Assembly (NCBI GenBank): GCA_009377865.1
Contig: WHTH01000002.1
Span: forward strand, 62,001-126,000
Source: Pseudonocardiaceae bacterium
GTDB taxonomy: Bacteria; Actinomycetota; Actinomycetes; Mycobacteriales; Pseudonocardiaceae
Length of the DNA stretch: 64,000 nt
Direction of reading: 5' to 3'
The translations under genes were made by a program, and so were the position numbers. Below are positions 1-64,000 of this stretch, piece after piece. Positions within the stretch are counted from its first letter, which is position 1, and each line of letters begins with the position of its first letter. The notes beneath the pieces are model-generated. The model worked only from the letters and a program-made list of their open reading frames with translations, was not told where the DNA came from and made no database searches.

Positions 1-929
1 GCGGCGACGCAGCCCAGCGCGAGACCGCGGTGCGCCGCATCCACCGCAGACTCCGCCGCGATGCGGGTCACCGGCTCGTCGTCGGCCTGACGGTCTTCGA
101 GGCTGGTCAAGCCGGAAGCCAACATCGCCAGCCGCGGTAGCAACCCCAGCGCTGCGACCGACACCACGGCCATGATCGCGGCCGTCCGGGCGGCGGTCAG
201 ACCGGCTGCCGCCAGCGCAACCCAGCCGACGAGCAACACCAGCACGGTGCCCGCACCGAACATCCCAGCCCGGTGGTTGCCGGTGGCCAGGCCGGCGGCC
301 AGCATGGTCAGTCCTGCACCGAACGCCCACAGCGCGCCGCGCCCCCACCACTCCGAGATCGCCCACGGCACCGCGGTCAGCGCCATCGCCGCGCCGCCGA
401 GCAGCACTGCCAGCCCGGGTTGCGGCGAGCCGAGCATCGCCACCGCGGTACCCGCGGCCAGCAGCACCGCTCCCGCCCCGATGAGCGCAGCTGGGTCCAG
501 GTACGGCGTGGCCAGTAACGCCGCGAGCAACGCCGCGACCGCCACGGCCGCGGTGGCGGTCCACCGCCGCGCCACGGCGCTCCAGCGGCCACGCCGGGCG
601 GTGAGGTCGTCGGCGATCTCGTCCGACACGTCGAGCACGATCGGCGCCGGCGGTGCCTCGGTCACCGGGTCGACCCGGATCAGCGTTCCGTCGGTCACGC
701 CTGCGCTTCGCAGACTCGCGGCGGGTTCGATCACCCGGCCGTCGAGCATGCTGAGCTGGTAAGCACGCGGCGCCACTGCGGGCCCCGAACCGACCATGGC
801 GATGATCTCGGGCAGCAGCATCCCGATCGGCTCGTCGGAGGGCAGCACGAGATCGGCGCGGCGGTGCGGGCCGACGAGGGTCACCCGGGTCAGCCGACCG
901 GTCGCGGCGGGTGCTCGCGAGGCCGTCAC
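1..929 (-). CDS. eccD: Type VII secretion membrane protein EccD (3' end outside window)
   Basis: The visible 309 codons start with GTG at 929. About residues 12-90 form a ubiquitin/YukD-like domain (TRVTLVGPHRRADLVLP, then a GTLIRVD strand), followed by a basic linker and, from about residue 120, a run of alanine/leucine-rich membrane segments. That order is typical of EccD, the multi-spanning channel subunit of actinobacterial ESX secretion systems. The C-terminal membrane segments lie beyond the window start. The start codon overlaps the stop of the upstream small ORF (GTGA), so the two are probably translated together. The assignment rests on domain order and composition; the particular ESX type cannot be told. 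Confidence 0.85.
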   Translation of the reverse strand, partial: MTASRAPAATGRLTRVTLVGPHRRADLVLPSDEPIGMLLPEIIAMVGSGPAVAPRAYQLSMLDGRVIEPAASLRSAGVTDGTLIRVDPVTEAPPAPIVLDVSDEIADDLTARRGRWSAVARRWTATAAVAVAALLAALLATPYLDPAALIGAGAVLLAAGTAVAMLGSPQPGLAVLLGGAAMALTAVPWAISEWWGRGALWAFGAGLTMLAAGLATGNHRAGMFGAGTVLVLLVGWVALAAAGLTAARTAAIMAVVSVAALGLLPRLAMLASGLTSLEDRQADDEPVTRIAAESAVDAAHRGLALGCVA

Positions 930-1207
930 AGCCGCACCGTAGCCGGGGTCACTGTCACGTCCGGGACCGTCATCGACACGGGGGACGAGAACCGCTGCTC
1001 GCGTTCGGCCAGCATCTCCTGCAGCAGTGACCAGCCGACGCACCCGGCGCAGGCCACCGCGGCGAGCACCACACTGATCCCAAGCCGCTTGAGGTTGTCC
1101 ATCGTCGCCCTTGCCCGCCGCTCCCGGCCCCACAGCAACGACTCGCGCATCCGGTTGCGGCGTACCGCCACCGATTCCAGTAGCTGCGCGTCGTACTCCC
1201 TGGCCAT
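926..1207 (-). CDS. Small single-span membrane protein of the ESX locus
   Basis: This 93-residue protein has a charged N-terminus (about residues 1-42, many Arg and Glu), one hydrophobic segment (about 44-65, GISVVLAAVACAGCVGW) and a short outside-facing tail. Its stop overlaps the GTG start of eccD by four bases, which indicates an operon and a role linked to secretion. I do not recognise a named family. It could be a small accessory subunit of the secretion membrane complex; that is inferred from position only. Confidence 0.7.
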   Translation of the reverse strand: MAREYDAQLLESVAVRRNRMRESLLWGRERRARATMDNLKRLGISVVLAAVACAGCVGWSLLQEMLAEREQRFSSPVSMTVPDVTVTPATVRL

Positions 1208-1315
1208 CGCCTGACCATGCTAGCCCTACCGGCGACTCGGTGACCTGCTCGGTGGCGCTGGTCGCGCGGCATCGTCCCCCCATTGCCGCGTGCTGTTACT
1301 CAGCTCGGCAGCGAA

Positions 1316-1477
1316 CTAGGAAGCGGCGCTCGCCGCCACCAGGAATCGGATGACCAGGTAGAACGGCAAGGCCAGCAGCACGAGCTGCCAGAACGGCCAG
1401 CCACCCGCACGGCGGCGGGCGATGAGCCAGATCACCGGCGGCCAGGATCCCAACCACCGCAACAGCGGCGCACTCAC
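1316..1477 (-). CDS. Possible 53-residue membrane peptide
   Basis: A GTG-started ORF of 53 codons lies between two better supported small genes on the same strand. It has a Trp-rich start, a basic stretch (ARRRAGG) and a hydrophobic segment at about residues 29-48 (WQLVLLALPFYLVIRFLVA). Same-strand position upstream of the eccD pair and the membrane-protein composition support it. No clear ribosome binding site was found and no family is recognised. Confidence 0.35.
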   Translation of the reverse strand: MSAPLLRWLGSWPPVIWLIARRRAGGWPFWQLVLLALPFYLVIRFLVAASAAS

Positions 1478-1549
1478 CCTGACACTGAGAGTGCGAGGGT
1501 GCCGTCCACCCGCAGCGAGAGGGCGCCGTTCGAGCAGGCCGGTGACCCG

Positions 1550-1774
1550 TTACCTGCGCAAGGCGTTGCGAGCCGTCAGCACCAGCACCGCCACCGCACT
1601 GCCGACCATGCCGACGGCGGCGATCAATGCCACCGCGACGTCCGAGCCGGCTATCGAGGCGATGCCACCGGCCAGAAACAGCACCAGCACGGCAGTCGCT
1701 ACCGCGATCGCGGCACGGCGGTGCGCGACCAGCTCGTCCTGCAGCTCGTCAACCAGTTCCCTGACGATGCGCAC
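1550..1774 (-). CDS. Small two-span membrane protein, possible ESX-locus member
   Basis: Starting at GTG 1774 gives 74 residues: a helical acidic N-terminus (RIVRELVDELQDELVAHRR) followed by two hydrophobic spans separated by a short turn. This start is preferred over the ATG at 1858 because an AGGAGG-like purine stretch sits about 11 bases upstream of it. It is on the same strand as the small genes leading to eccD, so it may belong to that locus. No family is recognised. Confidence 0.5.
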   Translation of the reverse strand: MRIVRELVDELQDELVAHRRAAIAVATAVLVLFLAGGIASIAGSDVAVALIAAVGMVGSAVAVLVLTARNALRR

Positions 1775-1920
1775 GTCCTCGAACCCCCTCCTGCGGTCGG
1801 CTGCACCGAGTATGCGGTACGGCGAGGCACAATGATCCACGATGGTCACCATCGTCACACCGGCGGGTGCCGGCGGCTAGCTCCGTCACCCGCACGGCGG
1901 GACGGCCGACCGGGCGTCCC

Positions 1921-1936
1921 TATAATCGTCGGGGTG
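1921..1936 (+). promoter_or_regulatory. Promoter -10 TATAAT for a leaderless transcript
   Basis: A perfect TATAAT hexamer (1921-1926) ends seven bases before the GTG start of the ankyrin gene. Transcription would begin at or next to the first base of the start codon, so the mRNA would have no leader. There is no Shine-Dalgarno sequence, which agrees with this. Confidence 0.6.
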
Positions 1937-2320
1937 ACCGAGCAGGCTGACGACGAGGCGATGGCCGAGCTGGCAACCCGGTTGTTCGACATGGCCCGGG
2001 GTGGCGAGACGGCAAGCCTGGACGAGTACCTGGCGGCGGGCGTGCCGGTGAACCTGTGCAACGGCAGCGGCGACACGCTGCTGATGCTCGCCGCTTACCA
2101 CGGGCACGCGGGCACCGTCGCTGCACTGCTCGAGCGCGGGGCCGACGCGGACCGTGCCAATGACCGGGGGCAGCGCCCGTTGGCCGGCGCGGTGTTCAAG
2201 GGCGAGGACGCCGTGGTGCACGCCCTGCTCGACGCTGGTGCCGATCCGCTCGCCGGCACTCCGTCCGCGCTGGAGACCGCACGGATGTTCGGACGTGAGG
2301 ACTACGCGAAGTTGTTCTAG
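1934..2320 (+). CDS. Ankyrin-repeat protein
   Basis: The 128-residue product has an acidic N-terminal helix (ADDEAMAELATRLFDMARGG) and then about three ankyrin repeats, with the repeat hallmarks DTLLMLAAYHGHAGTVAAL, GADADRANDRGQRPL and VVHALLDAGADPL. Ankyrin repeats bind protein partners; the partner here is unknown, and the protein is probably cytoplasmic because no signal peptide is seen. GTG 1934 is chosen because a TATAAT box lies just upstream. Longer in-frame extensions upstream run through non-coding-like sequence and were discarded. Confidence 0.85.
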   Translation: MTEQADDEAMAELATRLFDMARGGETASLDEYLAAGVPVNLCNGSGDTLLMLAAYHGHAGTVAALLERGADADRANDRGQRPLAGAVFKGEDAVVHALLDAGADPLAGTPSALETARMFGREDYAKLF

Positions 2321-2455
2321 CCACCGCGTTCACCAAACCCGCCGGACCAGCGTCGAAGCTTCCCGGTGATGAACCACTCATCCGGGCTGCGCATCGTGGC
2401 TCAGTGTGATGGCATCATGACCCGTAGCCATACCCGCACGGGAGGAACCGTCTTG

Positions 2456-3703
2456 ATGATCACAGGTCGGCCGCAGCGCACGGGGAGGCGACGCAGCACG
2501 GTCGCGATCGTGCTGGCAGTGCTGGCGCCGCTGCTGGTCACCGGAACCGCGACCGGGCAGCCCACGCCGACACCCGAGCCGGACGGTCTGGGACGGATTC
2601 TCGACATTCTGGGCCCCGAGCAGCCGGGCGCCTCGGGTGTCACTCGACGCGACTTCACGACCACCGAGGACGGTGGCCGGGTGGAGGGCCACCTCGTCGA
2701 GGTCGACCTGACGCACCCGGCGGTGAGCACCGACCTGCTCACGCCGGGATCCGTCGCCGCCAGCGCCACCGTGCCACGCATGGCCGACGGCGCCGGCGCC
2801 GTCGCGGGCATCAACGGTGACTTCTTCGATCTCGGCGGCACCAGCGCGCCCGCCGGGCCTGCGATCATGGACGGCCGCACGCTGAAGTCCGCGGTGCCGG
2901 TGCACCGCCGGCTCGCCCCACCGGTCAGTGGCGCGTCGACGGAGTTCGTCTTCGGCGTCGGGCCGGAGGGGCTGGGGCGCATCGACCGGTTGCGGTTCGA
3001 GGGCGCTGCCCGATCCGACGGTGCGGTGCTCCCGCTCGCCGGGCTGAACCAGTACGCCATCCCGGTCGGCGGAATCGGCCTGTTCAGCTCCGATTGGGGC
3101 AGCGCGTCCCGGGCGGGCTCGGTGTGCGGGTCGAACGACGACCCGGACACCGGATGCAGCCCCGCGCGGGAGGTCGTCGTGCGAGACGGTGAGGTGACCT
3201 CGATGAGCGGCACGCCGGGCTCCGGCCGGATCGCACCCGGCACGCAGGTCCTCGTCGGCCGCGACGGCGGTGCCCGAGAGCTGGCCACCCTGCAGGTCGG
3301 CGACGACGTCGCCATCTCGTCGCAGCTGGTCGCCCGATCAGGTCAGCCGTTGCAGTTCGCGATCGGCGGCAGCCCGATCCTGCGCGACGGCGCGCCCACC
3401 GCCGACCTGGACGACAGCGAACGTGCGCCGCGCAGTGCGGCCGGGGTCAGCGCCGACGGCGGGCGGATGTATCTCGTCGCGATCGACGGGAGGCAGTCGG
3501 ACAGCGTGGGGCTCACGCTGGAGGAGCTGGCCACACTGCTCGGTGAACTGTCCGTCGACGACTTGGTGAACCTCGACGGCGGCGGCTCGTCCACGCTGGT
3601 CCACCGCGAGCCGGGACAGTCGCAGGTGTCGGTGATCAACGACCCGTCGGTCTCCTCGCTGCGGCTGGTCCCCAACGGCATCGGAGTGTTCACCGAACCC
3701 TGA
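2456..3703 (+). CDS. Secreted phosphodiester glycosidase-like protein (NAGPA domain)
   Basis: The 415-residue protein starts with a basic stretch and a hydrophobic signal segment (about residues 14-34), then a Pro-rich linker. The rest looks like the NAGPA (DUF2233) fold: the motif INGDFFDLGG in the first half and NLDGGGSSTLV near the C-terminus are hallmarks of this family. The family removes sugar caps joined by phosphodiester bonds or acts on cell-wall glycans; the substrate here is unknown. ATG 2456 has GGAGGA nine bases upstream, so the ATG at 2366 was rejected. It appears to be a single-gene unit. Confidence 0.85.
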   Translation: MITGRPQRTGRRRSTVAIVLAVLAPLLVTGTATGQPTPTPEPDGLGRILDILGPEQPGASGVTRRDFTTTEDGGRVEGHLVEVDLTHPAVSTDLLTPGSVAASATVPRMADGAGAVAGINGDFFDLGGTSAPAGPAIMDGRTLKSAVPVHRRLAPPVSGASTEFVFGVGPEGLGRIDRLRFEGAARSDGAVLPLAGLNQYAIPVGGIGLFSSDWGSASRAGSVCGSNDDPDTGCSPAREVVVRDGEVTSMSGTPGSGRIAPGTQVLVGRDGGARELATLQVGDDVAISSQLVARSGQPLQFAIGGSPILRDGAPTADLDDSERAPRSAAGVSADGGRMYLVAIDGRQSDSVGLTLEELATLLGELSVDDLVNLDGGGSSTLVHREPGQSQVSVINDPSVSSLRLVPNGIGVFTEP

Positions 3704-3786
3704 CGCGCCCTCGGCGCGCGGGCTCACAGCGCCCAGACCAGCGGGTGCGGTGAGCTCCGCGCACGTCGAGCGGAGGTGCCTCGCGG

Positions 3787-4086
3787 TCAGGCTTCCTGGG
3801 GAGCGATGGCGAAGCGCAGCTGCTCCTCACCCTCCTCGGTGACGCGCTGCACGTCGAGCACCTTGTCGTCGAGCACCTGCGCAGCCACGGGCTCGAGGAA
3901 GACCTTGGCGCCGGCGCCCTCGAGGACCGAGTCCTGGTCGGACGGCGTGGCCGCGACGGAGAGCTCCAGCGCCTCGGGCTGGTCCTCCTGCTGCCCCGCG
4001 ATCCGCAGGCCCGAGCCCTCGGGCATCTCATTGGCGGTCACGAGCGAGTTGATTGCCTGTGCTGCTGTCTCAGTGATTGTCAGCAT
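3787..4086 (-). CDS. HesB/IscA-like protein without cysteines
   Basis: This 99-residue protein begins MLTITETAAQAINSLV and has GSGLRIAG followed by alternating beta-strand segments, the fold pattern of A-type Fe-S carrier proteins. The three cysteines that normally bind the cluster are absent; the protein has no cysteine at all. It is therefore probably not an Fe-S carrier, although databases usually label this group HesB. It stands alone between a secreted enzyme and the sugar operon, on the same strand as the latter. The true role is unknown. Confidence 0.75.
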   Translation of the reverse strand: MLTITETAAQAINSLVTANEMPEGSGLRIAGQQEDQPEALELSVAATPSDQDSVLEGAGAKVFLEPVAAQVLDDKVLDVQRVTEEGEEQLRFAIAPQEA

Positions 4087-4146
4087 GCCTCAACACCGTA
4101 GACGCCATACGCCCACGCTGCATCTCCGCACGGGCTTGTCGCTACG

Positions 4147-5649
4147 CTACCGGGACACCTGGGCGGCGGCGTGCTGCTCGGCGGCCAGGAAGTGCGCGAT
4201 GTCCTTGGTGGACTCGTAGAGCTCCCGGTAGTGGCGGTAGAAGGCGTCGTAGCGCTCGTGACGCTCGGGATCGGGCGCCAGCCGGCGAGCGGTCGGGTTC
4301 CAGGACCACACGTCGGCCGCGGCGTTGGTCGCCAGCCCGGCGAGCATGGCGTCGCCGAACGCCGCGCCGACCGTCTGCTCGCACACGTCCTGCGGCGAGC
4401 CGGTCACGTCGGACACGATCTGGGTCCACAGATCGCCCTGCGTCCCGCCACCGACGGCGACCAGCCGTCCGACGTCACCACCGGCGTCGGCCATCGCCGC
4501 CAGGTTGTGCCGCACCCCGTATGCGGTGCCCTCCAGCGCTGCGCGGTAGATCTCGGCACGGCCGTGCGTCGTGGTCAGGCCCGCCAGCATCCCGCGCGCG
4601 TCGGGATCGAAGATCGGCGTGCGCTCACCGGCGAAGTAGGGCAGCAGCAGCAGGCCCCGGCTGCCGGCAGGCACCCCTGCCGCCTCGGCGACGAGCGCGG
4701 CGAACTCCCCGCCGGTCAGCTCGCGCAGCCAGTCGGTGACCGCGCCGGACGTCGCCATCCCGGCAGCCACCGAGTAGCTGCCGGGCAGCGTGGCGACGGT
4801 GCCCCACAGCGCGGGATGGGGCCGCACCTCGTCGACGAGCTGGACGAGGAACATGGTCGTGCCGTACATGACCATGACGTCGCCCGGCTCGCGCACCCCG
4901 ACACTGGTGGCCTCGGCCCACGCGTCGATGGTGCCGGCGGTGACCGGCAGACCCTCGGGCAGCCCGGTCTCGGCCGCAGCGGCTGCGTTCACCCTGCCCG
5001 CGACCTCGGTGGGCCAGACCAGCTCGGGCAGCTCTAGCCCGGGCGCGACCTGCGCCGCCCAACTGGGGTGCCAGTCCTGCCAGGGCAGGTCGTAGAGCGG
5101 CGCGGATTGGCTGGCCGAATGGTGGTCGAGCACGTAACGGCCGGTCAGCCGGTGCACCAGGTAGGAGCTGGCCATCAACAGCTTCCGCGTCGCGGCGAAC
5201 ACGTCGGGCTCGTGGCGAGCCAGCCAGCGCAGCTTGGGGCCGACGGCCTGGGTGGTCAGGGTCATCCCACACCGCTGCAGCACGGCGTCGGCGCCCAGCT
5301 CGGCGGTGAGCTCGTCGATCTCGGCGGTGGCACGGGTGTCGACGCCGTACAGGATCGCCGGGCGCAGCGGGCGTCCGTCGCCGTCGGCCGGCAGCACGCA
5401 GGGCCCGATCCCGGACACCCCGAGCCCGGCCAGCGGACGGTCACCCGCAGCATCGACCAGCTCGCGCACGATGCCGGTGAAGTCGGCCCACCACACCGAC
5501 CCGGCGTCGTGCTCGACCCACCCCGGTCGCGGCGTTGACGTCCGGTGTGGACGGTGGGCCTGCGCGCGCACCTCGCCCGCGTCGGTGACCAGCACCCCCT
5601 TGGAGCTGGAGGTACCGATGTCGACGCCGAGCAGCAGCGCTGTGTTCAT
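4147..5649 (-). CDS. FGGY-family carbohydrate kinase (pentulokinase candidate)
   Basis: The 500-residue length fits FGGY sugar kinases. The phosphate-binding motif GVDIGTSSSKG is at residues 8-18, the catalytic-Asp region AGTIDAWAEA lies near the middle, and the nucleotide-binding glycine turn VAVGGGTQGDLW is in the C-terminal half. ATG 5649 has GGAGGC just upstream. It lies 29 bases behind an isomerase gene on the same strand, so the pair would isomerise and then phosphorylate a sugar. Given the isomerase type, a pentulose such as ribulose or xylulose is a plausible substrate, but FGGY specificity cannot be read from sequence alone. Confidence 0.88.
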   Translation of the reverse strand: MNTALLLGVDIGTSSSKGVLVTDAGEVRAQAHRPHRTSTPRPGWVEHDAGSVWWADFTGIVRELVDAAGDRPLAGLGVSGIGPCVLPADGDGRPLRPAILYGVDTRATAEIDELTAELGADAVLQRCGMTLTTQAVGPKLRWLARHEPDVFAATRKLLMASSYLVHRLTGRYVLDHHSASQSAPLYDLPWQDWHPSWAAQVAPGLELPELVWPTEVAGRVNAAAAAETGLPEGLPVTAGTIDAWAEATSVGVREPGDVMVMYGTTMFLVQLVDEVRPHPALWGTVATLPGSYSVAAGMATSGAVTDWLRELTGGEFAALVAEAAGVPAGSRGLLLLPYFAGERTPIFDPDARGMLAGLTTTHGRAEIYRAALEGTAYGVRHNLAAMADAGGDVGRLVAVGGGTQGDLWTQIVSDVTGSPQDVCEQTVGAAFGDAMLAGLATNAAADVWSWNPTARRLAPDPERHERYDAFYRHYRELYESTKDIAHFLAAEQHAAAQVSR

Positions 5650-5678
5650 GCCGCCTCCGCGGGAGGAAATACGTCGGC

Positions 5679-7124
5679 TCAGGACCGGGTGAACTCGTCG
5701 AGTGTGATGTCCGCCAGCCGGCACACGGCGCGCATCTCGTCGCGGACATCGCCGGGCACGGCGTGGATGTGGTTGGCGCCGAAGCGGCCCAGGAAGTCCT
5801 CGGCGCGGGCGTCGAGCCGGGCGAAGGCGTGCGGCCACTCGAAGGTGGACTGCCGCATCAGCGCCTCGTTGGTCGCGTCGTCGTAGGTCTCGAACTCGCC
5901 GGCCATCAGCTGCATCCGGTAGCGCCCGTCGTCGCGGGTCAGCCGCGCGAGTGTCATCTCACCGGGCGCGGCCAGGTGCTGCACCGAGGCACCACCGGCG
6001 GGGAAGAAGAACACCTCGGGGTAGAGGTGCACCCGCGACAGGTTCTCGGCGGGTTCGTCGCTACGCGCCGCGAACCAGGTGGCGTGCTGCCCGGAGTTGC
6101 ACAGATCCCAGATGTCGCGGTCGGCGTGGTAGTGGCGGACGTCGGCGAACAGCACCGGGGTGTTGGTCAGTTTCTTGAGCAGCTGCATCGTCAGCGCACC
6201 GTCCATGTCGGCCTCGGTGGCGCAGACGTGCGGTTCCTTGGGCCCGTTCCAGTCGTACGGGTCATTGAGCAACGCCTCGGCGATGTCCATCGTCGCGAAG
6301 TGCGCGGTCAGCTCCGGCTGGCCTTTGATGCCGGTGAAGTCCAGCCGCCACTCGTCGATCAGCTCGCGCATCGCCAGGTAGGAGCGGATCTGGCGCTCCA
6401 GCAGCTCCGGGGTCAGCTTCGCCCCGTCGTAGTGCACCCCGCCGGCGTGCTGCTCGAGCCACTCCCTGGCCTTGGTGGCCTCACCGGCGTCGGCGAGCTC
6501 GGAGCGCCGGACGATCTCCCACTGGTCGATCTCCTCGACGTCGATACCGAACGTCTTCTGCCACTGGTCGGTGGCGGCGACCGCGGTGTTCATCCCCATC
6601 GGACGGCCACCGATGCGGCCGAACGTCGAGCCCCGCAGCGATGCGACGGCGTGCGCGGCACGGGCCTCGGCGCCGATCTGGGAGACCAGGTCGCCCTGCG
6701 CGGGATCACTTTGGGTTGAATCTCTTTGGGCCGGGTCGCCCCACAGCCGGCGGTGCCGCCGCCCGATCTGGTCCAGTGCCCCGCCGGCCGCGAGCATCCC
6801 GACCATCCCGGGCTGCACCGGGTCGATGTTCGACAGCAGCAGCAGCGGCCCCGGGGTCGCCTCCGCCGCGAGCATCGAGAAGTGCGGGAACGCCCAGACC
6901 GCGTAGTGGAACACGGTCAGGTCCACCCGCTGCGCCGCGACCTCGCGCGCCACGGAGCTGGCGAGCGCGTTGCTGGAGACCGGCTCGGATCCGCGCACGA
7001 CGTCGTAGCCAGCGGCCGTGAGCCGATCGACGAGCACGTCCTCGGTCGAGCGGAGGAAGTCGGCGATGCCCTCGTGCACGTAGTCACGGCCGTCCGACAT
7101 GCTGATCACACCGATGCGAGCCAC
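5679..7124 (-). CDS. L-fucose/L-arabinose-type isomerase family protein
   Basis: The 481-residue protein resembles the COG2407 group of fucose/arabinose isomerases. It has the CATEADMDGALTM region, which carries the metal-binding acid residue of this fold, and a later aromatic/His-rich segment (ADVRHYHADRDIWDLCNSGQ). Members convert an aldose to a ketose; L-fucose isomerase and D-arabinose isomerase are the same fold and often the same enzyme. GTG 7124 is the start because GGGAGG lies five bases upstream; the longer ATG start at 7196 lies inside the operator. It leads the operon with the FGGY kinase and is controlled by a LacI-type operator. The exact substrate is inferred only. Confidence 0.82.
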   Translation of the reverse strand: MARIGVISMSDGRDYVHEGIADFLRSTEDVLVDRLTAAGYDVVRGSEPVSSNALASSVAREVAAQRVDLTVFHYAVWAFPHFSMLAAEATPGPLLLLSNIDPVQPGMVGMLAAGGALDQIGRRHRRLWGDPAQRDSTQSDPAQGDLVSQIGAEARAAHAVASLRGSTFGRIGGRPMGMNTAVAATDQWQKTFGIDVEEIDQWEIVRRSELADAGEATKAREWLEQHAGGVHYDGAKLTPELLERQIRSYLAMRELIDEWRLDFTGIKGQPELTAHFATMDIAEALLNDPYDWNGPKEPHVCATEADMDGALTMQLLKKLTNTPVLFADVRHYHADRDIWDLCNSGQHATWFAARSDEPAENLSRVHLYPEVFFFPAGGASVQHLAAPGEMTLARLTRDDGRYRMQLMAGEFETYDDATNEALMRQSTFEWPHAFARLDARAEDFLGRFGANHIHAVPGDVRDEMRAVCRLADITLDEFTRS

Positions 7125-7177
7125 GAGACCTCCCGAGGGCCATACACCGCACGTCGATTCGGACCGGTGCGTGCGTG

Positions 7178-7224
7178 AGTAAACGTTTACTGGCACGCTA
7201 TTGACCGGCGAAGCCGGGTGTCAA
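7178..7224 (-). promoter_or_regulatory. Promoter with LacI-type operator for the isomerase-kinase operon
   Basis: Reading leftward, a TTGACA -35 box (7219-7224) is followed by an 18-base spacer and a TAGCGT -10 box (7195-7200). The 14-base perfect palindrome AGTAAACGTTTACT (7178-7191) lies over the predicted start site. This is a typical LacI/GalR half-site pair with a central CG. The LacI gene begins 78 bases away in the opposite direction, so repression by blocking initiation is likely. Confidence 0.8.
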
Positions 7225-7268
7225 GGCGTCTGCGGTGGCTACGGTGGCCAGCCGGCAGAGAGGTGGAG

Positions 7269-8261
7269 ATGGCAACGATCCACGAGGTCGCGGCCCGGGC
7301 CGGCGTCTCCACCGCGACGGTGTCTCGCGCGCTGAACGGCAAGTCCACCGTGGACCCCGAGCTGGCGACCCGGGTCGCCGCCGCCGCCCGCGAGCTCGAC
7401 TACCGGCCCAACGCGGTGGCCCGCAACCTGCGGCGACAGGCGACCACGGTCTGGGCGCTGATCATTTCCGACATCGAGAACCCCTTCTTCACCGCGGTCG
7501 CCCGCGGTGTCGAGGACGTCGCACAGGCGGCCGGGCATTCGGTCGTGCTGTGCAACTCGGACGAGGATCTCGACAAGGAGGCGCGCTACCTGCAAGTCGC
7601 GGTCGCCGAGCGGGTCGCGGGCGTGGTGCTCTCGCCCACCACTGTGGACACCGATATCGGCCCGCTGGTCGAGCACGGCATCCCGGTGGTGGCCATCGAC
7701 CGGCCGTTGCGCGGCATCAGCACGGTTCTGGTCGGCTCGCGGACCGGCGCCCGCGATGCCACCACGCACCTGATCGCGGCCGGCTACCGCCGGATCGGCT
7801 GCATCACCGGCCCGCAGCGGGTGTCGACCGCCGAGCAGCGCGTCGACGGCTACGCCGAGGCGCTGCGCGCCAGTGGACGGCGGCTGAACCACCGGCTAGT
7901 GCGCCACGCCGACTTCAAGGTCTCCGGTGGCCGCCGCGCGGCGGAGCGGCTGCTCGACGCTTCCCGACCACCGGACGCGCTGTTCGTCGCCAACAGCCTG
8001 ATGGCGATCGGCGCGCTGCAGGCTCTCGCCGCCCGTGGGCTGCGAGCCGGCCGCGACGTCGGGATGGTGGCCTTCGACGACGCCCCATGGACGCAGCTCG
8101 TCGACCCGCCGATCACCGTTGTCGCCCAGCCCGCATACGCGATCGGCGAGGCCGCCGGGCGACTGCTCGCCGACGGCGGTGCGCCGCGCACCGTCACACT
8201 CGACGCCGAGCTGATCATCCGCGCCAGCTCCCGTGGAGCCTCAGGGCATCAGCAAAGCTGA
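7269..8261 (+). CDS. LacI/GalR-family transcriptional repressor
   Basis: The 330-residue protein has an N-terminal helix-turn-helix (TIHEVAARAGVSTATVSRAL) and hinge (YRPNAVARNLR), followed by a periplasmic-binding-protein-like effector domain (ISDIENPFFTAVARGVED, RIGCITGP, FVANSLMAIGALQAL, VGMVAFDD). ATG 7269 has GAGGTGGAG upstream. It is divergent from the isomerase-kinase operon, and related palindromes stand at that promoter and at the ABC transporter promoter. It most likely represses both and is released by a sugar or sugar phosphate. Confidence 0.92.
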   Translation: MATIHEVAARAGVSTATVSRALNGKSTVDPELATRVAAAARELDYRPNAVARNLRRQATTVWALIISDIENPFFTAVARGVEDVAQAAGHSVVLCNSDEDLDKEARYLQVAVAERVAGVVLSPTTVDTDIGPLVEHGIPVVAIDRPLRGISTVLVGSRTGARDATTHLIAAGYRRIGCITGPQRVSTAEQRVDGYAEALRASGRRLNHRLVRHADFKVSGGRRAAERLLDASRPPDALFVANSLMAIGALQALAARGLRAGRDVGMVAFDDAPWTQLVDPPITVVAQPAYAIGEAAGRLLADGGAPRTVTLDAELIIRASSRGASGHQQS

Positions 8262-8307
8262 TCTGCCCGCTACGTACAGTAACTCCGGAAGTCGCGAGCT
8301 GGCTCGC

Positions 8308-8532
8308 ATAGAGCCGTGGCCCGAGCTGGGCGTCCACGCGGCGAACGAGCCCAGCGTGCTCGGCGCCGCCGAAGCGGTCCGGCAGGCCGGCAGGGCCGGG
8401 GTGAAGGCGGCCGAGCAGCAAATCCGGACCGGCAAGCCCGGGCCCGGTGGCGACACCGGCGCTGAGCTCATTACCCGGCGCAACGTCGACTCCCCCGAGG
8501 TGAGGACGCTTGCTCAACCCGAGCTGCAAGAA
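8308..8532 (+). pseudogene. Remnant of a ribose-type sugar-binding protein (C-terminal part)
   Basis: One reading frame carries two pieces of an RbsB/XylF-like binding protein. HAANEPSVLGAAEAVRQAG matches the usual AxNDxxALGAxEAxxxAG segment, and AAEQQIRTGKPGPGGDTGAE with ITRRNVDSPEV matches the usual GKxVPxxVDTGxxLVTxxNVD terminus. About 40 residues normally found between these pieces are missing, and nothing upstream resembles the N-terminus. There is no plausible start or secretion signal. It lies just after the LacI gene and is probably the remains of an earlier binding-protein gene of this regulon. Confidence 0.6.
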
Positions 8533-8570
8533 CCCCCGCGACTCGCTCCGGCTCGTGATCCTCCCCCGCC

Positions 8571-8611
8571 AAGGGCACCTGCACGGCGCCGGACGCAGTA
8601 AAGGTGCCCTT
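8571..8611. terminator. Hairpin with AAGGGCACCT arms
   Basis: AAGGGCACCT (8571-8580) and AGGTGCCCTT (8602-8611) form a 10-base-pair stem with a 21-base loop in the gap between the LacI side and the convergent GH172 gene. It has no T-tract. It probably acts as a bidirectional terminator or belongs to a dispersed repeat that recurs in this window. Confidence 0.5.
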
Positions 8612-8638
8612 CACGGCAGCTCACCTGTGGCAGGACCG

Positions 8639-10384
8639 TCACGAGCCGAGGGGGCGCTTGGCGTAGTGGAAGGACCCCGTGCTGTAGCGGGCGGGCATGT
8701 CGTTGAGCGGACCGTGCTCCATGCCGAACACCAGCCGCGACTGGAACGGGATCGCGTCGGCGACGTGGAATCGGTAGGCGCTGTCGCAGGAGAACGGGCA
8801 GTCGGGAGTGCGCAGCTCGTGCGCGGTGTTGCCGTTCTGTGCGTTGCTGAAAGGGCCACGGTTGAAATACCAGCCACCCTCGAAGTAGTCCTCGGTGCCG
8901 GTGCCGTGAAACCCCACGGTGTTCGCGCTGTCGATCACGGCCCGCTCGTCGCCCTCGAGGTAACCGCGGATGTTGTTGAACGCTGAGTCATCGCCAGGCG
9001 TGAGGCCGGTCATCGCCGACGTCACGCCCATGAACTTGCCCCGGCCGGACTGCTCGGTGAATACCCAATCCTGCCCGGGTGTGGTGTCGCCGCGGTGCCA
9101 CTCGGAGCCGAAGTAGCCGGCATCGCCCAGCGGACTGAGCTCCAGCGCCCACTGTGGCGACGCGGCATGCACCAGCTCCACGTCGCCGCGCGAGATCGGA
9201 TGCGGCGAGCCGTTGACGAGCTCGACGACCGCGCTGGACGCATACGGCATCGGCCACCAGGACGTGTACCAGCCATCCGGGGCGGTATCCATCGCCGTGA
9301 ACAGCGACCGCACCTCGTACTCGCCCAGCCCGGACCCGAAGAACTCGCCGAGCGGGATGTCGACGGTGCGAACGCCGTCGAAGGTCAACCGCAGCTTGGT
9401 GCCGCCGAGGATCTCGTCGCTGACGCGGTCACGGGGCACGATCTGCGGGATCCGCAACTTCAGTTCGGAGATCGAGCCCGGACCGGTGACGCTGCCGAGC
9501 ACGACACTGTCCTGCGGCGCCAGCGGGCCGAATTCCGCGGCAGCCCGTTGGGCTCCCAGCTCGGCGGGCTTGGGGTCACGGAACCCGGCGTCGCGCAGCA
9601 CATCGATGACGTCTGTGGCCGGCTCGGCGGGGTCGAAGGTGGCCACCCCGGTGGCGTCGTCGAACGCCCGGTAGGTTACATGGTGGAAGAATGGGTTGGA
9701 CTGCGTGGTGATCCGCATCGACTCGCGGAACGGCATGGGCACCTTGATGAACACCCCACCCGAGGACAGGTCGGCGTTGGCCACCAGCGGGTAGACGAAC
9801 GGCGCTCCGAGCCGGCCGTCGACCACGTCCTGCAGCGGGGCGTCGAGCACCGTACGGCCGTCCAGTTCGATCTTGATGTTGCCGGTACGGCGCACGTCGC
9901 CGCCGTCGCGCGTGAACCAGATGGAGGCGACCTCGCCCGCGCCCTGCCGCTCGGCGATCACGCAGCCAGCCGGGTCGAGCCGCAGGCAGGAGAACCTCCC
10001 GCTGAACCCGTCATCGTTGCCGCCGGTGCGGTCGAAGCTGGAGAACTGCAACGTCTGCACACCGACCGGCAACGCGGGCAGCGCATCGAGCCGGCGGTAG
10101 TGGTCGTAACCCACCGGGCCCTTGCCGGCGACCGGCAGCGGCGCCGACACGGGCGGTTCCGGGGCAGCGGGTCCGAGCGGGGCCGGGCGCCGCAGCAACG
10201 GCGGGCGCTGCAACGTCGGTGGGAGCTCGCTGTGCTGCGCCGACTCCCCCGCGTTGCCGCTCGAGGACGGCTCACCGGGGTCCCCCGGGTCGGGTGGCTG
10301 CGCCTTGGCCGCCGCGATCGAGAAGCTCAGCAGCACCGCGAGCAACAGCGCCGCCAGCGGGGCAGCACGAAGAACCCGGGACAT
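8639..10384 (-). CDS. Secreted DUF2961 / GH172-family glycoside hydrolase
   Basis: The 581-residue protein starts with a cleavable signal (hydrophobic to about residue 28), then a Pro/Ser-rich linker to about residue 90. The remainder matches DUF2961, including GTGTEDYFEGGWYF (Glu at residue 498), GTKLRLTFDG and GYLEGDE. DUF2961 proteins form glycoside hydrolase family 172, whose studied members act on alpha-D-fructofuranosides or on D-arabinofuranosides of mycobacterial-type arabinan. AGGAGG lies nine bases before ATG 10384. It follows the binding-protein gene of the sugar importer on the same strand, so it probably releases the imported sugar outside the cell. The substrate is inferred. Confidence 0.83.
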   Translation of the reverse strand: MSRVLRAAPLAALLLAVLLSFSIAAAKAQPPDPGDPGEPSSSGNAGESAQHSELPPTLQRPPLLRRPAPLGPAAPEPPVSAPLPVAGKGPVGYDHYRRLDALPALPVGVQTLQFSSFDRTGGNDDGFSGRFSCLRLDPAGCVIAERQGAGEVASIWFTRDGGDVRRTGNIKIELDGRTVLDAPLQDVVDGRLGAPFVYPLVANADLSSGGVFIKVPMPFRESMRITTQSNPFFHHVTYRAFDDATGVATFDPAEPATDVIDVLRDAGFRDPKPAELGAQRAAAEFGPLAPQDSVVLGSVTGPGSISELKLRIPQIVPRDRVSDEILGGTKLRLTFDGVRTVDIPLGEFFGSGLGEYEVRSLFTAMDTAPDGWYTSWWPMPYASSAVVELVNGSPHPISRGDVELVHAASPQWALELSPLGDAGYFGSEWHRGDTTPGQDWVFTEQSGRGKFMGVTSAMTGLTPGDDSAFNNIRGYLEGDERAVIDSANTVGFHGTGTEDYFEGGWYFNRGPFSNAQNGNTAHELRTPDCPFSCDSAYRFHVADAIPFQSRLVFGMEHGPLNDMPARYSTGSFHYAKRPLGS

Positions 10385-10403
10385 GGTCGACCCCCTCCTC
10401 GTA

Positions 10404-10493
10404 TGACCTAGGTCACAGTGTTAGTGATTTACCATCTACTCTAGTTGTCGGTGTGAGAATGACTTAAGCACTGTTACGCAACGATTACGCAAC
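10404..10493 (-). promoter_or_regulatory. Regulatory region of the GH172 gene: palindrome and 11-base direct repeats
   Basis: This unusually AT-rich gap contains a perfect 12-base palindrome TGACCTAGGTCA (10404-10415) close to the start codon. Two copies of TTACGCAAC (10474-10482 and 10485-10493) repeat in direct orientation with an 11-base period, one helical turn. Read towards the gene, the repeats are GTTGCGTAA and would lie upstream of the core promoter, as activator sites do. No LacI-type palindrome was found here, so the hydrolase may have its own control. Confidence 0.5.
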
Positions 10494-10496
10494 CGA

Positions 10497-11513
10497 TCAA
10501 CCCGGCGAGTTCTCCCGGGAATAGACCTGGGAGGCGTTGCGCTGCGTGACCAGCTCGGTCTCCAGGGTCTGGGTCTTCGGCACGTTCTCGCAGCTGATAA
10601 GCAGCTTCTTGGCCGCCTCGATCGCCTCCTCCCCGCCGGTGGGGTAGGCGAGGCTCGCCGCGAGCCTGCCCTGCTCGACGGCCTTGATACCGCCGGAGGG
10701 GATCGGCAGCGCGTCGATGCCCACGAAGTCGATGCCCTGCGTGCGGCCGGCCTCCTCGGCCGCGAGGTAGGCGCCCTCGGCCATCGGGTCGTTGTGCGAG
10801 AAGAGCACATCGATCTGCGGCTGGGACTTCAGGATCGCGTCCATCTGCTCGCGGCCCTTGTCACGCAGCCAGTCGGCGGCCTGGCTGTCGACGATCTGCA
10901 CCTTCGAGCCCTTGATGCCCTGCCGGAAGCCGTCGCCGCGCTCCTGGGCCGGGGTGGAGCCGGGCAGCCCGCGGATCTCGACGACCTTGCCACCCTGCGG
11001 CAGCAGGGTCTGCGCGACGTGCTGCCCCGCCTTGCGGCCGATCTCGACGTTGTCGGCGCCGATGAAGGTGCTGTAGGCGTCGCCGTTGACCTTGCGGTCC
11101 AGCACGATCACCGGGGTGCCCTGGTTGTAGGCCTGGGCCACCTCCGAGGTCAGCGGCGCGGCCTCGTTGGGGCTGATGATGAGCAGGTCGACCTGGTTGG
11201 TCATCAGGTTCTGCACGTCGTTGACCTGCTGCGAGTTGTCCTGCGCGGCGTCGGCGAACTGGACCTCGAACTGTGGCACCTTCGCCGCGGCTGTGCGGAT
11301 GTCCTCGTTCATCCGCACCCGGTAGGGCTCGGCGAGGTTCGCCTGGCTCATCCCGATCCGGTAGTCCTCACCGGGCCCCTTGCAGGCATCGGCACGGGCC
11401 TGCTGGCCGCCGGCGGCGCCGCCGCGGTTCTCGCTGGTGGTGCCGCAGGCGGGGAGGACGAGCAAGCCGGCGGCCAGCAGGCCGGCCACGGCGCGGGTGG
11501 TGTCACGCATCAT
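10497..11513 (-). CDS. Sugar ABC transporter substrate-binding lipoprotein (RbsB type)
   Basis: The 338-residue protein has a lipoprotein signal ending in LPAC (Cys about residue 23). The domain that follows is a periplasmic-binding-protein type 4 fold: YRIGMSQANLAEPYRVRMN, LLIISPNEAAPLT, TPVIVLDRKV, VLFSHNDPMAEGAYLAAEEA and a terminal GGEEAIEAAKKLL. It captures the sugar outside the membrane for the permease and ATPase encoded just upstream. ATG 11513 has GGGAA upstream; an adjacent ATG at 11510 is also possible. The ligand is not readable from sequence. Confidence 0.9.
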   Translation of the reverse strand: MMRDTTRAVAGLLAAGLLVLPACGTTSENRGGAAGGQQARADACKGPGEDYRIGMSQANLAEPYRVRMNEDIRTAAAKVPQFEVQFADAAQDNSQQVNDVQNLMTNQVDLLIISPNEAAPLTSEVAQAYNQGTPVIVLDRKVNGDAYSTFIGADNVEIGRKAGQHVAQTLLPQGGKVVEIRGLPGSTPAQERGDGFRQGIKGSKVQIVDSQAADWLRDKGREQMDAILKSQPQIDVLFSHNDPMAEGAYLAAEEAGRTQGIDFVGIDALPIPSGGIKAVEQGRLAASLAYPTGGEEAIEAAKKLLISCENVPKTQTLETELVTQRNASQVYSRENSPG

Positions 11514-11527
11514 TGTTTCCCTTCGCA

Positions 11528-12553
11528 TCACGTTCTGGGTGCGAACCGCGCCACCGCGGCCGCCGCGACGATGACCAGGCCCTTGATCACGAGTTGTACG
11601 TTCTCGTCGACGCTGTTGAGCCCGAGGATGTTGTTGAGCACGCCCAGCAGCAGCGCGCCTGCCACCGTGCCGATCACCGTCCCGCGGCCCCCCGACAGTG
11701 CCGTGCCACCGATCACCACCGCGGCGATCACGTCGAGCTCGTAGCCGATGGCGTCGTTGGGGCCACCCTGGTTGAGCTGGCCGGCGTGCACGATGCCGGC
11801 CAGCGCAGCCAGCAGCCCGCACACCGCAAAGACCGTGATCTTCACCCGGGTGACCGGCACGCCGGACAGCCGGGCTGCCTTCTCGTTGCCGCCGATCGCG
11901 TACACGTGGCGCGAGAACGCGCTGATCCGCAGGAACGCGATGGCTCCGCCCGCCACCGCGACGAAGATCAGCGCGGGGATCGGCACGATGCCGTTGAAGG
12001 TGCGCTCACCGAGCAGCGAGAACGCGATCGGCGCCTCGCCGGGGCCGCTGCCGTAGGCGATGGGGACGGCTTGGCCGCCCGACCAGAGCCGCGCAAGTCC
12101 GCGCGCAATCGACAGCCCGGCGAGCGTGACGATGAACGCCTGGATGCCCAGCAACGTGCTCGCGGCGCCCTGCAGCGCGCCGAAGACCAGGCCGACGAGC
12201 AGCACCAGAGCCATCGCGGCCGCCAACGGCAGCTGGTTGTCGACCAGCAGCACCGCCGAGCCGACGGCGGCCAGTGAGAGCACCGACCCCACCGACAGGT
12301 CGATGCCGCCGACGAGGATCACCAGTGTCATGCCGACAGCGATGATCCCGATCTCGGACACCGCGCGGACGATGTTGGTCAGGTTCTCCCCGGACAGGAA
12401 AATGATCTCCCCATCCGGCGTCGGGGAGAACACGATCGCCCCGACGAACACGACGACCAGCCCCAGGACGCTCTGGAACCGCGCCAGCCAGGCCAGCGGG
12501 GATCGCCGCCGCGCGCCCTCGCGCTGCGGTGTCGGCGTCAGGGTGGCGGTCAC
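11528..12553 (-). CDS. Sugar ABC transporter permease (RbsC type)
   Basis: The 341-residue protein has about ten hydrophobic segments and the permease signatures MTLVILVGGIDLSVGSVLSL, GIQAFIVTLAGLSIARGLA and ALSGGRGTVIGTVAGALLLG. It forms the membrane channel of a ribose-class importer. Its start overlaps the ATPase stop (ATGA, 12550-12553), and the binding protein follows 14 bases downstream. The gene order ATPase, permease, binding protein is standard for this class. Confidence 0.92.
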   Translation of the reverse strand: MTATLTPTPQREGARRRSPLAWLARFQSVLGLVVVFVGAIVFSPTPDGEIIFLSGENLTNIVRAVSEIGIIAVGMTLVILVGGIDLSVGSVLSLAAVGSAVLLVDNQLPLAAAMALVLLVGLVFGALQGAASTLLGIQAFIVTLAGLSIARGLARLWSGGQAVPIAYGSGPGEAPIAFSLLGERTFNGIVPIPALIFVAVAGGAIAFLRISAFSRHVYAIGGNEKAARLSGVPVTRVKITVFAVCGLLAALAGIVHAGQLNQGGPNDAIGYELDVIAAVVIGGTALSGGRGTVIGTVAGALLLGVLNNILGLNSVDENVQLVIKGLVIVAAAAVARFAPRT

Positions 12554-14091
12554 GACGTGGCCCCCGTCAGCTGCTCGCCCATCGCGGCGGCGAGCACATC
12601 GGCCTCCCTTGCCTGGGCGGTGTCGAAGTCGGCGACCGACCGGCCTGCGCGTAGCACCACCACCCGATCACAGACCCCGATCAGCTCGGGCAGCTCGGAG
12701 GAGGCCAGTAGCACGCCGAGGCCCTGGCCGGCGAGCTCGCCGAGCAGCTCGTAGATCTCGGCCTTGGCGCCGACGTCGACGCCGCGAGTGGGCTCGTCGA
12801 GCAGCAGCACCCGCGGTTGCGTCCGCAGCACCCTGCCGAGCACCACCTTCTGCTGGTTGCCGCCCGAGAGAGTGTCGACCGGATCGCTGATCGCTGCCGT
12901 CTTGATACCCAGCCGGGCCGCAGAGTCCTGCGCGGCCCGGCGCTCCCGGCGTGCCGAGACCAGGCCGAGCCGCCCGATCGAGCCAAGGCTGGCGATGACC
13001 GTGTTGGCCAGCACCGAGTGGAACAGCACCAGCCCGGCGACCCGGCGGTCCTCGGGAACGAAGGCGATCCCGTTGCGCAGCGCGTACCGGGCGCTGCGCG
13101 GCGTGATCGGGTCGCCGCCGAGCAGCACCTGGCCGGACGTCGGCCCGGCGGAGCCGACGCCGTAGAGCGTCTCGAGCAACTCGGTGCGCCCGGCACCCAG
13201 CAGCCCGGCGAGCCCGACGATCTCCCCGGCCCGGACCGTCAGCGAGATGCCGTCGGGGTCGCGGCGACCGGGCCGCGGCCGGCGGTGGCGCACCGCGAGA
13301 TCCTCGACGCGCAGCAGCTCGTCGCCGCGCTCGACATCAGAGGTGGTGAACACCGACTGCACCGGCCGGCCGATCATGGCTTCCACGACCTGCGCCGTGG
13401 ACATGGTGCGCGGGTCGAAGGTGCCGACGGTTTCGCCGTTGCGCAACACAGTGGCGCGATCGGCGATGCGTGCGATCTCGTCCATCCGGTGCGAGATGTA
13501 GACGACGCCGACGCCGTCGCGGCGCAGCTCGCGCGTGACGTCGAAGAGCCGGTCGACCTCTGAGCTCGACAGTGCCGAGGTCGGTTCGTCCATGATCAGA
13601 ACCCGGGCATCGAGCGAGAGCGCCTTGGCGATGACGACGAGCTGCTGCTCGCCGGTGCGCAGCTGCTCGACCGGGCGGGCGGGGTTGAGCCGGACGCCGA
13701 TCCGCTCGAGCACCGCCGCGGTGCGTTGCTGCATGCCACGGCGGTCGAGCCGGCCGACGCGGCGCAGCTCGCGGCCCAGGAAGACATTCTCGGCGATCGA
13801 CAGCGCAGGCACCAGGTCCAGCTCCTGGTGGATCATCGCGATCCCGGCACCCTGGGCATCGGCGGGGCCGGCGAAGCGCCGCGGCTGTCCGGCCACCTCG
13901 ATCTCGCCCACGAAGTCGGTGACGTCGCCGGACAGGATGCGCATCAGCGTCGACTTGCCGGCGCCGTTCTCACCGAGCAGCGCGTGCACCTCGCCGGGCC
14001 GCACCGTCAGGTCGATGTCGCGGCATGCCTGCACGCCGCCGTAGCGCTTCGCGATCCCCGTGAGGGCGACGAGCGGGGCGCTGTCGGACAC
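12550..14091 (-). CDS. Sugar ABC transporter ATP-binding protein, double NBD (RbsA type)
   Basis: The 513-residue protein has two ATPase halves. The first has Walker A GENGAGKST, the signature LRTGEQQLV and Walker B VLIMDEPTSAL. The second has the degenerate P-loop GLLGAGRTE, LSGGNQQKVVLGR and VLLLDEPTRGVDVG. That asymmetry is normal for RbsA, AraG and XylG. It energises sugar uptake. It is the first gene of the importer operon, directly downstream of a LacI-type operator, and overlaps the permease gene by four bases. Confidence 0.93.
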   Translation of the reverse strand: MSDSAPLVALTGIAKRYGGVQACRDIDLTVRPGEVHALLGENGAGKSTLMRILSGDVTDFVGEIEVAGQPRRFAGPADAQGAGIAMIHQELDLVPALSIAENVFLGRELRRVGRLDRRGMQQRTAAVLERIGVRLNPARPVEQLRTGEQQLVVIAKALSLDARVLIMDEPTSALSSSEVDRLFDVTRELRRDGVGVVYISHRMDEIARIADRATVLRNGETVGTFDPRTMSTAQVVEAMIGRPVQSVFTTSDVERGDELLRVEDLAVRHRRPRPGRRDPDGISLTVRAGEIVGLAGLLGAGRTELLETLYGVGSAGPTSGQVLLGGDPITPRSARYALRNGIAFVPEDRRVAGLVLFHSVLANTVIASLGSIGRLGLVSARRERRAAQDSAARLGIKTAAISDPVDTLSGGNQQKVVLGRVLRTQPRVLLLDEPTRGVDVGAKAEIYELLGELAGQGLGVLLASSELPELIGVCDRVVVLRAGRSVADFDTAQAREADVLAAAMGEQLTGATS

Positions 14092-14125
14092 GGCTCACCT
14101 CCGCTCGCGGCTCGCGCACCGGGCT

Positions 14126-14172
14126 GGTAAACGATTACCCGGGAAGTTAGGGCGTGCACGGTAGCGCGTCAA
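14126..14172 (-). promoter_or_regulatory. Promoter with LacI-type operator for the sugar importer operon
   Basis: Reading leftward, TTGACG (-35, 14167-14172) is followed by a 17-base spacer and TAACTT (-10, 14144-14149). The near-palindrome GGTAAACGATTACC (14126-14139, one mismatch) covers the expected start site. Its layout copies the isomerase promoter at 7178-7224, which suggests one LacI repressor for both operons. Confidence 0.78.
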
Positions 14173-14300
14173 GCACTCTCCGGTACCTCACCGTGGCGCG
14201 GCGCCCAGACCGCCTCCCGTCGGCCACCGTCCACCACGCGCCTCGCGACGAATCCACGACAGCCCGCCACCCCCCGTGGGCTACTGCCGGGCCGGTGGCG

Positions 14301-14666
14301 CTACTGCCGGGTGTCGAGCTCCGCGACGAGCTTCTTCGGGGCGACCATGCGGTAGGCGTCCTCGACGAGCTCGGCGATCTCGACCCAATCGACTCCGGCG
14401 ACGTCGAGGCGCACTCCGAGCCAACCGCGGTGCCCGACGTAGGGCGGCACGAAGAACCGCTCCGGGTCGGACGAGACGAGTGCCTGCTGTGCACCGGCCG
14501 GGGCTGCGCACCAGAACCCGAGCCGGTCGTCGTGGTGGTGGTCGGAATAGCTGACGAAGACCTTGCGGTCGCGGACGAAGAAAGTCGGCTCGCCGTGCGA
14601 CGGCCGCTCGGTGGTCTCGGGCAGCGCGAGGCAGATCGCGCGCAGTTGATGCAGCGGCTGCTCCAT
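14301..14666 (-). CDS. MmcQ/YjbR family protein
   Basis: The 121-residue protein carries the family pattern: LRAICLALPETTERPSHGEP, FFVRDRKVFVSYSD, FVPPYVGHRGWLGVRLD and a C-terminal LVEDAYRMVAPKKLVAEL. YjbR-like proteins have a CyaY-like fold and are often called DNA-binding, although their function is unclear. It is monocistronic in appearance and sits behind the importer promoter on the same strand. Confidence 0.87.
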   Translation of the reverse strand: MEQPLHQLRAICLALPETTERPSHGEPTFFVRDRKVFVSYSDHHHDDRLGFWCAAPAGAQQALVSSDPERFFVPPYVGHRGWLGVRLDVAGVDWVEIAELVEDAYRMVAPKKLVAELDTRQ

Positions 14667-14766
14667 CAGCGCGGGCCTCTCTCATGCTCCCGGCCTGTCA
14701 GCGGGATTCGTACGCTGTGTCTGCCGGATCCGTACGGCTCTAGTTGGCGAGTCAGGCCGGCTGGCG

Positions 14767-14958
14767 CTACTGCTCGTCATCCTCGCTACCGTCCCGGATG
14801 GGGCGGTAGCCGTTGAGCTGGAGGCGGTGCAGGTCGGCCTCGACGATCCGGCGGGCCTGCACGTAGGCGCGGGCGCTCGCGGCGGCGAAGTAGCCAGCGG
14901 GGTCCTCGATGATCTGGTCGACGCGTGTGTCGCGATAGGGCAGCGACATGCTGTCCAT
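14767..14958 (-). CDS. Small hypothetical protein (63 aa)
   Basis: This soluble, charged protein (DSMSLPYRDTRVDQIIEDP, then a helical ARAYVQARRIVEADLHRLQ) has a GGAGG-like site before ATG 14958. Its composition and codon use look like a real actinobacterial gene, but I do not recognise the family. The acidic end (DGSEDDEQ) and central amphipathic helix suggest a small regulatory or adaptor role; this is speculation. Confidence 0.65.
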   Translation of the reverse strand: MDSMSLPYRDTRVDQIIEDPAGYFAAASARAYVQARRIVEADLHRLQLNGYRPIRDGSEDDEQ

Positions 14959-15034
14959 GTGGCCTCCTCCAGCCGACTCGCTTCAAGCGTAGCGGGTGAA
15001 TGCAACGCGCCCAACGCTCATGCGCCTCACACAT

Positions 15035-15796
15035 TCATGCACCCAGCGCTGCGGCCAGCAAGCCGGCCAGGAACCGCACGAACGGGACATCACTGCTGCC
15101 CAGGTCGCCCGGGTTCTCGGCGTCGACGGTCAGCATGCCGTAGCGGGTCGCTTCGGTGCCCACCGACGAGGAGATGAACGTCCGGTAGGCGTGCTCGGTA
15201 TCGGGCCAACCTCGCGGCGGGGTGGCAGCCACGTCGGCGACGAAGCGATGCTCGCCGCGCTCGACCAGACCGAGAACGTCGTCGCCGAGCACCGTGCCCT
15301 CGGTGAAGACCTGGGTCGGTGGAATCGCCCGGCCGACACTGAAGGGGCTCGGGCGCAGCACCCGAGGCGGACCAGGGTCGAGCTCGTAGAACGACACCCG
15401 GACCCGGTCCGGGCCGATCAGCTGGGCACCAGCCTCGAGCAGGCCGACGATCGCAGCGGCACGCAACGGCTCGCGCTCCTCGGAGGTGCGGACCGTCGTG
15501 ATCCGGGCAAGCAGGTTGACGAAGGGATCGAGAGTATCCTGCACGGCCACCAGCACCTGCTGCTCGGTGCGTACCGCCTGCACGGCGAGTTGGTCACGCT
15601 GCCGACGGGCCTTGTACCGCTCGAGCAGCGGCAGGCCCACGGCCACTGCGGTCAACACCGCCCCGGCGGTCAGCCAAGCGACCTGCACGCCACCCCGCGC
15701 ACCCTGCGCGAGCGGCGCGCACAACCACGCGATGACCGCCGCGACGACCGCGACGGTGATCGCCACCCGGGTGGGAAGCCGCAGCAGTACACGCAT
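15035..15796 (-). CDS. Membrane-anchored GAF-like sensor protein
   Basis: The 253-residue protein has two N-terminal membrane spans (about residues 10-27 and 37-55), a basic stretch (ERYKARRQRDQ) and then a GAF-like domain ending YGMLTVDAENPGDL. There is no kinase, cyclase or helix-turn-helix output domain, so it may sense a ligand and signal through a partner. ATG 15796 is used because the predicted spans start right after it; the Shine-Dalgarno site is weak. No partner gene is evident nearby. Confidence 0.7.
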   Translation of the reverse strand: MRVLLRLPTRVAITVAVVAAVIAWLCAPLAQGARGGVQVAWLTAGAVLTAVAVGLPLLERYKARRQRDQLAVQAVRTEQQVLVAVQDTLDPFVNLLARITTVRTSEEREPLRAAAIVGLLEAGAQLIGPDRVRVSFYELDPGPPRVLRPSPFSVGRAIPPTQVFTEGTVLGDDVLGLVERGEHRFVADVAATPPRGWPDTEHAYRTFISSSVGTEATRYGMLTVDAENPGDLGSSDVPFVRFLAGLLAAALGA

Positions 15797-15863
15797 ATCC
15801 CGCCACGCTAGCCGTCCGGACAGACACCAGGCGTGACCGGCGGGCTCGCGCACTGCCGCGCCA

Positions 15864-16871
15864 TCAACGCGATCGGATACGCGCTCCGGGTGGCCCCGAT
15901 GTGAGTTCCTGCCGGTAGGCCTCGATGACGGAGGCCGGCACGCGGCCGCGGTCGGAGATCGTCCAGCCGTTGCGCCGGGCCCACTCCCGGATCTGCGCCG
16001 GGGTGGGCTCGGCAGGCGGGACGTGCCGGGCCGGCGGCAACGTTGCTTCGAGCCCCTCGGTCTCGGCACGGCTGCGGTACTCCGCGCTCGCGGCGGCAAG
16101 GAAGCGGTAGGTCCATTCCTCGGCCAGCGGACGGGTCTCGCAGAACGCGATGGGCACCGACGGCCAGCGCACCTGCACCTCAGCCAGCGCGTCGGCCACC
16201 GCCGAAGGACGTACGTGCTCGAGCGCCAGTAGCTTCGAGTAGCGCTCCTCGACCACGACGGCGGCGCGCGGCAGCGCCGCCAGCTCGGCCAGCGCGAAGC
16301 CGAGCTTTCCGGTGGTCAGCGAAGTCGCCAGATCTTCGAGACCCTTGCGCTCGACCGCGGCGACGAGGGTCCCGTCGACCTCGACGCCGTAGTCCCCGGC
16401 GGGCAGCGCCCGGCGGGACAGGTCGACGTGGCCGCGGCCGGCCTTGGCGGCGAAGCGGTACGGGTAATGCTCGTGCGAGTCGATGACCAGCGCCAGCGTC
16501 TCGTCGCCGGCGCGTCCGGTGGCCTGCCTGGTGCGGGGCCGGGCCTTGCGTGTGGTGCGGGCCGACTGCCAGAAGATCGCCTCACGGCCGGTGCGCAGCA
16601 CTGTGAACACGAACTGCGAGCGATTCTCCCGCGCCCGGTCGAGCACCAGATCGACGGCCGGGCCGCGGCGGGTGCAGGAGCGCACCGGCACCCGCTCCAC
16701 GATCTCCGGGTCGTCCGGCCAGCCGTCGGCGCGGTGGCAGTACACCTTCGAGGTGCGTGGCCAGGTCTCCCGCGCCTTGAGCACGACCCCGCCACCCAGC
16801 GGCAGCCGAACCAGGTAAGGCAGCTTGGAGTCCGGCTCGGGGTTGTGCGCGATGACGAACTCTCCCGCCAT
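15864..16871 (-). CDS. ERCC4-type nuclease domain fused to an Lsr2-like DNA-binding domain
   Basis: The 335-residue protein has an N-terminal region of unknown type. At about residues 125-235 is an ERCC4/XPF-type nuclease core: LALVIDSHEHYPYRF, an Arg/Gly stretch and the active-site pattern AAVERKGLEDLATSL, in which ERKxxxD is diagnostic. The C-terminus (about residues 290-325) reads AQIREWARRNGWTISDRGR, the Lsr2 DNA-binding module with its RGR AT-hook. Lsr2 binds AT-rich, often foreign, DNA. The fusion could therefore cut or repair DNA at AT-rich places; that combined role is inferred. It stands alone as a transcription unit. Confidence 0.8.
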   Translation of the reverse strand: MAGEFVIAHNPEPDSKLPYLVRLPLGGGVVLKARETWPRTSKVYCHRADGWPDDPEIVERVPVRSCTRRGPAVDLVLDRARENRSQFVFTVLRTGREAIFWQSARTTRKARPRTRQATGRAGDETLALVIDSHEHYPYRFAAKAGRGHVDLSRRALPAGDYGVEVDGTLVAAVERKGLEDLATSLTTGKLGFALAELAALPRAAVVVEERYSKLLALEHVRPSAVADALAEVQVRWPSVPIAFCETRPLAEEWTYRFLAAASAEYRSRAETEGLEATLPPARHVPPAEPTPAQIREWARRNGWTISDRGRVPASVIEAYRQELTSGPPGARIRSR

Positions 16872-17104
16872 GCCCGTGATGGTGCCCGACCGTTTCGACG
16901 ACCCGCCGCCCGGGCCCTATTGGGACTGGTGCTTCGCCCATACTGCGGAGCCTGCGAAACCCTCGGCGCTTCCCGGGAGCTGGGGGAGGAAGACGGCTGC
17001 ATCACTGACGACGCCGATAGCCTCCGGATCTGGATTGGCGACGACGCCTACGAGCTGGAGCCCGACACCTGATCGACGTCCCATCGTGACGTCCGACCCG
17101 TCTG

Positions 17105-17130
17105 TTTACACCGGCTGGGCCGGGTAGTTT
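17105..17130 (+). promoter_or_regulatory. Promoter for the ectoine-type importer genes
   Basis: TAGTTT (17125-17130) fits the TANNNT -10 pattern and lies exactly six bases before ATG 17137. A TTTACA hexamer stands at 17105-17110, a rather short 14-base spacing. The predicted transcript starts at the ATG of a 24-codon ORF. Confidence 0.5.
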
Positions 17131-17136
17131 CACCCC

Positions 17137-17211
17137 ATGCTCACCCCGAGTTACGGATTGGCGCCGGAATACCTGAACCGGCGCACCGGCGGAGAGCGGC
17201 GGACGACATGA
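17137..17211 (+). CDS. Possible leader peptide (24 aa) ahead of ehuC
   Basis: A 24-codon ORF (starting MLTPSYGLAPEYLNRR) begins at a position fitting a leaderless transcript and ends in an ATGA overlap with the ehuC start. This looks like translational coupling, where ribosomes on the leader deliver translation to the permease gene. The peptide has no recognised features apart from three Thr near its end and five Arg, so a regulatory function is only possible. Confidence 0.4.
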   Translation: MLTPSYGLAPEYLNRRTGGERRTT

Positions 17212-17927
17212 GTGGCGTTCCCACCCTGCAGGACTGGATCCCCAACCTGCTCCGTGGGCTCGAGCTCACAGTCCTGCTGACCGTGCTGGGCTCGATCCTG
17301 ATGCTGCTGCTCTCGGTCGTGCTGGGGCTGGCGGCCCGCTCACAGCGGCGGTGGCTGCGCGGCAGCGCCCGCACCGTCATCGAGTTCTTCCGCGGCACCT
17401 CGTTGCTTGTGCAGTTGTTCTGGCTGTTCTACGCACTGCCGCAGTTGGGGATCCGTTTCGAACCGCTGCTGGTCGGAGTGCTCGCGCTGGGCCTGAACTA
17501 CGGCGCCTACGGCTCGGAGGTCGTGCGCGGCTCGCTCAACGCGGTCCCGGCCGCGCAGTGGGAGGCCGCGACCGCACTGAACATGTCGCCGTGGCAGCGG
17601 ATGCGCCGCGTGATCTGGCCACAGGCCGTGGTGCTGATGCTCCCGCCGTTCAACAACCTGCTGATCCAGCTGCTCAAGGGCACCCCGCTGGTCATCGCGA
17701 TCTCGCTGGTGGACCTGTTCGCGGTGGGCGAGGCGTTCCGGACCGGCGGCGGGAACGTGTACCTGATGTATCTCGTGGTGCTGCCCGCCATCTACCTGGC
17801 GCTCGCCTACACCATGACCTTCGGCATGAACCTCCTGGAGGCCGCAGCCAAGGCACGGCTCGGGCAGGGGCGCGGGCTGCGTGACGCCTTCGCCAACCTC
17901 CGCCCCGGAGCGGTGGTGAAAACCTGA
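17208..17927 (+). CDS. ehuC: Ectoine/hydroxyectoine-type ABC permease
   Basis: The 239-residue protein is a polar amino-acid-type permease: an N-terminal ELTVLLTVLGS segment, FFRGTSLLVQLFWLFYALPQ, and the EAA loop AQWEAATALNMSPWQRMRRV. The features and pairing with the next gene resemble EhuC of ectoine importers, which bring in the compatible solute as osmoprotectant or food. A general amino-acid importer is the alternative. Its stop overlaps the next start by one base (TGATG). Confidence 0.78.
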   Translation: MSGVPTLQDWIPNLLRGLELTVLLTVLGSILMLLLSVVLGLAARSQRRWLRGSARTVIEFFRGTSLLVQLFWLFYALPQLGIRFEPLLVGVLALGLNYGAYGSEVVRGSLNAVPAAQWEAATALNMSPWQRMRRVIWPQAVVLMLPPFNNLLIQLLKGTPLVIAISLVDLFAVGEAFRTGGGNVYLMYLVVLPAIYLALAYTMTFGMNLLEAAAKARLGQGRGLRDAFANLRPGAVVKT

Positions 17928-18589
17928 TGATCTGGGACTGGGGCTACGCGCTGGAGATCCTTCCCACGCTGCTGCTTGCGTTCGTCAAGTACACCCTGGT
18001 GGCGACGGTGCTCGGGACGATCATCGCCGCCGCGCTCGGGCTGGTCTTCGCCATCATCCGGCGGACCGGGGTGCCGGTGCTCACCCAGGGCACGACGGCG
18101 TTCATCGAGGTGATCCGGAGCACGCCGCTGGTGCTGCACCTGTTCATCCTGTTCGTCGTGTTCGCGCAGCTGGGCCTGACGATGGAGCCACTGACGGCAG
18201 GCGTGATCGGGCTCGGGGTGCACTACGCGTGCTTCTACGCCGAGGTCTACCGGGCCGGCATCGACGCGGTGCCCGCCGGACAGTGGGAGGCCGCCACCGC
18301 CCTGAACCTTGGCCGCCAGCACACCTGGCTGGACGTGGTGCTCCCGCAGGCGGTGCGCAACGTGCTGCCCTCGCTGGGCAACTACGCGGTCTCGATGTTC
18401 AAGGAGACCCCGTTCCTCGCCCTCATCACGGTGCCCGAACTGGTGCTCACGGCGCAGTCCACCATCGGTGGCGCGAACTTCCGCTACCTGGAACCGATCA
18501 CCCTCGCGGGTTTCATCTTCCTGGCCGCGAGCTACCCGACGGCGCTGGCGCTGCGCCGGCTGGAGCGGCGGATGCAACCGGCAGCGTGA
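17927..18589 (+). CDS. ehuD: Ectoine/hydroxyectoine-type ABC permease
   Basis: The 220-residue second permease starts MIWDWGYALEILPTLL, a beginning I associate with EhuD, and has FIEVIRSTPLVLHLFILF and the EAA loop GQWEAATALNLGRQHTWLDV. It would pair with EhuC as a heterodimeric channel. No ATPase gene follows: the next gene is convergent and only four bases away. Confidence 0.78.
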   Translation: MIWDWGYALEILPTLLLAFVKYTLVATVLGTIIAAALGLVFAIIRRTGVPVLTQGTTAFIEVIRSTPLVLHLFILFVVFAQLGLTMEPLTAGVIGLGVHYACFYAEVYRAGIDAVPAGQWEAATALNLGRQHTWLDVVLPQAVRNVLPSLGNYAVSMFKETPFLALITVPELVLTAQSTIGGANFRYLEPITLAGFIFLAASYPTALALRRLERRMQPAA

Positions 18590-18593
18590 CCGG

Positions 18594-19493
18594 TCATTCG
18601 GCCTCGACGGCGCACAGCTCCTCGGTAGTCGCCTCCCGCGAGGCGGTCGCGTCGAAGCCCCACCGCTGGAGGAGCGAGGCGAACTCCTCGGTCTCCTTGA
18701 AAGCCATCAGCTCCCGGTTGTACCGGCCGTGGAACTCCCCGTCGGACTGGCGGAACGCAGCCCCGGAGCCGGTCTTCGGGATCTCGCCCAGTGGGTCGGT
18801 GACGTCGAAGTCGCCGCCTTGCTCGTCCTTGACCTGCTGCAGCGTCAGGGTGGGCAGCAGCACCGCGTCGACGCGCCCGACCGACAACGCCTGCAGCGCG
18901 TCGGTGGCCCCCGGGTACTGCGACAGCTGCCCGTCGGGGACCTCGAGCGCCTGGGCGGCGCGAAGCTCGTAGCTACCCGAGAGCACGGCCACCGTGACAT
19001 CCGGATTGCCGATCACCGCGTCGACGCTCGTGATGTTCATGGGGTTGCCCCGCGGGGTGGCGAACGACTCGGTCGAGACGAGGACCGGCGCCGAGTAGCG
19101 CACCCGAGCGCAGCGCTCCTCGTCCATGAACAGGCCGGCGGCCACGATGTCCCAGCGTCCCGCATCCAGGCCCGGGATCATCGTGTCGTAGTCGGTTGTG
19201 ACCCCCTCGACGTTCTCGATGCCCATCCGCGCCAGCACGGCCTTGGCGACGTCCGGCGCGGCACCGGTGATCTCCCCATTGGGTTGCAGCCGGGTGTAGG
19301 GCGGCTCGTTGGCGATCGCGATCCGGACCGACTGACCCTGTTCCACACGCTGGCTCAAGCCGGTAGCGCCGCTACCGCCGCCACCGGGCTCGGTGGTGGT
19401 GCAGGCGCCGAGCAGGGTGCCACCCCCCAGCGCGGCCGCTCCGGCCAGGGAGAAGCGGAACAAGGTCCGGCGAGAGAACTGCGTCTCAGACAT
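18594..19493 (-). CDS. ehuB: Ectoine/hydroxyectoine-type substrate-binding lipoprotein
   Basis: The 299-residue protein has an RR-containing signal (SRRTLFRFSLAG) that ends in a lipobox-like LLGAC. The mature part is a type 3 solute-binding domain: IAIANEPPYTRLQPNGEITG, APDVAKAVLARMGIENVEGV, IPGLDAGRWDIVAAGLFMD and ALQALSVGRVDAVLL. These follow EhuB closely. It is tail to tail with ehuD instead of leading the operon, which is unusual. GAGGAA stands a little far (12 bases) before ATG 19493. Confidence 0.78.
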   Translation of the reverse strand: MSETQFSRRTLFRFSLAGAAALGGGTLLGACTTTEPGGGGSGATGLSQRVEQGQSVRIAIANEPPYTRLQPNGEITGAAPDVAKAVLARMGIENVEGVTTDYDTMIPGLDAGRWDIVAAGLFMDEERCARVRYSAPVLVSTESFATPRGNPMNITSVDAVIGNPDVTVAVLSGSYELRAAQALEVPDGQLSQYPGATDALQALSVGRVDAVLLPTLTLQQVKDEQGGDFDVTDPLGEIPKTGSGAAFRQSDGEFHGRYNRELMAFKETEEFASLLQRWGFDATASREATTEELCAVEAE

Positions 19494-19759
19494 GGGGATG
19501 TCCGTTCCTCGGAGGCAGGAAGTGGAGACCCTACCGGGTGAGCCACCTATCACTCCACGAATGGTTATCGGCCCGTAACCGCTCCGCACGCCCCGTCCGT
19601 GTTGGAGTGAAGAACACGATGAACATGTCAGGAAATCATGTGATCACCCTCGCGCCCCGGGGACGAGGGTGGGGATAGGGGACCCGCCGCCCCGCCCTGG
19701 CGCCGGCGCTGATCGGCTGTGGCGTCGACCGAGCACCCGGGGCGCTCCACAGGCTGGCG

Positions 19760-20413
19760 CTACCGATCGGGGTGGTAGCCGCAATGCTCGCAGGGCGCGA
19801 CGGGCGCCGGTGGCGGTGAGGTGGACGGGTGGGTCGCGGCGCGCTTCGGGGTGGCCGCCGCGGCCCGTGTCAACTCGTCGTCGGGATCGGCGCCCAGCTC
19901 GATCATCGACTTCGACCGCAGGTCGGCGAGCTGGGAAGCCAGCCGTTCCGGGTCACCGTCGGCCAGGGCAACCTGCAACCCTTCGGTCAACCACCGCACG
20001 GCCGTGGCGTGCTCCCCGACGTCCGCGTACGCCAGTCCGGCATGGTTGCACAGCCATACGTTGCGCGGCGACTGCTCGCGCAGCATCGCGTACGTCGCCT
20101 CGGCCTGATCATGCCGTCCGGCCAGCAGGTGCCATTCGGCGACGTCCGCGCGGGGGTGCGGCTGCGCCCAGGCGCCGTGCTCGATACCGGCTTCGATGGC
20201 CTCGATCGCGCCGTCGTAGTCGCCCAACCCGCCGAGTGCTCGCGCGAGCTCCGCCCACAGCTCGCGTTGTGAGAACGCGTGCCGTGAACACGGGTGGACC
20301 AGCGCCGCGCGCAGCGCATCGACGTGCGCCGCCGGGTACCGCTCGGTCTCGGACAACTGCCGCTCGAGCGCGGCCATCTCGGCGGCGGACTGCCGTGCGG
20401 TGATCACAGCCAC
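19760..20413 (-). CDS. TPR-like protein with C-terminal CxxC tail
   Basis: The 217-residue protein contains helical TPR-like pairs (ELARALGGLGDYDGAIEAIE, ADVAEWHLLAGRHDQAEATY, HAGLAYADVGEHATAVRWL), then a Pro/Thr linker and a terminal PCEHCGYHPDR that could bind a metal as half of a ribbon. It is probably a cytoplasmic scaffold; no partner is apparent. The family is not one I can name. The 266 bases upstream of the ehuB start, between it and this gene, hold no gene I can see. Confidence 0.75.
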   Translation of the reverse strand: MAVITARQSAAEMAALERQLSETERYPAAHVDALRAALVHPCSRHAFSQRELWAELARALGGLGDYDGAIEAIEAGIEHGAWAQPHPRADVAEWHLLAGRHDQAEATYAMLREQSPRNVWLCNHAGLAYADVGEHATAVRWLTEGLQVALADGDPERLASQLADLRSKSMIELGADPDDELTRAAAATPKRAATHPSTSPPPAPVAPCEHCGYHPDR

Positions 20414-20499
20414 GCCGTCGATTGTGCACCGGCCCGCAACGGCACCACCGTGAGGTGGCGATCCGAGTCCGGAATGGCACCGGGCAGCTCATTCGACGC

Positions 20500-20522
20500 A
20501 GGCTTCGCTGCCTACGAAGCCT
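20500..20522. terminator. Hairpin downstream of the threonine aldolase remnant
   Basis: AGGCTTCG (20500-20507) and CGAAGCCT (20515-20522) form an 8-base-pair stem with a seven-base loop. It lies after the 3' end of the aldolase remnant and before the TPR gene on the same strand. It has no clear T-run, so terminator function is only likely. Confidence 0.4.
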
Positions 20523-20670
20523 CCGCCCGACAACCGGTTCACGGCTCCTCGGAGTGGACGTCTCCGCAGTCGCGATCGGTCAGGCGCAACGCCGGCAGTC
20601 GCTGTTCGTCGAGACCGCGCGGGCGAATACGGCGAGTCTTGCCCGCAGCTCGGCGACCCGCCTGACGTGG

Positions 20671-21532
20671 TCAGAGCAGCCGCGACACCGCGTCGACCGC
20701 GCGGCGCACCCCGTCGACGTCCACGTCGAGATGGGTGACAGCGCGGACCGTGCCGGGCCCGAGGGCACCCATCAGCACGCCGTGCTCGGCCTCGAGCCGT
20801 GCGCAGAACGCGGCCGCATCGTCGACTCCGAACACCACGATGTTGGTCTGCACGGTCGACGGATCGAGCGCCACACCAGGCAGCTCGGCGAGCCCGTCGG
20901 CGAGCGTCCGCGCGTTGGCGTGGTCCTCGGCGAGCCGCTCGACGTGATGGTCCAGCGACCACAGGCAGCCCGCGGCGACGATGCCCGCCTGGCGCATCGC
21001 GCCCCCCATCATCTGCTTGTAGCGCCACGCCTGCTCGATGAGCTCGGCACTGCCCGCCAGCACCGCACCGACGGGTGCACCCAGGCCTTTGGTGAAGTCG
21101 ATCCAGGCGGTGTCGAATCCGCGCGTCCACTCGGCGGCCGGGACGCCGGAGGCGACCACCGCGTTCATCAGCCGCGCGCCGTCCAGGTGCGCGCGCAGCC
21201 CGTGACGGGCGGCGACGTCGAGCACACAGCAGCGCTCCAGAGAGCGCGGCAGGCCCGCCTGCCTCGGCGACGATCGGGTGCGACTCCGGGTGCAGGTGCA
21301 CCGCGTCACCACCGGGGCGGACGTGCAGCCGGATACCGATCTCGTTGCACATCGTCCCGGAGGGCAGGAAGACGGCGGCCGGCATGCCGAGCAGGTCGGC
21401 GACCCGCGCACAGAGCGCATCGACTGTCGGGTCCTCACCGCGCTGCTCGTCGCCGACCTCCGCCGCGGCAATGGCCGCGCGCATCGCGTCGACGGGCTTG
21501 GTCTGGGTGTCCGAGAATAGGTTCACGAGCAT
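20671..21532 (-). pseudogene. Low-specificity L-threonine aldolase, inactivated by internal deletion
   Basis: The 5' part (21532 to about 21233) encodes a normal N-terminus (LFSDTQTKPVDAMRAAI, RGEDPTVDALCARVADLLG, FLPSGTMCNEIGIRLH, ending AGGPAALSGA). The 3' part is in another frame (about 21225 to 20671) and carries HGLRAHLDGARLMNAVV, DFTKGLGAPVG with the PLP lysine, and the usual C-terminus. About 55-60 residues normally between them are gone and the frame shifts at the junction. The enzyme splits threonine to glycine and acetaldehyde; this copy should be dead. Both flanks look otherwise intact, so the loss seems recent. Confidence 0.85.
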
Positions 21533-21616
21533 GCTCGCCGAGGTTATCCGGGCTGTCGGCAGGCGATGTCAGGGCCACGGCTCCCGGTCCGCCGCCGTGG
21601 CGGCCCTGCCGGCCGG

Positions 21617-21631
21617 GATAATCGGTGCGTG
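21617..21631 (+). promoter_or_regulatory. Promoter -10 GATAAT for a leaderless transcript
   Basis: GATAAT (21617-21622) ends six bases before GTG 21629 of the antiporter gene, so transcription probably begins on the start codon. No ribosome binding site is visible. Confidence 0.5.
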
Positions 21632-23119
21632 ATCGGCGAGCTCGAGTGGGGCCTACCGTCGGTGCTCGGGCTCGTCGGTGCCACGCTGCTGCTCGCCGTG
21701 GTGGCGGTGCGGGTGTCCACCCGGATCGGGCTGCCCTCGCTGCTGCTCTACCTCGGGATCGGGCTGCTGCTCGGCGAGTCGGGGCTGGGGATCCAGTTCG
21801 ACGACGCGGCGCTGACCCAGCAGCTCGGCCTGACCGCGCTCGTGCTCATCCTCGCCGAGGGCGGATTGACCACCCGGCGCTCGGACGTGCAGCCGGCACT
21901 GGGTGTTGGGCTGGCGCTGTCCACGGTGGGCGTGGCGGTGAGCATCGCGGTGACCGGCGGCGCGCTGCACCTGCTGCTCGACCTGGAATGGCGCACCGCC
22001 CTGCTGTGGGGCGCGGTGCTGTCCTCCACAGACGCAGCCGCCGTGTTCAGCGTGTTGCGTGGCGCGCGGGTGCCTCGCCGGCTCGCCGGCACGCTGGAGC
22101 TGGAGTCCGGAATCAACGACGCCCCGGCCTACATCGCGGTGATCGTGCTGGCCTCCGGCACCGTGCAGTGGTGGACGCCGCTGCTCGCGCTCTACCAGCT
22201 CGCCGCGGGTGGCGTGATCGGTGTGGCATTCGGGCTGCTCGGCGGCCTTGGGCTCCGCCGTGCCGCGCTGCCCGCGACCGGGCTCTACCCGGTGGCGACG
22301 ATCGCGGTGTGCCTGGTGGCCTTCGCCGCCGCCCAGGGTGCACAGGTCTCCGGACTGCTGGCCACCTACCTCGCCGGGCTGGTGCTGGGCAACTCCCGGC
22401 TGCCGCACCGGGCGGGCACGCTGTCGTTCGCCGAGGGGCTGGGCTGGCTGTCCCAGATCGGCCTGTTCGTGATGCTCGGGCTCTTCGCCTCGCCGTCCCG
22501 GCTGCCAGCCGCGATCCTGCCGGCGCTGGTCACCGGTGCGGTACTGCTGCTGCTGGCCCGCCCTGTGTCGGTCCTGGTCTCCGCCGCGCCGTTCCGGGTG
22601 CCGTGGCGCGAGCAGACGTTTCTGTCGTGGTCGGGGCTTCGCGGGGCGGTCCCCGTCGTGCTCGCGCTGGTCGCGGTGAGCCAGGGTGCCGATGGCGGGC
22701 AGCGCCTGGTCGAGGTCGTGCTCGTGCTGGTCGTCGTCCTCACCGCATTGCAGGGCAGCACGCTGTCCACGGTCGCCCGATGGCTGCGACTGTCGGACCC
22801 CGCCGGCCCGCAGGAGATCGAGGTGGACGCCGCACCGCTGGAGCAGATCGAGGCCGACCTGCTGCAGGTGCGGGTGCCCACCGGATCCAAGCTGCACGGC
22901 GTGTACCTGTCGGACCTGCGGCTGCCGAAGGGCTCGACGATGAGCCTGGTGATCCGCGACGGTGCCGGTTTCACGCCGCAGTCCACCACCCGGCTGCGGG
23001 AGGGTGACGGGCTGCTCGTGGTCACCACCGCCGAGCAGCGGCTCGCGACGGAGCGCAGGATCCGGGCGGTGCACCGCGCCGGGCGGCTCGCCCGGTGGCT
23101 CGGCGAGACCGGCCGGTGA
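21629..23119 (+). CDS. Potassium/proton antiporter, CPA1 type with TrkA-C-like tail
   Basis: The 496-residue protein has about twelve membrane spans. It contains SSTDAAAVFSVLRG and GTLELESGINDAPAYIAV, typical of the NhaP2/CvrA group of cation/proton antiporters, and WSGLRGAVPVVLAL in a later span. After about residue 400 is a soluble domain resembling TrkA-C (VRVPTGSKLHGVYLSDLRLP, LREGDGLLVV) that gates transport. It exports K+ or Na+ in exchange for protons at the cytoplasmic membrane. The start is supported by the adjacent -10 box. It appears monocistronic. Confidence 0.9.
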   Translation: MIGELEWGLPSVLGLVGATLLLAVVAVRVSTRIGLPSLLLYLGIGLLLGESGLGIQFDDAALTQQLGLTALVLILAEGGLTTRRSDVQPALGVGLALSTVGVAVSIAVTGGALHLLLDLEWRTALLWGAVLSSTDAAAVFSVLRGARVPRRLAGTLELESGINDAPAYIAVIVLASGTVQWWTPLLALYQLAAGGVIGVAFGLLGGLGLRRAALPATGLYPVATIAVCLVAFAAAQGAQVSGLLATYLAGLVLGNSRLPHRAGTLSFAEGLGWLSQIGLFVMLGLFASPSRLPAAILPALVTGAVLLLLARPVSVLVSAAPFRVPWREQTFLSWSGLRGAVPVVLALVAVSQGADGGQRLVEVVLVLVVVLTALQGSTLSTVARWLRLSDPAGPQEIEVDAAPLEQIEADLLQVRVPTGSKLHGVYLSDLRLPKGSTMSLVIRDGAGFTPQSTTRLREGDGLLVVTTAEQRLATERRIRAVHRAGRLARWLGETGR

Positions 23120-23135
23120 TGGCGCTTCGCACCCT

Positions 23136-23175
23136 GTGAGTGGCAATGCGAGTCCGAGCTCGCATTGCCACTCAC
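23136..23175. terminator. Perfect 17-bp hairpin after the antiporter gene
   Basis: GTGAGTGGCAATGCGAG (23136-23152) is exactly complementary to 23159-23175 across a six-base loop. It begins 17 bases after the antiporter stop. It has no T-tract, as is common in high-GC actinobacteria, and probably ends transcription or is a small intergenic repeat unit. Confidence 0.65.
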
Positions 23176-23200
23176 GAGGGCGTTGGGATAGGAATCCGGC

Positions 23201-24151
23201 ATGGGTCTCGATCCGCAGCTGCGTGCCGTGTTCGACCGGCTCGACGACATCGGCGTGTTGCCGCTGACCGGTGGTTCGCCGGCGGAGACCAGGCAGCGCT
23301 ACCGGGATCTGGCGCTGGCCCACCGCGGGCCCGACTACACGCCCGAGCAGGTCGTCGAGGTCACCGAGTCCACTGTCGACGGGCACGACGGCCCGCTCGC
23401 GGTCCGCATTTACCGGCCGGAGTCGCCGTCGGCCGCGGTGACCTACCTACACAGCGGTGGCTGGGTTGTCGGCGACCTCGACACCGACGACCCGGCGTGC
23501 CGCCGAGCGGCCAATGCCCTGGAAGCCGTCGTGGTATCGGTCGACTACCGGCTCGCGCCCGAGCACCCCTTCCCGGCCGCGCTCGACGACACGATGGCAG
23601 CGCTGCGCTGGACCGCCGAGCAGCACCCGGACCTACCGCTCGGGGTTGCAGGGGACGGCGCAGGTGGCAGCCTCGCCGCGGGTGCAGCGCTGCGTGCCCG
23701 CGACGAGGGTGGGCCCGCGCTGGTGGGTCAGCTGCTCGTCTACCCGGGGACCGATATGACGTCGAGTCACCATTCGGTCATCGCCAACGGCGAGGGCTAC
23801 TTTCTCACCGCGAGTGACCTGCGCTGGTTCGTGGACCAGTACCTGCCCACATCCGAGCTACGGGCAGACCCGCGCGCCGATCTGCTGCGGGTGCCGGATG
23901 TGTCGGGGCTGTCTCCGGCGGTGGTGGCGACGGCGGAGTTCGACCCGTTGCGCGACGAGGGCAACGCCTACGCCGAGCGGCTGCGCGAGGCAGGTGTCAC
24001 CGTGTGCACGCTCCCCGGGATGTCGCTCGCGCACGGGTACTTCTTGCTCGCTGAGCTCGTCGATGCCGCTCGGGAGCAGCGAGCCGACGTGCTGGACAGC
24101 TTCGCGGCGCTGCTGGATCAGGACCGGTTCGGGGCGACGAGCCGTGGCTAA
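23201..24151 (+). CDS. HSL-type alpha/beta hydrolase fold protein lacking the catalytic serine
   Basis: The 316-residue protein follows the hormone-sensitive-lipase esterase family: VVSVDYRLAPEHPFPAALDD, a C-terminal Asp (FDPLRDEG, D248) and His (LAHGYF, H278). The nucleophile elbow, normally GDSAGG, reads GDGAGG (residues 151-156), so the serine is a glycine at residue 153. The oxyanion-hole HGG reads HSGG (residues 84-87). Two altered key sites make hydrolase activity unlikely; it may be a pseudoenzyme or drifting. It is followed 12 bases later by an acetoacetate decarboxylase-like gene, suggesting an operon. Confidence 0.85.
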   Translation: MGLDPQLRAVFDRLDDIGVLPLTGGSPAETRQRYRDLALAHRGPDYTPEQVVEVTESTVDGHDGPLAVRIYRPESPSAAVTYLHSGGWVVGDLDTDDPACRRAANALEAVVVSVDYRLAPEHPFPAALDDTMAALRWTAEQHPDLPLGVAGDGAGGSLAAGAALRARDEGGPALVGQLLVYPGTDMTSSHHSVIANGEGYFLTASDLRWFVDQYLPTSELRADPRADLLRVPDVSGLSPAVVATAEFDPLRDEGNAYAERLREAGVTVCTLPGMSLAHGYFLLAELVDAAREQRADVLDSFAALLDQDRFGATSRG

Positions 24152-24163
24152 CGCTGTGCTGCT

Positions 24164-24793
24164 GTGAACGCCTACCCGCCCGAGCCCTGGCTGTTGCGCG
24201 GTCAGTTGCACGTCACCGTATGGCGGGTGGACGCGGCCGCGCTGCCGGCGCTGCCTGCGAGGCTGCGTCCGATCCGGTTGGGCGCTACCGCGCTGGTCGC
24301 CACCGCATGGGTGCACTACGAGCCCGGCGGGGTACTGGCCTACCGGGAACTGCTCGCCGCCGTGCTGGCCCAGCACGGCCGGTGGCCGCTGGTGTCGATC
24401 ACCGACATCTGGGTGGACAGCGAGGCATCGCTGCGCGGGGGCCGGGAGCTGTGGGGAATCCCCAAGGACCTCGCAGACTTCGACGTCGAGCATGCAGGCC
24501 CGTCGCAACATTGGACCGCCACGACGTCCGACGGTGCAGCCATCGCCCGCGGCACGGTCACTGCCCGCACCGCGCTGCCGGGCCGCTGGCCCGCCGGGTA
24601 CACGGTGGCTCAGCAGCTCGCCGGCCAGCTCGTCCTGACGCCGATGCGCAGCCGCAGCGCGCTGCAGCCGACCCGCTCGACCTGGGAGTTCACTTCCGGG
24701 GGGCCGCTCGGCTGGATCCGTGGTGCGCACCCGTTGCGGTCGGGGTCGCTGCGCGACTTCGAGTTGCGCGTCGGCCCCCGGCGCCCGTGCTGA
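24164..24793 (+). CDS. Acetoacetate decarboxylase-like (ADC fold) protein
   Basis: The 209-residue protein has WVDSEASLRGGRELWGIPKD, the hallmark loop of the ADC family, and surrounding beta-barrel segments. Family members include true acetoacetate decarboxylases and many of unknown function. The ADC Schiff-base lysine would lie in or near GIPKDLA, but this cannot be proved by eye. GTG 24164 follows the pseudo-hydrolase stop directly. A role in ketone or secondary metabolism is possible. Confidence 0.75.
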   Translation: MNAYPPEPWLLRGQLHVTVWRVDAAALPALPARLRPIRLGATALVATAWVHYEPGGVLAYRELLAAVLAQHGRWPLVSITDIWVDSEASLRGGRELWGIPKDLADFDVEHAGPSQHWTATTSDGAAIARGTVTARTALPGRWPAGYTVAQQLAGQLVLTPMRSRSALQPTRSTWEFTSGGPLGWIRGAHPLRSGSLRDFELRVGPRRPC

Positions 24794-24840
24794 TAGCCCG
24801 GCCTCGCGCAACCGCCGCGCGGCACGGAGTGCGCGTGGCG

Positions 24841-25995
24841 TCAGCCCACGAGGGTGCGACCGATGATCTCCTTCATGATCTCGGTGGTGCCGCCGTAGAT
24901 CGTTTGCACCCGCGCGTCGAGGTAGGCCTTGGCGATCGGGTACTCGGTCATGTAGCCGTACCCGCCGTGCAGCTGCAGGCACCGGTCGACGGTGCGCTTG
25001 AGCATCTCGCTGGACCACCACTTGGCCATGGCAGCATCGGAGCTCGACAGCGTGCCCGCGTTGAGCTCGGTGATGCACCGGTCGACGAAGCTGCGGGTCA
25101 CCGCCGCCTCAGTGGCCATCTCGGCCAGCTCGAAGCGGGTGTTCTGGAAGCCGGCGATCGGCCGGCCGAAGGCGCTGCGCTGCTTGCAGTAGTCGATCGT
25201 CATCGACAGCGCCGCCTCGGCGCCGGCCAGCGAGCTGACTGCGATCGACAGCCGCTCCCGCGGCAGGTTCTGCATCAGGTAGCCGAAGCCCTGCCCGAGC
25301 TCGCCGAGCACGTTGCCGGCCGGCACCCGCACCTCGGTGAAGGACAGCTCCGCCGTGTCCTGCGCGTGCATCCCGAGCTTGTCGAGGTTGCGGCCGCGCT
25401 CGACACCGGGCATGTCGCGCTCGACGACGAGCAGGCTGAACCGCTGCGACCCGGCGTCGGGATCGGTGCGGGCGACCACGATCACCAGATCAGCCAGGAT
25501 GCCGTTGGAGATGAACGTCTTCTGGCCGTTGAGGATCCAGTCGGCGTCGGGCCCGGAGCCGTCGCGCACCGCGGACGTGCGGATGCCCTGCAGGTCGCTG
25601 CCGGTACCGGGCTCGGTCATCGCGATCGCCGTGATGAGCTCGCCGCTGCAGAACCCGGGCAGCCAGCGCTGCCGCTGCTCCTCGGAGCACAGTCGCAGCA
25701 GGTACGGCGCGATGACGTCGTTGTGCAGCGGAAAGCCCACGCCGGACGCGCCTGCTCGCGACAGCTCCTCGGACATGATCGCGTTGAATCGGAAGTCGGC
25801 GACCCCGCCCCCGCCGTAGGCCTCCGGCACGTCGGTGCCCAGCAGCCCAGCCTTGCCGCCGGCGAGCCACAGCTCGCGGGACACGATGCCGTCGCGCTCC
25901 CACTGTTCGTGGTGCGGGGTGACCTCGCGACCGAGGAAGTCACGCACCATGTCCCGGAACGCCTCGTGCTCGGTGTCGAAGATCACGCGTTCCAC
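24841..25995 (-). CDS. fadE: Acyl-CoA dehydrogenase
   Basis: The 384-residue protein has all family marks: an N-terminal helical domain (FDTEHEAFRDMVRDFL), the FAD/substrate segment AIAMTEPGTGSDLQGI, NGQKTFISNG, the C-terminal RxxFGRPI segment (QRSAFGRPIAGFQ), QLHGGYGYMTEYP and a YGGTTEIMKE end with the catalytic Glu region. It makes the first oxidation of fatty acyl-CoA in the cytoplasm. GTG 25995 has GAGGAGG upstream. It is divergent from the MerR regulator that heads a thiolase/FadB operon, so all three steps probably share control. Confidence 0.92.
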   Translation of the reverse strand: MERVIFDTEHEAFRDMVRDFLGREVTPHHEQWERDGIVSRELWLAGGKAGLLGTDVPEAYGGGGVADFRFNAIMSEELSRAGASGVGFPLHNDVIAPYLLRLCSEEQRQRWLPGFCSGELITAIAMTEPGTGSDLQGIRTSAVRDGSGPDADWILNGQKTFISNGILADLVIVVARTDPDAGSQRFSLLVVERDMPGVERGRNLDKLGMHAQDTAELSFTEVRVPAGNVLGELGQGFGYLMQNLPRERLSIAVSSLAGAEAALSMTIDYCKQRSAFGRPIAGFQNTRFELAEMATEAAVTRSFVDRCITELNAGTLSSSDAAMAKWWSSEMLKRTVDRCLQLHGGYGYMTEYPIAKAYLDARVQTIYGGTTEIMKEIIGRTLVG

Positions 25996-26023
25996 CGGGT
26001 TCCTCCTCGCCGCGACGTACGTT

Positions 26024-26059
26024 ACAGTCATGCTGTCGCGAACAGTACAGTTCTACTGT
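26024..26059. promoter_or_regulatory. Candidate MerR operator pair in the divergent fadE/merR region
   Basis: Two inverted repeats lie between the divergent genes: ACAG...CTGT (26024-26036, core ACAGTCATGCTGT) and ACAGTA...TACTGT (26042-26059, six-base arms, six-base gap). Both share ACAGT/ACTGT half-sites and sit where the two promoters must overlap. They are the natural binding sites for the MerR regulator encoded next to them. Confidence 0.6.
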
Positions 26060-26079
26060 CACGGTTGGGAAGGGTGCCG

Positions 26080-26843
26080 GTGGCCGATCAGGAGCTCACC
26101 ATCGCCGAGCTTGCGGCGCGAACCGGCTTCAGCGTGCGCACCATCCGGTTCTACGCCGGAATGGGCCTGATCCCGTCGCCCGAGGTCCGCGGCCGGCTGG
26201 GCCTCTACGATGCCCGGCACGTCGCGCGGCTGGAACTGGTGAGTGACATGCAGGGGCTGGGGTTCACACTCTCGGCCATCGAGGGCTACCTGGCCCGCAT
26301 CCCGATCGACCGTTCCCCCGAGGATCTCGCGTTGCACCGCGCGCTGCTGGCGCCGTGGCTGCCGGAGGATCCCGAGACCGTCGACCGCGCCGAGCTCGAC
26401 GAACGCACCGGGCGGACCGTGGATGACGACGAGCTGTCGCGCCTGGTGGCGCTCGGCGTCGTGCACGAGGACCGCGACGGCACGTTGCAGCTGACCAGCT
26501 CGGACATGCTGACCTACGGGCTGAGCCTGCTCGACGCCGAGATGGACTTCGAGGTGCAGCTGGCCTGCAAGCAGATCATCGAGCGGCACACCGGTGCACT
26601 GGCGACCGAGCTCTTCGCACTGTTCCGCGACTCCGTGCTGCGTGAGTTCCGGGAACGCGGCCACCCGCCGGAGCTGCGCGACCGGCTGCTCGCCCTGATG
26701 GAGCGGCTCAAGCCGCTGACCGTGCAAGGTGTCGTCACCAACTTCCAGCTCGCCGTCAACCGCGCGATCCGTGACTCGGTGCCGTCCGAGCGGCCCTACG
26801 AGCGGCACTCCGACCGCGAACTTCCGAAGACAGGGAGCCCGTC

Positions 26844-26847
<4 letters not shown>
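26080..26847 (+). CDS. MerR-family regulator of the beta-oxidation genes
   Basis: The 255-residue protein begins with a winged-helix MerR domain ([42 protein letters not shown]), followed by [21 protein letters not shown]. The long C-terminal part (about 140 residues) is helical and probably binds an acyl-CoA or similar ligand. GTG 26080 is chosen because GGGAAGGG lies just upstream; GTG 26074 is an alternative. Its stop overlaps the thiolase start by four bases, so regulator, thiolase and FadB form one operon. Confidence 0.85.
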
Positions 26848-28058
<1,211 letters not shown>

Positions 28059-28092
28059 GACCGGACACCTCCGAGAGGAATCAAGCAGAGCA

Positions 28093-30273
28093 ATGGCAGA
28101 ACAGAGCACCATCCGCTGGGAGCAGGACGGCTCCGGACCAGACAACGGCATCGTCACGCTGACCCTCGACGACCCCGAGCAGTCCGCCAACACGATGAAC
28201 GACCGCTACGTCGCCTCGATGGGGGCAACGGTCGACCGGCTGGAAGCGGAGCACGAGTCGATTACCGGGGTGGTCATCACCTCGGCGAAGAAGACCTTCT
28301 TCGCGGGCGGCGATCTCAACTCGCTGATCGAGGCGACCCCGGATCACGCCGACGAGATCGGGGCGCACATGGCCCTGGTCAAGAGCCAGCTGCGGCGGTT
28401 GGAGAGGCTGGGCAAGCCGGTCGTCGCCGCGATCAACGGTGCAGCGCTGGGCGGCGGGCTGGAGATCGCGCTGGCCTGCCACCACCGGGTCGCACTGGAC
28501 GCCTCCGGCAGCAAGCTCGGCTTCCCCGAGGTCACCCTCGGTCTGCTGCCCGGCGCCGGCGGCGTGACGCGCACCGTCCGGATGCTCGGTATCGCCGATG
28601 CGTGCATGAAGCTACTGCTGCAGGGCCAGCAGGTGCGCCCGCCGGAGGCAGCGGAGATCGGCATCGTCGACGAGGTGGTCTCCGACTCCGACGAGATGCT
28701 CGCGCGTGCCCGCGAGTGGATCAGGGCCAACCCCGAGGCCGCGCAGCCCTGGGACACCAAGGGTTACAAGATCCCCGGTGGCACGCCGGCGAGCCCGTCG
28801 CTGGCGGCCACGCTGCCCGCGTTCCCGGCGACGTTGCGCAAGCAACTCAAGGGCGCGCCGATGCCGGCGCCGCACCACATCCTGTGCGCCGCGGTGGAGG
28901 GCACACAGGTCGACTTCGACACGGCGCTGTCCATCGAGGGCCGGTATTTCGTCGACCTCGTCACCGGCCAGATCTCGAAGAACATGATCAAGGCGTTCTT
29001 CTTCGATCTGCAGCACATCAACAAGGGCGGCAGCAGGCCGGACGGATACGAGCGCACCACCTTCCGCAAAGTCGGCGTGCTCGGTGCCGGGATGATGGGC
29101 GCCGGCATCGCCTACTCCTGCTCGCACGGCGGCATGGAGGTCGTGCTCCGCGACGTCAGCCAGGAGGCGGCCGAGAAGGGCAAGTCCTACTCGACCGGGC
29201 TGCTGGACAAGGCAGTCTCGCGGGGCAAGAGCACTCCCGAGAAGCGTGCCGAGACACTGGCGCGGATCACCCCCACGACCGGGGCCGCCGACCTGGCGGG
29301 CTGCGACCTGGTCATCGAGGCGGTGTTCGAGGATCCGGCGCTGAAGAAGCACGTCTATGCCGAGGTCGAGCCCGTCGTGGCGTCGGACGCGCTGCTGTGC
29401 TCGAACACCTCCACGTTGCCGATCACCGACCTTGCCGAAGGTGTCTCGCGACCGCAGGACTTCATCGGCCTGCACTTCTTCTCCCCGGTGGACAAGATGC
29501 CGCTGGTGGAGATCATCCGCGGCGAGCAGACCTCGGACGCCGCGCTGGCCAAGGCGATCGACGTGGTGCAGCAGATCAACAAGACCCCGATCGTCGTCAA
29601 CGACAGCCGCGGCTTCTTCACCAGCCGGGTCATCGGCACCTTCATCAACGAGGGCGTCGCGATGCTCGGCGAGGGCGCCGCGCCGTCGTCGATCGAGCAG
29701 GCGTCGTCGCAGGCCGGTTACCCCGCGCCGGTGCTGCAGCTGACCGATGAGCTCACCCTGACGTTGACCCGCAAGATCCGTGAGGAGACCCGTCGCGGCG
29801 TCGAGGTGGACGGTCAGACGTGGACGCCGCACCCGGCCGACGCGGTCGTCGACCGGATGGTGCTGGAGTTCGAGCGGCCCGGCCGATCCGGGGGTGCGGG
29901 CTTCTACAACTACGTCGACGGCAAGCGCGATCGGCTGTGGCCGGGGCTGACCGAGCACTTCGGTCCGTTCCGGCCCGACGCTGTGCCGTTCGAGGACATG
30001 GTCGAGCGGATGCTGTTCGCCGAGGCGCTCGAGACGGTGAAGTGCTTCGACGAGGGCGTGATCACCTCGGTACCCGACGCCAACATCGGATCGATCATGG
30101 GCATCGGGTTCCCGCCGTGGACCGGTGGCGTGGTGCAGTACATGAACGGCTACCCCGGCGGGCTGACCGGGTTCGTGGCCCGCGCCAAGGAACTGGCCGA
30201 CCGTTACGGCGAGCGGTTCGACCCGCCCGCGTCGCTGGTCGCCAGGGCCGACGCCGGCGAGCGTTTCGAGTGA
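28093..30273 (+). CDS. fadB: Fatty acid oxidation multifunctional protein (hydratase/3-hydroxyacyl-CoA dehydrogenase)
   Basis: The 726-residue protein has an N-terminal enoyl-CoA hydratase domain (FFAGGDLNSL, NGAALGGGLEIALACHHR, LPGAGGVTRTVRML). From about residue 325 is the NAD-binding hydroxyacyl-CoA dehydrogenase domain (GVLGAGMMGAGIAYSCSHGG, CSNTSTLPI, GLHFFSPVDKMPLVEIIRG), and then the two HAD C-terminal domains. The usual size for FadB/FadJ types is about 710-730. It performs steps two and three of beta-oxidation and is operonic with the thiolase. Confidence 0.94.
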   Translation: MAEQSTIRWEQDGSGPDNGIVTLTLDDPEQSANTMNDRYVASMGATVDRLEAEHESITGVVITSAKKTFFAGGDLNSLIEATPDHADEIGAHMALVKSQLRRLERLGKPVVAAINGAALGGGLEIALACHHRVALDASGSKLGFPEVTLGLLPGAGGVTRTVRMLGIADACMKLLLQGQQVRPPEAAEIGIVDEVVSDSDEMLARAREWIRANPEAAQPWDTKGYKIPGGTPASPSLAATLPAFPATLRKQLKGAPMPAPHHILCAAVEGTQVDFDTALSIEGRYFVDLVTGQISKNMIKAFFFDLQHINKGGSRPDGYERTTFRKVGVLGAGMMGAGIAYSCSHGGMEVVLRDVSQEAAEKGKSYSTGLLDKAVSRGKSTPEKRAETLARITPTTGAADLAGCDLVIEAVFEDPALKKHVYAEVEPVVASDALLCSNTSTLPITDLAEGVSRPQDFIGLHFFSPVDKMPLVEIIRGEQTSDAALAKAIDVVQQINKTPIVVNDSRGFFTSRVIGTFINEGVAMLGEGAAPSSIEQASSQAGYPAPVLQLTDELTLTLTRKIREETRRGVEVDGQTWTPHPADAVVDRMVLEFERPGRSGGAGFYNYVDGKRDRLWPGLTEHFGPFRPDAVPFEDMVERMLFAEALETVKCFDEGVITSVPDANIGSIMGIGFPPWTGGVVQYMNGYPGGLTGFVARAKELADRYGERFDPPASLVARADAGERFE

Positions 30274-30434
30274 GCGGTGCAGTGACGCCCGGATCACGGC
30301 GCTCGCCGAAGCAGGGGCAATCACGCTACGTCGACATCGGCACCTGCAGCGGGGCACGACTGGGGGACGGGCGCAGTTTGCGGTGGCTCCCGACCGGGTA
30401 GAGGATCGGTGTTCCCTGAAAGGGAGGAGCTGAT

Positions 30435-30635
30435 ATGGGTTTCGAGGACATCAAGAAGAAGGCCAAGGACGCCCTCGGGCAGCACAGCGACAAGGTCGAG
30501 GGCGGCATCGACAAGGTCAGTCAGTTCGCGAAGGACCGCTTCGGTCACGAGGACAAGATCGACTCGGCGACCGAGAAGGCCAAGGGCTACCTTGGTCAGG
30601 ACGACACCGGCCAGGACAACACCGACAAGCGCTGA
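30435..30635 (+). CDS. MT0933-like antitoxin-type small protein
   Basis: The 66-residue hydrophilic, helical protein (MGFEDIKKKAKDALGQHSDK, KVEGGIDKVSQFAKDRFG) follows the pattern of the actinobacterial MT0933/Rv0909 antitoxin family, which also resembles CsbD-like stress proteins. No toxin gene lies next to it, so an antitoxin role is doubtful. AGGGAGGAGC lies before ATG 30435. A strong hairpin follows the gene. Confidence 0.75.
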   Translation: MGFEDIKKKAKDALGQHSDKVEGGIDKVSQFAKDRFGHEDKIDSATEKAKGYLGQDDTGQDNTDKR

Positions 30636-30654
30636 GGGCACGACCTCTCACGTC

Positions 30655-30700
30655 ACGAAGGCCCCCTTCGCCTCATCACGCGAGGCGAAGGGGCCTTCGT
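30655..30700 (+). terminator. Strong terminator hairpin
   Basis: The left arm 30655-30674 (ACGAAGGCCCCCTTCGCCTC) and right arm 30682-30700 are complementary over 19 bases with one bulged C and a seven-base loop. It sits 19 bases after the small antitoxin-like gene and is an intrinsic terminator candidate, probably with bidirectional effect. Confidence 0.75.
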
Positions 30701-30821
30701 TGCGCGTAGCACGGTGCAGTTGCCGGACGCGAGCGGGTAGCTAGTAGCGTCGGGTCCGCGGCGCTCACGCCGGCCGAGGGGCGCCCGGCCCACCCCGTCA
30801 GCGCCGTCGCGCGGGGCGCCG

Positions 30822-31316
30822 GTGGAGACCTCGATCCGGTCGTTCGATGTGCGCGGCGACCGCGACGGGCTCGTGACGGGAGGTGCAGATCTGACCGCGC
30901 TGGACGTCGATCGCGTGCACGCCGAGCCGTCGACCGTGCCCGTGCAGATCTTCGATCTCGACGGTGCGCTGCTCGCCGAGGCAGCGGCACCGACCACTCG
31001 CGAGTCCGCCGCCCCCAGCGACACGGATGCCCCGGTGCTGAGCTTGCTGGGGCGGGAGCGCGCTGGCTTCGGACCGACGAGCGTGCCCACCCTGGCCCGG
31101 CTCGGCCGTGCAGCCGTTGCCGAGAACGGGAAGCGGGACGTCGCGGTGCAGTTACCGGAGGAGGGAGCACCCGACGACCCGGCACCCGTCGACCCGGAAA
31201 ACGTCGACCCGGAAAGCTTCGACGACGCGCCCAGCGGGTCGGCGTTGAGCACGCTCGACGCGGTGGCGCTGTTCGGCGAGGCTGCGCGGGGGCAGTTCGC
31301 CGGCCGCGACTGCTGA
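30822..31316 (+). CDS. Hypothetical acidic protein (164 aa)
   Basis: The product is acidic and Ala/Pro-rich, with a FDLDGALLAEAA strand-like stretch, a linker with short repeats (VDPENVDPESFDD) and a helical C-terminus ending GRDC. I do not recognise a family. The long antisense ORF over the same bases looks like a high-GC shadow. The gene ends nine bases before the AI-2E permease start, so the two may be co-transcribed. Start choice is uncertain. Confidence 0.5.
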   Translation: METSIRSFDVRGDRDGLVTGGADLTALDVDRVHAEPSTVPVQIFDLDGALLAEAAAPTTRESAAPSDTDAPVLSLLGRERAGFGPTSVPTLARLGRAAVAENGKRDVAVQLPEEGAPDDPAPVDPENVDPESFDDAPSGSALSTLDAVALFGEAARGQFAGRDC

Positions 31317-31325
31317 GCCGATAGC

Positions 31326-32546
31326 GTGACCCGAGTGGACGAGCAGCTCTCCCCTCGGGAGGCGGCCGATGCGGTGCCCTACCCGCTACGAGTAGCGGCC
31401 GCGGTGTGCTGGCGCTTCCTGGTGGTCGCCGTGGCGCTGACCGTGATCGGTTACGTGCTGATCCAGCTGCGGGTGGTGACCATCTCGCTCGCCATCGCGC
31501 TGCTGCTCGCGGCGGGTCTCGGACCGTTGGTGGACGGGCTGGCCCGGCGCAGGGTGCCGCGCGGGCTGGCGACCGCGGTGGTGATGGTAGGCGGGCTGGC
31601 CGGCTTCGGTGGGCTGCTGGGCTTCGTGATCCAGGCCTTCGTCGCGGGCCTGCCCGACCTCCAGCAGCAGGTGGAAACCAGTGTGGAGGCCGCCCGGCGA
31701 TTCCTCGACAGCGGCCCGTTCGGCCTACCACCGATCAACATCGACACCCTGTTCAACCAGGTCAGCGAAGTGGTGTCGAGCAACACCGACACGATCACCT
31801 CGGGAGCACTGGCGACTGCACTGTCGGTCGGAGAGTTCCTCGGCGGGTTAGCCCTCGCGCTCTTCGCGCTGATCATCCTGCTGTACAGCGGCGCGAGCAC
31901 CTGGCAGTTCCTGCTCAAGCTGGTCCCCACGTCGGTGCGCCGTCGCGTCGATGTCGCCGGGCAGCGCAGCTTCGCCTCGTTGATCGGCTATGCACGGGCG
32001 ACGGTGCTGGTCGCGGTCGTCGACGCGATCGGCATCGGCATCGGCCTGCTCGCGGTGGGTGCCCCGCTGGTGATCCCGCTGACCGCGTTGGTGTTCCTGT
32101 CGGCGTTCGTCCCGGTCGTCGGTGCGGTGGTCTCGGGCGTCGTCGCGGTGCTCGTGGTGCTGGTGACCAACGGCCTGGTCCCGGCACTGATCGTGCTGGG
32201 CGTGGTGCTCGGCGTACAGCAGCTCGAAGGCAACATACTGCAGCCGCTGATACTGGGCCGGGCGGTTCAACTCAACGCGCTCGCTGTCGTGCTGGCGGTG
32301 TCGATCGGCGCCGTGCTCGCGGGTATCGCCGGCGCGCTGCTATCGGTTCCGCTGCTCGCCGCGCTGAACTCCGGCATCGGCTCGCTGGTCAGGGGCGAGG
32401 CCGAAGCCGAGTCGGTGGACCCCGACGATCCGGCGGAGGCGACGCCGCCCGCGGCAGAGCCCGAGGTCACGGGTGACCGGGCGGCTGAGAACGGGACGGA
32501 CGACGAGTCCGGTGACAAACCCGATCCGCTGCTGGGACGCGGGTGA
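31326..32546 (+). CDS. AI-2E family transporter (PerM-like permease)
   Basis: The 406-residue protein has about eight spans with the family's central segment and the motifs SLIGYARATVLVAVVDAIGIG, FVPVVGAVVSG and EGNILQPLILGRAVQLNAL, the last diagnostic for the AI-2E/PerM superfamily. A long acidic, disordered tail (after about residue 360) is typical of actinobacterial members. Members export or import small molecules, or Na+/H+; the substrate is unknown. GTG 31326 lacks a clear Shine-Dalgarno site. Confidence 0.88.
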   Translation: MTRVDEQLSPREAADAVPYPLRVAAAVCWRFLVVAVALTVIGYVLIQLRVVTISLAIALLLAAGLGPLVDGLARRRVPRGLATAVVMVGGLAGFGGLLGFVIQAFVAGLPDLQQQVETSVEAARRFLDSGPFGLPPINIDTLFNQVSEVVSSNTDTITSGALATALSVGEFLGGLALALFALIILLYSGASTWQFLLKLVPTSVRRRVDVAGQRSFASLIGYARATVLVAVVDAIGIGIGLLAVGAPLVIPLTALVFLSAFVPVVGAVVSGVVAVLVVLVTNGLVPALIVLGVVLGVQQLEGNILQPLILGRAVQLNALAVVLAVSIGAVLAGIAGALLSVPLLAALNSGIGSLVRGEAEAESVDPDDPAEATPPAAEPEVTGDRAAENGTDDESGDKPDPLLGRG

Positions 32547-32564
32547 GGGCGTCGGCGGCGCTCA

Positions 32565-32687
32565 CTACGGACGGCCGCCACGGCGGAACGGCCGGGCGAT
32601 AGCCTCGACGACCGCCTGTACCAGCCTGATGGGAAATGTGACCACGGCCTTGAGGAAGTTCAAGATCGTGTGCAGGACGTGTGCCAT
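32565..32687 (-). CDS. Small amphipathic protein (40 aa)
   Basis: A 40-residue protein (MAHVLHTILNFLKAVVTFPI, then RLVQAVVEAIARPFRR) with AGAGG before ATG 32687. It has an amphipathic helix and a basic Pro-Phe-Arg end. It resembles the very short actinobacterial proteins sometimes grouped by an LPFR-like motif, but this is not certain. It could lie on a membrane. It is convergent with the AI-2E gene. Confidence 0.6.
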   Translation of the reverse strand: MAHVLHTILNFLKAVVTFPIRLVQAVVEAIARPFRRGGRP

Positions 32688-32733
32688 TGGTGTGCCTCTC
32701 TGCGTTGGTTGGGGTCGCTGGGTTCGATCGGTG

Positions 32734-33255
32734 CTACGGACCGAGTAGGGCCTGGTAGAGCAGGAAGGCATTCTGGTAGCGGTCCTCGGGTCGTTTGGCG
32801 ATGGCGCGCAGGATCACCGCCGCCAGCTCCGGTGCCACGGTGGGCTGCACCGAGTCGGGCGCCGGTGGTGCCTGGTTGACATGCGGAAAGGCGACGGCCG
32901 CCGGGTCGGAGCCGACGAAGGGGGACGGCCGGTCAGCATGTGAACAGGCAACCTCGCGATGCCGAAGTCCATCATCTTTGGCCGTGCCGTCGTGGCAGAT
33001 CATGATGTTGGCAGGGGTCACATCGCGGTGTATCACGCCGCACTGGTGGGCTGCTTCGAGCGCGCTGCGGACTTGGGTTCCGATGGTCACTGCACGCATT
33101 GCCGACATGTGGTGCTCGCGAGCCAATAGCTCGCGCAGCGACTCACCCTCGAGGTACTCCATCACCACGAACACCGCCTGTGCGGACCGCCCGATGTCGT
33201 GCACCGCGACGACGTGCGGGTGGCTCAGCGACGCTGCCGCTCGAGCTTCGGCTGC
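32734..33255 (-). pseudogene. Serine/threonine protein kinase fragment (PknB type)
   Basis: From about 33255 leftward the frame reads EARAAASLSHPHVVAVHDIG, MEYLEGESLRELL and the catalytic-loop HRDVTPANIMI. The following DFG region is frameshifted: another frame at the same spot gives KMMDFGIAR. After a gap the kinase end reappears (APELAAVILRAIAKRPEDRY). Missing parts are the glycine loop, the VAVK lysine, the activation segment and most of the C-lobe. It has no start of its own. It abuts a truncated mug gene on the other strand. Confidence 0.75.
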
Positions 33256-33494
33256 GCGAGCTGGTCGCCGAGGTGGGGCCGCGCTGGCTGGCCGTCGTCG
33301 GCATCACCGCATACCGCATCGCCTTCGCCAGCCCGAGGGCCGTGGTCGGTCCGCAGCAACTCAGGCTCGGCGCGACCCGCGTCTGGGCGCTGCCGAATCC
33401 GAGCGGTCTCAATGCGCACTGGCCGCTGCCGGCGATGGTGTCGGAGTTCGCACGGCTGCGAGTGGCCGCGGCGGCTGCGGCGGAGGATGCTTGA
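33240..33494 (+). pseudogene. mug: C-terminal fragment of a G/U mismatch-specific DNA glycosylase
   Basis: The frame ending at 33494 carries LAVVGITAYRIAFASPRAVV and RVWALPNPSGLNAHWPLPAM, the C-terminal half of Mug/TDG glycosylases (the NPSGLNAH loop is diagnostic). The N-terminal catalytic half is missing; upstream bases belong to the antisense kinase fragment. Mug removes uracil or thymine from G mismatches. This remnant has no plausible start and should be non-functional. Confidence 0.75.
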
Positions 33495-33520
33495 AGGCGC
33501 AACCAGGGAGGTGATCCACG

Positions 33521-34024
33521 ATGTCCGTATCGGATGTGCAGCGCCAGCAATTGTCGGCGCAGCGGGACCGGATCCGCGAGGAGACGATGCTGCCGCGCGA
33601 GCAGCGACCGGTCAGCAGTGCGCGGGGGATCCACCACGCCGCGCTGATCTCGTCCGACGTGCGCCGGACCGTCGACTTCTACCAGGGCCTGCTCGGCTTC
33701 CCCCTCACCGACATCTTCGAGAACCGTGACCTGCCGGGGTCGACCCACTTCTTCTTCGACGTGGGCAACGGCAACACCGTCGCCTTCTTCGACCTGCCCG
33801 GCGTCGACGTCGGACCCTACGCCGAGGTGCTGGGCGGGCTGCACCACCTGGCGATCTCCGTCGAGCCGCAGCGGTGGCAGCGGATCCGGGACGAGATGGA
33901 CGCGCAGGGGGTGGAGTACATGCTCGAGAGCGGCACCTCGATCTACTTCCGGGACCCGGACGGTGCGCGCGTAGAGCTCATCGCCGACCCGCTCGGCGAG
34001 ATGTACGGCCACAGCGTGTTCTGA
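33521..34024 (+). CDS. VOC/glyoxalase family protein
   Basis: The 167-residue protein has an N-terminal helical extension, then a VOC metal-enzyme fold with paired betaalphabetabetabeta units: GIHHAALISSDVRRTVDFYQ, FFDVGNGNTVAFFDLPG, GGLHHLAISVEP and IYFRDPDGARVELIAD. The His and Glu positions for metal binding appear kept. GGGAGGTGAT stands seven bases before ATG 33521. It may be a dioxygenase, lyase or resistance protein; specificity is unreadable. Confidence 0.85.
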   Translation: MSVSDVQRQQLSAQRDRIREETMLPREQRPVSSARGIHHAALISSDVRRTVDFYQGLLGFPLTDIFENRDLPGSTHFFFDVGNGNTVAFFDLPGVDVGPYAEVLGGLHHLAISVEPQRWQRIRDEMDAQGVEYMLESGTSIYFRDPDGARVELIADPLGEMYGHSVF

Positions 34025-34090
34025 GATGCTCGTACCTGAGGGCGGCTGAGCGTGTCCGATTCGTTCAAGGCGGCGTGCCGGGTGTCGTCA

Positions 34091-34105
34091 TATGGTTCGT
34101 CCATG
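34091..34105 (+). promoter_or_regulatory. Promoter -10 TATGGT for a leaderless transcript
   Basis: TATGGT (34091-34096) is six bases before ATG 34103 of the VOC protein gene and fits TANNNT. No Shine-Dalgarno sequence is seen, so translation probably starts on a leaderless mRNA. Confidence 0.5.
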
Positions 34106-34507
34106 CTCATCGACGCACGGCTTGACGTGATCGGCCTGGTGGTCGCAGACATGGCCACTTCGCTCGCCTTCTACCGCCGCCTCGGCTTGGATCTGTCGGC
34201 CGAGGCGGACGAGCAGCCGCACGTGGAGGTGACCGTGCCCGGTGGGCTACGGCTGGCCTTCGACAGCGAGGAGGTGATCCGCTCCTTCGCGCCGGACTGG
34301 CAGCCGCCGGACCGCGCCGGCCGGGTCAGCCTCGCGTTCCGGGTCGACGGCCCGCAGGACGTGGACGCCGCGTACGCCGAGCTCGTCGGCGCCGGCTACC
34401 ACGGTGAGCGGGTCCCGTGGGATGCGTTCTGGGGACAGCGCTACGCCGTGCTGCACGATCCGCACGGCAACACCGTCGACCTGTTCGCCCCGCTCGACGG
34501 CGGCTGA
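34103..34507 (+). CDS. VOC/glyoxalase family protein (bleomycin-resistance-like fold)
   Basis: The 134-residue protein shows a single VOC unit set: [20 protein letters not shown], ending in [22 protein letters not shown] 34103 is chosen over ATG 34052 because of the -10 box and because the domain starts there. Members of this group often bind drugs or serve as small-molecule enzymes. It is unrelated in sequence detail to the VOC gene just upstream. Confidence 0.83.
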
Positions 34508-34660
34508 CCGCCCCGGATGCAACCATGCCCGGTGGCGCGCAGGCCCCTGGTTACGCGCTGTGAGCCCAGAGGTCGGACACCCTCGCGCACTCCCTGTGTT
34601 TTGAGTCGCGTGGTGAATCAGGGCGCCGCGCACGCCTGATGACCAGTGAGTCACTGGCCG

Positions 34661-34960
34661 ACTCAGCTCCCCGAGCGGCACCCGTTGATCCCGCAGCGCG
34701 TGCGCGGGTACCCCGAGCACGGGTGGCGCCGCGCCGGGCCGGAACCTGACGCCCACGAGCGACTCTCCCGGGGTCGCCGCAGCGAGGAATGCCGCGGTGT
34801 CCGGCCCGGCGACGTGCACCGCACCGCCCGTCCAGATCAGGTCCATACAGCCGTCGGGAAGCACTCGCTGTTGCCGCTCGATATCCACGTCGTCGCGCCA
34901 CAGGGCTGCCACCGCGCCCGCCAGCGGGGCCGGCGGTCGGCCCTCGCGGTAGCCCGTCAC
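34661..34960 (-). pseudogene. Truncated AraC-type regulator (N-terminal sensor half only)
   Basis: The first 100 residues read like the DUF6597-type sensor half of AraC regulators: [51 protein letters not shown] and [10 protein letters not shown]. After that the frame becomes unlike protein and runs through the antisense of the VOC gene; no AraC helix-turn-helix follows. Its GTG start is one base after the MFS stop, so it was once the regulator in that operon. Confidence 0.72.
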
Positions 34961-34961
34961 G

Positions 34962-36167
34962 TCATCCGCCCCGACGGTGGGTGACGAGCACGCTGGGCAG
35001 GATCAGTGCGAGCAACGTGGCCGAGACGCCGAACGCCGCCTCGAAACCCAGCGGCTGCGCGACCGCACCCAGCCCGGTGGCGCCCACTCCGGTACCGGTG
35101 TCGTAGGCGATGTTCCAGGCCGCGCTCGCCGCGCCGTAGCCGGTGGACCCGACACTGCCGAACAGCATCACCAGCGAGTCGTTCTGCACGGCGCCGAATC
35201 CGATTCCGACCAGGGCCGCCCCGGCCACGACCGCGACGGCGGACAGCGGGCCGGAACCGCCGACGGCCAGCATCTCGATGACCATTCCGATGGCCGCGCC
35301 GAGCACCCCGACCGGCAGCAGCCGACCCGCCATGCCGCGTCGGTCGGTCAGCTCGCCCGCCACCAGCCGGCCGAGCAGTGTCCCCGCAGTGGTCGCCAGC
35401 AGTGCAGTGGGAACCAGCACGCCGGGTTGGGGCACGGCCAGCGGCAGGAACGTGATCAGCCCACCCTGCGCGATCGAGCAGGTCAGCATCACCAGCCAGG
35501 GACCCGCGGTCGCCCGCACCACGCGCCACCGCTGCGCAGGCGTCGTCTCATCGACGGCAGGCTCACCCCGGTGTGGCAGCCGGATCCACGGGACGGCGAC
35601 CACCGACACCACCGGAAGCACCCCGGCCAGCATGAACAGCGGGGCGAACCCGACCAGCTGCGCCACACCCACGCCGGCGGGCAGCAGCACGAGCAGGGGC
35701 AGTCCCACCGCGAGCCCGTAACGCGACGAGGCCCGGCCCAGCTCCGGGCTCGGCACCAGCTCGGCGATCAGGGCGCTGCCGGCGACGGTGAGCAGCCCGA
35801 AGCCGATCCCGCGCAGCAGCGATACCGCCAGCAGCAGCAGCAGGTCGGGCGCCACCGCGTAGAGCGGGCTCGGCGCGCCGAGCAGCAGCATCCCCGCGGC
35901 CAGCACCACGCGGTGCCCGACGCGGTGCAGCAACCACGGCACCCCGAGCTGGGTGGCCACGGTCGAGGCCATCAGCACGCCGGTCGTGGCACCCGCGCCG
36001 AACTCGGCCGCGCCGCCCGTCGAGGCCCACAGTGGCACCACCGGCAGCAGCAGCGCGTAGCCACCGAATCCCGCGAACGAGGCCACCAGCATCAGCCGAA
36101 ACGAGCGGCTGCCCAACCCCGGCGTAGCGTACCCCGGGCCCGCGGTCTGCGGGCTCGCTGCGTTCAT
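34962..36167 (-). CDS. MFS transporter
   Basis: The 401-residue protein has twelve predicted spans in two six-span halves, with the conserved loop [16 protein letters not shown] in the second half and [15 protein letters not shown] in the first. Major facilitator proteins export drugs or import nutrients using the proton gradient; the substrate is unknown. The start at ATG 36167 is used. The truncated AraC gene follows directly and may have controlled it. Confidence 0.85.
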
Positions 36168-36271
36168 TCGTCGAGGCCGACGTAGGGAACGCGCGCCATG
36201 TCCGGCACGCTACCCGCCGCTGACACGGGCATCGGCCCAGCCGTCGGAGCCGACTGGCAAGATCTGCACAC

Positions 36272-37408
36272 ATGCCGGAGGGCACCGACACGATGACGCC
36301 GCTATGGCGAGGTGTGGTCGTGCTCCGGCTGGTCTGCGCCGGTTTCGCCGCCGGGGCGATCGCGATCCACCAGGACGGGTACGTACACCCGCAGCTGGGC
36401 TGGGTGGTGCTGGTGGCGATACTGATGTGGACTGCGGTCGTCACGGTCACCTACAGCGTGGACGCCGGGCGCCGGGTAGCGATGATCGGGATCGACCTTG
36501 CCGTCACGCTGATGCTGATGACTGCCTCGGTGTGGACGCTGTCGGCCGACCAGCTCGCCGCGGGCACCCCGCTGCTGACCACGGTGTGGGCGTCGGGGCC
36601 GGTGGTCGCAGCGGCGGTGCACATGGGGCGGATCGGCGGGGTGGTTGCCGGTGCGGCCGTGTCGCTGGCCAACTGGTTGGTGCGTGGCTTCTTCTCCACC
36701 GACATCGCCCGCGACACCGTGCTGCTCGTCGGCACCGGATTCGTGCTCGGCCTGGCCGCGGTCACCGCGCGGCACTCCGCGGAGCAGTTGCGCCGCGCGG
36801 CCAGGGCGGAGGCGGCGACCGCCGAGCGCGAGCGGCTGGCGCGATCCATCCACGACAGCGTGCTGCAGGTGCTCGCCCGGGTCCGCGCCCGCAGTGACGA
36901 GCTGGGTGGCGAGGCTGCTGCGCTCGCCCGGCTGGCCGGCGAGCAGGAGATCGCGCTGCGTGCGCTGGTCTCGGCCGCGCCTCCGGACTCGGCCATCACC
37001 GGGGACGCTGACCTGGGTTCGGCGATGCAGTTGCTGGCCTCGCCGCAGGTGGAGGTCTCGGTGCCCGCCAGTCCCGTTCCGCTACCGGCCGGCGACGTCG
37101 AGGAGCTGATCGCCGTCGTGACCGAGGCACTGTCGAACACCGAGCGGCACGCCGGACCGGGGGCACAGTCGTGGCTGCTGCTGGAAGACCTCGGCGACGA
37201 GGTCGTGCTCACGGTGCGCGACGACGGCGACGGGATCGTCGACGGCCGGCTGGCCGACGCCGAATCGTTCGGCCGGATGGGTATCGCGCGCTCGATCCGT
37301 GGCAGGGTGGCCGATCTGGGCGCCACGGTGAGTCTGGACAGCGGGGCCGACCAGGGCACCGAGTGGGAGGTGCGGCTGGCCCGTACTCGGAAGGGCGCGC
37401 CGCAGTGA
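36272..37408 (+). CDS. MacS-type sensor histidine kinase
   Basis: The 378-residue protein has five or six hydrophobic spans (to about residue 165), a HisKA_3 helix with the phosphorylated His in ARSIHDSVLQVLARV, and an ATP-binding domain with the N box EALSNTERHAGPG and the G box VRDDGDGI. It is like the MacS kinases of actinobacteria. The kinase itself looks complete. Its partner response regulator overlaps its stop (GTGA) but is broken, so the kinase is orphaned unless it uses another regulator. ATG 36293 is an alternative start. Confidence 0.85.
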   Translation: MPEGTDTMTPLWRGVVVLRLVCAGFAAGAIAIHQDGYVHPQLGWVVLVAILMWTAVVTVTYSVDAGRRVAMIGIDLAVTLMLMTASVWTLSADQLAAGTPLLTTVWASGPVVAAAVHMGRIGGVVAGAAVSLANWLVRGFFSTDIARDTVLLVGTGFVLGLAAVTARHSAEQLRRAARAEAATAERERLARSIHDSVLQVLARVRARSDELGGEAAALARLAGEQEIALRALVSAAPPDSAITGDADLGSAMQLLASPQVEVSVPASPVPLPAGDVEELIAVVTEALSNTERHAGPGAQSWLLLEDLGDEVVLTVRDDGDGIVDGRLADAESFGRMGIARSIRGRVADLGATVSLDSGADQGTEWEVRLARTRKGAPQ

Positions 37409-37726
37409 CCGCCGCGACCCCGCGTGCTCGTGCTGTCGGCTCCGGGGAGCACGCCGACGTCCTCGACGCGGTCACAGCCGGTGCCTCGGGCTACCTGGTC
37501 AAGTCCGCCTCGCTCGACGAGCTGGCCGATGCTGTCACCCGCACCGCTGCGGGCGACGCCGTGTTCACCGCCGGCCTGGCGGGCCTGGTCCTCGCAGATC
37601 GCCGAGCGGCTGGTGATCAGCCCCCGCACCGTCGAGAACCACGTGCAGTCGACGCTGCACAAGCTGTAGCTGCACAACCGCGTGGAGCTGGCGCGCTACG
37701 CGATCGAGCACGGTCTCGACGAGTAG
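37405..37726 (+). pseudogene. Decayed LuxR-type response regulator (partner of the MacS-type kinase)
   Basis: Recognisable pieces in changing frames are SGEHADVLDAVTAGASGYLV, KSASLDELADAVTRTAAGDA, GLAGLVL, then QIAERLVISPRTVENHVQST, HKL, a TAG stop where CAG is expected, and LHNRVELARYAIEHGLDE. The first 80 or so receiver residues including the phosphorylated Asp are missing. There is a frameshift near 37432, a second deletion near 37595 and a nonsense codon at about 37667. It cannot work as a regulator. Confidence 0.82.
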
Positions 37727-37740
37727 GTGGCGGGGCGCCC

Positions 37741-38313
37741 TCAGCGACGCCGGGCCAGCAGCACCGCCGCCAGCGGCCACCACGCCTGCGCTCCGGCAAG
37801 CACTCGCTCCGACAGCCCCAGCCGGCTGCCCCCGCCGTAGAGCTCGGCTCCGAACCACCCGAGCAACCCGAGCAGCACCGCCGTGGTTCCGAGCGAGACG
37901 CCCGGCCCCAGCCGCCGCGAGGGCCCCCGCCGCCAGGCCAGCGCCGGCCACACCGACAGCGCGGGGAAGGCGACCCCGGCGGCCACGGCATGCGCTGTCG
38001 AGCTGCCCTCGTCGGGTAGCGGGAAGGCGGCGACGAGCACGGTTGCCAGCCCGCCCGCGGCGAGCACCAGACGTCCGGGCAGCGCGGCCGGGCGCAGCCC
38101 GAGTGCAGTGATCACGTGGCAGGTCCCGAGGCCGGCCAGCCCGGTGGTCATGATCCAGCGGTCGGCGGCGCCGTACGCGGCCAGCGCGCTGATCGTCTCG
38201 GTGGTGGGGTCGAAGGTTCGCTGGCGGGCTGTCGCCAGCGTCCAGCCGCCGATGAGCAGCACCGGGCCGCCAGCTGCGGACAGCAACGCCCACCAGGGCA
38301 CGGGGGGTCGCAT
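37741..38313 (-). CDS. DUF998-family membrane protein
   Basis: The 190-residue protein has about six spans and the DUF998 pattern (FDPTTETISALAAYGAADRW near the first loop). The function of DUF998 is unknown; the family is widespread in actinobacteria. ATG 38313 is used because the first span follows immediately. It is convergent with the response regulator remnant and divergent from the DnaN-like gene. Confidence 0.78.
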   Translation of the reverse strand: MRPPVPWWALLSAAGGPVLLIGGWTLATARQRTFDPTTETISALAAYGAADRWIMTTGLAGLGTCHVITALGLRPAALPGRLVLAAGGLATVLVAAFPLPDEGSSTAHAVAAGVAFPALSVWPALAWRRGPSRRLGPGVSLGTTAVLLGLLGWFGAELYGGGSRLGLSERVLAGAQAWWPLAAVLLARRR

Positions 38314-38448
38314 CGCGCCAACGGTAGTGATCGATGTCCCCGGGCACCGGGCCAGGGTGGTCTCGGGCGAATTGTGGACGCGTAGCCGGTACGTCGGGGC
38401 TGGCCGGTAGGCTGGCGCATCCAATCCATGACCGGGAGGGTGGGATCC

Positions 38449-39585
38449 GTGGAGTTCGAGCTCGAGCGGGACGCGTTCGCCGACGCCGTCGCCTGGACCG
38501 CCCGCGGGTTGCCGAGCCGGCCGGTCGTGCCGGTGACCGCCGGTGTGGTGCTGGAAGTGACCGACGGCGCGCTGATCGTCTCCGCATTCGACTTCGAGGT
38601 GCTCAACCGGATCGAGGTGCCGGTCACCGACAAGTCGGCGGGCCGGGTGCTGGTCTCCGGCCGGCTGCTCGCCGAGATCGCGCGTGCGCTGCCGCCCAAG
38701 GACGTCAGGGTTGCCGTGGAGGGTAACCGGCTGGCGGTGCGGTGCGGGTCGGCCCGGTTCAACCTGCCGCTCATGCAGATCGAGGACTACCCCGTGGTGC
38801 CCGAGCTGCCGGCGACCTCGGGCACCGTCCGAGGTGACGTCTTCGCGACCGCGGTCTCACAGGTCACGACCGCGGCGAGCCGCGACGAGACGCTGCCGAT
38901 GCTCACCGGTGTCCGAATGGAGGTCACGTCCGACGAGCTGGTTTTCGCGGCCACGGACCGCTACCGGCTCGCCGAACGGCATGTGCCGTGGCAGCCCTCC
39001 GGCGAGGTGCCCTCCGACAGCGTGATCATCCCGGCGAAGACGCTGTCCGATGCGGCGAAGTCGTTGGGCTCGGCGAGTGACGTCGTGCTGTCGTTCGGCT
39101 CCGACGGCGGGTTCATCGGGTTCTCCGCCCAAGGGCGGCAGACGCTGACCCGGCTGCTCGACGGCGAGTTCGTGAAGTTCGCATCACTGTGGCCGACCGA
39201 ATCGACCACCACGGCCGAGGTGGAGGTCGCCCCGTTCATCGACGCCGTCAAGCGGGTGTCGCTGGTCGCCCAGCGCTTCGCCCCGGTGCGCATGTCGTTC
39301 GACGAGGGCCGGGTGCAACTGTCGGCGGAGGCCGAGGACGAATCCAGCGCCGAGGAGGAGATGGAGGCCGGGGTGACCGGCGAGCCGCTCACGATCGGTT
39401 TCAACGCCGGCTACCTGCTCGACGGGCTCAGCGCGGTGAAGGCATCGCGCGCGACCCTGTCGTTCACCACCCCGACCCGGCCGACGGTGATCACCCCGTT
39501 GGCCGGCCTCGACGCCGAGGGCCAGGCCGACACCGGCGAGCAGACCTACCGCTACCTCGTGATGTCGATGCGGTTGCGCGGCTGA
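38449..39585 (+). CDS. dnaN: DNA polymerase III beta subunit paralogue (sliding clamp)
   Basis: The 378-residue protein contains three clamp domains: VEFELERDAFADAVAWTARG at the start, GRLLAEIARALPPKDVRV, FNLPLMQIEDYPVVPELP, DETLPMLTGVRMEV and a C-terminal YRYLVMSMRLRG. The clamp ties polymerase and repair enzymes to DNA. GTG 38449 follows GGGAGG by nine bases. The gene is not next to dnaA, recF or gyr genes, so it is probably a second clamp. Compared with typical DnaN it carries an acidic insertion (EDESSAEEEMEAG) in the third domain. Confidence 0.9.
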   Translation: MEFELERDAFADAVAWTARGLPSRPVVPVTAGVVLEVTDGALIVSAFDFEVLNRIEVPVTDKSAGRVLVSGRLLAEIARALPPKDVRVAVEGNRLAVRCGSARFNLPLMQIEDYPVVPELPATSGTVRGDVFATAVSQVTTAASRDETLPMLTGVRMEVTSDELVFAATDRYRLAERHVPWQPSGEVPSDSVIIPAKTLSDAAKSLGSASDVVLSFGSDGGFIGFSAQGRQTLTRLLDGEFVKFASLWPTESTTTAEVEVAPFIDAVKRVSLVAQRFAPVRMSFDEGRVQLSAEAEDESSAEEEMEAGVTGEPLTIGFNAGYLLDGLSAVKASRATLSFTTPTRPTVITPLAGLDAEGQADTGEQTYRYLVMSMRLRG

Positions 39586-39611
39586 CGACCCGTGAGCGGT
39601 GAGCTCAGGCC

Positions 39612-39764
39612 TCAGAACCACCAGGTCGTGAGCAGGCCGGGTGAGGCTGCGACGGCACTGAACCGGGCGAAGCGACCGGCCAGGCCGGTGGCCAGGAACA
39701 CCGAGAGCCGCACCTCCGCCAGCCCCGCGATCAGCGCGGTGGCGGCGAACGGCGGCAGCCATTA
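39612..39764 (-). pseudogene. Remnant of a VTT/YqaA-type membrane protein
   Basis: A 50-codon frame reads FAATALIAGLAEVRLSVFLA and GRFARFSAVAA, then stops. This resembles the last spans of SNARE-associated (DedA/YqaA-like) proteins, where FL...GR..RF is usual. A stop codon lies right before the segment, and no N-terminal part is present. Recognition is weak and rests on composition plus that motif. Confidence 0.3.
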
Positions 39765-39816
39765 GCGCGGAGACCGCGCTGTACCCGGTGTCAGGCAGAT
39801 CCACTCCACGCCGACG

Positions 39817-40503
39817 TCAGGCCTGCGGCGCGCGAGCGGGTGCAGCGGCGGAATGCGCGTCGAGCACGGCGCAGCCCGACAGCGTCGCCGGTACCGGCAG
39901 CCTGGCCAATCGCGCCATGCTGTAGGTCTTGACTCCCGACACCGCGAGCGCCAACAGCGTCGCGAGCCACATCGCTCCGGTGAGCAGCACGACGAGCACC
40001 ACCGCACCGGTGTTGATCGCCTTCGCCACCGGCGACCAGTTCAGCCGGAACACCGTCGCGTCCACCAAGAAGAAGTAGTTCGGCGACAGCAGCGACCAGT
40101 TCCGGAACGCCAGCGTCAGGGAGGCGTCGAGCACGACGAACTGCAGCAGGAACGTTCCGGCTGGCAGTATCGCCGCCGGGTGCGATGTCACGTAAGTGAC
40201 CACCACGAGGCACACGCACAGCCGGTCGGCCAGCACGTCGAGCACCGCCCCGGTGCGGGTCTCGCGGTTGCTCAGCCTGGCCAGTAATCCGTCGGCGATG
40301 TCGCCCACCCAGTAGCACAGCAGGGCGGCGAGCAGCAGCAGCTGGTCACCGGCGACGATCGCCGCCCCGCACAGCACGACGGTGCCGACGGTGCGCGTCC
40401 AGGTGACCACGTTCGGCGCCGTCCACCAGATCTCGGCCAACGCGGCGGTGCATCCCCGGTGTCCGCATCCTGCCGCGACCCCGTGGAGCTGCGAATAGCC
40501 CAT
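39817..40503 (-). CDS. CDP-alcohol phosphatidyltransferase family protein
   Basis: The 228-residue membrane protein contains the complete family motif, residues 68-93: D(IA)DG(LL)AR, then G at 85, D at 89 and D at 93, matching DxxDGxxARx8Gx3Dx3D. Such enzymes join CDP-diacylglycerol or a CDP-polyol to an alcohol to make phospholipids. Several membrane spans follow. ATG 40503 is used; upstream codons are unlike protein. The exact acceptor (inositol, glycerol phosphate or another) is unclear. Confidence 0.85.
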   Translation of the reverse strand: MGYSQLHGVAAGCGHRGCTAALAEIWWTAPNVVTWTRTVGTVVLCGAAIVAGDQLLLLAALLCYWVGDIADGLLARLSNRETRTGAVLDVLADRLCVCLVVVTYVTSHPAAILPAGTFLLQFVVLDASLTLAFRNWSLLSPNYFFLVDATVFRLNWSPVAKAINTGAVVLVVLLTGAMWLATLLALAVSGVKTYSMARLARLPVPATLSGCAVLDAHSAAAPARAPQA

Positions 40504-40594
40504 AGTCGCCACCCCCGAACTTCTCAGTACGACGACGGTACGCCGCAACAGCCGCCGGCGCCGACCGGCCGCTGAGGCCGGCAGACGAACAGGT

Positions 40595-41923
40595 CTAGAC
40601 CGCGACCCGCCCGACGGCGGCGCGCAGTGCCGCATCGGCCCGTTCGGGGTCGGCCCTGGTCGGCACTCCGCGCTCGATCACCTGCTCGGCCGCCACCCAC
40701 ACGTCGCCCACCGAGCGCGCCCCACCGCCCCAGACCAGGTTCGACAGCAGCCGCCCGTCCGGCACGTCGAGCCCGCCCGGGAACGCAGGCCCGTCGACCC
40801 CGACGTGCACCAGGTCGGCCCATGCCCCGGCCCGCAACGTGCCCAGGTCGTCACGCCCGAGCGCCGCGGCACCGTCGCGGGTGGCCAGCAGCAGCGCCTG
40901 CGCCGCGGTGAGCGCGGCGGCGTCACCGGCGCGCAGCCGGGCCAGCTGCGCGGCGAGCCTGACGTCGGTCCACAGGTCGAGATCGTCGTGCGAGGCCGGG
41001 CCGTCGGTGCCCAGCCCCACTGGGACCCCCGCCGCGTGCAGGTCCAGCAGCCGTGCCACCCCGGAGGCGAGCTTGGCGTTCGAACCGGGGCAGTGCGCCA
41101 CACCGGCGCCGTGCCGGGCCAGCACCGCGATGTCGGCGTCGGAGAGGTGCACGGCGTGCGCGGCCAGCACCCGTGCCCCCGCCCGCAGCACCCCGAGCCG
41201 CTCCAGCAGCAGCGGCACCGACCCGTGCTCGGCACGCAACTCGGCGTCCTCTCCGACGGACTCCGCGACGTGGGTCTGCAGCAGCGCGCCCCGATGCTGC
41301 GCCGCGGCTGCCGCGGCCGCCAGCGCCTCGGCCGGGAGTGTGTAGGCGGCGTGCGGGCCGTAGCCGAGCTCGATGCGCTCGCCAGGCCCGAAGCGCAGCC
41401 CGTCGGCGTCGATCCGCACGCTGATGTCGTCGAGCATCTGCTGCCAGGTGCCCAACCGGTCCCAGCCGGGCACCGCGATAATGCCCGGCGTGACGACGGC
41501 GCGGCTGCCCGCGGCGAGCACCGACTCGATCACGGCGTCGGTGTAGAAGTACATCTCGACGCTGGTGGTGACCCCGGCGCGCAGCATCTCCAGGCAGCCG
41601 GCGAGCACCCCGGCTCCGGCGTCGGCGGCCTGCAGCATGCCCTCGGCGGGCCAGATCACCTCGGTGAGCCAGCGCATCAACGGCCGCTCGTCGCCACCCA
41701 GCCCGCGGAGCACGGTCATGGCGGTGTGGGCGTGTGCATTGATCAGCCCTGGCAGCAGGATCCCACTCAGTGGCCGGGTCGTGTCCGGCTCGGCAGCGGC
41801 GTGCGCCGCCGGCCCCACGTACGCGATGCGGCCGTCGGCGCCGACGTCGACAACGGCGTCGCGCAGCACGCTGCAGCGCTCGTCGCAGGGCAGCACGACG
41901 GGGGCGGTGAACCTGGTCGTCAT
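40595..41923 (-). CDS. Amidohydrolase, SAH/MTA deaminase-like
   Basis: The 442-residue protein has the metal-dependent amidohydrolase layout: GLINAHAHTAMTVLRGLGG (HxH metal site), QTHVAES, AAHAVHLSDADIAVLA, HCPGSNAKLASGVA and GTDGPASHDDLDLW. The TDG...D pattern and overall set resemble S-adenosylhomocysteine/methylthioadenosine or guanine-type deaminases. It would remove an amino group from a purine-like ring in the cytoplasm. GTGGAGA precedes ATG 41923. It follows the NYN gene and may be co-transcribed. Confidence 0.85.
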   Translation of the reverse strand: MTTRFTAPVVLPCDERCSVLRDAVVDVGADGRIAYVGPAAHAAAEPDTTRPLSGILLPGLINAHAHTAMTVLRGLGGDERPLMRWLTEVIWPAEGMLQAADAGAGVLAGCLEMLRAGVTTSVEMYFYTDAVIESVLAAGSRAVVTPGIIAVPGWDRLGTWQQMLDDISVRIDADGLRFGPGERIELGYGPHAAYTLPAEALAAAAAAAQHRGALLQTHVAESVGEDAELRAEHGSVPLLLERLGVLRAGARVLAAHAVHLSDADIAVLARHGAGVAHCPGSNAKLASGVARLLDLHAAGVPVGLGTDGPASHDDLDLWTDVRLAAQLARLRAGDAAALTAAQALLLATRDGAAALGRDDLGTLRAGAWADLVHVGVDGPAFPGGLDVPDGRLLSNLVWGGGARSVGDVWVAAEQVIERGVPTRADPERADAALRAAVGRVAV

Positions 41924-41931
41924 GTCGTCTC

Positions 41932-41966
41932 CACGGGGCTCTCGACGGGGCTCTCCACGGGGCCGG
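41932..41966. repeat. 12-base tandem repeat between NYN and amidohydrolase genes
   Basis: CACGGGGCTCTC, GACGGGGCTCTC and CACGGGGCCGG stand in tandem. They lie in the short gap upstream of the amidohydrolase start. Their length (three copies) is modest and they may be slippage-generated. Confidence 0.5.
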
Positions 41967-41970
41967 CTGG

Positions 41971-42627
41971 TCACAGGCTCTCCGGCCCGGGTGGGGTCAC
42001 GGCACCTTGGGTCCGCAGCAGCGAGACCAGCGGCCGCAGCGGCGCGAGCCAGGCGCCCTCCGGCGGCAGCGTTTCCAGCGTGATCCGCGGCAGCGGTTGC
42101 AGGAACAGCCCGTCGATGTCCTCGAGGTCCACGAACTCGAGCACCTCGGAGTTGACCGCGAACGACGCGTGCTCGCGAAACCCCAGCACCGTGACGCCGA
42201 CACCCGTTGCGACGAGGTCCTCGAGCGGCTCACGGAACGCCCGGCTGTCACCGGAGGCCACCACCACACGGCGCAGCACGCCCTGCGCACCCCTGGCGCG
42301 GATGTGGGCGAGCATGTCCTCGTCGATGTCCGAGTCTTCGATCTTCGGCTTGGCGAAGACCGCGAACCCCGTGTTGCGCAGCGCCTCCACCCACGGGCGC
42401 ACGAAATCGGTGCTGCCCACGGCGACGTTGGTGAAGACGGTCGCCTCCGGCGCGGTGTCGGCTGCGTGCTCGAGCAGCCACCGCCCCAGCGCGTCGAACC
42501 GGGGCCGCGACGCCGAACTGGGCCGGCCACCGAGGATCGAGCCCAGGCTCATATCGATGTTGGGGGCATCCCAGACCAGCAGCGTGGTCGGGGCTGTGTG
42601 GCCGTCGGACAGCTGCACCGCGTTCAT
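41971..42627 (-). CDS. NYN-domain (PIN-like) protein
   Basis: The 218-residue protein has LLVWDAPNIDMSLGSILGG at the start and later RRVVVASGDSRAFREPLEDL and GVTVLGFREHAS, the acidic-residue pattern of NYN nucleases. NYN proteins are predicted RNases. The start overlaps the trmB stop by ATGA (42624-42627), so it is coupled to a tRNA-modifying enzyme. A role in tRNA or other RNA processing fits but is inferred. Confidence 0.8.
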   Translation of the reverse strand: MNAVQLSDGHTAPTTLLVWDAPNIDMSLGSILGGRPSSASRPRFDALGRWLLEHAADTAPEATVFTNVAVGSTDFVRPWVEALRNTGFAVFAKPKIEDSDIDEDMLAHIRARGAQGVLRRVVVASGDSRAFREPLEDLVATGVGVTVLGFREHASFAVNSEVLEFVDLEDIDGLFLQPLPRITLETLPPEGAWLAPLRPLVSLLRTQGAVTPPGPESL

Positions 42628-43337
42628 GCCGACCGATCCTGCCAGTCCGCGGCGAACAACAGATCCCAGACGACCCGCCCCTCCTGCCGCGCTCGTTGCT
42701 CGAACTTCGATACCGGTCGCCAGTCCGGGCGCGGCAGCCACCCCGACGGCTGGTCCGACAGGTTGCGCAGGGCCGGCTCGGCCTCGCACACCGCGAGCAT
42801 CTGCTCGGCGTAGCCCTGCCAATCGGTGGCCAGGTGCAGCGTCGCGCCGGGTTCGAGCCGCGAAGCCACCAGTGCGACGAACTCCGGCTGCACCAAGCGG
42901 CGCTTGTGATGGCGCCGCTTGGGCCACGGGTCGAGGAAGAACGCCCGGACGCCGTGCAGTGTGCCGGGTGCGATATGGCGGCCGAGCAGGTCGAGCGCGT
43001 CGCCGCGCAGCAGCCGCAGGTTCTCGATCCCGGCGGAGTCGATGCGCAGCAGCAGCTGGGCCAGCCCCGGCTTGTAGGCCTCCACGGCCAGGTGGTCGAG
43101 CTCGGGATGCGCGGCGGCCATGGCGGCCGTGGACTCGCCCATCCCCGAGCCGATCTCGAGCACCAACGGTGCCCGTCGCCCGAACCACCGCTCGGCATCC
43201 AGCGGCCCAGTCGGCAACTCGGCGATGTGGCGGCCGAGCCGGGGCCAGTGGGCCTCCCAGGCCCGCTGCTGCCCGGACGTCATCCGCGCGCCGCGCTGGG
43301 CGTAGCTGACGACGTGGCGCATCGGCGTGTCCGGCAC
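42624..43337 (-). CDS. trmB: tRNA (guanine-N7-)-methyltransferase
   Basis: The 237-residue protein has the class I methyltransferase motif VLEIGSGMGESTAAMA and the TrmB hallmark FFLDPWPKRRHHKRR, plus TDWQGYAEQML. It methylates G46 of tRNA using S-adenosylmethionine in the cytoplasm. The size matches the family. The ATG at 43322 is an alternative start. It overlaps the NYN gene. Confidence 0.93.
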   Translation of the reverse strand: MPDTPMRHVVSYAQRGARMTSGQQRAWEAHWPRLGRHIAELPTGPLDAERWFGRRAPLVLEIGSGMGESTAAMAAAHPELDHLAVEAYKPGLAQLLLRIDSAGIENLRLLRGDALDLLGRHIAPGTLHGVRAFFLDPWPKRRHHKRRLVQPEFVALVASRLEPGATLHLATDWQGYAEQMLAVCEAEPALRNLSDQPSGWLPRPDWRPVSKFEQRARQEGRVVWDLLFAADWQDRSA

Positions 43338-43395
43338 ACCACCAAGCTTCGCTTGCGCGGTCGGGCACCTGCCAGCGGGGTCCGGAAGGCTTCGC

Positions 43396-43437
43396 TAGGT
43401 CGCTGGTTGCACCGGCCTAGGTCGCCGGTCGCACCGG
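43396..43437. repeat. 22-base direct repeat upstream of trmB
   Basis: Two copies of TAGGTCGCyGGTyGCACCGG (43396-43415 and 43418-43437) stand in tandem with two differences. They lie between the membrane-protein gene and trmB on the same strand. No gene is in this gap. Confidence 0.55.
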
Positions 43438-43445
43438 CGCCGCGC

Positions 43446-43940
43446 TCACTGCTGCGGCCCGGCCTCGATCACCGGGCGGGACTGCGGGGTGTGAGCGCGG
43501 GGGGCGCCGACGTGCTGGCCGTAGTGGTCGTTGGGGTAGTGCGAACCCTGCTGCTGGCGGGACTGCTCGAGCTGCGCGCTCATCTCGTCGGCCAGTTCCT
43601 GCTCGCGGCGCTTGGAGCGGATCCGCGCCAGCAGCAGCATCGTGCTGCCATGTGCCGCGCCGAGCACGAGCAGCACCACACCGAGCTTGGTCACGAGGAT
43701 CTGCAGCCAGTCATCCCCGGGCACCTCCATCGTCGAGATCAGCGCCAGCACGCCGAGCACGACCAGGTGGAACAGCACGGAGAGCAGCCGGTTGATCGAC
43801 CGCGCCGTCCGCTGGTCCTCGAAGACCTCCTCGAGGAAGCCCTCTCCGGTGCGGATCAGGATCTGACCGACCAGCACGGTCAGCGCGATGCCGAGCACCA
43901 GCAGGAGCACGTAGCTGCCGAGCCCTTCCGCCACCGCCAT
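43446..43940 (-). CDS. Four-span membrane protein, unknown family
   Basis: The 164-residue protein has about three or four spans (LGSYVLLLVLGIALTVLVGQ, LSVLFHLVVLGVLALIS, LVTKLGVVLLVLGAAHG) and a hydrophilic tail rich in Gln and Arg. ATG 43940 follows AAGGA and gives a start right before the first span. Upstream codons in the same frame were rejected as non-coding. No homologous function is known to me. Confidence 0.75.
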   Translation of the reverse strand: MAVAEGLGSYVLLLVLGIALTVLVGQILIRTGEGFLEEVFEDQRTARSINRLLSVLFHLVVLGVLALISTMEVPGDDWLQILVTKLGVVLLVLGAAHGSTMLLLARIRSKRREQELADEMSAQLEQSRQQQGSHYPNDHYGQHVGAPRAHTPQSRPVIEAGPQQ

Positions 43941-44268
43941 CACATCCTTCTGAACGCGTTCCAAATCACGATGCTGCCTGGCGATGCCGGCGTCAAGCGG
44001 AGCGTAACGCGTCTTGTCCTCCAGTGCCGCCAGGAGCGCACGAGCCCGCCGCCAAGCGACGCAGCGCCTCTTGACCGGTTTCTGGATCGTTCCTGTGAGA
44101 CACCCGACAGTCCACGGTGCATGCAACTGTCCGTGACCGCCGCTAGTCTTTCGTCATCGCTTGATTTCCGGACCGCCCGGGCCTTCATGAGCTTTCGGGC
44201 GGCTCCCGGCGTTCCACAAAACGCCGATCGGTCGGATTCGGGCTGTGGCCCAGGCAGGAGATGTGCAG
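43941..44268. other. Gene-free stretch upstream of pckG
   Basis: These 328 bases separate the divergent membrane-protein gene and the PEP carboxykinase gene. I see no protein here. A TAGTCT hexamer at about 44143 could be the -10 of the pckG promoter, but no firm -35 partner was found. The region is large enough for regulatory input to gluconeogenesis. Confidence 0.35.
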
Positions 44269-46104
44269 ATGATCGCAGTGAGCATTCCCGGTCTCGATGG
44301 GGCGCCGACCAGCCACCCGCGTCTGCTCGCCTGGGTACGGGAGATCGCCGATCTGACGATGCCGGATCACGTCGTGTGGTGCGACGGCTCGGCCGAGGAG
44401 AACCACCGGCTCACCGCCGAGCTCGTGACAGCGGGCACGCTGGTCCCGCTCGACCGGAACAAGCGGCCGAACTCGTTCTGGGCCGCCTCCGACCCGTCCG
44501 ACGTCGCCCGCGTCGAGGAGCGCACCTTCATCTGCCCGCGCGACGAGCGCGACGCGGGTGCCACCAACAACTGGATGCACCCGGACGAGATGAAGCCGAT
44601 CATGACCGAGCTGTACCGCGGGTGCATGCGCGGCCGGACGATGTACGTGGTGCCGTTCTGCATGGGCCCGCTCGACGCCGACGAGCCCAAGCTGGGCGTC
44701 GAGATCACCGACTCCGGCTACGTCGTCTGCTCCATGCGGATCATGACTCGGATGGGCACATCCGCGCTGCGGCGCATCGGCGAGGACACCGAGTTCGTCC
44801 GCTGCCTGCACTCCGTCGGCGCGCCACTCGAACCCGGCCAGGACGACGTGCCGTGGCCGTGCAACGACACGAAGTACATCACCCAGTTCCCCGAGGAGCG
44901 GATGATCTGGAGCTTCGGCTCCGGCTACGGCGGCAACGCGCTGCTGGGCAAGAAGTGCTACTCGCTGCGGATCGCGTCGGTGATGGCTCGCGACGAGGGC
45001 TGGCTCGCCGAGCACATGTTGATCCTCAAGCTGATCAGCCCGGAGCAGCAGACCTACTACGTGGCCGCTGCGTTCCCGTCGGCCTGCGGCAAGACCAACC
45101 TCGCCATGCTGGAACCGACCATCCCGGGCTGGAAGGTCGAGACCCTGGGCGACGACATCGCATGGATGCGGTTCGGCGACGACGGCCGGCTCCACGCGGT
45201 CAACCCGGAAGCCGGGTTCTTCGGCGTCGCGCCGGGCACCAACCACAAGACCAACCCGAATGCCATGCGCACCCTCGAGCCCGGCAACTCGATCTTCACC
45301 AACGTCGCGCTCACCGACGACGGGGACGTCTGGTGGGAGGGCCTGGAGGGTCGACCCGAGCATCTGACGTCGTGGCAGAAGCGGGACTGGACACCGGCCG
45401 ACGGCGACGCCGGTGAGCAGGCGGCACACCCCAACTCCCGCTACTGCACCCCGATGTCGCAGTGCCCGGTGCTCGCGCCCGAGTGGGACGACCCCCACGG
45501 CGTGCCGATCTCGGCGATCCTGTTCGGCGGCCGCCGGGCGAACACCATCCCGCTGGTCAACGAGGCGTTCGACTGGCAGCACGGCGTGTTCCTCGGCGCG
45601 ACGCTGTCGAGCGAGAAGACCGCCGCGGCGGTCGGCGGCCTCGGCGAGGTGCGCCGCGACCCGATGGCGATGCTGCCGTTCATCGGCTACAACGCCGGTG
45701 ACTACTTCCAGCACTGGATCGACGTCGGGAAGAAGGCTGACGCCGCCAAGCTGCCGAAGATCTTCTACGTGAACTGGTTCCGCCGCGGTGACGACAAGCG
45801 CTTCCTGTGGCCGGGCTTCGGCGAGAACAGCCGCGTGCTGAAGTGGGTCATCGAGCGGATCGAGGGCAAGGCCGCCGCGACCGAGACGGCGATCGGCCGG
45901 GTGCCGGGTGCGGACCAGATCGACCTGTCCGGGCTGGACACGCACGGTGTCGACTTCGCCGACGTCGCCGCCTCGCTCACGGTCGATGCCGAGGAGTGGC
46001 GGGCCGAGATCCCGCTCATCGAGGAGTGGTTCGCCAAGATCGGCGATGCGCTCCCGACGTCGATGCGCGACGAGCTCGAGGCGCTCGAGCAGCGCCTGGG
46101 GTGA
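44269..46104 (+). CDS. pckG: Phosphoenolpyruvate carboxykinase (GTP)
   Basis: The 611-residue protein is the GTP-type [34 protein letters not shown] with the P-loop Lys at about residue 273, [33 protein letters not shown] and [12 protein letters not shown]. It converts oxaloacetate and GTP to PEP and CO2 and opens gluconeogenesis. AGGAG lies before ATG 44269. The gene stands alone and is not near other gluconeogenic genes. Confidence 0.95.
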
Positions 46105-46867
46105 AGCGGCGCCAGCCAGCCCGCCCCATCCCCGCTCAATTGCCGCGAAGGGCACCTTCACTCCCCCTCGGCTCCCGTCCATGCCTGCCCGGTGCTGCCC
46201 TGCTCGGGTGCTCCGGGTCCGTGCTGCCCGACGAGCTGTCCGGCTCCCGGTACGCGCCTCGCCGGTCCGTGCCTTGCCCCGGTCCATGCCGTGCCCCCGG
46301 TCCGTGCCTTGCCCGGTGGGTACGTTCCCTTGCTCGGCTCCGATGCTCCGGGATGCCTGCCCGGCTCCGGTGCGCCGGGTCCTCGGCTCCGGGGTGCTCG
46401 ACTCCCGTGGTCCGGTCTGCCCGGACCGACGCTGCCCCGGTGCCCCGGTGGCCCCGGCTTGCCCGTGCCCCGTGCTCCCGGTGCGGTGCCCGCTGACGCG
46501 ACGTCGCCGTGCCCGGCGGGTGAGCAGACCGGCGAGGCTCCCGGTGCTGGCAGCCGTGCCCTCACGGCCCGTAGGTGGCGCCCGGCGAGGCTGCCTCGCC
46601 AACTCGCCCCGACCGGCGAGGCAGCGACCACGGGCGCGGCAGCGCGGGAGGGTTACGCGCTGCGCACGTCGCGGGCGCACCCGCAGCACCGTCGATGACC
46701 TCGGTGGCTATCGGCTGATCGACCCGGAGCACAACGCGGTGATCGCGGGCGCGCGGTTCGAGCTAGACCTCGATGATGTCGAGGGGTGGCTCGCGCGGCT
46801 GTCCTGACCGCACGACGACGGCGCCCCGGCGGCCAGCACGGCTGCCGGGGCGCGGTTCGTGCCGGTG
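46105..46867. other. Low-complexity gene-free stretch with GC-rich repeats
   Basis: The region between pckG and the GntR gene is made of degenerate pyrimidine-rich units. The clearest are three 16-18-base tandem copies of GGTCCGTGCCTTGCCCC in 46264-46314. GAAGGGCACCTTC at 46147-46159 is a dispersed palindrome. All six frames give low-complexity, proline- or glycine-rich text without recognisable domains apart from a short remnant near 46690-46807. Confidence 0.55.
46690..46807 (+). pseudogene. Possible C-terminal remnant of a small protein
   Basis: One frame reads DDLGGYRLIDPEHNAVIAG, RFELDLDDVEGWLARLS and stops at 46807. The composition is protein-like, unlike the surrounding sequence, but no start codon or N-terminal part was found. 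I do not know the family. It could also be chance. Confidence 0.25.
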
Positions 46868-47635
46868 TCAGTCGATGGGTAGGTCGTTGTAGACGAAGAC
46901 GTTACGGTCGGCCGCCGCTGTGACCAGCAGCAGCTCGACGATCCGACCGTCGGCATCGCGGGTGGTGCGGGTCACCCCGATGACCGGCACGCCGGTCTTG
47001 AGCCGGAAGATCTCCTGCTCGGTGAAGTCGGCCATCCGCGCGGTGACCTCCTCGGTAGCGGTGGCCGGGCCGTGGCCGATGGCGTCCAGCGCGGCATAGG
47101 TGCCTCCGGTGAGCTTCGCCGCTCCGGCGAGCGGGGTGCCGTCAACCACGTCGAGCGGCAGATGGCCCTCCTGAATCTGCACGATCGCGTCCGGGTCTCC
47201 CGCGTGCATGTAGCGGCGCCGGTAGACGACCTCGGAGCCCACCGCCACCTTGAGCCCGGTAGCCACGTCGTCATCGGCCACCCTGCGCTCGACGGTGACC
47301 AGCTCGCCGTAGCCGGGGATGCCCAGCGACTCGCACACCGCCTCGAACGGTCCGGCTCCCGGGTGGCGGGCGTCCCGGGAGAACCGGGAGAAGGCCAGCC
47401 GTAGCGGTGCCGAGCGGACGAAGGTCCCGCGACCGCGCTCGGTGGTAACCAGCCCCTCCGAGGCCAGCACGGTGACGGCCTGACGGACCGTCTGCCGCGA
47501 GACCCCGTAGTGCGCACACAGCCTCGACTCGCTGGGCAGCGGGTCTCCCGGCCTGTAGCGACCGGCGTCGATCTCCTGCCGCAGCCGGGAAGCCACCTGC
47601 CGGTAGAGACCCTCGGGGCGGGTGATGTCCTCCAT
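46868..47635 (-). CDS. GntR-family regulator with UTRA ligand domain
   Basis: The 255-residue protein has a winged-helix N-terminus (LYRQVASRLRQEIDAGRYRPG, PSESRLCAHYGVSRQTVRQA, GLVTTERGRGTFV) and a HutC/UTRA effector domain with REGL-type parts (VVYRRRYMHAGDPDAIVQIQ, DFTEQEIFRLKTGVPVI). It represses until a small metabolite binds. It is divergent from two small genes and a palindrome overlaps the promoter between them. The target or ligand is unknown. Confidence 0.9.
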   Translation of the reverse strand: MEDITRPEGLYRQVASRLRQEIDAGRYRPGDPLPSESRLCAHYGVSRQTVRQAVTVLASEGLVTTERGRGTFVRSAPLRLAFSRFSRDARHPGAGPFEAVCESLGIPGYGELVTVERRVADDDVATGLKVAVGSEVVYRRRYMHAGDPDAIVQIQEGHLPLDVVDGTPLAGAAKLTGGTYAALDAIGHGPATATEEVTARMADFTEQEIFRLKTGVPVIGVTRTTRDADGRIVELLLVTAAADRNVFVYNDLPID

Positions 47636-47682
47636 AGCCCGCCGATCTTACCGAGGTTGACCGGTCGTCCGCCCTCTGGTCT

Positions 47683-47719
47683 AGTACGTACTTGTACGGA
47701 TGTCTGCTGTCCGTATAGG
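47683..47719 (+). promoter_or_regulatory. Promoter with palindromic operator for the two small genes
   Basis: TTGTAC (-35, 47692-47697) and TATAGG (-10, 47714-47719) are separated by 16 bases. The 10-base palindrome AGTACGTACT (47683-47692) abuts the -35. It is a likely binding site for the GntR regulator transcribed away from it. Confidence 0.55.
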
Positions 47720-47741
47720 TCCTCCGACAGAAGGGACGACC

Positions 47742-47894
47742 GTGAATCTCGCAGAGGTCGCCACGCTGGCCGTGCTGTTCGTCGTGACCGTCGGCGTCAC
47801 GGTGGCCGTGCTGTGCTGCGCCAGACCGCGCCCGTGCCGCAACTGTCGCCGTCGCAGCGGCACGCACCGTCCGTCAGGGGGTCGTGCGCGATGA
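47742..47894 (+). CDS. Single-span membrane peptide with CxxC tail (50 aa)
   Basis: The 50-residue peptide has one span (VATLAVLFVVTVGVTVAVL) and a basic tail with ARPRPCRNCRRRSG. AGAAGGG precedes GTG 47742. Its stop overlaps the start of the next gene (ATGA). I do not recognise a family; similar GntR cassettes appear common in this group of organisms, but I cannot state a function. Confidence 0.6.
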   Translation: MNLAEVATLAVLFVVTVGVTVAVLCCARPRPCRNCRRRSGTHRPSGGRAR

Positions 47895-48205
47895 CCGCCG
47901 TGATTGGCCGCCCGGCGACCACGGTGCCGGAGCGCGACTCGCGACCGCCGCACCGACAGGCGGCCCCGGTCCTGTGCACATGGGTGCTGTCGGTGCGGGA
48001 CTGGTGGGTGCACGCGCTGGCCGAACCCGCCGAGCTGCCCATGGGCACCGTGCTATCGACCCGGTGTGCGCGGCAGCACCCGATCGGCTGCCCGGTGTCG
48101 GTGGCCCGTCGCGGTGACGTGTGCCCCCGGTGCATGGCAGGCGGTGTCGGTGCGCTGGAGCTGCTCCCGGACAGGACCCCGATGGAGCAGGCGAACCCGT
48201 GGTGA
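47891..48205 (+). CDS. Small cysteine-rich protein (104 aa)
   Basis: The 104-residue protein has VLCTWVLSVRDWWVHALAEP, TRCARQHPIGCPV and DVCPRCMAGG, with cysteine pairs that could bind zinc. Coupled to the small membrane peptide through ATGA overlap and under the GntR regulator. The family is not recognised. Confidence 0.65.
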   Translation: MTAVIGRPATTVPERDSRPPHRQAAPVLCTWVLSVRDWWVHALAEPAELPMGTVLSTRCARQHPIGCPVSVARRGDVCPRCMAGGVGALELLPDRTPMEQANPW

Positions 48206-48407
48206 ATCAGCTCTGACCGCCGATGCCTGCTGAACCGCATGTCGGTGCTCCTCGGTCTGGGCTGTTCGGACGCGGGTTCCGCCGTCCGGTGGCCGTGCGT
48301 CGTCAGCCCGACTCCCCCCGGCGGATCCCTGGGAACGGACAGTAACGGGAACTTCACGCCGCCGTGGGCGAAATCGCAAGATCCGGCGCGTCATCCGATA
48401 GTGACGA

Positions 48408-49480
48408 TCACACAGTGGCGAAGGCGGCCATCATCGCCATGTCCTCGTGCTCGAGGTTGTGACAGTGCAGCAGGAACCGCCCCCGGTGGCCGGTGAACCG
48501 CACCGCGACCTCGACGTCCTCGGCGGGCCGCAGATCCACGGTGTCCTTCCAGCCACGATCGAACGGGCCGGGGTCCTGGCCGCCGCGGGAGACGACCTGG
48601 AACGGGTCGAGGTGGATGTGGACCCGGTGGTGCAGGTCGGACGACAAGCGCCAGACCTCGACATCGCCGAGCTGGGGCCGCGCGTCGATGCGTGACTGGT
48701 CGAACGGCAACCCGTTGATCGTCCAGCCCTGGTGGCCGTGCACCCGGCCGCGGCTGAAACGCCACTCCCGGTAGACCGGGGCGACGCCCGGATCCAGCGG
48801 CTCCACGGAGGAAAGCCGTTCCGGAACGCGGGAGTCGTCGCGTGCCGGGCGCACCACCCGGAATCGCATGACCTGCCCGGTCCGGCCCCGTCCCAGCAGG
48901 TTCACCAGCGTCACCTCGCTGCCCACCGGGTAGCGGGAGAAGTAGACCACCACGTCGAACCGCTCGGCGGGCGCGATCGTCAGCGCACCATGCCGAACCG
49001 GCGTCTCGAGCAGGCCACCGTCCGAACCGATCTGGACGAACTCACCGCCCGGTCGCAGCGCCAGCTGGTAGCGGCGGGCGTTGGAGGCGTTGAGGATGCG
49101 CAACCGGTACCGGGCGGCATCGACGTCGTGAGCCGGCCACGGGTGTGCCGTACGACGACCGGCGAGCCACGCCGGGTCTCGACCGTCGGGCCGGGGAAGA
49201 TCCCGTCGTAGCCGACGACCGGGGTGCGCAGCCCGGGCAGAATGTGCGCCTCGGCCACCCGCTGCGTGATCTCGATGCGCCCGCCGACCGGCCGGCGTAC
49301 CGGCGGGATGGGCAGCGGCACCTGGAACGGTTGCGGCAGCGCCACCGCGCTGCGCAGCAGCTCGGCGGTCTGGCCGGAGCTACGGCCGACCAGCGGCCGC
49401 AGGTCGATGCCGCAGCCGGCCAGCCCGGCCGCCGCGATGCCACCACCGAGCACACCGAACAGGCTCCGTCGCGAGATCAT
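48408..49480 (-). pseudogene. Multicopper oxidase with its copper-binding centre deleted
   Basis: The 5' part (49480 to about 49133) has a TAT signal (SRRSLFGVLGGGIAAAGLAG) and the cupredoxin start IFPGPTVETRRGSPVVVRHT. The 3' part (about 49125 to 48408), in another frame, has DAARYRLRILNASNA, HIHLDPFQVVS and the terminal HCHNLEHEDMAMM. The domain that should carry HLHGG and HDH copper ligands (about 130-170 residues) is missing at the join. The related enzymes are CotA/bilirubin oxidase-like. The remaining protein could not bind a full copper cluster. Confidence 0.85.
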
Positions 49481-49878
49481 CGGGCAGCACCCGCACGGTG
49501 GGTTCCCCACCACCGCCGGCGCGGCGTGCGCGCTCCCTGCCGCCACACCCAGATCGTGAACAGCACCGAGGCGGTGACGAGCGCGACCCCGAACGGGATG
49601 TGCAGCCCGAACTGCCGCCCGTAGCCGAAACCGGCCTGCATCGCCGTGGCGAACCACAGCAGGGCGGCGGCGATCGGGACCCGACCCCGGCCGCGGCCGG
49701 TTAGCCAGTACGCCAACGCTGCCAGGAGCAGGAAGAAACTCAATGACTCCACCAGCACGGCGTTGCCGCTGTGCAACCCCAGCGCGTCCCACTCACCCGA
49801 CAGGTACAGACCGGCCAGCACCGGCTGGGCCAGCACTGCGAGCAGGAACAGCGTCGTGACGGTGCGCAGCAGCCACAA
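49477..49878 (-). CDS. Membrane protein paired with the oxidase
   Basis: The 133-residue protein has about four spans (LLRTVTTLFLLAVLAQPVLA, AVLVESLSFFLLLAALAYWL, PIAAALLWFATAMQAGFGYG, PFGVALVTASVLFTIWVW). It ends in the ATGA overlap with the oxidase start, so it is its operon partner. TTG 49878 is the best start found; an upstream ORF extension lacks a normal start. The function is unknown. Confidence 0.65.
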   Translation of the reverse strand: MWLLRTVTTLFLLAVLAQPVLAGLYLSGEWDALGLHSGNAVLVESLSFFLLLAALAYWLTGRGRGRVPIAAALLWFATAMQAGFGYGRQFGLHIPFGVALVTASVLFTIWVWRQGARTPRRRWWGTHRAGAAR

Positions 49879-50017
49879 CGTGACGCGCGGTCCGGGGGGT
49901 GCGGGCCGGTGCCGGTGATGCAGCGGTGCCGGTGTCCACGGGAGATGACGCTATGGATCACCGTCCGCGGGCGGATCCGGGCAGACCCTGAATCCGCCAC
50001 CGAGACCAGCCGGGAGG

Positions 50018-50063
50018 GCTCAGGGTCGACCCCTGAGCACTCGCCCGCCAGGCGGGCGAGTGC
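50018..50063 (-). terminator. Twin hairpins after the M28 peptidase gene
   Basis: GCACTCGCCCGCC (50037-50049) pairs with GGCGGGCGAGTGC (50051-50063) directly after the peptidase stop. Next to it GCTCAGGG (50018-50025) pairs with CCCTGAGC (50031-50038). The pair makes a strong double terminator for the leftward peptidase gene. The rest of the gap (49879-50017) shows no gene. Confidence 0.7.
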
Positions 50064-51527
50064 CTATTCGCCGTTGACCTGCCGGGTGGTGGTCGCATAC
50101 TTCCCGGTCACCCAGGCGATCGCGTCGGAGTTGCGCTCCAGCGCCACCCGGTCGACGTTGTCGAGGGTGTCGCAGGGCGTGTGGTAGCAGGGGTCGTAGG
50201 GCTCCCCGGCCTGGCCGCCCCACTTGTCGGCCTGCTCCGGTGTCTTGATGCCCTCGGCGCCGGTGAACAGCCCGCCGGCCGGGATGTCGACGGCGATGAA
50301 CGGCCCGTAGTCCGACCGGCCGGTGAAGTCGGTGCCCTCCACCGGGACGTTCTCGCGGTCCTGCAGGTAGTCCACGAACGCCTGCTCGATCTGCGCGGAG
50401 CCCTCCGGCCCCGGACCGGCGCCCACGCCGTCGGAGTCGTCACCGTCGTAGACGAAGTAGGCGGCGTTGGGTGAGGCGATCATGTCGAAGTTCAGATACA
50501 TCGCGATGTCGCTGCGCTGCTGCTCGCTCAAGTTCGAGACGTAGTCGTCGGCCCCGAGCAGTCCGAGCTCCTCGGCGCCCCACCAGGCGAACCGCACCGT
50601 ATTGGTGGCGCGCGGCTGACCACCCAGCTGCAGCGCGGTCTCCAGCAGCGCGGCCGACCCGCTGCCGTTGTCGTTGATGCCGGGGCCGTCCGGGACGCTG
50701 TCGAGGTGCGCGCCGGCCATCACGACGTTGTCGGTACGCCCGGTGCGGGTTTGCGCGATCACGTTGCGGGTGGTGCGCTGCTCACGTCGGATCTGCAGGT
50801 TGAGCATGGCCTCGTCGCCGCCCTGCTGGGCGAGCGTGTTGCCGTCGGCCTGGGTGATGCCCACGGTCGGGACGACACCGGCGTCGGGGCCGCCGAGGGT
50901 CCCGCGCAGCGGCCCCTCGACGTTGTTGGAGATCACGGCGGCGACCGCGCCGGCCTCGGCAGCGGCCCCCTGCTTGACCGAGAAGGCGCAGGCCCCCCGC
51001 CGGATCAACGCGATCGCGCCGGTGAAGTCCTGACCGTCGTAGTCGGTGGCCTCGCATCCGGTGCTGCCGTCCTCGTCCTCCGGGACAACGACCAGCGGTC
51101 CGGTGGCGCCGCCTTCCGGCGTGCTCGGCGAGTAGGCCATCGGGGTCATCTCGACGTCGTTGCCGGCGACGGCGAACTCGGCGGTCTCGACGATCTCTTC
51201 CTCGTACTCGAACGAAGGGGTCGACACCTGGTAGCCGGCGTCGCGGAGCTTGCCCGCGATGTAGTCGACGCTGGCGGCGTAACCAGGCGTGGCGGCCGCA
51301 CGGTTGCCGCCGTTGCCGTCGGCGATGCGCTGGAACGCGGCAAGGTGGCGGTTGACACCGGCAAGCGTGACGTCGCGGGTGAGTTGGGCAGCCAGCGCGT
51401 TGCCGGCAGGTGGCGCGGGACGGTCGGGCGGGGGTGCGGCCGACGCGACGACCGTGCCGGACAGCGCCAGCGCGGTACAGGCCACTGCGGCAGTTGTGAC
51501 CCGGCGGATACCTCTTGTGGCGGGCAT
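50064..51527 (-). CDS. Secreted M28-family aminopeptidase with PA domain
   Basis: The 487-residue protein has a signal peptide (to about residue 30), an N-terminal part, a PA-type inserted domain (FTGAIALIRRGACAFSVKQG), and the M28 zinc peptidase core: VMAGAHLDSVPDGPGINDNG (His and Asp ligands), FAWWGAEELGLLGAD (Glu pair), NFDMIASPNA (Asp ligand) and the last His in CYHTPCD. It resembles Streptomyces griseus-type aminopeptidases, which release amino-terminal residues outside the cell. Confidence 0.9.
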   Translation of the reverse strand: MPATRGIRRVTTAAVACTALALSGTVVASAAPPPDRPAPPAGNALAAQLTRDVTLAGVNRHLAAFQRIADGNGGNRAAATPGYAASVDYIAGKLRDAGYQVSTPSFEYEEEIVETAEFAVAGNDVEMTPMAYSPSTPEGGATGPLVVVPEDEDGSTGCEATDYDGQDFTGAIALIRRGACAFSVKQGAAAEAGAVAAVISNNVEGPLRGTLGGPDAGVVPTVGITQADGNTLAQQGGDEAMLNLQIRREQRTTRNVIAQTRTGRTDNVVMAGAHLDSVPDGPGINDNGSGSAALLETALQLGGQPRATNTVRFAWWGAEELGLLGADDYVSNLSEQQRSDIAMYLNFDMIASPNAAYFVYDGDDSDGVGAGPGPEGSAQIEQAFVDYLQDRENVPVEGTDFTGRSDYGPFIAVDIPAGGLFTGAEGIKTPEQADKWGGQAGEPYDPCYHTPCDTLDNVDRVALERNSDAIAWVTGKYATTTRQVNGE

Positions 51528-51636
51528 GGCAGCTCCGTGGTGGCAAGAGTGTGGCGGAGTAACCCTGCTGGGTGACCAAGGCTACGTCAAGCACCGGCGC
51601 CGGGAGCCGAGACCACGCTACGTGCCCGCCACCGAT

Positions 51637-51818
51637 TCAGGCGTAGACCGAGGACATATCCGGGTAGCGGTCGCGGAGGTCACTGCCCAGCTCCAGCGCG
51701 CCTGGATCGTGGCGATCGCCTCCCCCTCGTCACGGAGCCCGTAGAACTCGCTCATCCCCATGCAGCCGAGCCCTTGGGTCGCCACCGTGAGCCCGTCACC
51801 CAGCGTGCGCTGTTGCAC
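51637..51818 (-). pseudogene. Aldo/keto reductase reduced to its two ends
   Basis: The start reads QQRTLGDGLTVATQGLGCMG, MSEFYGLRDEGEAIATI, the usual N-terminus of the YakC-like group. After a one-base shift the sequence ALELG continues in another frame and runs directly into DLRDRYPDMSSVYA and a stop, matching the C-terminal tail of the same family. Some 270 middle residues are lost, including the catalytic tetrad. A functional relative lies next to it in the other direction. Confidence 0.75.
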
Positions 51819-51941
51819 GGCGAACCTCCTCGCTACGTTTGCCTGTCGATATCACGTACCCGCACGCGGCGTGCCCTATACGTGTCATCGGTCAGGTCGG
51901 CGTCGGGATGACAACCGGCCGCGCAGCGCGTTGTGGGGGGC

Positions 51942-52769
51942 ATGACTGACATACCCACCATCACGTTGAACAACGGTGTACAGATCCCGCAGCTCGGGTT
52001 CGGTACCTTCCAGGTGCCGCCCGACCAGACCGCGCACGCTGTGCGCACCGCCCTGGACGCCGGCTACCGCAGCATCGACACCGCGGCGGCCTACCGGAAC
52101 GAGCCGGGGGTGGGTGAGGCCATCGCTTCCTCCGGGCTGCGCCGCGACGAGCTGTTCGTCACGACGAAGCTCTGGAACTCCGATCACGGCTACGATCAGG
52201 CGCTGCGCGCGCTCGACGCGAGCCTCGACAAGCTGCAGCTCGACTACGTCGACCTCTACCTCATCCACTGGCCGCAGCCTGCCAACGACGACTTCGTCGC
52301 GACCTGGCAGGCGTTCGAGAAGATCACCGCGGCCGGCCGAGCGCGCGCCATCGGAGTGTCCAACTTCAAGGCGCCCCACATCCGCATGCTGCTGGAGGAG
52401 ACCGGCACCGTGCCGGCGGTCAACCAGATCGAGCTGCACCCGAACCTGACGCAGCCCGACATGCGGGCGTTTCACCGCGAGCACGGCATCGCCACCGAGG
52501 CGTGGAGCCCGCTGGCCCAGGGCGGCGTGCTGTCCGACCCCGCCGTCACCGGGCTCGCCGGCAAGTACGGCAAGACTCCCGCGCAGGTCATCCTGCGGTG
52601 GCACCTGCAGCTCGGCAACATCGTCATCCCGAAGTCGGTGACGCCGGAGCGGATCGCCTCCAACCTCGACGTCTTCGACTTCGAGCTCGCCGGCGACGAC
52701 GTCGAGGTGATCAGCGAGCTCGACACCGGCACCCGCATCGGCCCCGACCCGGACACCTTCAACAGCTGA
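51942..52769 (+). CDS. Aldo/keto reductase (AKR5-like)
   Basis: The 275-residue protein has the full catalytic tetrad: IDTAAAYRNE (Asp, Tyr), FVTTKLWNSDHGYDQ (Lys) and YLIHWPQPAN (His), with IGVSNFKAPHI and EAWSPLAQGG and the C-terminal NADPH segment IVIPKSVTPERIASN. It resembles 2,5-diketo-gluconate reductase-type enzymes, which use NADPH to reduce carbonyls. ATG 51942 is used; ATG 51933 is possible. Confidence 0.9.
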   Translation: MTDIPTITLNNGVQIPQLGFGTFQVPPDQTAHAVRTALDAGYRSIDTAAAYRNEPGVGEAIASSGLRRDELFVTTKLWNSDHGYDQALRALDASLDKLQLDYVDLYLIHWPQPANDDFVATWQAFEKITAAGRARAIGVSNFKAPHIRMLLEETGTVPAVNQIELHPNLTQPDMRAFHREHGIATEAWSPLAQGGVLSDPAVTGLAGKYGKTPAQVILRWHLQLGNIVIPKSVTPERIASNLDVFDFELAGDDVEVISELDTGTRIGPDPDTFNS

Positions 52770-52906
52770 GCCACGCACGGCAGCGGGGTCAGCGGGGCTA
52801 CGACCGCTGCGGTAGTCGCGCTGCCGCACAGCGGCGGACGCCGTGAGCGGGTCGACTCCGGCACTGTCGTTCCCGACAACAACGGGATCGACTGGAGGAG
52901 CCGAAG

Positions 52907-53206
52907 ATGTTGACGACACTGTCCACTGTGCTGCTGACCGACGGGCCGGGGTTCGGCCCTGGCTGGGACCACGGCGGGGGCCCGGGTGGCGGGGGACCCG
53001 GGTTGTGGCCCCTCATCCCGATCGTGTGGGGGCTGTTCTGGCTGGCCGTGATCACCACCGTGGTGGTGCTGCTGTGGCGGCGGGGATCGGGCGACACCCG
53101 CTCGGCCCGCTCGGCGCTCGCCGAGCGGTACGCGCGCGGCGACATCGACGAGCAGGAGTACTCCGAACGGCGCGCCGTGCTGCGCCGATCCCGCCGCGCC
53201 GGCTGA
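52907..53206 (+). CDS. SHOCT-domain membrane protein (99 aa)
   Basis: The protein has a Gly/Pro-rich N-terminus, one span (LIPIVWGLFWLAVITTVVVL) and a C-terminal SHOCT motif (SALAERYARGDIDEQEYSER), a short domain at protein ends of unclear role. GGAGGAG precedes ATG 52907. Confidence 0.85.
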   Translation: MLTTLSTVLLTDGPGFGPGWDHGGGPGGGGPGLWPLIPIVWGLFWLAVITTVVVLLWRRGSGDTRSARSALAERYARGDIDEQEYSERRAVLRRSRRAG

Positions 53207-53214
53207 CCATCAGG

Positions 53215-54084
53215 TCATGACTGCAGCAGCCAGAACCGGGCGCCCTGGTCGTCGGTGCACTCGGCGGACAGGCCGTAGGGCTGCTGCTCGGGCTCACCGG
53301 CTCGGCCGCCGTGAGCCCGCACGGCAGCCAGCGCGGCGTCGAGGTCATCGACGTGGAACAGCGGCTGGATGCGCGGTTCGGTGGCACCGCCCCACATCCC
53401 GGACATCGGGGCGGTGCCATCGATCTGCCAGCCGTTCTCGACACGGCCCGGGGTGAACCGCCAGCCCAGCACGGCGTCGTAGAACGCCTTGGCGCGTTCG
53501 GCATCAGGTACCGCGTAGGTGAGGTAGCCGACCTCGCCGTGCCTCCTCGACGGTGGCGGAGGCAGGGACGATGCGACCATCCACCGGTGACCGGACGGGT
53601 CGACGACGATGCCGTTGCGGCCGTAGTCGTAGTCGGCGACCGCGCGCTCGAGCCGGGCGCCGGCGTCGACGGCGCGCTGCACGGTCGCGTCCACGTCGGG
53701 GACGCGCAGGTACAGCGACTGGCTGGGACCGCCACGCGTCCGCGGGCTGAGCATGTCGATCTCGGGGAACTCGTCGGCGAGCATCAGCACCGAGTCGCCG
53801 ACGGCGAGCTCGGCGTGCCCGATGCGGCCGTCGGCCATGATGTACGGCTCGCCACGGCGGCGGGCGTCGAACGCCTCGACGTAGAACTCCAGCGCCCGGC
53901 GGGCGTCGTCGACGGCGATATAGCAGCCGATCGTGTGGGCCGGGGCGTCGACTGTGGTGGTCATGGCCACTCCTTCCGGTTGCAGTACCGCATGCTCCAG
54001 GCGCGCGCGCAGCTGTGTGGCGAAACGCGGGTCGGGCTCGATCGGCATGACCGGTGCGCGGAGGGAGTCGAGCGGATCGATCAT
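53215..54084 (-). CDS. VOC-family protein coupled to an ECF sigma factor
   Basis: The 289-residue protein has an N-terminal tail (DPLDSLRAPVMPIEPDP, RFATQLRARLEHAVL) like those of ECF-linked proteins, then two glyoxalase-like units, each with a VOC pattern (CYIAVDDARRALEFYVEAF, GHAELAVGDSVLMLAD, EVGYLTYAVPDAERAKAFYD, PLFHVDDLDAALAAV). Its start overlaps the sigma factor stop (ATGA). By analogy to ECF groups with fused or coupled enzyme domains, it may sense a ligand or act in the sigma response; this is inferred. Confidence 0.8.
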   Translation of the reverse strand: MIDPLDSLRAPVMPIEPDPRFATQLRARLEHAVLQPEGVAMTTTVDAPAHTIGCYIAVDDARRALEFYVEAFDARRRGEPYIMADGRIGHAELAVGDSVLMLADEFPEIDMLSPRTRGGPSQSLYLRVPDVDATVQRAVDAGARLERAVADYDYGRNGIVVDPSGHRWMVASSLPPPPSRRHGEVGYLTYAVPDAERAKAFYDAVLGWRFTPGRVENGWQIDGTAPMSGMWGGATEPRIQPLFHVDDLDAALAAVRAHGGRAGEPEQQPYGLSAECTDDQGARFWLLQS

Positions 54085-54596
54085 GACACTCCCTCCTCGT
54101 AGCTGGCCCGGAACGCGGCGCGGGCTCGTACCAGCAGCGCCTCGGTGGCGTGCACCGTGCGGTCCAGATGACCGGCGACCTCCGGGACGGGCAGGCCGTC
54201 GAGGTAGCGCAACGTCAGCGCGGCCCGGTGGTGTGCGCCGAGCCGGTCGAGCACCTGCCTCGCGAGCACGGCGTCGAGCGTCGCGTCCCACGGATCGTCG
54301 GCCTCATACTGCTCGGCGTGCACCAGCCGCAGGTTGCGCTGCTCGCGTTCCTGCCGCCGCCAGTGGTCGGCGAGCTTGTGCCGGGCCACCCCGATGAGCC
54401 ATCCGATGCTCACCGGGCCGGGGTCACGGCGTGCCGCGCCGACTGCGGCGAGGAACGTCTCGGCGGCCAGATCCTGCGCGAGCGCGGCGTTGCGGCAGCG
54501 CGACAGCAGGTACCCGTAGACCTGGGGCAGCGCCGCGTTGTAGATCTCCAGCAGCGCGAGCGCCGGGTCGGGCCGTACCCGCCGTTGCTCGCTCAC
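54081..54596 (-). CDS. ECF-type RNA polymerase sigma factor
   Basis: The 171-residue protein has region 2 (YGYLLSRCRNAALAQDLAAE, TFLAAVGAARR, GWLIGVARHKLADHWRR) and region 4 (LDRLGAHHRAALTLRYLDG, PVPEVAGHLDRTVHATEALL), as in small extracytoplasmic-function sigma factors. It redirects RNA polymerase to a target promoter set. It is co-translated with the VOC gene instead of a usual anti-sigma factor. Confidence 0.88.
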   Translation of the reverse strand: MSEQRRVRPDPALALLEIYNAALPQVYGYLLSRCRNAALAQDLAAETFLAAVGAARRDPGPVSIGWLIGVARHKLADHWRRQEREQRNLRLVHAEQYEADDPWDATLDAVLARQVLDRLGAHHRAALTLRYLDGLPVPEVAGHLDRTVHATEALLVRARAAFRASYEEGVS

Positions 54597-54669
54597 ATCT
54601 CCATCGTCGTCCGTCGCGGGTCCGCTCCGACGGGCTGGTGCGAGATTCGTTGTGGTCCGACGCGCGGCC

Positions 54670-54684
54670 TATCGTGACGGCGTG
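54670..54684 (+). promoter_or_regulatory. Promoter -10 TATCGT for a leaderless transcript
   Basis: TATCGT (54670-54675) is six bases before GTG 54682 and fits TANNNT. No Shine-Dalgarno sequence is present. A partial TTGTGG at 54650-54655 is a weak -35. Confidence 0.45.
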
Positions 54685-55035
54685 ACCTTCGACGCCGTCG
54701 CGTTGTGCCGCGAGCGGCCCACCACGGAGATGACCCTGGGCGCGATGAGCTCGGCAGGAGAGTCGCTGCGGGTCCGGACCGTGGAGCGCGGCGGGCTGTT
54801 GCAGCTGTGCGCCGACGACGGGCACGTGCTGGCCACGATCGAGGGGCCACGACTGGTGCAGGTTCCGGGCGAGGTGCGCCGGCTGCTGGGCATCGACGTT
54901 GCGGACCTGCCGCACGCGGTGTGGTGGGTCGAGACCTGGGCTCCCGGCCACAGCCGGGACGGGGCCGCGGTCGCGGCGGCTTACGTCCAGGCGCTGGTCG
55001 CCCAGACCGGAGGGCACTCGTGGTCGACTCGCTGA
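54682..55035 (+). CDS. Hypothetical protein upstream of DUF6177
   Basis: The 117-residue soluble protein (FDAVALCRERPTTEMTLGAM, VQVPGEVRRLLGIDVADLPH, AVWWVETWAPG) has no motif I recognise. It overlaps the DUF6177 gene by 16 bases, so the two are one unit, and the latter is linked to type VII secretion. It may be an accessory of the same system. Confidence 0.7.
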   Translation: MTFDAVALCRERPTTEMTLGAMSSAGESLRVRTVERGGLLQLCADDGHVLATIEGPRLVQVPGEVRRLLGIDVADLPHAVWWVETWAPGHSRDGAAVAAAYVQALVAQTGGHSWSTR

Positions 55036-56021
55036 GCCCGCACCCGGCGGCCGACGGTGACACACCCGCCGCGCTGATCGTCGACAAGGACCGCACCGTG
55101 GTCGGGCTGAGCCGCTCGATCGTCGACATGGCCGTGACCGCGCAGCGAACCGGCCGCCTGTTCCAGGTGGTGACACCGAGCTACAGCCGGCTGACCTACC
55201 CGCTCGAGCTGACCATGACCGACGGCTTGGGTCAGTGGGTGGTGCGCGAGCCCGACGGCACCGGATTCCGGGACGGGCTGACGGGTGAGACGCTGCGCTA
55301 CGACCGCGCGCGGTTCGTCAGCGATCCGGACGGCGGGACCGTCGCGCCGCGCACGGATCTCCCGCCGCACGCCGGCAGCGTGGCGCTGCAGCTCGAGACC
55401 CTGCACCAGGCCAGCGAGGGGTTGCAGCTGGGCGCGAGCACCGCCGCGGCGTGGCGTGCGCTGACCGGCTCCGACCCGATGGGCTGGGGGGTTGCCGAGC
55501 CGGTCAGCCAACCGTGGTTGCCGCGGGAGCTGACGAGTATGGCCCGCAGGCGTGCGCCCGAGCCGACCAGCATGGTCGTGGTCGGTGGCGAGCCCGACCG
55601 GCTGGCGGTGGGGATGCTCACCGTCGATCGGGTCAGTACCGGCGTGCTGGAGCGACTGCGGTGCACCGGACCGGCTGCCGTCGCCGTGGACCAGCAGGCC
55701 ATCGAGGCACTCGTCGACGAGCTGGGCGGCAGCGCGCGCAGCATGCTGCTGGCCGTGCACCAGCACAGGGTCGACGGGCTTCGGGACAGCGTACCGAGCA
55801 TGCCGCCGCTGCCATACGGTCTGCTGCTCGGGCATCGGGTCGTCGCGGCCTCCGGCGTCGATCACGCTCTCGCGGCCCCGGCGCCCCGGGTGCGGCTGGC
55901 CGGCCAAGGCCGGCGCCAGGCCGTGTGGTGCCGCCTGGACGGGGGCGGTTCTCGCCGGCCCTTCGAGGTGCTCACCGCAGTCATGGCGCACTTCGGCATC
56001 GTCGCCGCGCCTGGCTACTGA
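55020..56021 (+). CDS. DUF6177 family protein, type VII secretion-associated
   Basis: The 333-residue protein is alpha/beta, with ADGDTPAALIVDKDRTVVGL, SRSIVDMAVTAQRTGRLFQV, PLELTMTDGLGQWVV and a C-terminal GSRRPFEVLTAVMAHFG. Composition and its location by DUF6507, DUF6188 and a WXG-like toxin match DUF6177, found at actinobacterial type VII secretion loci. The role is unknown. It is convergent with the immunity gene cluster (56015) and overlaps it by seven bases. Confidence 0.65.
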   Translation: MVDSLSPHPAADGDTPAALIVDKDRTVVGLSRSIVDMAVTAQRTGRLFQVVTPSYSRLTYPLELTMTDGLGQWVVREPDGTGFRDGLTGETLRYDRARFVSDPDGGTVAPRTDLPPHAGSVALQLETLHQASEGLQLGASTAAAWRALTGSDPMGWGVAEPVSQPWLPRELTSMARRRAPEPTSMVVVGGEPDRLAVGMLTVDRVSTGVLERLRCTGPAAVAVDQQAIEALVDELGGSARSMLLAVHQHRVDGLRDSVPSMPPLPYGLLLGHRVVAASGVDHALAAPAPRVRLAGQGRRQAVWCRLDGGGSRRPFEVLTAVMAHFGIVAAPGY

Positions 56022-56491
56022 TCCGCGGGATTCTGCGCGTCGCCGATGGTGCCGAGCGGTGGGCTACTGCCGTCGACCGATCGAGGGTTAGGAAGGCTAC
56101 CGACGTGATGGTGCCGAAAGCGCCGCTGCGGGGCGCCGGACACGTGGGCCTCGACTCCGCCGAATCGTCGGCGGAACCGTTGGATCAGTTCGCGCACGCC
56201 AGGAAGGGGTCGCCGTGCGACGGCTCCCTGCGAAACGGTGTCCGGCGCACCGGCTGGCGCCGTGGTGTCGATCAACGCCGACAGCGACCTGAACACGGCA
56301 GCTGTGGTGGCGGCGGCGGGATCGTCTTCCCAGCGCTTGTAGCCGACCATCGACTTGGTGCCGACTGCCGTGATGTGGGCGGCGTCGCCGCGCCTCACGA
56401 CCGGTCCTTCGCCAGCCGACCGACCAGGTGCGGCGAAGATACCGGTGACAAAGGCAAAGTTTGCCAAGCCGTCCCAGGCGCTGTCGTTCAT
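56015..56491 (-). CDS. Hypothetical protein at the end of the toxin-immunity operon
   Basis: ATG 56491 overlaps the DUF6188 stop (ATGA), giving 158 residues. The first 95 (DSAWDGLANFAFVTGIFAAP, HITAVGTKSMVGYKRWEDDP) look coding. The tail (after RFRRRFGG) is basic and less protein-like, so the ORF may be shortened by a frameshift. I do not recognise the family. Position suggests another immunity or accessory protein of the toxin island. Confidence 0.5.
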   Translation of the reverse strand: MNDSAWDGLANFAFVTGIFAAPGRSAGEGPVVRRGDAAHITAVGTKSMVGYKRWEDDPAAATTAAVFRSLSALIDTTAPAGAPDTVSQGAVARRPLPGVRELIQRFRRRFGGVEAHVSGAPQRRFRHHHVGSLPNPRSVDGSSPPLGTIGDAQNPADQ

Positions 56492-56904
56492 TCGCTCCAC
56501 ACCGCCAGATTGCCCCCTCCGATCGACATCAGCATGACGCCTCTTTTCATGCTGGTCAGCGTCCAGACCTCGTACTGACTCGACAACGGGACCCGTAAAA
56601 GGCAGCCATCATCGAAGTCGATCTCAAGCCGTCCGTCGTTGTGTGCAATGGATCGGGTGACTGTGCGACGCAGCAGTCGGAGGGTCTCAGCCATGTCCGT
56701 TGGATCGCCCTCGGGGTCGAAATCTTCGGCGGTTCCCTCAGGATAGTACAGCGTGAAGGGATGCATGATCCGTGCTTCGAGGGACGGCGCCAGTTCGCCC
56801 ACCAGGAGCGTGAATGCATGGTCATACCCGCATTGAGTCACCACCTCGCCAACGAGAGGAAGGACCCAGTGGTCGCTACCCTCGATGAGAGTTGTTTCTG
56901 CCAT
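56488..56904 (-). CDS. DUF6188-like immunity candidate (second copy)
   Basis: The 138-residue protein is a close paralogue of the next upstream gene: both start with a HWVLPLVxEVVxQC segment and share PFTLYYPEG, TVTRSIAHNDGRLEIDFDD and a terminal GGNLAVWSE. The pattern fits DUF6188, which accompanies polymorphic toxins in actinobacteria. It probably protects against a toxin. Base composition is lower in GC than that of the neighbouring chromosome. The next downstream gene overlaps its stop. Confidence 0.75.
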   Translation of the reverse strand: MAETTLIEGSDHWVLPLVGEVVTQCGYDHAFTLLVGELAPSLEARIMHPFTLYYPEGTAEDFDPEGDPTDMAETLRLLRRTVTRSIAHNDGRLEIDFDDGCLLRVPLSSQYEVWTLTSMKRGVMLMSIGGGNLAVWSE

Positions 56905-56920
56905 TCTCTCGTCCCTTGAT

Positions 56921-56949
56921 ACTATAGGTTAGACAGTCGAGCTCATTCA
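56921..56949 (-). promoter_or_regulatory. Possible internal promoter between the two DUF6188 genes
   Basis: Reading leftward, TGAATG (56944-56949) and TATAGT (56921-56926) are separated by 17 bases and lie just upstream of the second DUF6188 gene. The -35 is weak. It would let the second immunity gene be expressed without the toxin. Confidence 0.4.
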
Positions 56950-57353
56950 CTCCAGACGGCCAGGTCTCCTCCTGGGATGGAAACCATCAGCGCACCCTCT
57001 GGCCCTGCGAGGTCCCAGGCCTCGTAATGATCCCCCGCTGGGACCCGAAGGCAGCTGCCGTCATCGAAGTCGATCTCTAGCCGTCCGTCCTTGTGCGCGA
57101 TGGCTCGAGTAACAGTGTGGCGCAACAGCCTGAGGCTGGCACCCATTTTTCGAGGATCTCCTTCCGGGTCGAACACGCCCACGGTGCCGTCAGGGTTGTA
57201 TAGCGTGAATGGCTCTGAAATCCGGACTTCGTAAGGATCCAACTCACGGACTACGAGGGTCAGGGCATAGTCGTAACGACATTGGACGACCACTTCCGCC
57301 ACCAGCGGAAGGACCCAGTGACCGTCCTGTTCCAGAAGGTTGGTTTTCGTCAT
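56943..57353 (-). CDS. DUF6188-like immunity candidate (first copy)
   Basis: ATG 57353 overlaps the toxin stop (ATGA), and this start aligns exactly with the paralogue's beginning (MTKTNLLEQDGHWVLPLV). The 136-residue protein has YALTLVVRELDPYEVRISEP, TRAIAHKDGRLEIDFDDG, SCLRVPAGDHYEAWDL and the end GGDLAVWSE. Direct coupling to the toxin gene is the usual layout for an immunity gene. It probably binds and neutralises the toxin's C-terminal domain. Confidence 0.8.
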   Translation of the reverse strand: MTKTNLLEQDGHWVLPLVAEVVVQCRYDYALTLVVRELDPYEVRISEPFTLYNPDGTVGVFDPEGDPRKMGASLRLLRHTVTRAIAHKDGRLEIDFDDGSCLRVPAGDHYEAWDLAGPEGALMVSIPGGDLAVWSE

Positions 57354-58507
57354 TCGGGCCACGATTTAATCACACCCTTGTAGTCCTCCGATATGTGCGT
57401 CGCATCCTTCGAACCTGGCTTTCCGTTGACGTCGAGAGGCTGATTACTATGATCATAGTATACGTAGTAGCCGTTGGGATAGTCTGGCGTGGGCTCCATG
57501 ATGCGGATGCTGTCCCTGTTCCCGGTCGCTCCAGGGCGTTGGTAGACGATGCCCCTGCCATTGTCGGCGGGACGGGACGGCCAACTTCCCGGTACTTGGA
57601 AGGTCGTTCCTCGGGGGGTGGTGACGAACTTTCGGGGCGGCGGTTCGGCGCCTCCGGGTCCGCCAGAACGGCTGCTGCCAGGCGGCACGTCGCCGGAACG
57701 GGCGCCGCCTCCGGTCGGGGCGTTGTCGACGCTGCGTACCCCTTTGTTGATGAGTTTGCCGCCGGTGGCGCCCCAGCCGGCGAAGGGGACCATGCCGGCG
57801 GCCGACAGGCCGGCGTTGAGCTTGTCGCCCTCGGCGAGGTACCAGAGCGCGTTGATGCCGTCGAGGGGTTCGCCGAAGCCGGGGACCAGGCCGCCGACGT
57901 CGAGGATGCCGTGCCCGATGCTGCTGAACAGGCCGGGTTCCTCTTCGGTGGACCTGCCCCAGGGCAGGCCTTGGTCGCTTGCGGCGGCCTGGTCGAGCTG
58001 TTCGGCAGTGTAGTCGACGGCGAGGCACGGCTGCCCGCTGCCGTAGAGCGCGTTGAGGGCGTTGACGCATTTGCTTTCGGCCGCCTGGAACGCGGCCCAC
58101 GCCGCGTTGACCTGGCCCACCAGCTGGTTGCTGCGTTCGACCTTGTCGCCGTCCTCGCGCCAGCTGTCATCACCGTCGACCGACTGCTCGAAGTCACCGG
58201 CTTGGGCACGCAGCGAGTCCAACTGGCGCTGGATCTCCTCGACCTCGCGGGCGTAGGTGCCCAGGATGGTCCCGGTCGCGGTGACATCCTCACCCATCGC
58301 AGCCGAGACCGACATCACCGGCCCGGTGGCGGCCAGCAGCTGCCCGGCTTCCGGGGTGTCATACACCGGCGCGAGGCCCTGCCAGGTACTGTGCACCGAC
58401 TCGCCGGTGTCGGCGATCTCGGCACCCACGCGCTGCAGCTCCCGGGCATGCTCGGCCAGCACCTGTATGTCCCCCGGGATGCGTGGGATCCCCGCTGAGT
58501 TGATCAT
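57350..58507 (-). CDS. Type VII secretion-linked polymorphic toxin
   Basis: The 385-residue protein begins with a helical WXG-like domain (IPGDIQVLAEHARELQRVGA to about residue 150, including ESVHSTWQGL). A middle region with a Gly-rich hydrophobic stretch (DVGGLVPGFGEPLDGINALW, LSAAGMVPFAGWGATGGKL) resembles pretoxin regions. After a Gly/Pro/Ser linker (about residue 285) a C-terminal domain follows: RIMEPTPDYPNGYYVYYDHS, SNQPLDVNGKPGSKDATHIS. It recalls polymorphic toxin type 17-like domains, though I am unsure. This C-terminal part and the following immunity genes are much lower in GC. ATG 58507 is used. Confidence 0.78.
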   Translation of the reverse strand: MINSAGIPRIPGDIQVLAEHARELQRVGAEIADTGESVHSTWQGLAPVYDTPEAGQLLAATGPVMSVSAAMGEDVTATGTILGTYAREVEEIQRQLDSLRAQAGDFEQSVDGDDSWREDGDKVERSNQLVGQVNAAWAAFQAAESKCVNALNALYGSGQPCLAVDYTAEQLDQAAASDQGLPWGRSTEEEPGLFSSIGHGILDVGGLVPGFGEPLDGINALWYLAEGDKLNAGLSAAGMVPFAGWGATGGKLINKGVRSVDNAPTGGGARSGDVPPGSSRSGGPGGAEPPPRKFVTTPRGTTFQVPGSWPSRPADNGRGIVYQRPGATGNRDSIRIMEPTPDYPNGYYVYYDHSNQPLDVNGKPGSKDATHISEDYKGVIKSWPE

Positions 58508-58515
58508 CGCGGCCG

Positions 58516-58845
58516 TCAGCCTCCCGGCGGGGCCGGCACCGGGGCAGCGTTCGCCGCCGCCTGCGCGTTGGCCGCCATCTCCAGGTCGCCTTCGATGTAG
58601 GCGTTGGTAGCCTGGGCCGCCCCAGTGATGCAGGCGTTCGTGCGAGTGAAGATGAACCGCGCACTGTCGGTCTGCGCCTGCGCCACGCCCGTTATCGCGT
58701 TGGCCACCAGCGAACTCGATTGCACGGCTGCACCCGCCAGCGCGGCGTTGACCGCCTTCATCTGCTCCTCGAACTGCCCGGCCACCGAACCGGTGCGGTC
58801 GAGCACCCCGCGCACTGCGCTCGGCTGAATATCCCATCGCGGCAT
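58516..58845 (-). CDS. DUF6507 family (ESX substrate-like) protein
   Basis: The 109-residue helical protein (MPRWDIQPSAVRGVLDRTGS, AAVQSSSLVANAITGVAQAQ, ITGAAQATNAYIEGDLEMAA) fits DUF6507, a group of WXG100-like small proteins next to ESX toxins. It is probably a secretion partner for the toxin gene encoded eight bases downstream. GGAGGT is nine bases before ATG 58845. Confidence 0.75.
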   Translation of the reverse strand: MPRWDIQPSAVRGVLDRTGSVAGQFEEQMKAVNAALAGAAVQSSSLVANAITGVAQAQTDSARFIFTRTNACITGAAQATNAYIEGDLEMAANAQAAANAAPVPAPPGG

Positions 58846-58920
58846 GGGTTGACCTCCGCTCCCCTACCCTCTGCTGCCGCGACGATACCGAGGTCACCGC
58901 GCCGGCCGCTAGCCGCGAGT

Positions 58921-60600
58921 CTACGAGCAGACGGCTCCCTCGGCGGCCGAGCCGACGAGCCGGGCGTACTTGGCGAGCACGCCGGTGCGGTGCTTGGGCT
59001 CGGGCGGCTGCCAGTCCTGTCGCCGCCGGCTGAGCTCGTCGTCGTCGACCAACAGGTCCAGCGTGCGCGTCGCCATGTCGAGCCGGATCGGGTCACCGTC
59101 ACGGACCAGCGCGATCGGCCCACCGTGCGCGGCCTCCGGTGCGACGTGACCGACACACAGCCCGGTCGTGCCGCCGGAGAAGCGCCCGTCGGTGAGCAGC
59201 AGCACGTCCTTGCCCAGGCCCGCGCCCTTGATCGCCCCGGTGACGGCAAGCATCTCGCGCATCCCCGGGCCGCCGCGCGGGCCCTCGTAGCGGATCACCA
59301 GCACGTCACCGGGCTGCAGCTCGTCCTCGGCGACAGCGTCCATCGCGGCCTGCTCGCCCTCGAACACCCGCGCGGTGCCCTCGAAGCGGGCGGAGTCGAG
59401 GCCCGCGCTCTTGACCACCGCGCCGTCTGGTGCCAGCGAGCCGCGCAGGATGGTCAGCCCGCCGGTGGGGTGGATCGGATCGGACAGCGTGTGGATGATC
59501 TTGCCGTCCAGCTCAGCCGGCGCCAGTTCGGCGAGGTTCTCGGCCACGGTGCGCCCGGTGACGGTGACGCAGTCGCCGTGCAGCAGCCCGGCGTCGAGCA
59601 GCGCCTTCATCACCACCGGCACCCCGCCGACCCGGTCGACCTCGGTCATCACGTGCGCGCCGAAGGGCTTGACGTCGGCGAGGTGCGGCACCCGGTCGCC
59701 GATGCGGTTGAAGTCGTCGAGTTCGAGGTCCACCCCGGCCTCGGTCGCGATCGCCAGCAGGTGCAGCACGGCATTGGTGGAGCCGCCCAGTGCCATCACA
59801 ACGGCGATGGCGTTCTCGAACGCCTCCCGCGTCATGATCTTCCGCGCGGTCAGTCCCTGGGCGAGCATGCCGATCACGGCGTCGCCGCTGGCCCGGGCGA
59901 TGCCGTCCCGGCGGCGGTCCACCGCCGGCGGGCTCGCCGAGCCGGGCAGGGCCATGCCCAGTGCCTCGGCGGCACATGCCATGGTGTTGGCGGTGTACAT
60001 GCCGCCGCAGGCACCTTCGCCGGGGCAGAACGCGCGCTCGATCGCGTCGACGTCCTCGCGGGAGATCAGCCCGCGGGCACACGCGCCGACCGCCTCGAAG
60101 GCGTCGATGATCGTGACGTCACGGTCCCCGACCCGGCCGGGCGTGATGGTGCCCGCGTAGAGGAACACGGCGGCGACGTCGATGCGGGCGGCGGCCATCA
60201 GCATCCCGGGCAGGCTCTTGTCGCAGCCCGCCAGCAGTACCGCACCGTCGAGGCGCTCGGCCTGCATCACTGTCTCGACGGAGTCGGCGATCACCTCGCG
60301 GGAGACCAGCGAGTAGTGCATCCCGCTGTGGCCCATCGAGATACCGTCGGAGACCGAGATGGTGCCGAACTCCATCGGGAACCCGCCGGAGTGGTGCACG
60401 CCCTCCTTGCTGGCTCGGGCCAGCCGGTCCAGCGATAGGTTGCACGGCGTGATCTCGTTCCACGACGAGGCGATGCCGATCTGCGGCTTGCTGAAGTCCT
60501 CGTCGCGCATGCCGATGGCGCGCAGCATGCCGCGGGCGGCGGCGCGCTCCACCCCGTCGGTGACGTCCCGGCTGCGGGGCTTGAGGTCGGGCTGTGTCAT
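58921..60600 (-). CDS. ilvD: Dihydroxy-acid dehydratase
   Basis: The 559-residue protein has the Fe-S and active-site marks: [69 protein letters not shown], and [20 protein letters not shown]. It dehydrates dihydroxy acids to 2-keto acids in isoleucine, valine and pantothenate synthesis. ATG 60600 has GGAG upstream. It is divergent from a serine hydrolase and not near other ilv genes in this window. Confidence 0.95.
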
Positions 60601-60668
60601 TGCTCCAGCCTGCCGTATCGGGCTGCGACGGCAAGCCCCGGCCCGGCACTTTCGTACCCTGTTTCCAG

Positions 60669-60685
60669 TACCGTCCGGCGGTATG
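60669..60685 (+). promoter_or_regulatory. Possible -10 TACCGT for a leaderless transcript
   Basis: TACCGT (60669-60674) is eight bases before ATG 60683, slightly further than the six-base spacing of the other leaderless genes here. No Shine-Dalgarno sequence is seen. Confidence 0.35.
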
Positions 60686-61498
60686 GACAGCGTGCATGCA
60701 GCGGCCGACTGGCCGGTCGGGACCGTGGCGGTGGCCGTGATCGACGACGACGGCACCGTGCGCGGCAGCCACGGCCCGCAGCATCAGCCGTTTCGCCTCA
60801 CGTCGGTGACCAAGCTGCTGTCCGCATACGCGGTGCTGCTCGCCGTCGAGGAGGGCGCGCTGGAGTGGGAGCAGCCCGCCGGTCCTCCCGGCGCCACGGT
60901 GCGCCACCTGCTCGCGCACGCGTCCGGGTTGGCCCTCGACCAGGACCGGGTGATGGCGGCGCCGGGGACGCGCCGGATCTACTCCAACACCGGCTTCGCG
61001 GTGCTCGCCGAGGCGGTGCACGAGGCGTCGGGTATCCCGTTCGGCGACTACCTGTCCGAGGCCGTCTTCGCCCCACTGGGCATGACCGTGTCGCGGCTGG
61101 AGGGCTCCGCCGCCGCGGGGGCGGTCTCGACCTGCGCCGACCTCACGCGGTTCGCGGCCGAGCTGCAGCGGCCGCAACTGGTCGCACCGCAGACGCTGGC
61201 CGAGGCGGCACGGGTGGCGTTTCCGGGACTCGACGGCGTGCTGCCCGGCTTCGGCAACCAGCAGCCCAACGACTGGGGGCTGGGTTTCGAGTTGCGCGAT
61301 GGCAAGAGCCCGCACTGGACAGGCTCGGGCAACTCGGCCGCGACTTTCGGGCATTTCGGGCAGTCCGGCACGTTCCTGTGGGTCGACCCGGTGGTCGGCG
61401 CGGCGTGCGTCGCGCTGACCGATCGTGACTTCGGTGAGTGGGCGATCGAGGCCTGGCCTGCCTTCACCGACTCGGTGCTCGCCGAGCTGCGCGGCTGA
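60683..61498 (+). CDS. Serine hydrolase, class C beta-lactamase/PBP fold
   Basis: The 271-residue protein has the SxxK motif in [20 protein letters not shown], the [14 protein letters not shown] segment, the YxN motif in [20 protein letters not shown], and [13 protein letters not shown] where the third (H/KxG) motif belongs. It lacks a signal peptide, so it may be cytoplasmic and act on amides or esters rather than peptidoglycan. The substrate is unknown. It is divergent from ilvD. Confidence 0.85.
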
Positions 61499-61629
61499 TT
61501 CACCTGCCGGGAATACCTGGTCGAGCATTCTGGTTGACGGTTCAAGTAACCGCGCTCCACGAAGGAGAAGCTCGACATCTCCGCGATCAAGACCTCCTGA
61601 TCCCAGCAGCGCCCGCAACGTGCTGCGAA

Positions 61630-62296
61630 GGGCCCTTCGGACGCCACCCGGCAGCTGTTCCTGCAGACCCCACCGCAGCAGCTCGCCACGCAGTACCACA
61701 CCGGGACGTTGCCGCCGACTGCGCAGCGTGCCGTCGCCGGTTTCCTCGGCTCGTACGGGCACCGGGGCGTCGCCGAGATCGATGTGGGCGTGGCTCGCTG
61801 GGCCGAGGAGCCGGCGCACATCCTCGGCGCGATCGCCAACTACCTGCGGCTCGACGACCCGGAGCTCGCGCCCGACGTGAAGTTCGAGCGGGGACGCCGG
61901 GAGGGCGAGGCCATGGCTGCCGAACTCGCGCGGCGGGTGCGAACGCGCAGCCGGATCCGCGGCAAGCTCGTCGAGTTCTGCCTGCGGCGGGTCCGCGAGA
62001 TCGGGGGCCTTCGCGAATCGCCGAAGTTCAACGTCGTGCTGCTGCTGGCCCGGGTGCGGGAGCTGCGGCGCCGTCACGTGCCCCGCGTGCTGCTGTCGGA
62101 CGGCACCGGGCCCCGTCAGGGGCACACCTCGAGCCCGGGGAGATCCTCGTCGCGCCCTCGACCGATCCCGGCTGTCGTGGGCGTCGCGCACGCGACGGGC
62201 CGTATCGGGACCGGGCAGCTCGTCACGGTCGACGGCGCTGCGGGCACCATCGCGACACCCGACTCGTCCGGACGGCAGCCGGAGTCTTCGCACTGA
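61630..62296 (+). pseudogene. Rifampin phosphotransferase/PEP-utilising enzyme remnant
   Basis: The frame ending at 62296 contains ATRQLFLQTPPQQLATQYHT, GSYGHRGVAEIDVGVARWAE, EEPAHILGAIANYLRLDDPE, FNVVLLLARVRELRRRHVPR and the end AVVGVAHATGRI with QLVTVDGAAGTI. These match C-terminal parts of Rph and PEP-synthase-like proteins. An HLEPGEILVAPSTDPG piece lies in a second frame near 62135. The ATP-grasp N-terminal half, the phospho-His TMGGAMSHGAVVA region and several linkers are missing. It cannot be functional. Confidence 0.78.
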
Positions 62297-62317
62297 CGGT
62301 GCGAAGCGCTGTATGAT
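62286..62317 (+). promoter_or_regulatory. Promoter and operator of the vapBC-type pair
   Basis: TATGAT (62312-62317) is six bases before ATG 62324, so the mRNA is probably leaderless. The inverted repeat CTTCGCAC (62286-62293) / GTGCGAAG (62299-62306) lies where the -35 should be. An antitoxin with a ribbon-helix-helix N-terminus could bind it and repress its own operon. Confidence 0.65.
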
Positions 62318-62323
62318 GCCTGC

Positions 62324-62650
62324 ATGCCGGTCACAAAGGTGTCGGTGTCCCTGGACAGCCAGGTGGTCGCCGCCGCAAGGGCCGCCGCGCAGGCGGAAGG
62401 CGTCAGCTTGTCTACCTGGCTGTCCCGGGCTGCGGAACACGTCGCGGGCCTTGAGGCGATGCGCCAGGCTGTCGAGGAGTTCGAGGTAGAACGCGGCGCG
62501 ATCTCGGAGGACCAGCGACGTGCTGCGCGGGAGATCCTGGATGCACCGTGGCCGGTGGAGACGTCCGAGCAGCGTGCGCGCCGCGACGAACTCTTCGCCG
62601 AACTCTATGACACCAGGACGGACGCGGAGCGTTCCACGGGCGCCGCGTGA
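62324..62650 (+). CDS. VapB-type antitoxin
   Basis: The 108-residue protein has a ribbon-helix-helix-like N-terminus (KVSVSLDSQVVAAARAAAQA, EGVSLSTWLSRAAEHVAG) and a charged C-terminal tail (EVERGAISEDQRRAAREIL, DELFAELYDTR) that would wrap the toxin. Its stop overlaps the toxin start by four bases (62647-62650). It neutralises a PIN toxin and represses the operon. Confidence 0.85.
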   Translation: MPVTKVSVSLDSQVVAAARAAAQAEGVSLSTWLSRAAEHVAGLEAMRQAVEEFEVERGAISEDQRRAAREILDAPWPVETSEQRARRDELFAELYDTRTDAERSTGAA

Positions 62651-63057
62651 CCGGCACTCGCAGCGGCTCGGCATCTCTGTCCGGCGTCACGTACGACAAC
62701 GGAGCGCTGCTCGCCGGCGAAGCCGGGAAGCAGTCTGTGTGGAGCCTGCATGACGAGCTTCGCCGTCGCCGGGGTCGCCCAGTGGTGCCCTCCGTCGTGC
62801 TGGCCCAGGCGTGGCGGGGCGGGCCGCAACCGATGCTGTCGCGGCTGCTGCGGGGTTGCGTCGTCGAGCCCTTCACGGAGGTGATGGCACGTCGGGCCGG
62901 ACAGTTGATCGCGAAGGCGGGGACTGCGGACGTCGTCGACGCCGCGGTGGTGATTTCTGCGGCGGCACGGCGGGATCTCGTCCTCACCAGTGATCCCGAC
63001 GACCTCGGCATGCTCGTCGAGGTGCTCGGCGTACCGCTGCGACTGCAGCAAGTGTGA
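62647..63057 (+). CDS. VapC-type PIN-domain toxin
   Basis: The 136-residue protein has a PIN-like arrangement: VTYDNGALLAGEAGKQSVW with an acidic residue, PSVVLAQAWRGG, TADVVDAAVVISAAARRD and LTSDPDDLGML, giving the acidic cluster for metal-dependent RNA cleavage. It follows the antitoxin with a four-base overlap. It probably cuts RNA when freed. GTG 62647 is used. Confidence 0.82.
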   Translation: MTGTRSGSASLSGVTYDNGALLAGEAGKQSVWSLHDELRRRRGRPVVPSVVLAQAWRGGPQPMLSRLLRGCVVEPFTEVMARRAGQLIAKAGTADVVDAAVVISAAARRDLVLTSDPDDLGMLVEVLGVPLRLQQV

Positions 63058-63064
63058 GGGGCCG

Positions 63065-63754
63065 ATGGAGCTCTACGACGCTATGCGCACCACACCGGCG
63101 ACCAGGGCGTTTACCGACGAGCCGGTCGATGACACGGTGCTCTATCGGATCCTGGACAACGCGCGGTTCGCGCCCAGCGGGGGCAACCGGCAAGGCTGGT
63201 ACGTCGTGGTCGTCGACGACCGCGCGACACGTGAGCGGCTCCGCGAGCTGTACGTGCTGGGCTGGCGGGAGTACACCGCCCATGTCCGGGAAGGGCTGGT
63301 CCCGTTCGCGCCACGTGACGCGGGCCGCTGGCCGGGGCCGGCGATCGACCTGGCGCAGGCCCGGGGGACACCCGCCCCGAACGACTTCGCCGACACCGTC
63401 GACACCGTTCCGGTGCTGCTGGTGCTCGTCGCCGACCTCGGCGTGCTGGCCTGCGTCGACAACGGACTGGACCGGCAGAGCATCGTGGGCGGCGGCTCGA
63501 TCTACCCGTTCGGCCACAACATCTTGCTGGCCGCGCGCAACGAGGGTCTCGGCGGGGTGATGACGTCGGTGCTCGCCCGCCAGGAGCCCGCCGCGCGCGA
63601 GCTGCTCGGTATCCCCGAGGGCCACGCGGTCGCCGGTATGCTCGCGCTCGGCCGCCCGCAGCGTCAGATCACCAAGCTCAAACGCCGCCCGGTCGAAGAG
63701 TTCACCTTCCGCGACCGGTTCGGCGGCCCACCGTTTGAAGGGAAACCGGCGTGA
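63065..63754 (+). CDS. Nitroreductase family protein
   Basis: The 229-residue protein has the FMN-binding pattern: RTTPATRAFTDEPVDDTVLY, NARFAPSGGNRQGWYVVVVD, and HNILLAARNEGLGGVMTSVL with GIPEGHAVAGMLALGRP. It would reduce nitro or quinone compounds with NAD(P)H in the cytoplasm. ATG 63065 begins seven bases after the toxin stop. The next gene overlaps its stop. Confidence 0.88.
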   Translation: MELYDAMRTTPATRAFTDEPVDDTVLYRILDNARFAPSGGNRQGWYVVVVDDRATRERLRELYVLGWREYTAHVREGLVPFAPRDAGRWPGPAIDLAQARGTPAPNDFADTVDTVPVLLVLVADLGVLACVDNGLDRQSIVGGGSIYPFGHNILLAARNEGLGGVMTSVLARQEPAARELLGIPEGHAVAGMLALGRPQRQITKLKRRPVEEFTFRDRFGGPPFEGKPA

Positions 63755-64000
63755 CCGGCTCACCGCGGCATGAGGACATCGAGCGACACCTGTCCGACCT
63801 CGTCAACCGCAGCTATGAAGGCGCCGAATCGTGGCCCGACCGGGTCGCGGTATTCGACCGGGCGGTGGAGCTGCTGAGCCCCGTGGTGGCTCGCATCCTG
63901 GACGAGACCGACGCGACGTTCCTCGACGGCACCGGTGAGGTCGCCCAGCGCACGGTCGAGCACGACGACGGCAGCGTCGACGCGCACTGGGAGCTGTCCT
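63751..64000 (+). CDS. Hypothetical protein (3' end outside window)
   Basis: GTG 63751 overlaps the nitroreductase stop (GTGA), so it is in the same operon. The visible 83 residues (SPRHEDIERHLSDLVNRSYE, WPDRVAVFDRAVELLSPVV, ARILDETDATFLDGTGEV) are acidic and soluble. No family is recognised. Confidence 0.65.
   Translation, partial: MTGSPRHEDIERHLSDLVNRSYEGAESWPDRVAVFDRAVELLSPVVARILDETDATFLDGTGEVAQRTVEHDDGSVDAHWELS

What the first reader, a model, noticed from the sequence alone, without database searches (positions are those of the whole stretch)
15864..16871. ERCC4 nuclease joined to an Lsr2-type AT-rich DNA binder
The chain combines an ERKxxxD nuclease core with a C-terminal Lsr2 module including RGR. 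Lsr2 silences foreign AT-rich DNA in actinobacteria. A fusion could be a nuclease aimed at AT-rich or structured DNA such as mobile elements, or a repair enzyme. I know of similar actinobacterial proteins but not of an established function.
Basis: partly seen in the sequence, partly recalled or inferred. Interest (0 to 1): 0.5.

Follow-up and report, generated by a model that had tools for sequence, protein, structure and literature searches.

The report
Three-part DNA-cutting enzyme of actinobacteria
This gene encodes a probable DNA-cutting enzyme in which an XPF-type nuclease is joined to a repair-enzyme-like front domain and a tail borrowed from the nucleoid protein Lsr2; it is probably an accessory DNA-repair nuclease that moves between actinobacteria, and we found no study of it.

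Summary
Window 15864-16871, minus strand, encodes 335 residues with an ERCC4 nuclease domain (Pfam E 2.6e-12) and a C-terminal Lsr2 DNA-binding module (E 1.4e-13). Nuclease motif residues are invariant in 87 of 87 relatives.

Its predicted fold matches the 3'-phosphoesterase domain of the NHEJ ligase LigD (Z 10.3 and 10.8), without detectable sequence relation and without that enzyme's conserved histidines.

This domain plus ERCC4 is the constant core. Lsr2 is an optional tail: in an even sample of the phylum, of 37 complete members 13 carry it, 19 have no tail and 5 a different one. So aiming at AT-rich DNA cannot be the core function.

The gene is patchy (about 10% of genomes), usually solitary and sometimes on plasmids. 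It co-occurs with Ku (35 of 39 against 173 of 357; borderline once stratified by family) and in one genus abuts a complete NHEJ cluster.

Best reading: an accessory nuclease trimming DNA ends or flaps in break repair (0.4). Defence or mobile-element roles stay open. New variant of a known kind.

The parts
15864..16871 (-). Whole coding sequence, 335 aa, ATG start, TGA stop
   Evidence: start supported by relatives aligning from residue 1-4
16548..16859 (-). N-terminal all-beta domain (residues 5-108), LigD 3'-phosphoesterase-like fold, probably not a phosphoesterase; conserved N10, L17, P24, W37-P38, W51-P52, G70, R79, R84-S85-Q86, F100-W101-Q102
   Evidence: models; VIA-align 3p4h Z 10.3, 3p43 Z 10.8; conservation
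16080..16496 (-). ERCC4 (XPF/Hef-type) nuclease domain, residues 126-264
   Evidence: Pfam PF02732; 1j24 Foldseek E 1.6e-7, 2bgw_B Z 14.9 and 1j24 Z 14.4
16332..16397 (-). GDY...VERKxxxD catalytic motif, residues 159-180
   Evidence: named residues identical in 87 of 87
15909..16010 (-). Lsr2 DNA-binding module, residues 288-321
   Evidence: Pfam PF23359 E 1.4e-13; 2kng
15942..15950 (-). RGR loop (residues 308-310), the minor-groove hook of Lsr2-type modules
   Evidence: sequence; column counts; role of the Q/RGR motif from passages of PMC7074111

Best explanation
It is an XPF/Hef-type endonuclease of a family widespread but patchy in Actinomycetota, made of a constant core (a LigD-phosphoesterase-like beta domain followed by an ERCC4 nuclease domain) and an optional C-terminal DNA-binding tail, here an Lsr2 module. 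Most likely the nuclease domain cuts branched or flapped DNA next to a double-strand/single-strand junction with a metal held by the D/E/ERK...D residues (inferred from the family). The N-terminal domain, which keeps the LigD-phosphoesterase fold but not its conserved histidines, is probably a docking or DNA-end-binding domain (inferred). The Lsr2 tail adds general or AT-preferring duplex binding, in the place where XPF relatives carry a helix-hairpin-helix pair (inferred). The cell probably uses it as an accessory nuclease that trims ends, gaps or flaps in double-strand break repair, in company with Ku-dependent end joining. Shown here: domains, conservation, fold matches, modular tails, patchy and horizontal spread, statistical and local links to Ku/LigD genes. 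Not shown: any activity, substrate or partner.
For: Nuclease motif residues invariant in 87 of 87; nuclease fold Z 14.4-14.9 to Hef/XPF. N-terminal domain: two separate models both pick the LigD 3'-phosphoesterase family, Z 10.3/10.2/8.4/8.4/6.9 with the next unrelated row at 4.6, and Z 10.8/8.7/8.6/8.2 including an archaeal NHEJ phosphoesterase. The N-terminal domain was found only in genomes that also match the core model (39 of 396, all among the 40). Ku is in 35 of 39 core-bearing genomes against 173 of 357 others (Fisher p 3.2e-7); stratified by family the odds ratio is 5.8 with z 1.95. In 78 further genomes of one order: 9 of 10 with a complete gene, 5 of 5 with a broken copy, 36 of 63 others (complete only p 0.078, all 15 p 0.0078; with genome size held, permutation p 0.061 and 0.0015). 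In L029 and L199 (two species of one genus, cores 77% identical) the gene stands head to head with ligase, Ku and LigD primase-polymerase; in L200, another order, Ku and LigD-like reading frames lie about 4 kb away.
Against: Only 3 of 134 distinct loci (two lineages) have Ku in the flanks; no neighbour is shared by more than 7 of 134 loci. The family-stratified Ku signal is borderline (z 1.95). LigD's own phosphoesterase domain shows no association within Ku-bearing genomes (26 of 35 against 133 of 173, p 0.83). Four of 39 core-bearing genomes, and 1 of 10 in the second sample, lack a detected Ku, so the protein does not need it. Foldseek itself gave no N-terminal match at E <= 0.001, and profile comparison found no sequence link to LigD_N. 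Decaying copies near no NHEJ gene were also seen. Nothing here shows activity.
Confidence: 0.4

Rival explanations
1. A defence nuclease: the Lsr2 module (or another tail) brings the nuclease to invading AT-rich or foreign DNA, which it cuts; the patchy, mobile distribution is that of a defence gene.
For: Patchy presence (40 of 396 genomes), scattered placement of orders in the gene tree (26 family changes for 20 families in 62 rows), no fixed partner, broken copies in several genomes, Lsr2 tails with an RGR loop.
Against: The tail is absent in 19 and different in 5 of 37 complete members; the only PADLOC match is to the Lsr2-like tail of a methyltransferase model, E 3.2e-4, none to the nuclease or N-terminal domain. 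No system for telling self from non-self is visible; a lone nuclease aimed at AT-rich DNA would also meet the host's own. The gene also sits on plasmids. Whether loci lie in defence islands was not measured.
Confidence: 0.25
2. A nuclease serving mobile DNA: it helps plasmids, transposons or integrating elements to resolve or process junctions, and chromosomal copies are remnants of such elements.
For: 23 plasmid records carry it, 22 nearly full-length; in 5 of the 6 plasmid neighbourhoods opened, a transposase, transposition helper or recombinase gene lies within about 1 kb.
Against: No control for how common such genes are on those plasmids was run; 17 of 23 records were not opened. No phage record matched and no IMG/VR contig with the query protein. 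No transposase or integrase family stood out beside the 134 loci, which are mostly chromosomal or unassigned contigs (largest shared neighbour 7 of 134).
Confidence: 0.2
3. An accessory flap or branch nuclease of replication-fork or crosslink repair, like archaeal Hef, unrelated to end joining; the Ku signal is a by-product of lifestyle or genome type.
For: Closest solved relative of the nuclease domain is Hef; NCBIfam best hit is Hef nuclease at E 1.9e-6, far below its cut-off; the Ku association is weak after stratification.
Against: No helicase part and no recurrent helicase neighbour; the LigD-like fold and the NHEJ-cluster neighbourhood are left unexplained.
Confidence: 0.15

Closest known systems
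Archaeal Hef and XPF nucleases (ERCC4 superfamily; 1j22/1j24, 2bgw)
   Same: Nuclease fold (Z 14.4-14.9), GDY...ERKxxxD residues
   Different: No helicase and no helix-hairpin-helix match; a beta domain in front and an Lsr2 module behind
LigD 3'-phosphoesterase domain (PF13298; 3p4h, 3p43, 3n9b, 5dmp)
   Same: Predicted fold of the N-terminal domain over 93-102 residues
   Different: No profile match; no invariant or nearly invariant histidine, where PMC8656161 gives His42, His48, Asp50 as metal ligands and Arg52, His84, Tyr88 around the phosphate (passages)
Lsr2 nucleoid protein (2kng, 6qkp)
   Same: DNA-binding module with RGR loop
   Different: No Lsr2 oligomerisation domain found by Pfam; a nuclease takes its place
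Unstudied 'ERCC4 domain-containing protein' / 'histone-like nucleoid-structuring protein Lsr2' records of mycobacterial, rhodococcal, pseudonocardial and Streptomyces plasmids
   Same: Same family, 50-54% identity over about 95% of the query
   Different: Only automatic names; no function given in the rows seen

Membership tests
ERCC4/XPF nuclease superfamily | ERCC4 domain with GDY...ERKxxxD active site | tested here: met
   Pfam E 2.6e-12; residues identical in 87 of 87; fold Z 14.9
ERCC4/XPF nuclease superfamily | C-terminal helix-hairpin-helix DNA-binding pair (usual, not universal; recalled) | tested here: not met
   Pfam at E <= 1 gives only ERCC4 and Lsr2_DNA-bd
ERCC4/XPF nuclease superfamily | Works as a dimer; metal-dependent cutting of branched DNA | not testable with these tools
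   needs purified protein
Hef (NCBIfam NF010337) | Helicase plus nuclease, score over 610 bits | tested here: not met
   26.3 bits over residues 109-245 only
LigD 3'-phosphoesterase | Phosphoesterase beta fold | tested here: met
   Z 10.3, Z 10.8, both on predicted models
LigD 3'-phosphoesterase | Sequence membership in PF13298 | tested here: not met
   no Pfam hit at E <= 1; hhalign of the two alignments, probability 0.15%
LigD 3'-phosphoesterase | Conserved His/His/Asp metal triad and second histidine | tested here: not met
   no invariant or nearly invariant His in the domain; H9 in 3 of 87, H46 in 73 of 87; LigD relatives keep H7, H13, D15, H49. Residue-by-residue structural matching was by eye only
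Lsr2 | C-terminal DNA-binding domain with RGR loop | tested here: met
   Pfam PF23359 E 1.4e-13
Lsr2 | N-terminal oligomerisation domain | tested here: not met
   not among Pfam hits
Known anti-phage defence systems (PADLOC-DB) | Match of nuclease or whole protein to a system protein | tested here: inconclusive
   only the Lsr2-like tail of a type II methyltransferase model, E 3.2e-4
Bacterial NHEJ machinery | Genetic linkage and co-occurrence with Ku/LigD | tested here: inconclusive
   co-occurrence borderline after stratification; adjacency in one genus and proximity in one further genome, 3 of 134 loci

The most novel reading that the evidence does not exclude
Actinobacteria have an unrecognised end-processing nuclease of non-homologous end joining: the LigD phosphoesterase fold, stripped of its own active site, became a DNA-end or Ku/LigD docking platform for an XPF-type nuclease, and in one large branch an Lsr2 module was added so that the enzyme works on DNA coated or organised by the xenogeneic silencer. 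It would be the bacterial counterpart of the separate trimming nucleases of eukaryotic end joining.
Probability: 0.25. Interest if true: 0.8.

Novelty: new variant of a known kind. Interest (0 to 1): 0.5.

Why it matters
A review whose passages we read describes LigD as supplying polymerase, phosphoesterase, nuclease and ligase activity in prokaryotic end joining, where eukaryotes use many separate nucleases (PMC8656161). A mobile XPF-type nuclease built on a LigD-phosphoesterase-like fold would be a separate nuclease for bacteria that take part in this, and would explain how some actinobacteria treat flaps and blocked ends. If instead it is a defence or plasmid nuclease, it shows Lsr2 modules being used as plug-in DNA-binding tails of enzymes. 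Either way, two proteins' worth of automatic names ('Lsr2', 'ERCC4 domain') mislead: the tail is the least constant part.

Tried and rejected
AT-rich targeting as the core function: rejected because the Lsr2 tail is missing from 19 and replaced in 5 of 37 complete members of the phylum sample. The shape of the replacement tail (L138-L142) as a winged helix is my reading by eye; Pfam gave only one sub-threshold hint (MCM4_WHD E 0.14 in 1 of 3 scanned).

Replacement of LigD's phosphoesterase domain: among 31 near relatives, 6 of 8 core-bearing genomes lack LigD_N against 1 of 23 others, but this is not general: 27 of 39 core-bearing genomes have LigD_N in the phylum sample, 26 of 35 against 133 of 173 among Ku-bearing ones, p 0.83, family-stratified odds ratio 0.70, z -0.7. 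I dropped the idea.

Conserved partner gene: none; largest shared neighbour in 6+ loci of 80 was one family in 7 and 7 of 134 later. A small plus-strand reading frame upstream of the window gene was sought in all held loci and found only in the window's own copies.

Viral origin: no phage record, no IMG/VR relative of the protein; with the core alignment 25 viral contigs matched, 24 of them from query residue 104 on, that is ERCC4 without the N-terminal domain. Structure search of viral models gave ERCC4 proteins of large eukaryotic viruses only at nuclease level. Foldseek of the N-terminal model gave no match at E <= 0.001; sequence profile against PDB gave only chance-level hits, best E 0.38.

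Rows dropped: L010 and L011 (partial) from the family alignment and L061 (early stop) from column counts; L047 and L271 from the tree (core too short); G174 (weak ERCC4-only match) from the co-occurrence count, G399 (39-residue fragment) kept. Five duplicate cores merged. In one search I took wrong reading frames as Ku; one search replaces it. One search ended with an error after the build; one search shows the tree. The named loci were found with a query that holds the Lsr2 tail, so tail frequencies are quoted from the phylum sample only. Genomes beyond Actinomycetota were not searched in their own right; L082, labelled Acidobacteria, falls among Ornithinimicrobium copies and is probably misbinned.

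Literature: searches (Lsr2 + ERCC4: 0 papers), 17, 18, 47, 48, 97, 98, 102, 105, 110 of the open PMC library found no study of this fusion; subscription journals and preprints are not held. Seen: search listings; passages of PMC8656161, PMC7074111 and PMC8125055; no whole paper.

Full report
What is there. The reading frame lies on the minus strand, 335 residues. Pfam finds ERCC4 at 130-257 and the Lsr2 DNA-binding domain at 288-321, both well over their cut-offs. The neighbours in the window are ordinary and unrelated: a sugar-type ABC ATPase, a YjbR protein, a weakly GAF-like protein, and on the other side amino-acid-type ABC permeases and a solute-binding protein. The window's genome (about 4.0 Mb, 121 contigs) holds this one copy and a separate short Lsr2.

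Conservation. From loci found in public genomes and near relatives I aligned 88 family members, 87 after leaving out one cut by an early stop. D131, E134, G159-D160-Y161, V173-E174-R175-K176 and D180 are identical in 87 of 87: the full ERCC4 active-site pattern. The N-terminal region is as conserved as the nuclease (N10, L17, P24, W37, P38, W51, P52, G70, R79, R84, S85, Q86, V88, T90, G95, F100, W101, Q102, P112, R120 in 87 of 87 where present). The Lsr2 module is conserved where present (R295, W297, A298 in 81 of 81), with an RGR or KGK-like loop; 6 of these 87 members end before it.

A third domain. The AlphaFold2 model of the whole protein (68 sequences) has mean pLDDT 91.3; a separate model of residues 5-122 has 85.4. 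The nuclease domain matches Hef and XPF nucleases (Foldseek E 1.6e-7; Z 14.9 and 14.4). The N-terminal domain is all-beta. Foldseek gave no significant match, but realignment of its candidates put four members of the LigD 3'-phosphoesterase family and a solution structure of the same domain on top: 3p4h Z 10.3 (rmsd 2.7, 93 aligned), 3p43 10.2, 3n9d and 3n9b 8.4, 2lj6 6.9, then a gap to 4.6. The whole-protein model gave the same family: 3p43 Z 10.8 (rmsd 2.8, 102 aligned), 3n9b 8.7, 3n9d 8.6 and 5dmp, an archaeal NHEJ phosphoesterase, 8.2. The tool warns that Z under 8 may mean only a common arrangement; these stand above that and above the unrelated rows. There is no sequence link (hhalign probability 0.15%), and the domain has no invariant or nearly invariant histidine, whereas LigD needs two histidines and an aspartate for its metal and a further histidine at the phosphate (passages of PMC8656161; our 24 LigD relatives keep them). 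So: same fold, probably not the same chemistry.

Constant core, changeable tail. In an even sample of the phylum, 40 of 396 genomes match the N-terminal-plus-nuclease model and 39 match the N-terminal domain alone, every one of them among those 40: the domain was not seen without the nuclease, apart from one 39-residue fragment. Of the 40, three are broken or weak (G171, G399, G174). Of the other 37, 13 carry the Lsr2 module (including the window), 19 have no tail worth the name and 5, a distinct deep branch from small genomes, carry another tail of about 80 residues that looks like a winged helix by eye. On a tree of 133 cores the tail changes 7 times (2 is the least possible; starred branches force 3 for Lsr2); the Lsr2-bearing rows lie mostly in one large part of the tree and tail-less rows both outside and within it. 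The root is not inferred, but one main gain and several losses is the simplest reading. Hence the Lsr2 tail is an option, not the essence.

Spread. In 60 near relatives counted with the window's own genome, 10 hold more than the Lsr2 part. The gene tree mixes orders and classes: Acidimicrobiales and Solirubrobacterales copies stand inside the Actinomycetes part, genomes of the window's own order are scattered over several branches, and the window copy groups (support 83-86, not starred) with Nitriliruptorales, Geodermatophilales and Jiangellales copies. 23 plasmid records carry the gene; in 5 of the 6 opened, a transposase, transposition helper or recombinase gene lies within about 1 kb (no control run). 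Broken or partial copies were seen in G004, G171, G399, G467, G468, G501, G502 and G503, some possibly assembly faults. No phage record holds it. All this marks an accessory gene that comes and goes.

Link to end joining. Ku was found in 208 of the same 396 genomes: 35 of 39 with the core against 173 of 357 without (p 3.2e-7). Much of this is phylogeny; stratified by family the odds ratio is 5.8 but z only 1.95. In 78 further genomes of one order Ku is in 9 of 10 with a complete gene, 5 of 5 with a broken one and 36 of 63 others; complete genes only, p 0.078 two-sided; all 15, p 0.0078; with genome size held, 0.061 and 0.0015. LigD_N shows no such link within Ku-bearing genomes. In the neighbourhood of 134 distinct copies (1.70 Mb of flank) Ku occurs 3 times, where I would expect about 0.4 at one Ku per 4 Mb (my arithmetic). 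Two of the three are species of one genus in which the gene stands head to head with a ligase, Ku and LigD primase-polymerase genes, a complete split-LigD set (L029, L199); the third, L200, has Ku and LigD-like frames about 4 kb away, in a genome with no LigD_N. The window's own genome has two Ku genes, one beside a ligase-like frame, and no LigD_N. This is suggestive, not proof; most copies stand alone.

Mechanism. I take it as an XPF-type nuclease that trims flaps, gaps or blocked ends, positioned by the phosphoesterase-like domain (on DNA ends or on a partner) and helped by an optional duplex-binding tail. The nuclease step rests on invariant motif residues and fold; everything on substrate, partner and pathway is inference. 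Rivals are a defence nuclease, a nuclease serving mobile DNA, and a fork- or crosslink-repair nuclease; the present data do not exclude them.

Novelty. The family is visible in public annotation under two different automatic names, but ten literature searches of an open-access library found no study of it. As a domain combination it is a new variant of the ERCC4 nucleases; the LigD-like fold of its front domain seems not to have been described, as far as those searches go.

Noticed in passing
window about 16870-17072, + strand: A small plus-strand protein (begins MPVMVPDRFDDPP..., ends ...IWIGDDAYELEPDT) appears split between two frames, head to head with the nuclease gene; it was not found in other held loci.
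   Followed up: partly
L138-L142: Deep branch of the family in 1.5-2.0 Mb genomes (local GC 41-59%) with the same N-terminal domain and nuclease but a different C-terminal tail of about 80 residues.
   Followed up: partly
P0001 residues 287-322 against PADLOC MTase_II 531-568: A type II methyltransferase model ends in an Lsr2-like module (E 3.2e-4): Lsr2 modules may be plug-in tails of other DNA enzymes too.
   Followed up: no
L105 (Rhodococcus plasmid pDK3): The family gene lies 0.4 kb from a TnsA-like/Mu-type transposase/ATPase/TniQ transposition set.
   Followed up: no
G000 contigs C25 and C16 (L201, L203): The window's genome has two Ku genes and no LigD phosphoesterase domain; a ligase-like frame lies near the C25 Ku.
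   Followed up: partly
L147-L171: 25 IMG/VR contigs encode ERCC4 nucleases of 25-37% identity, 24 of them matched only from the end of the N-terminal domain on.
   Followed up: no
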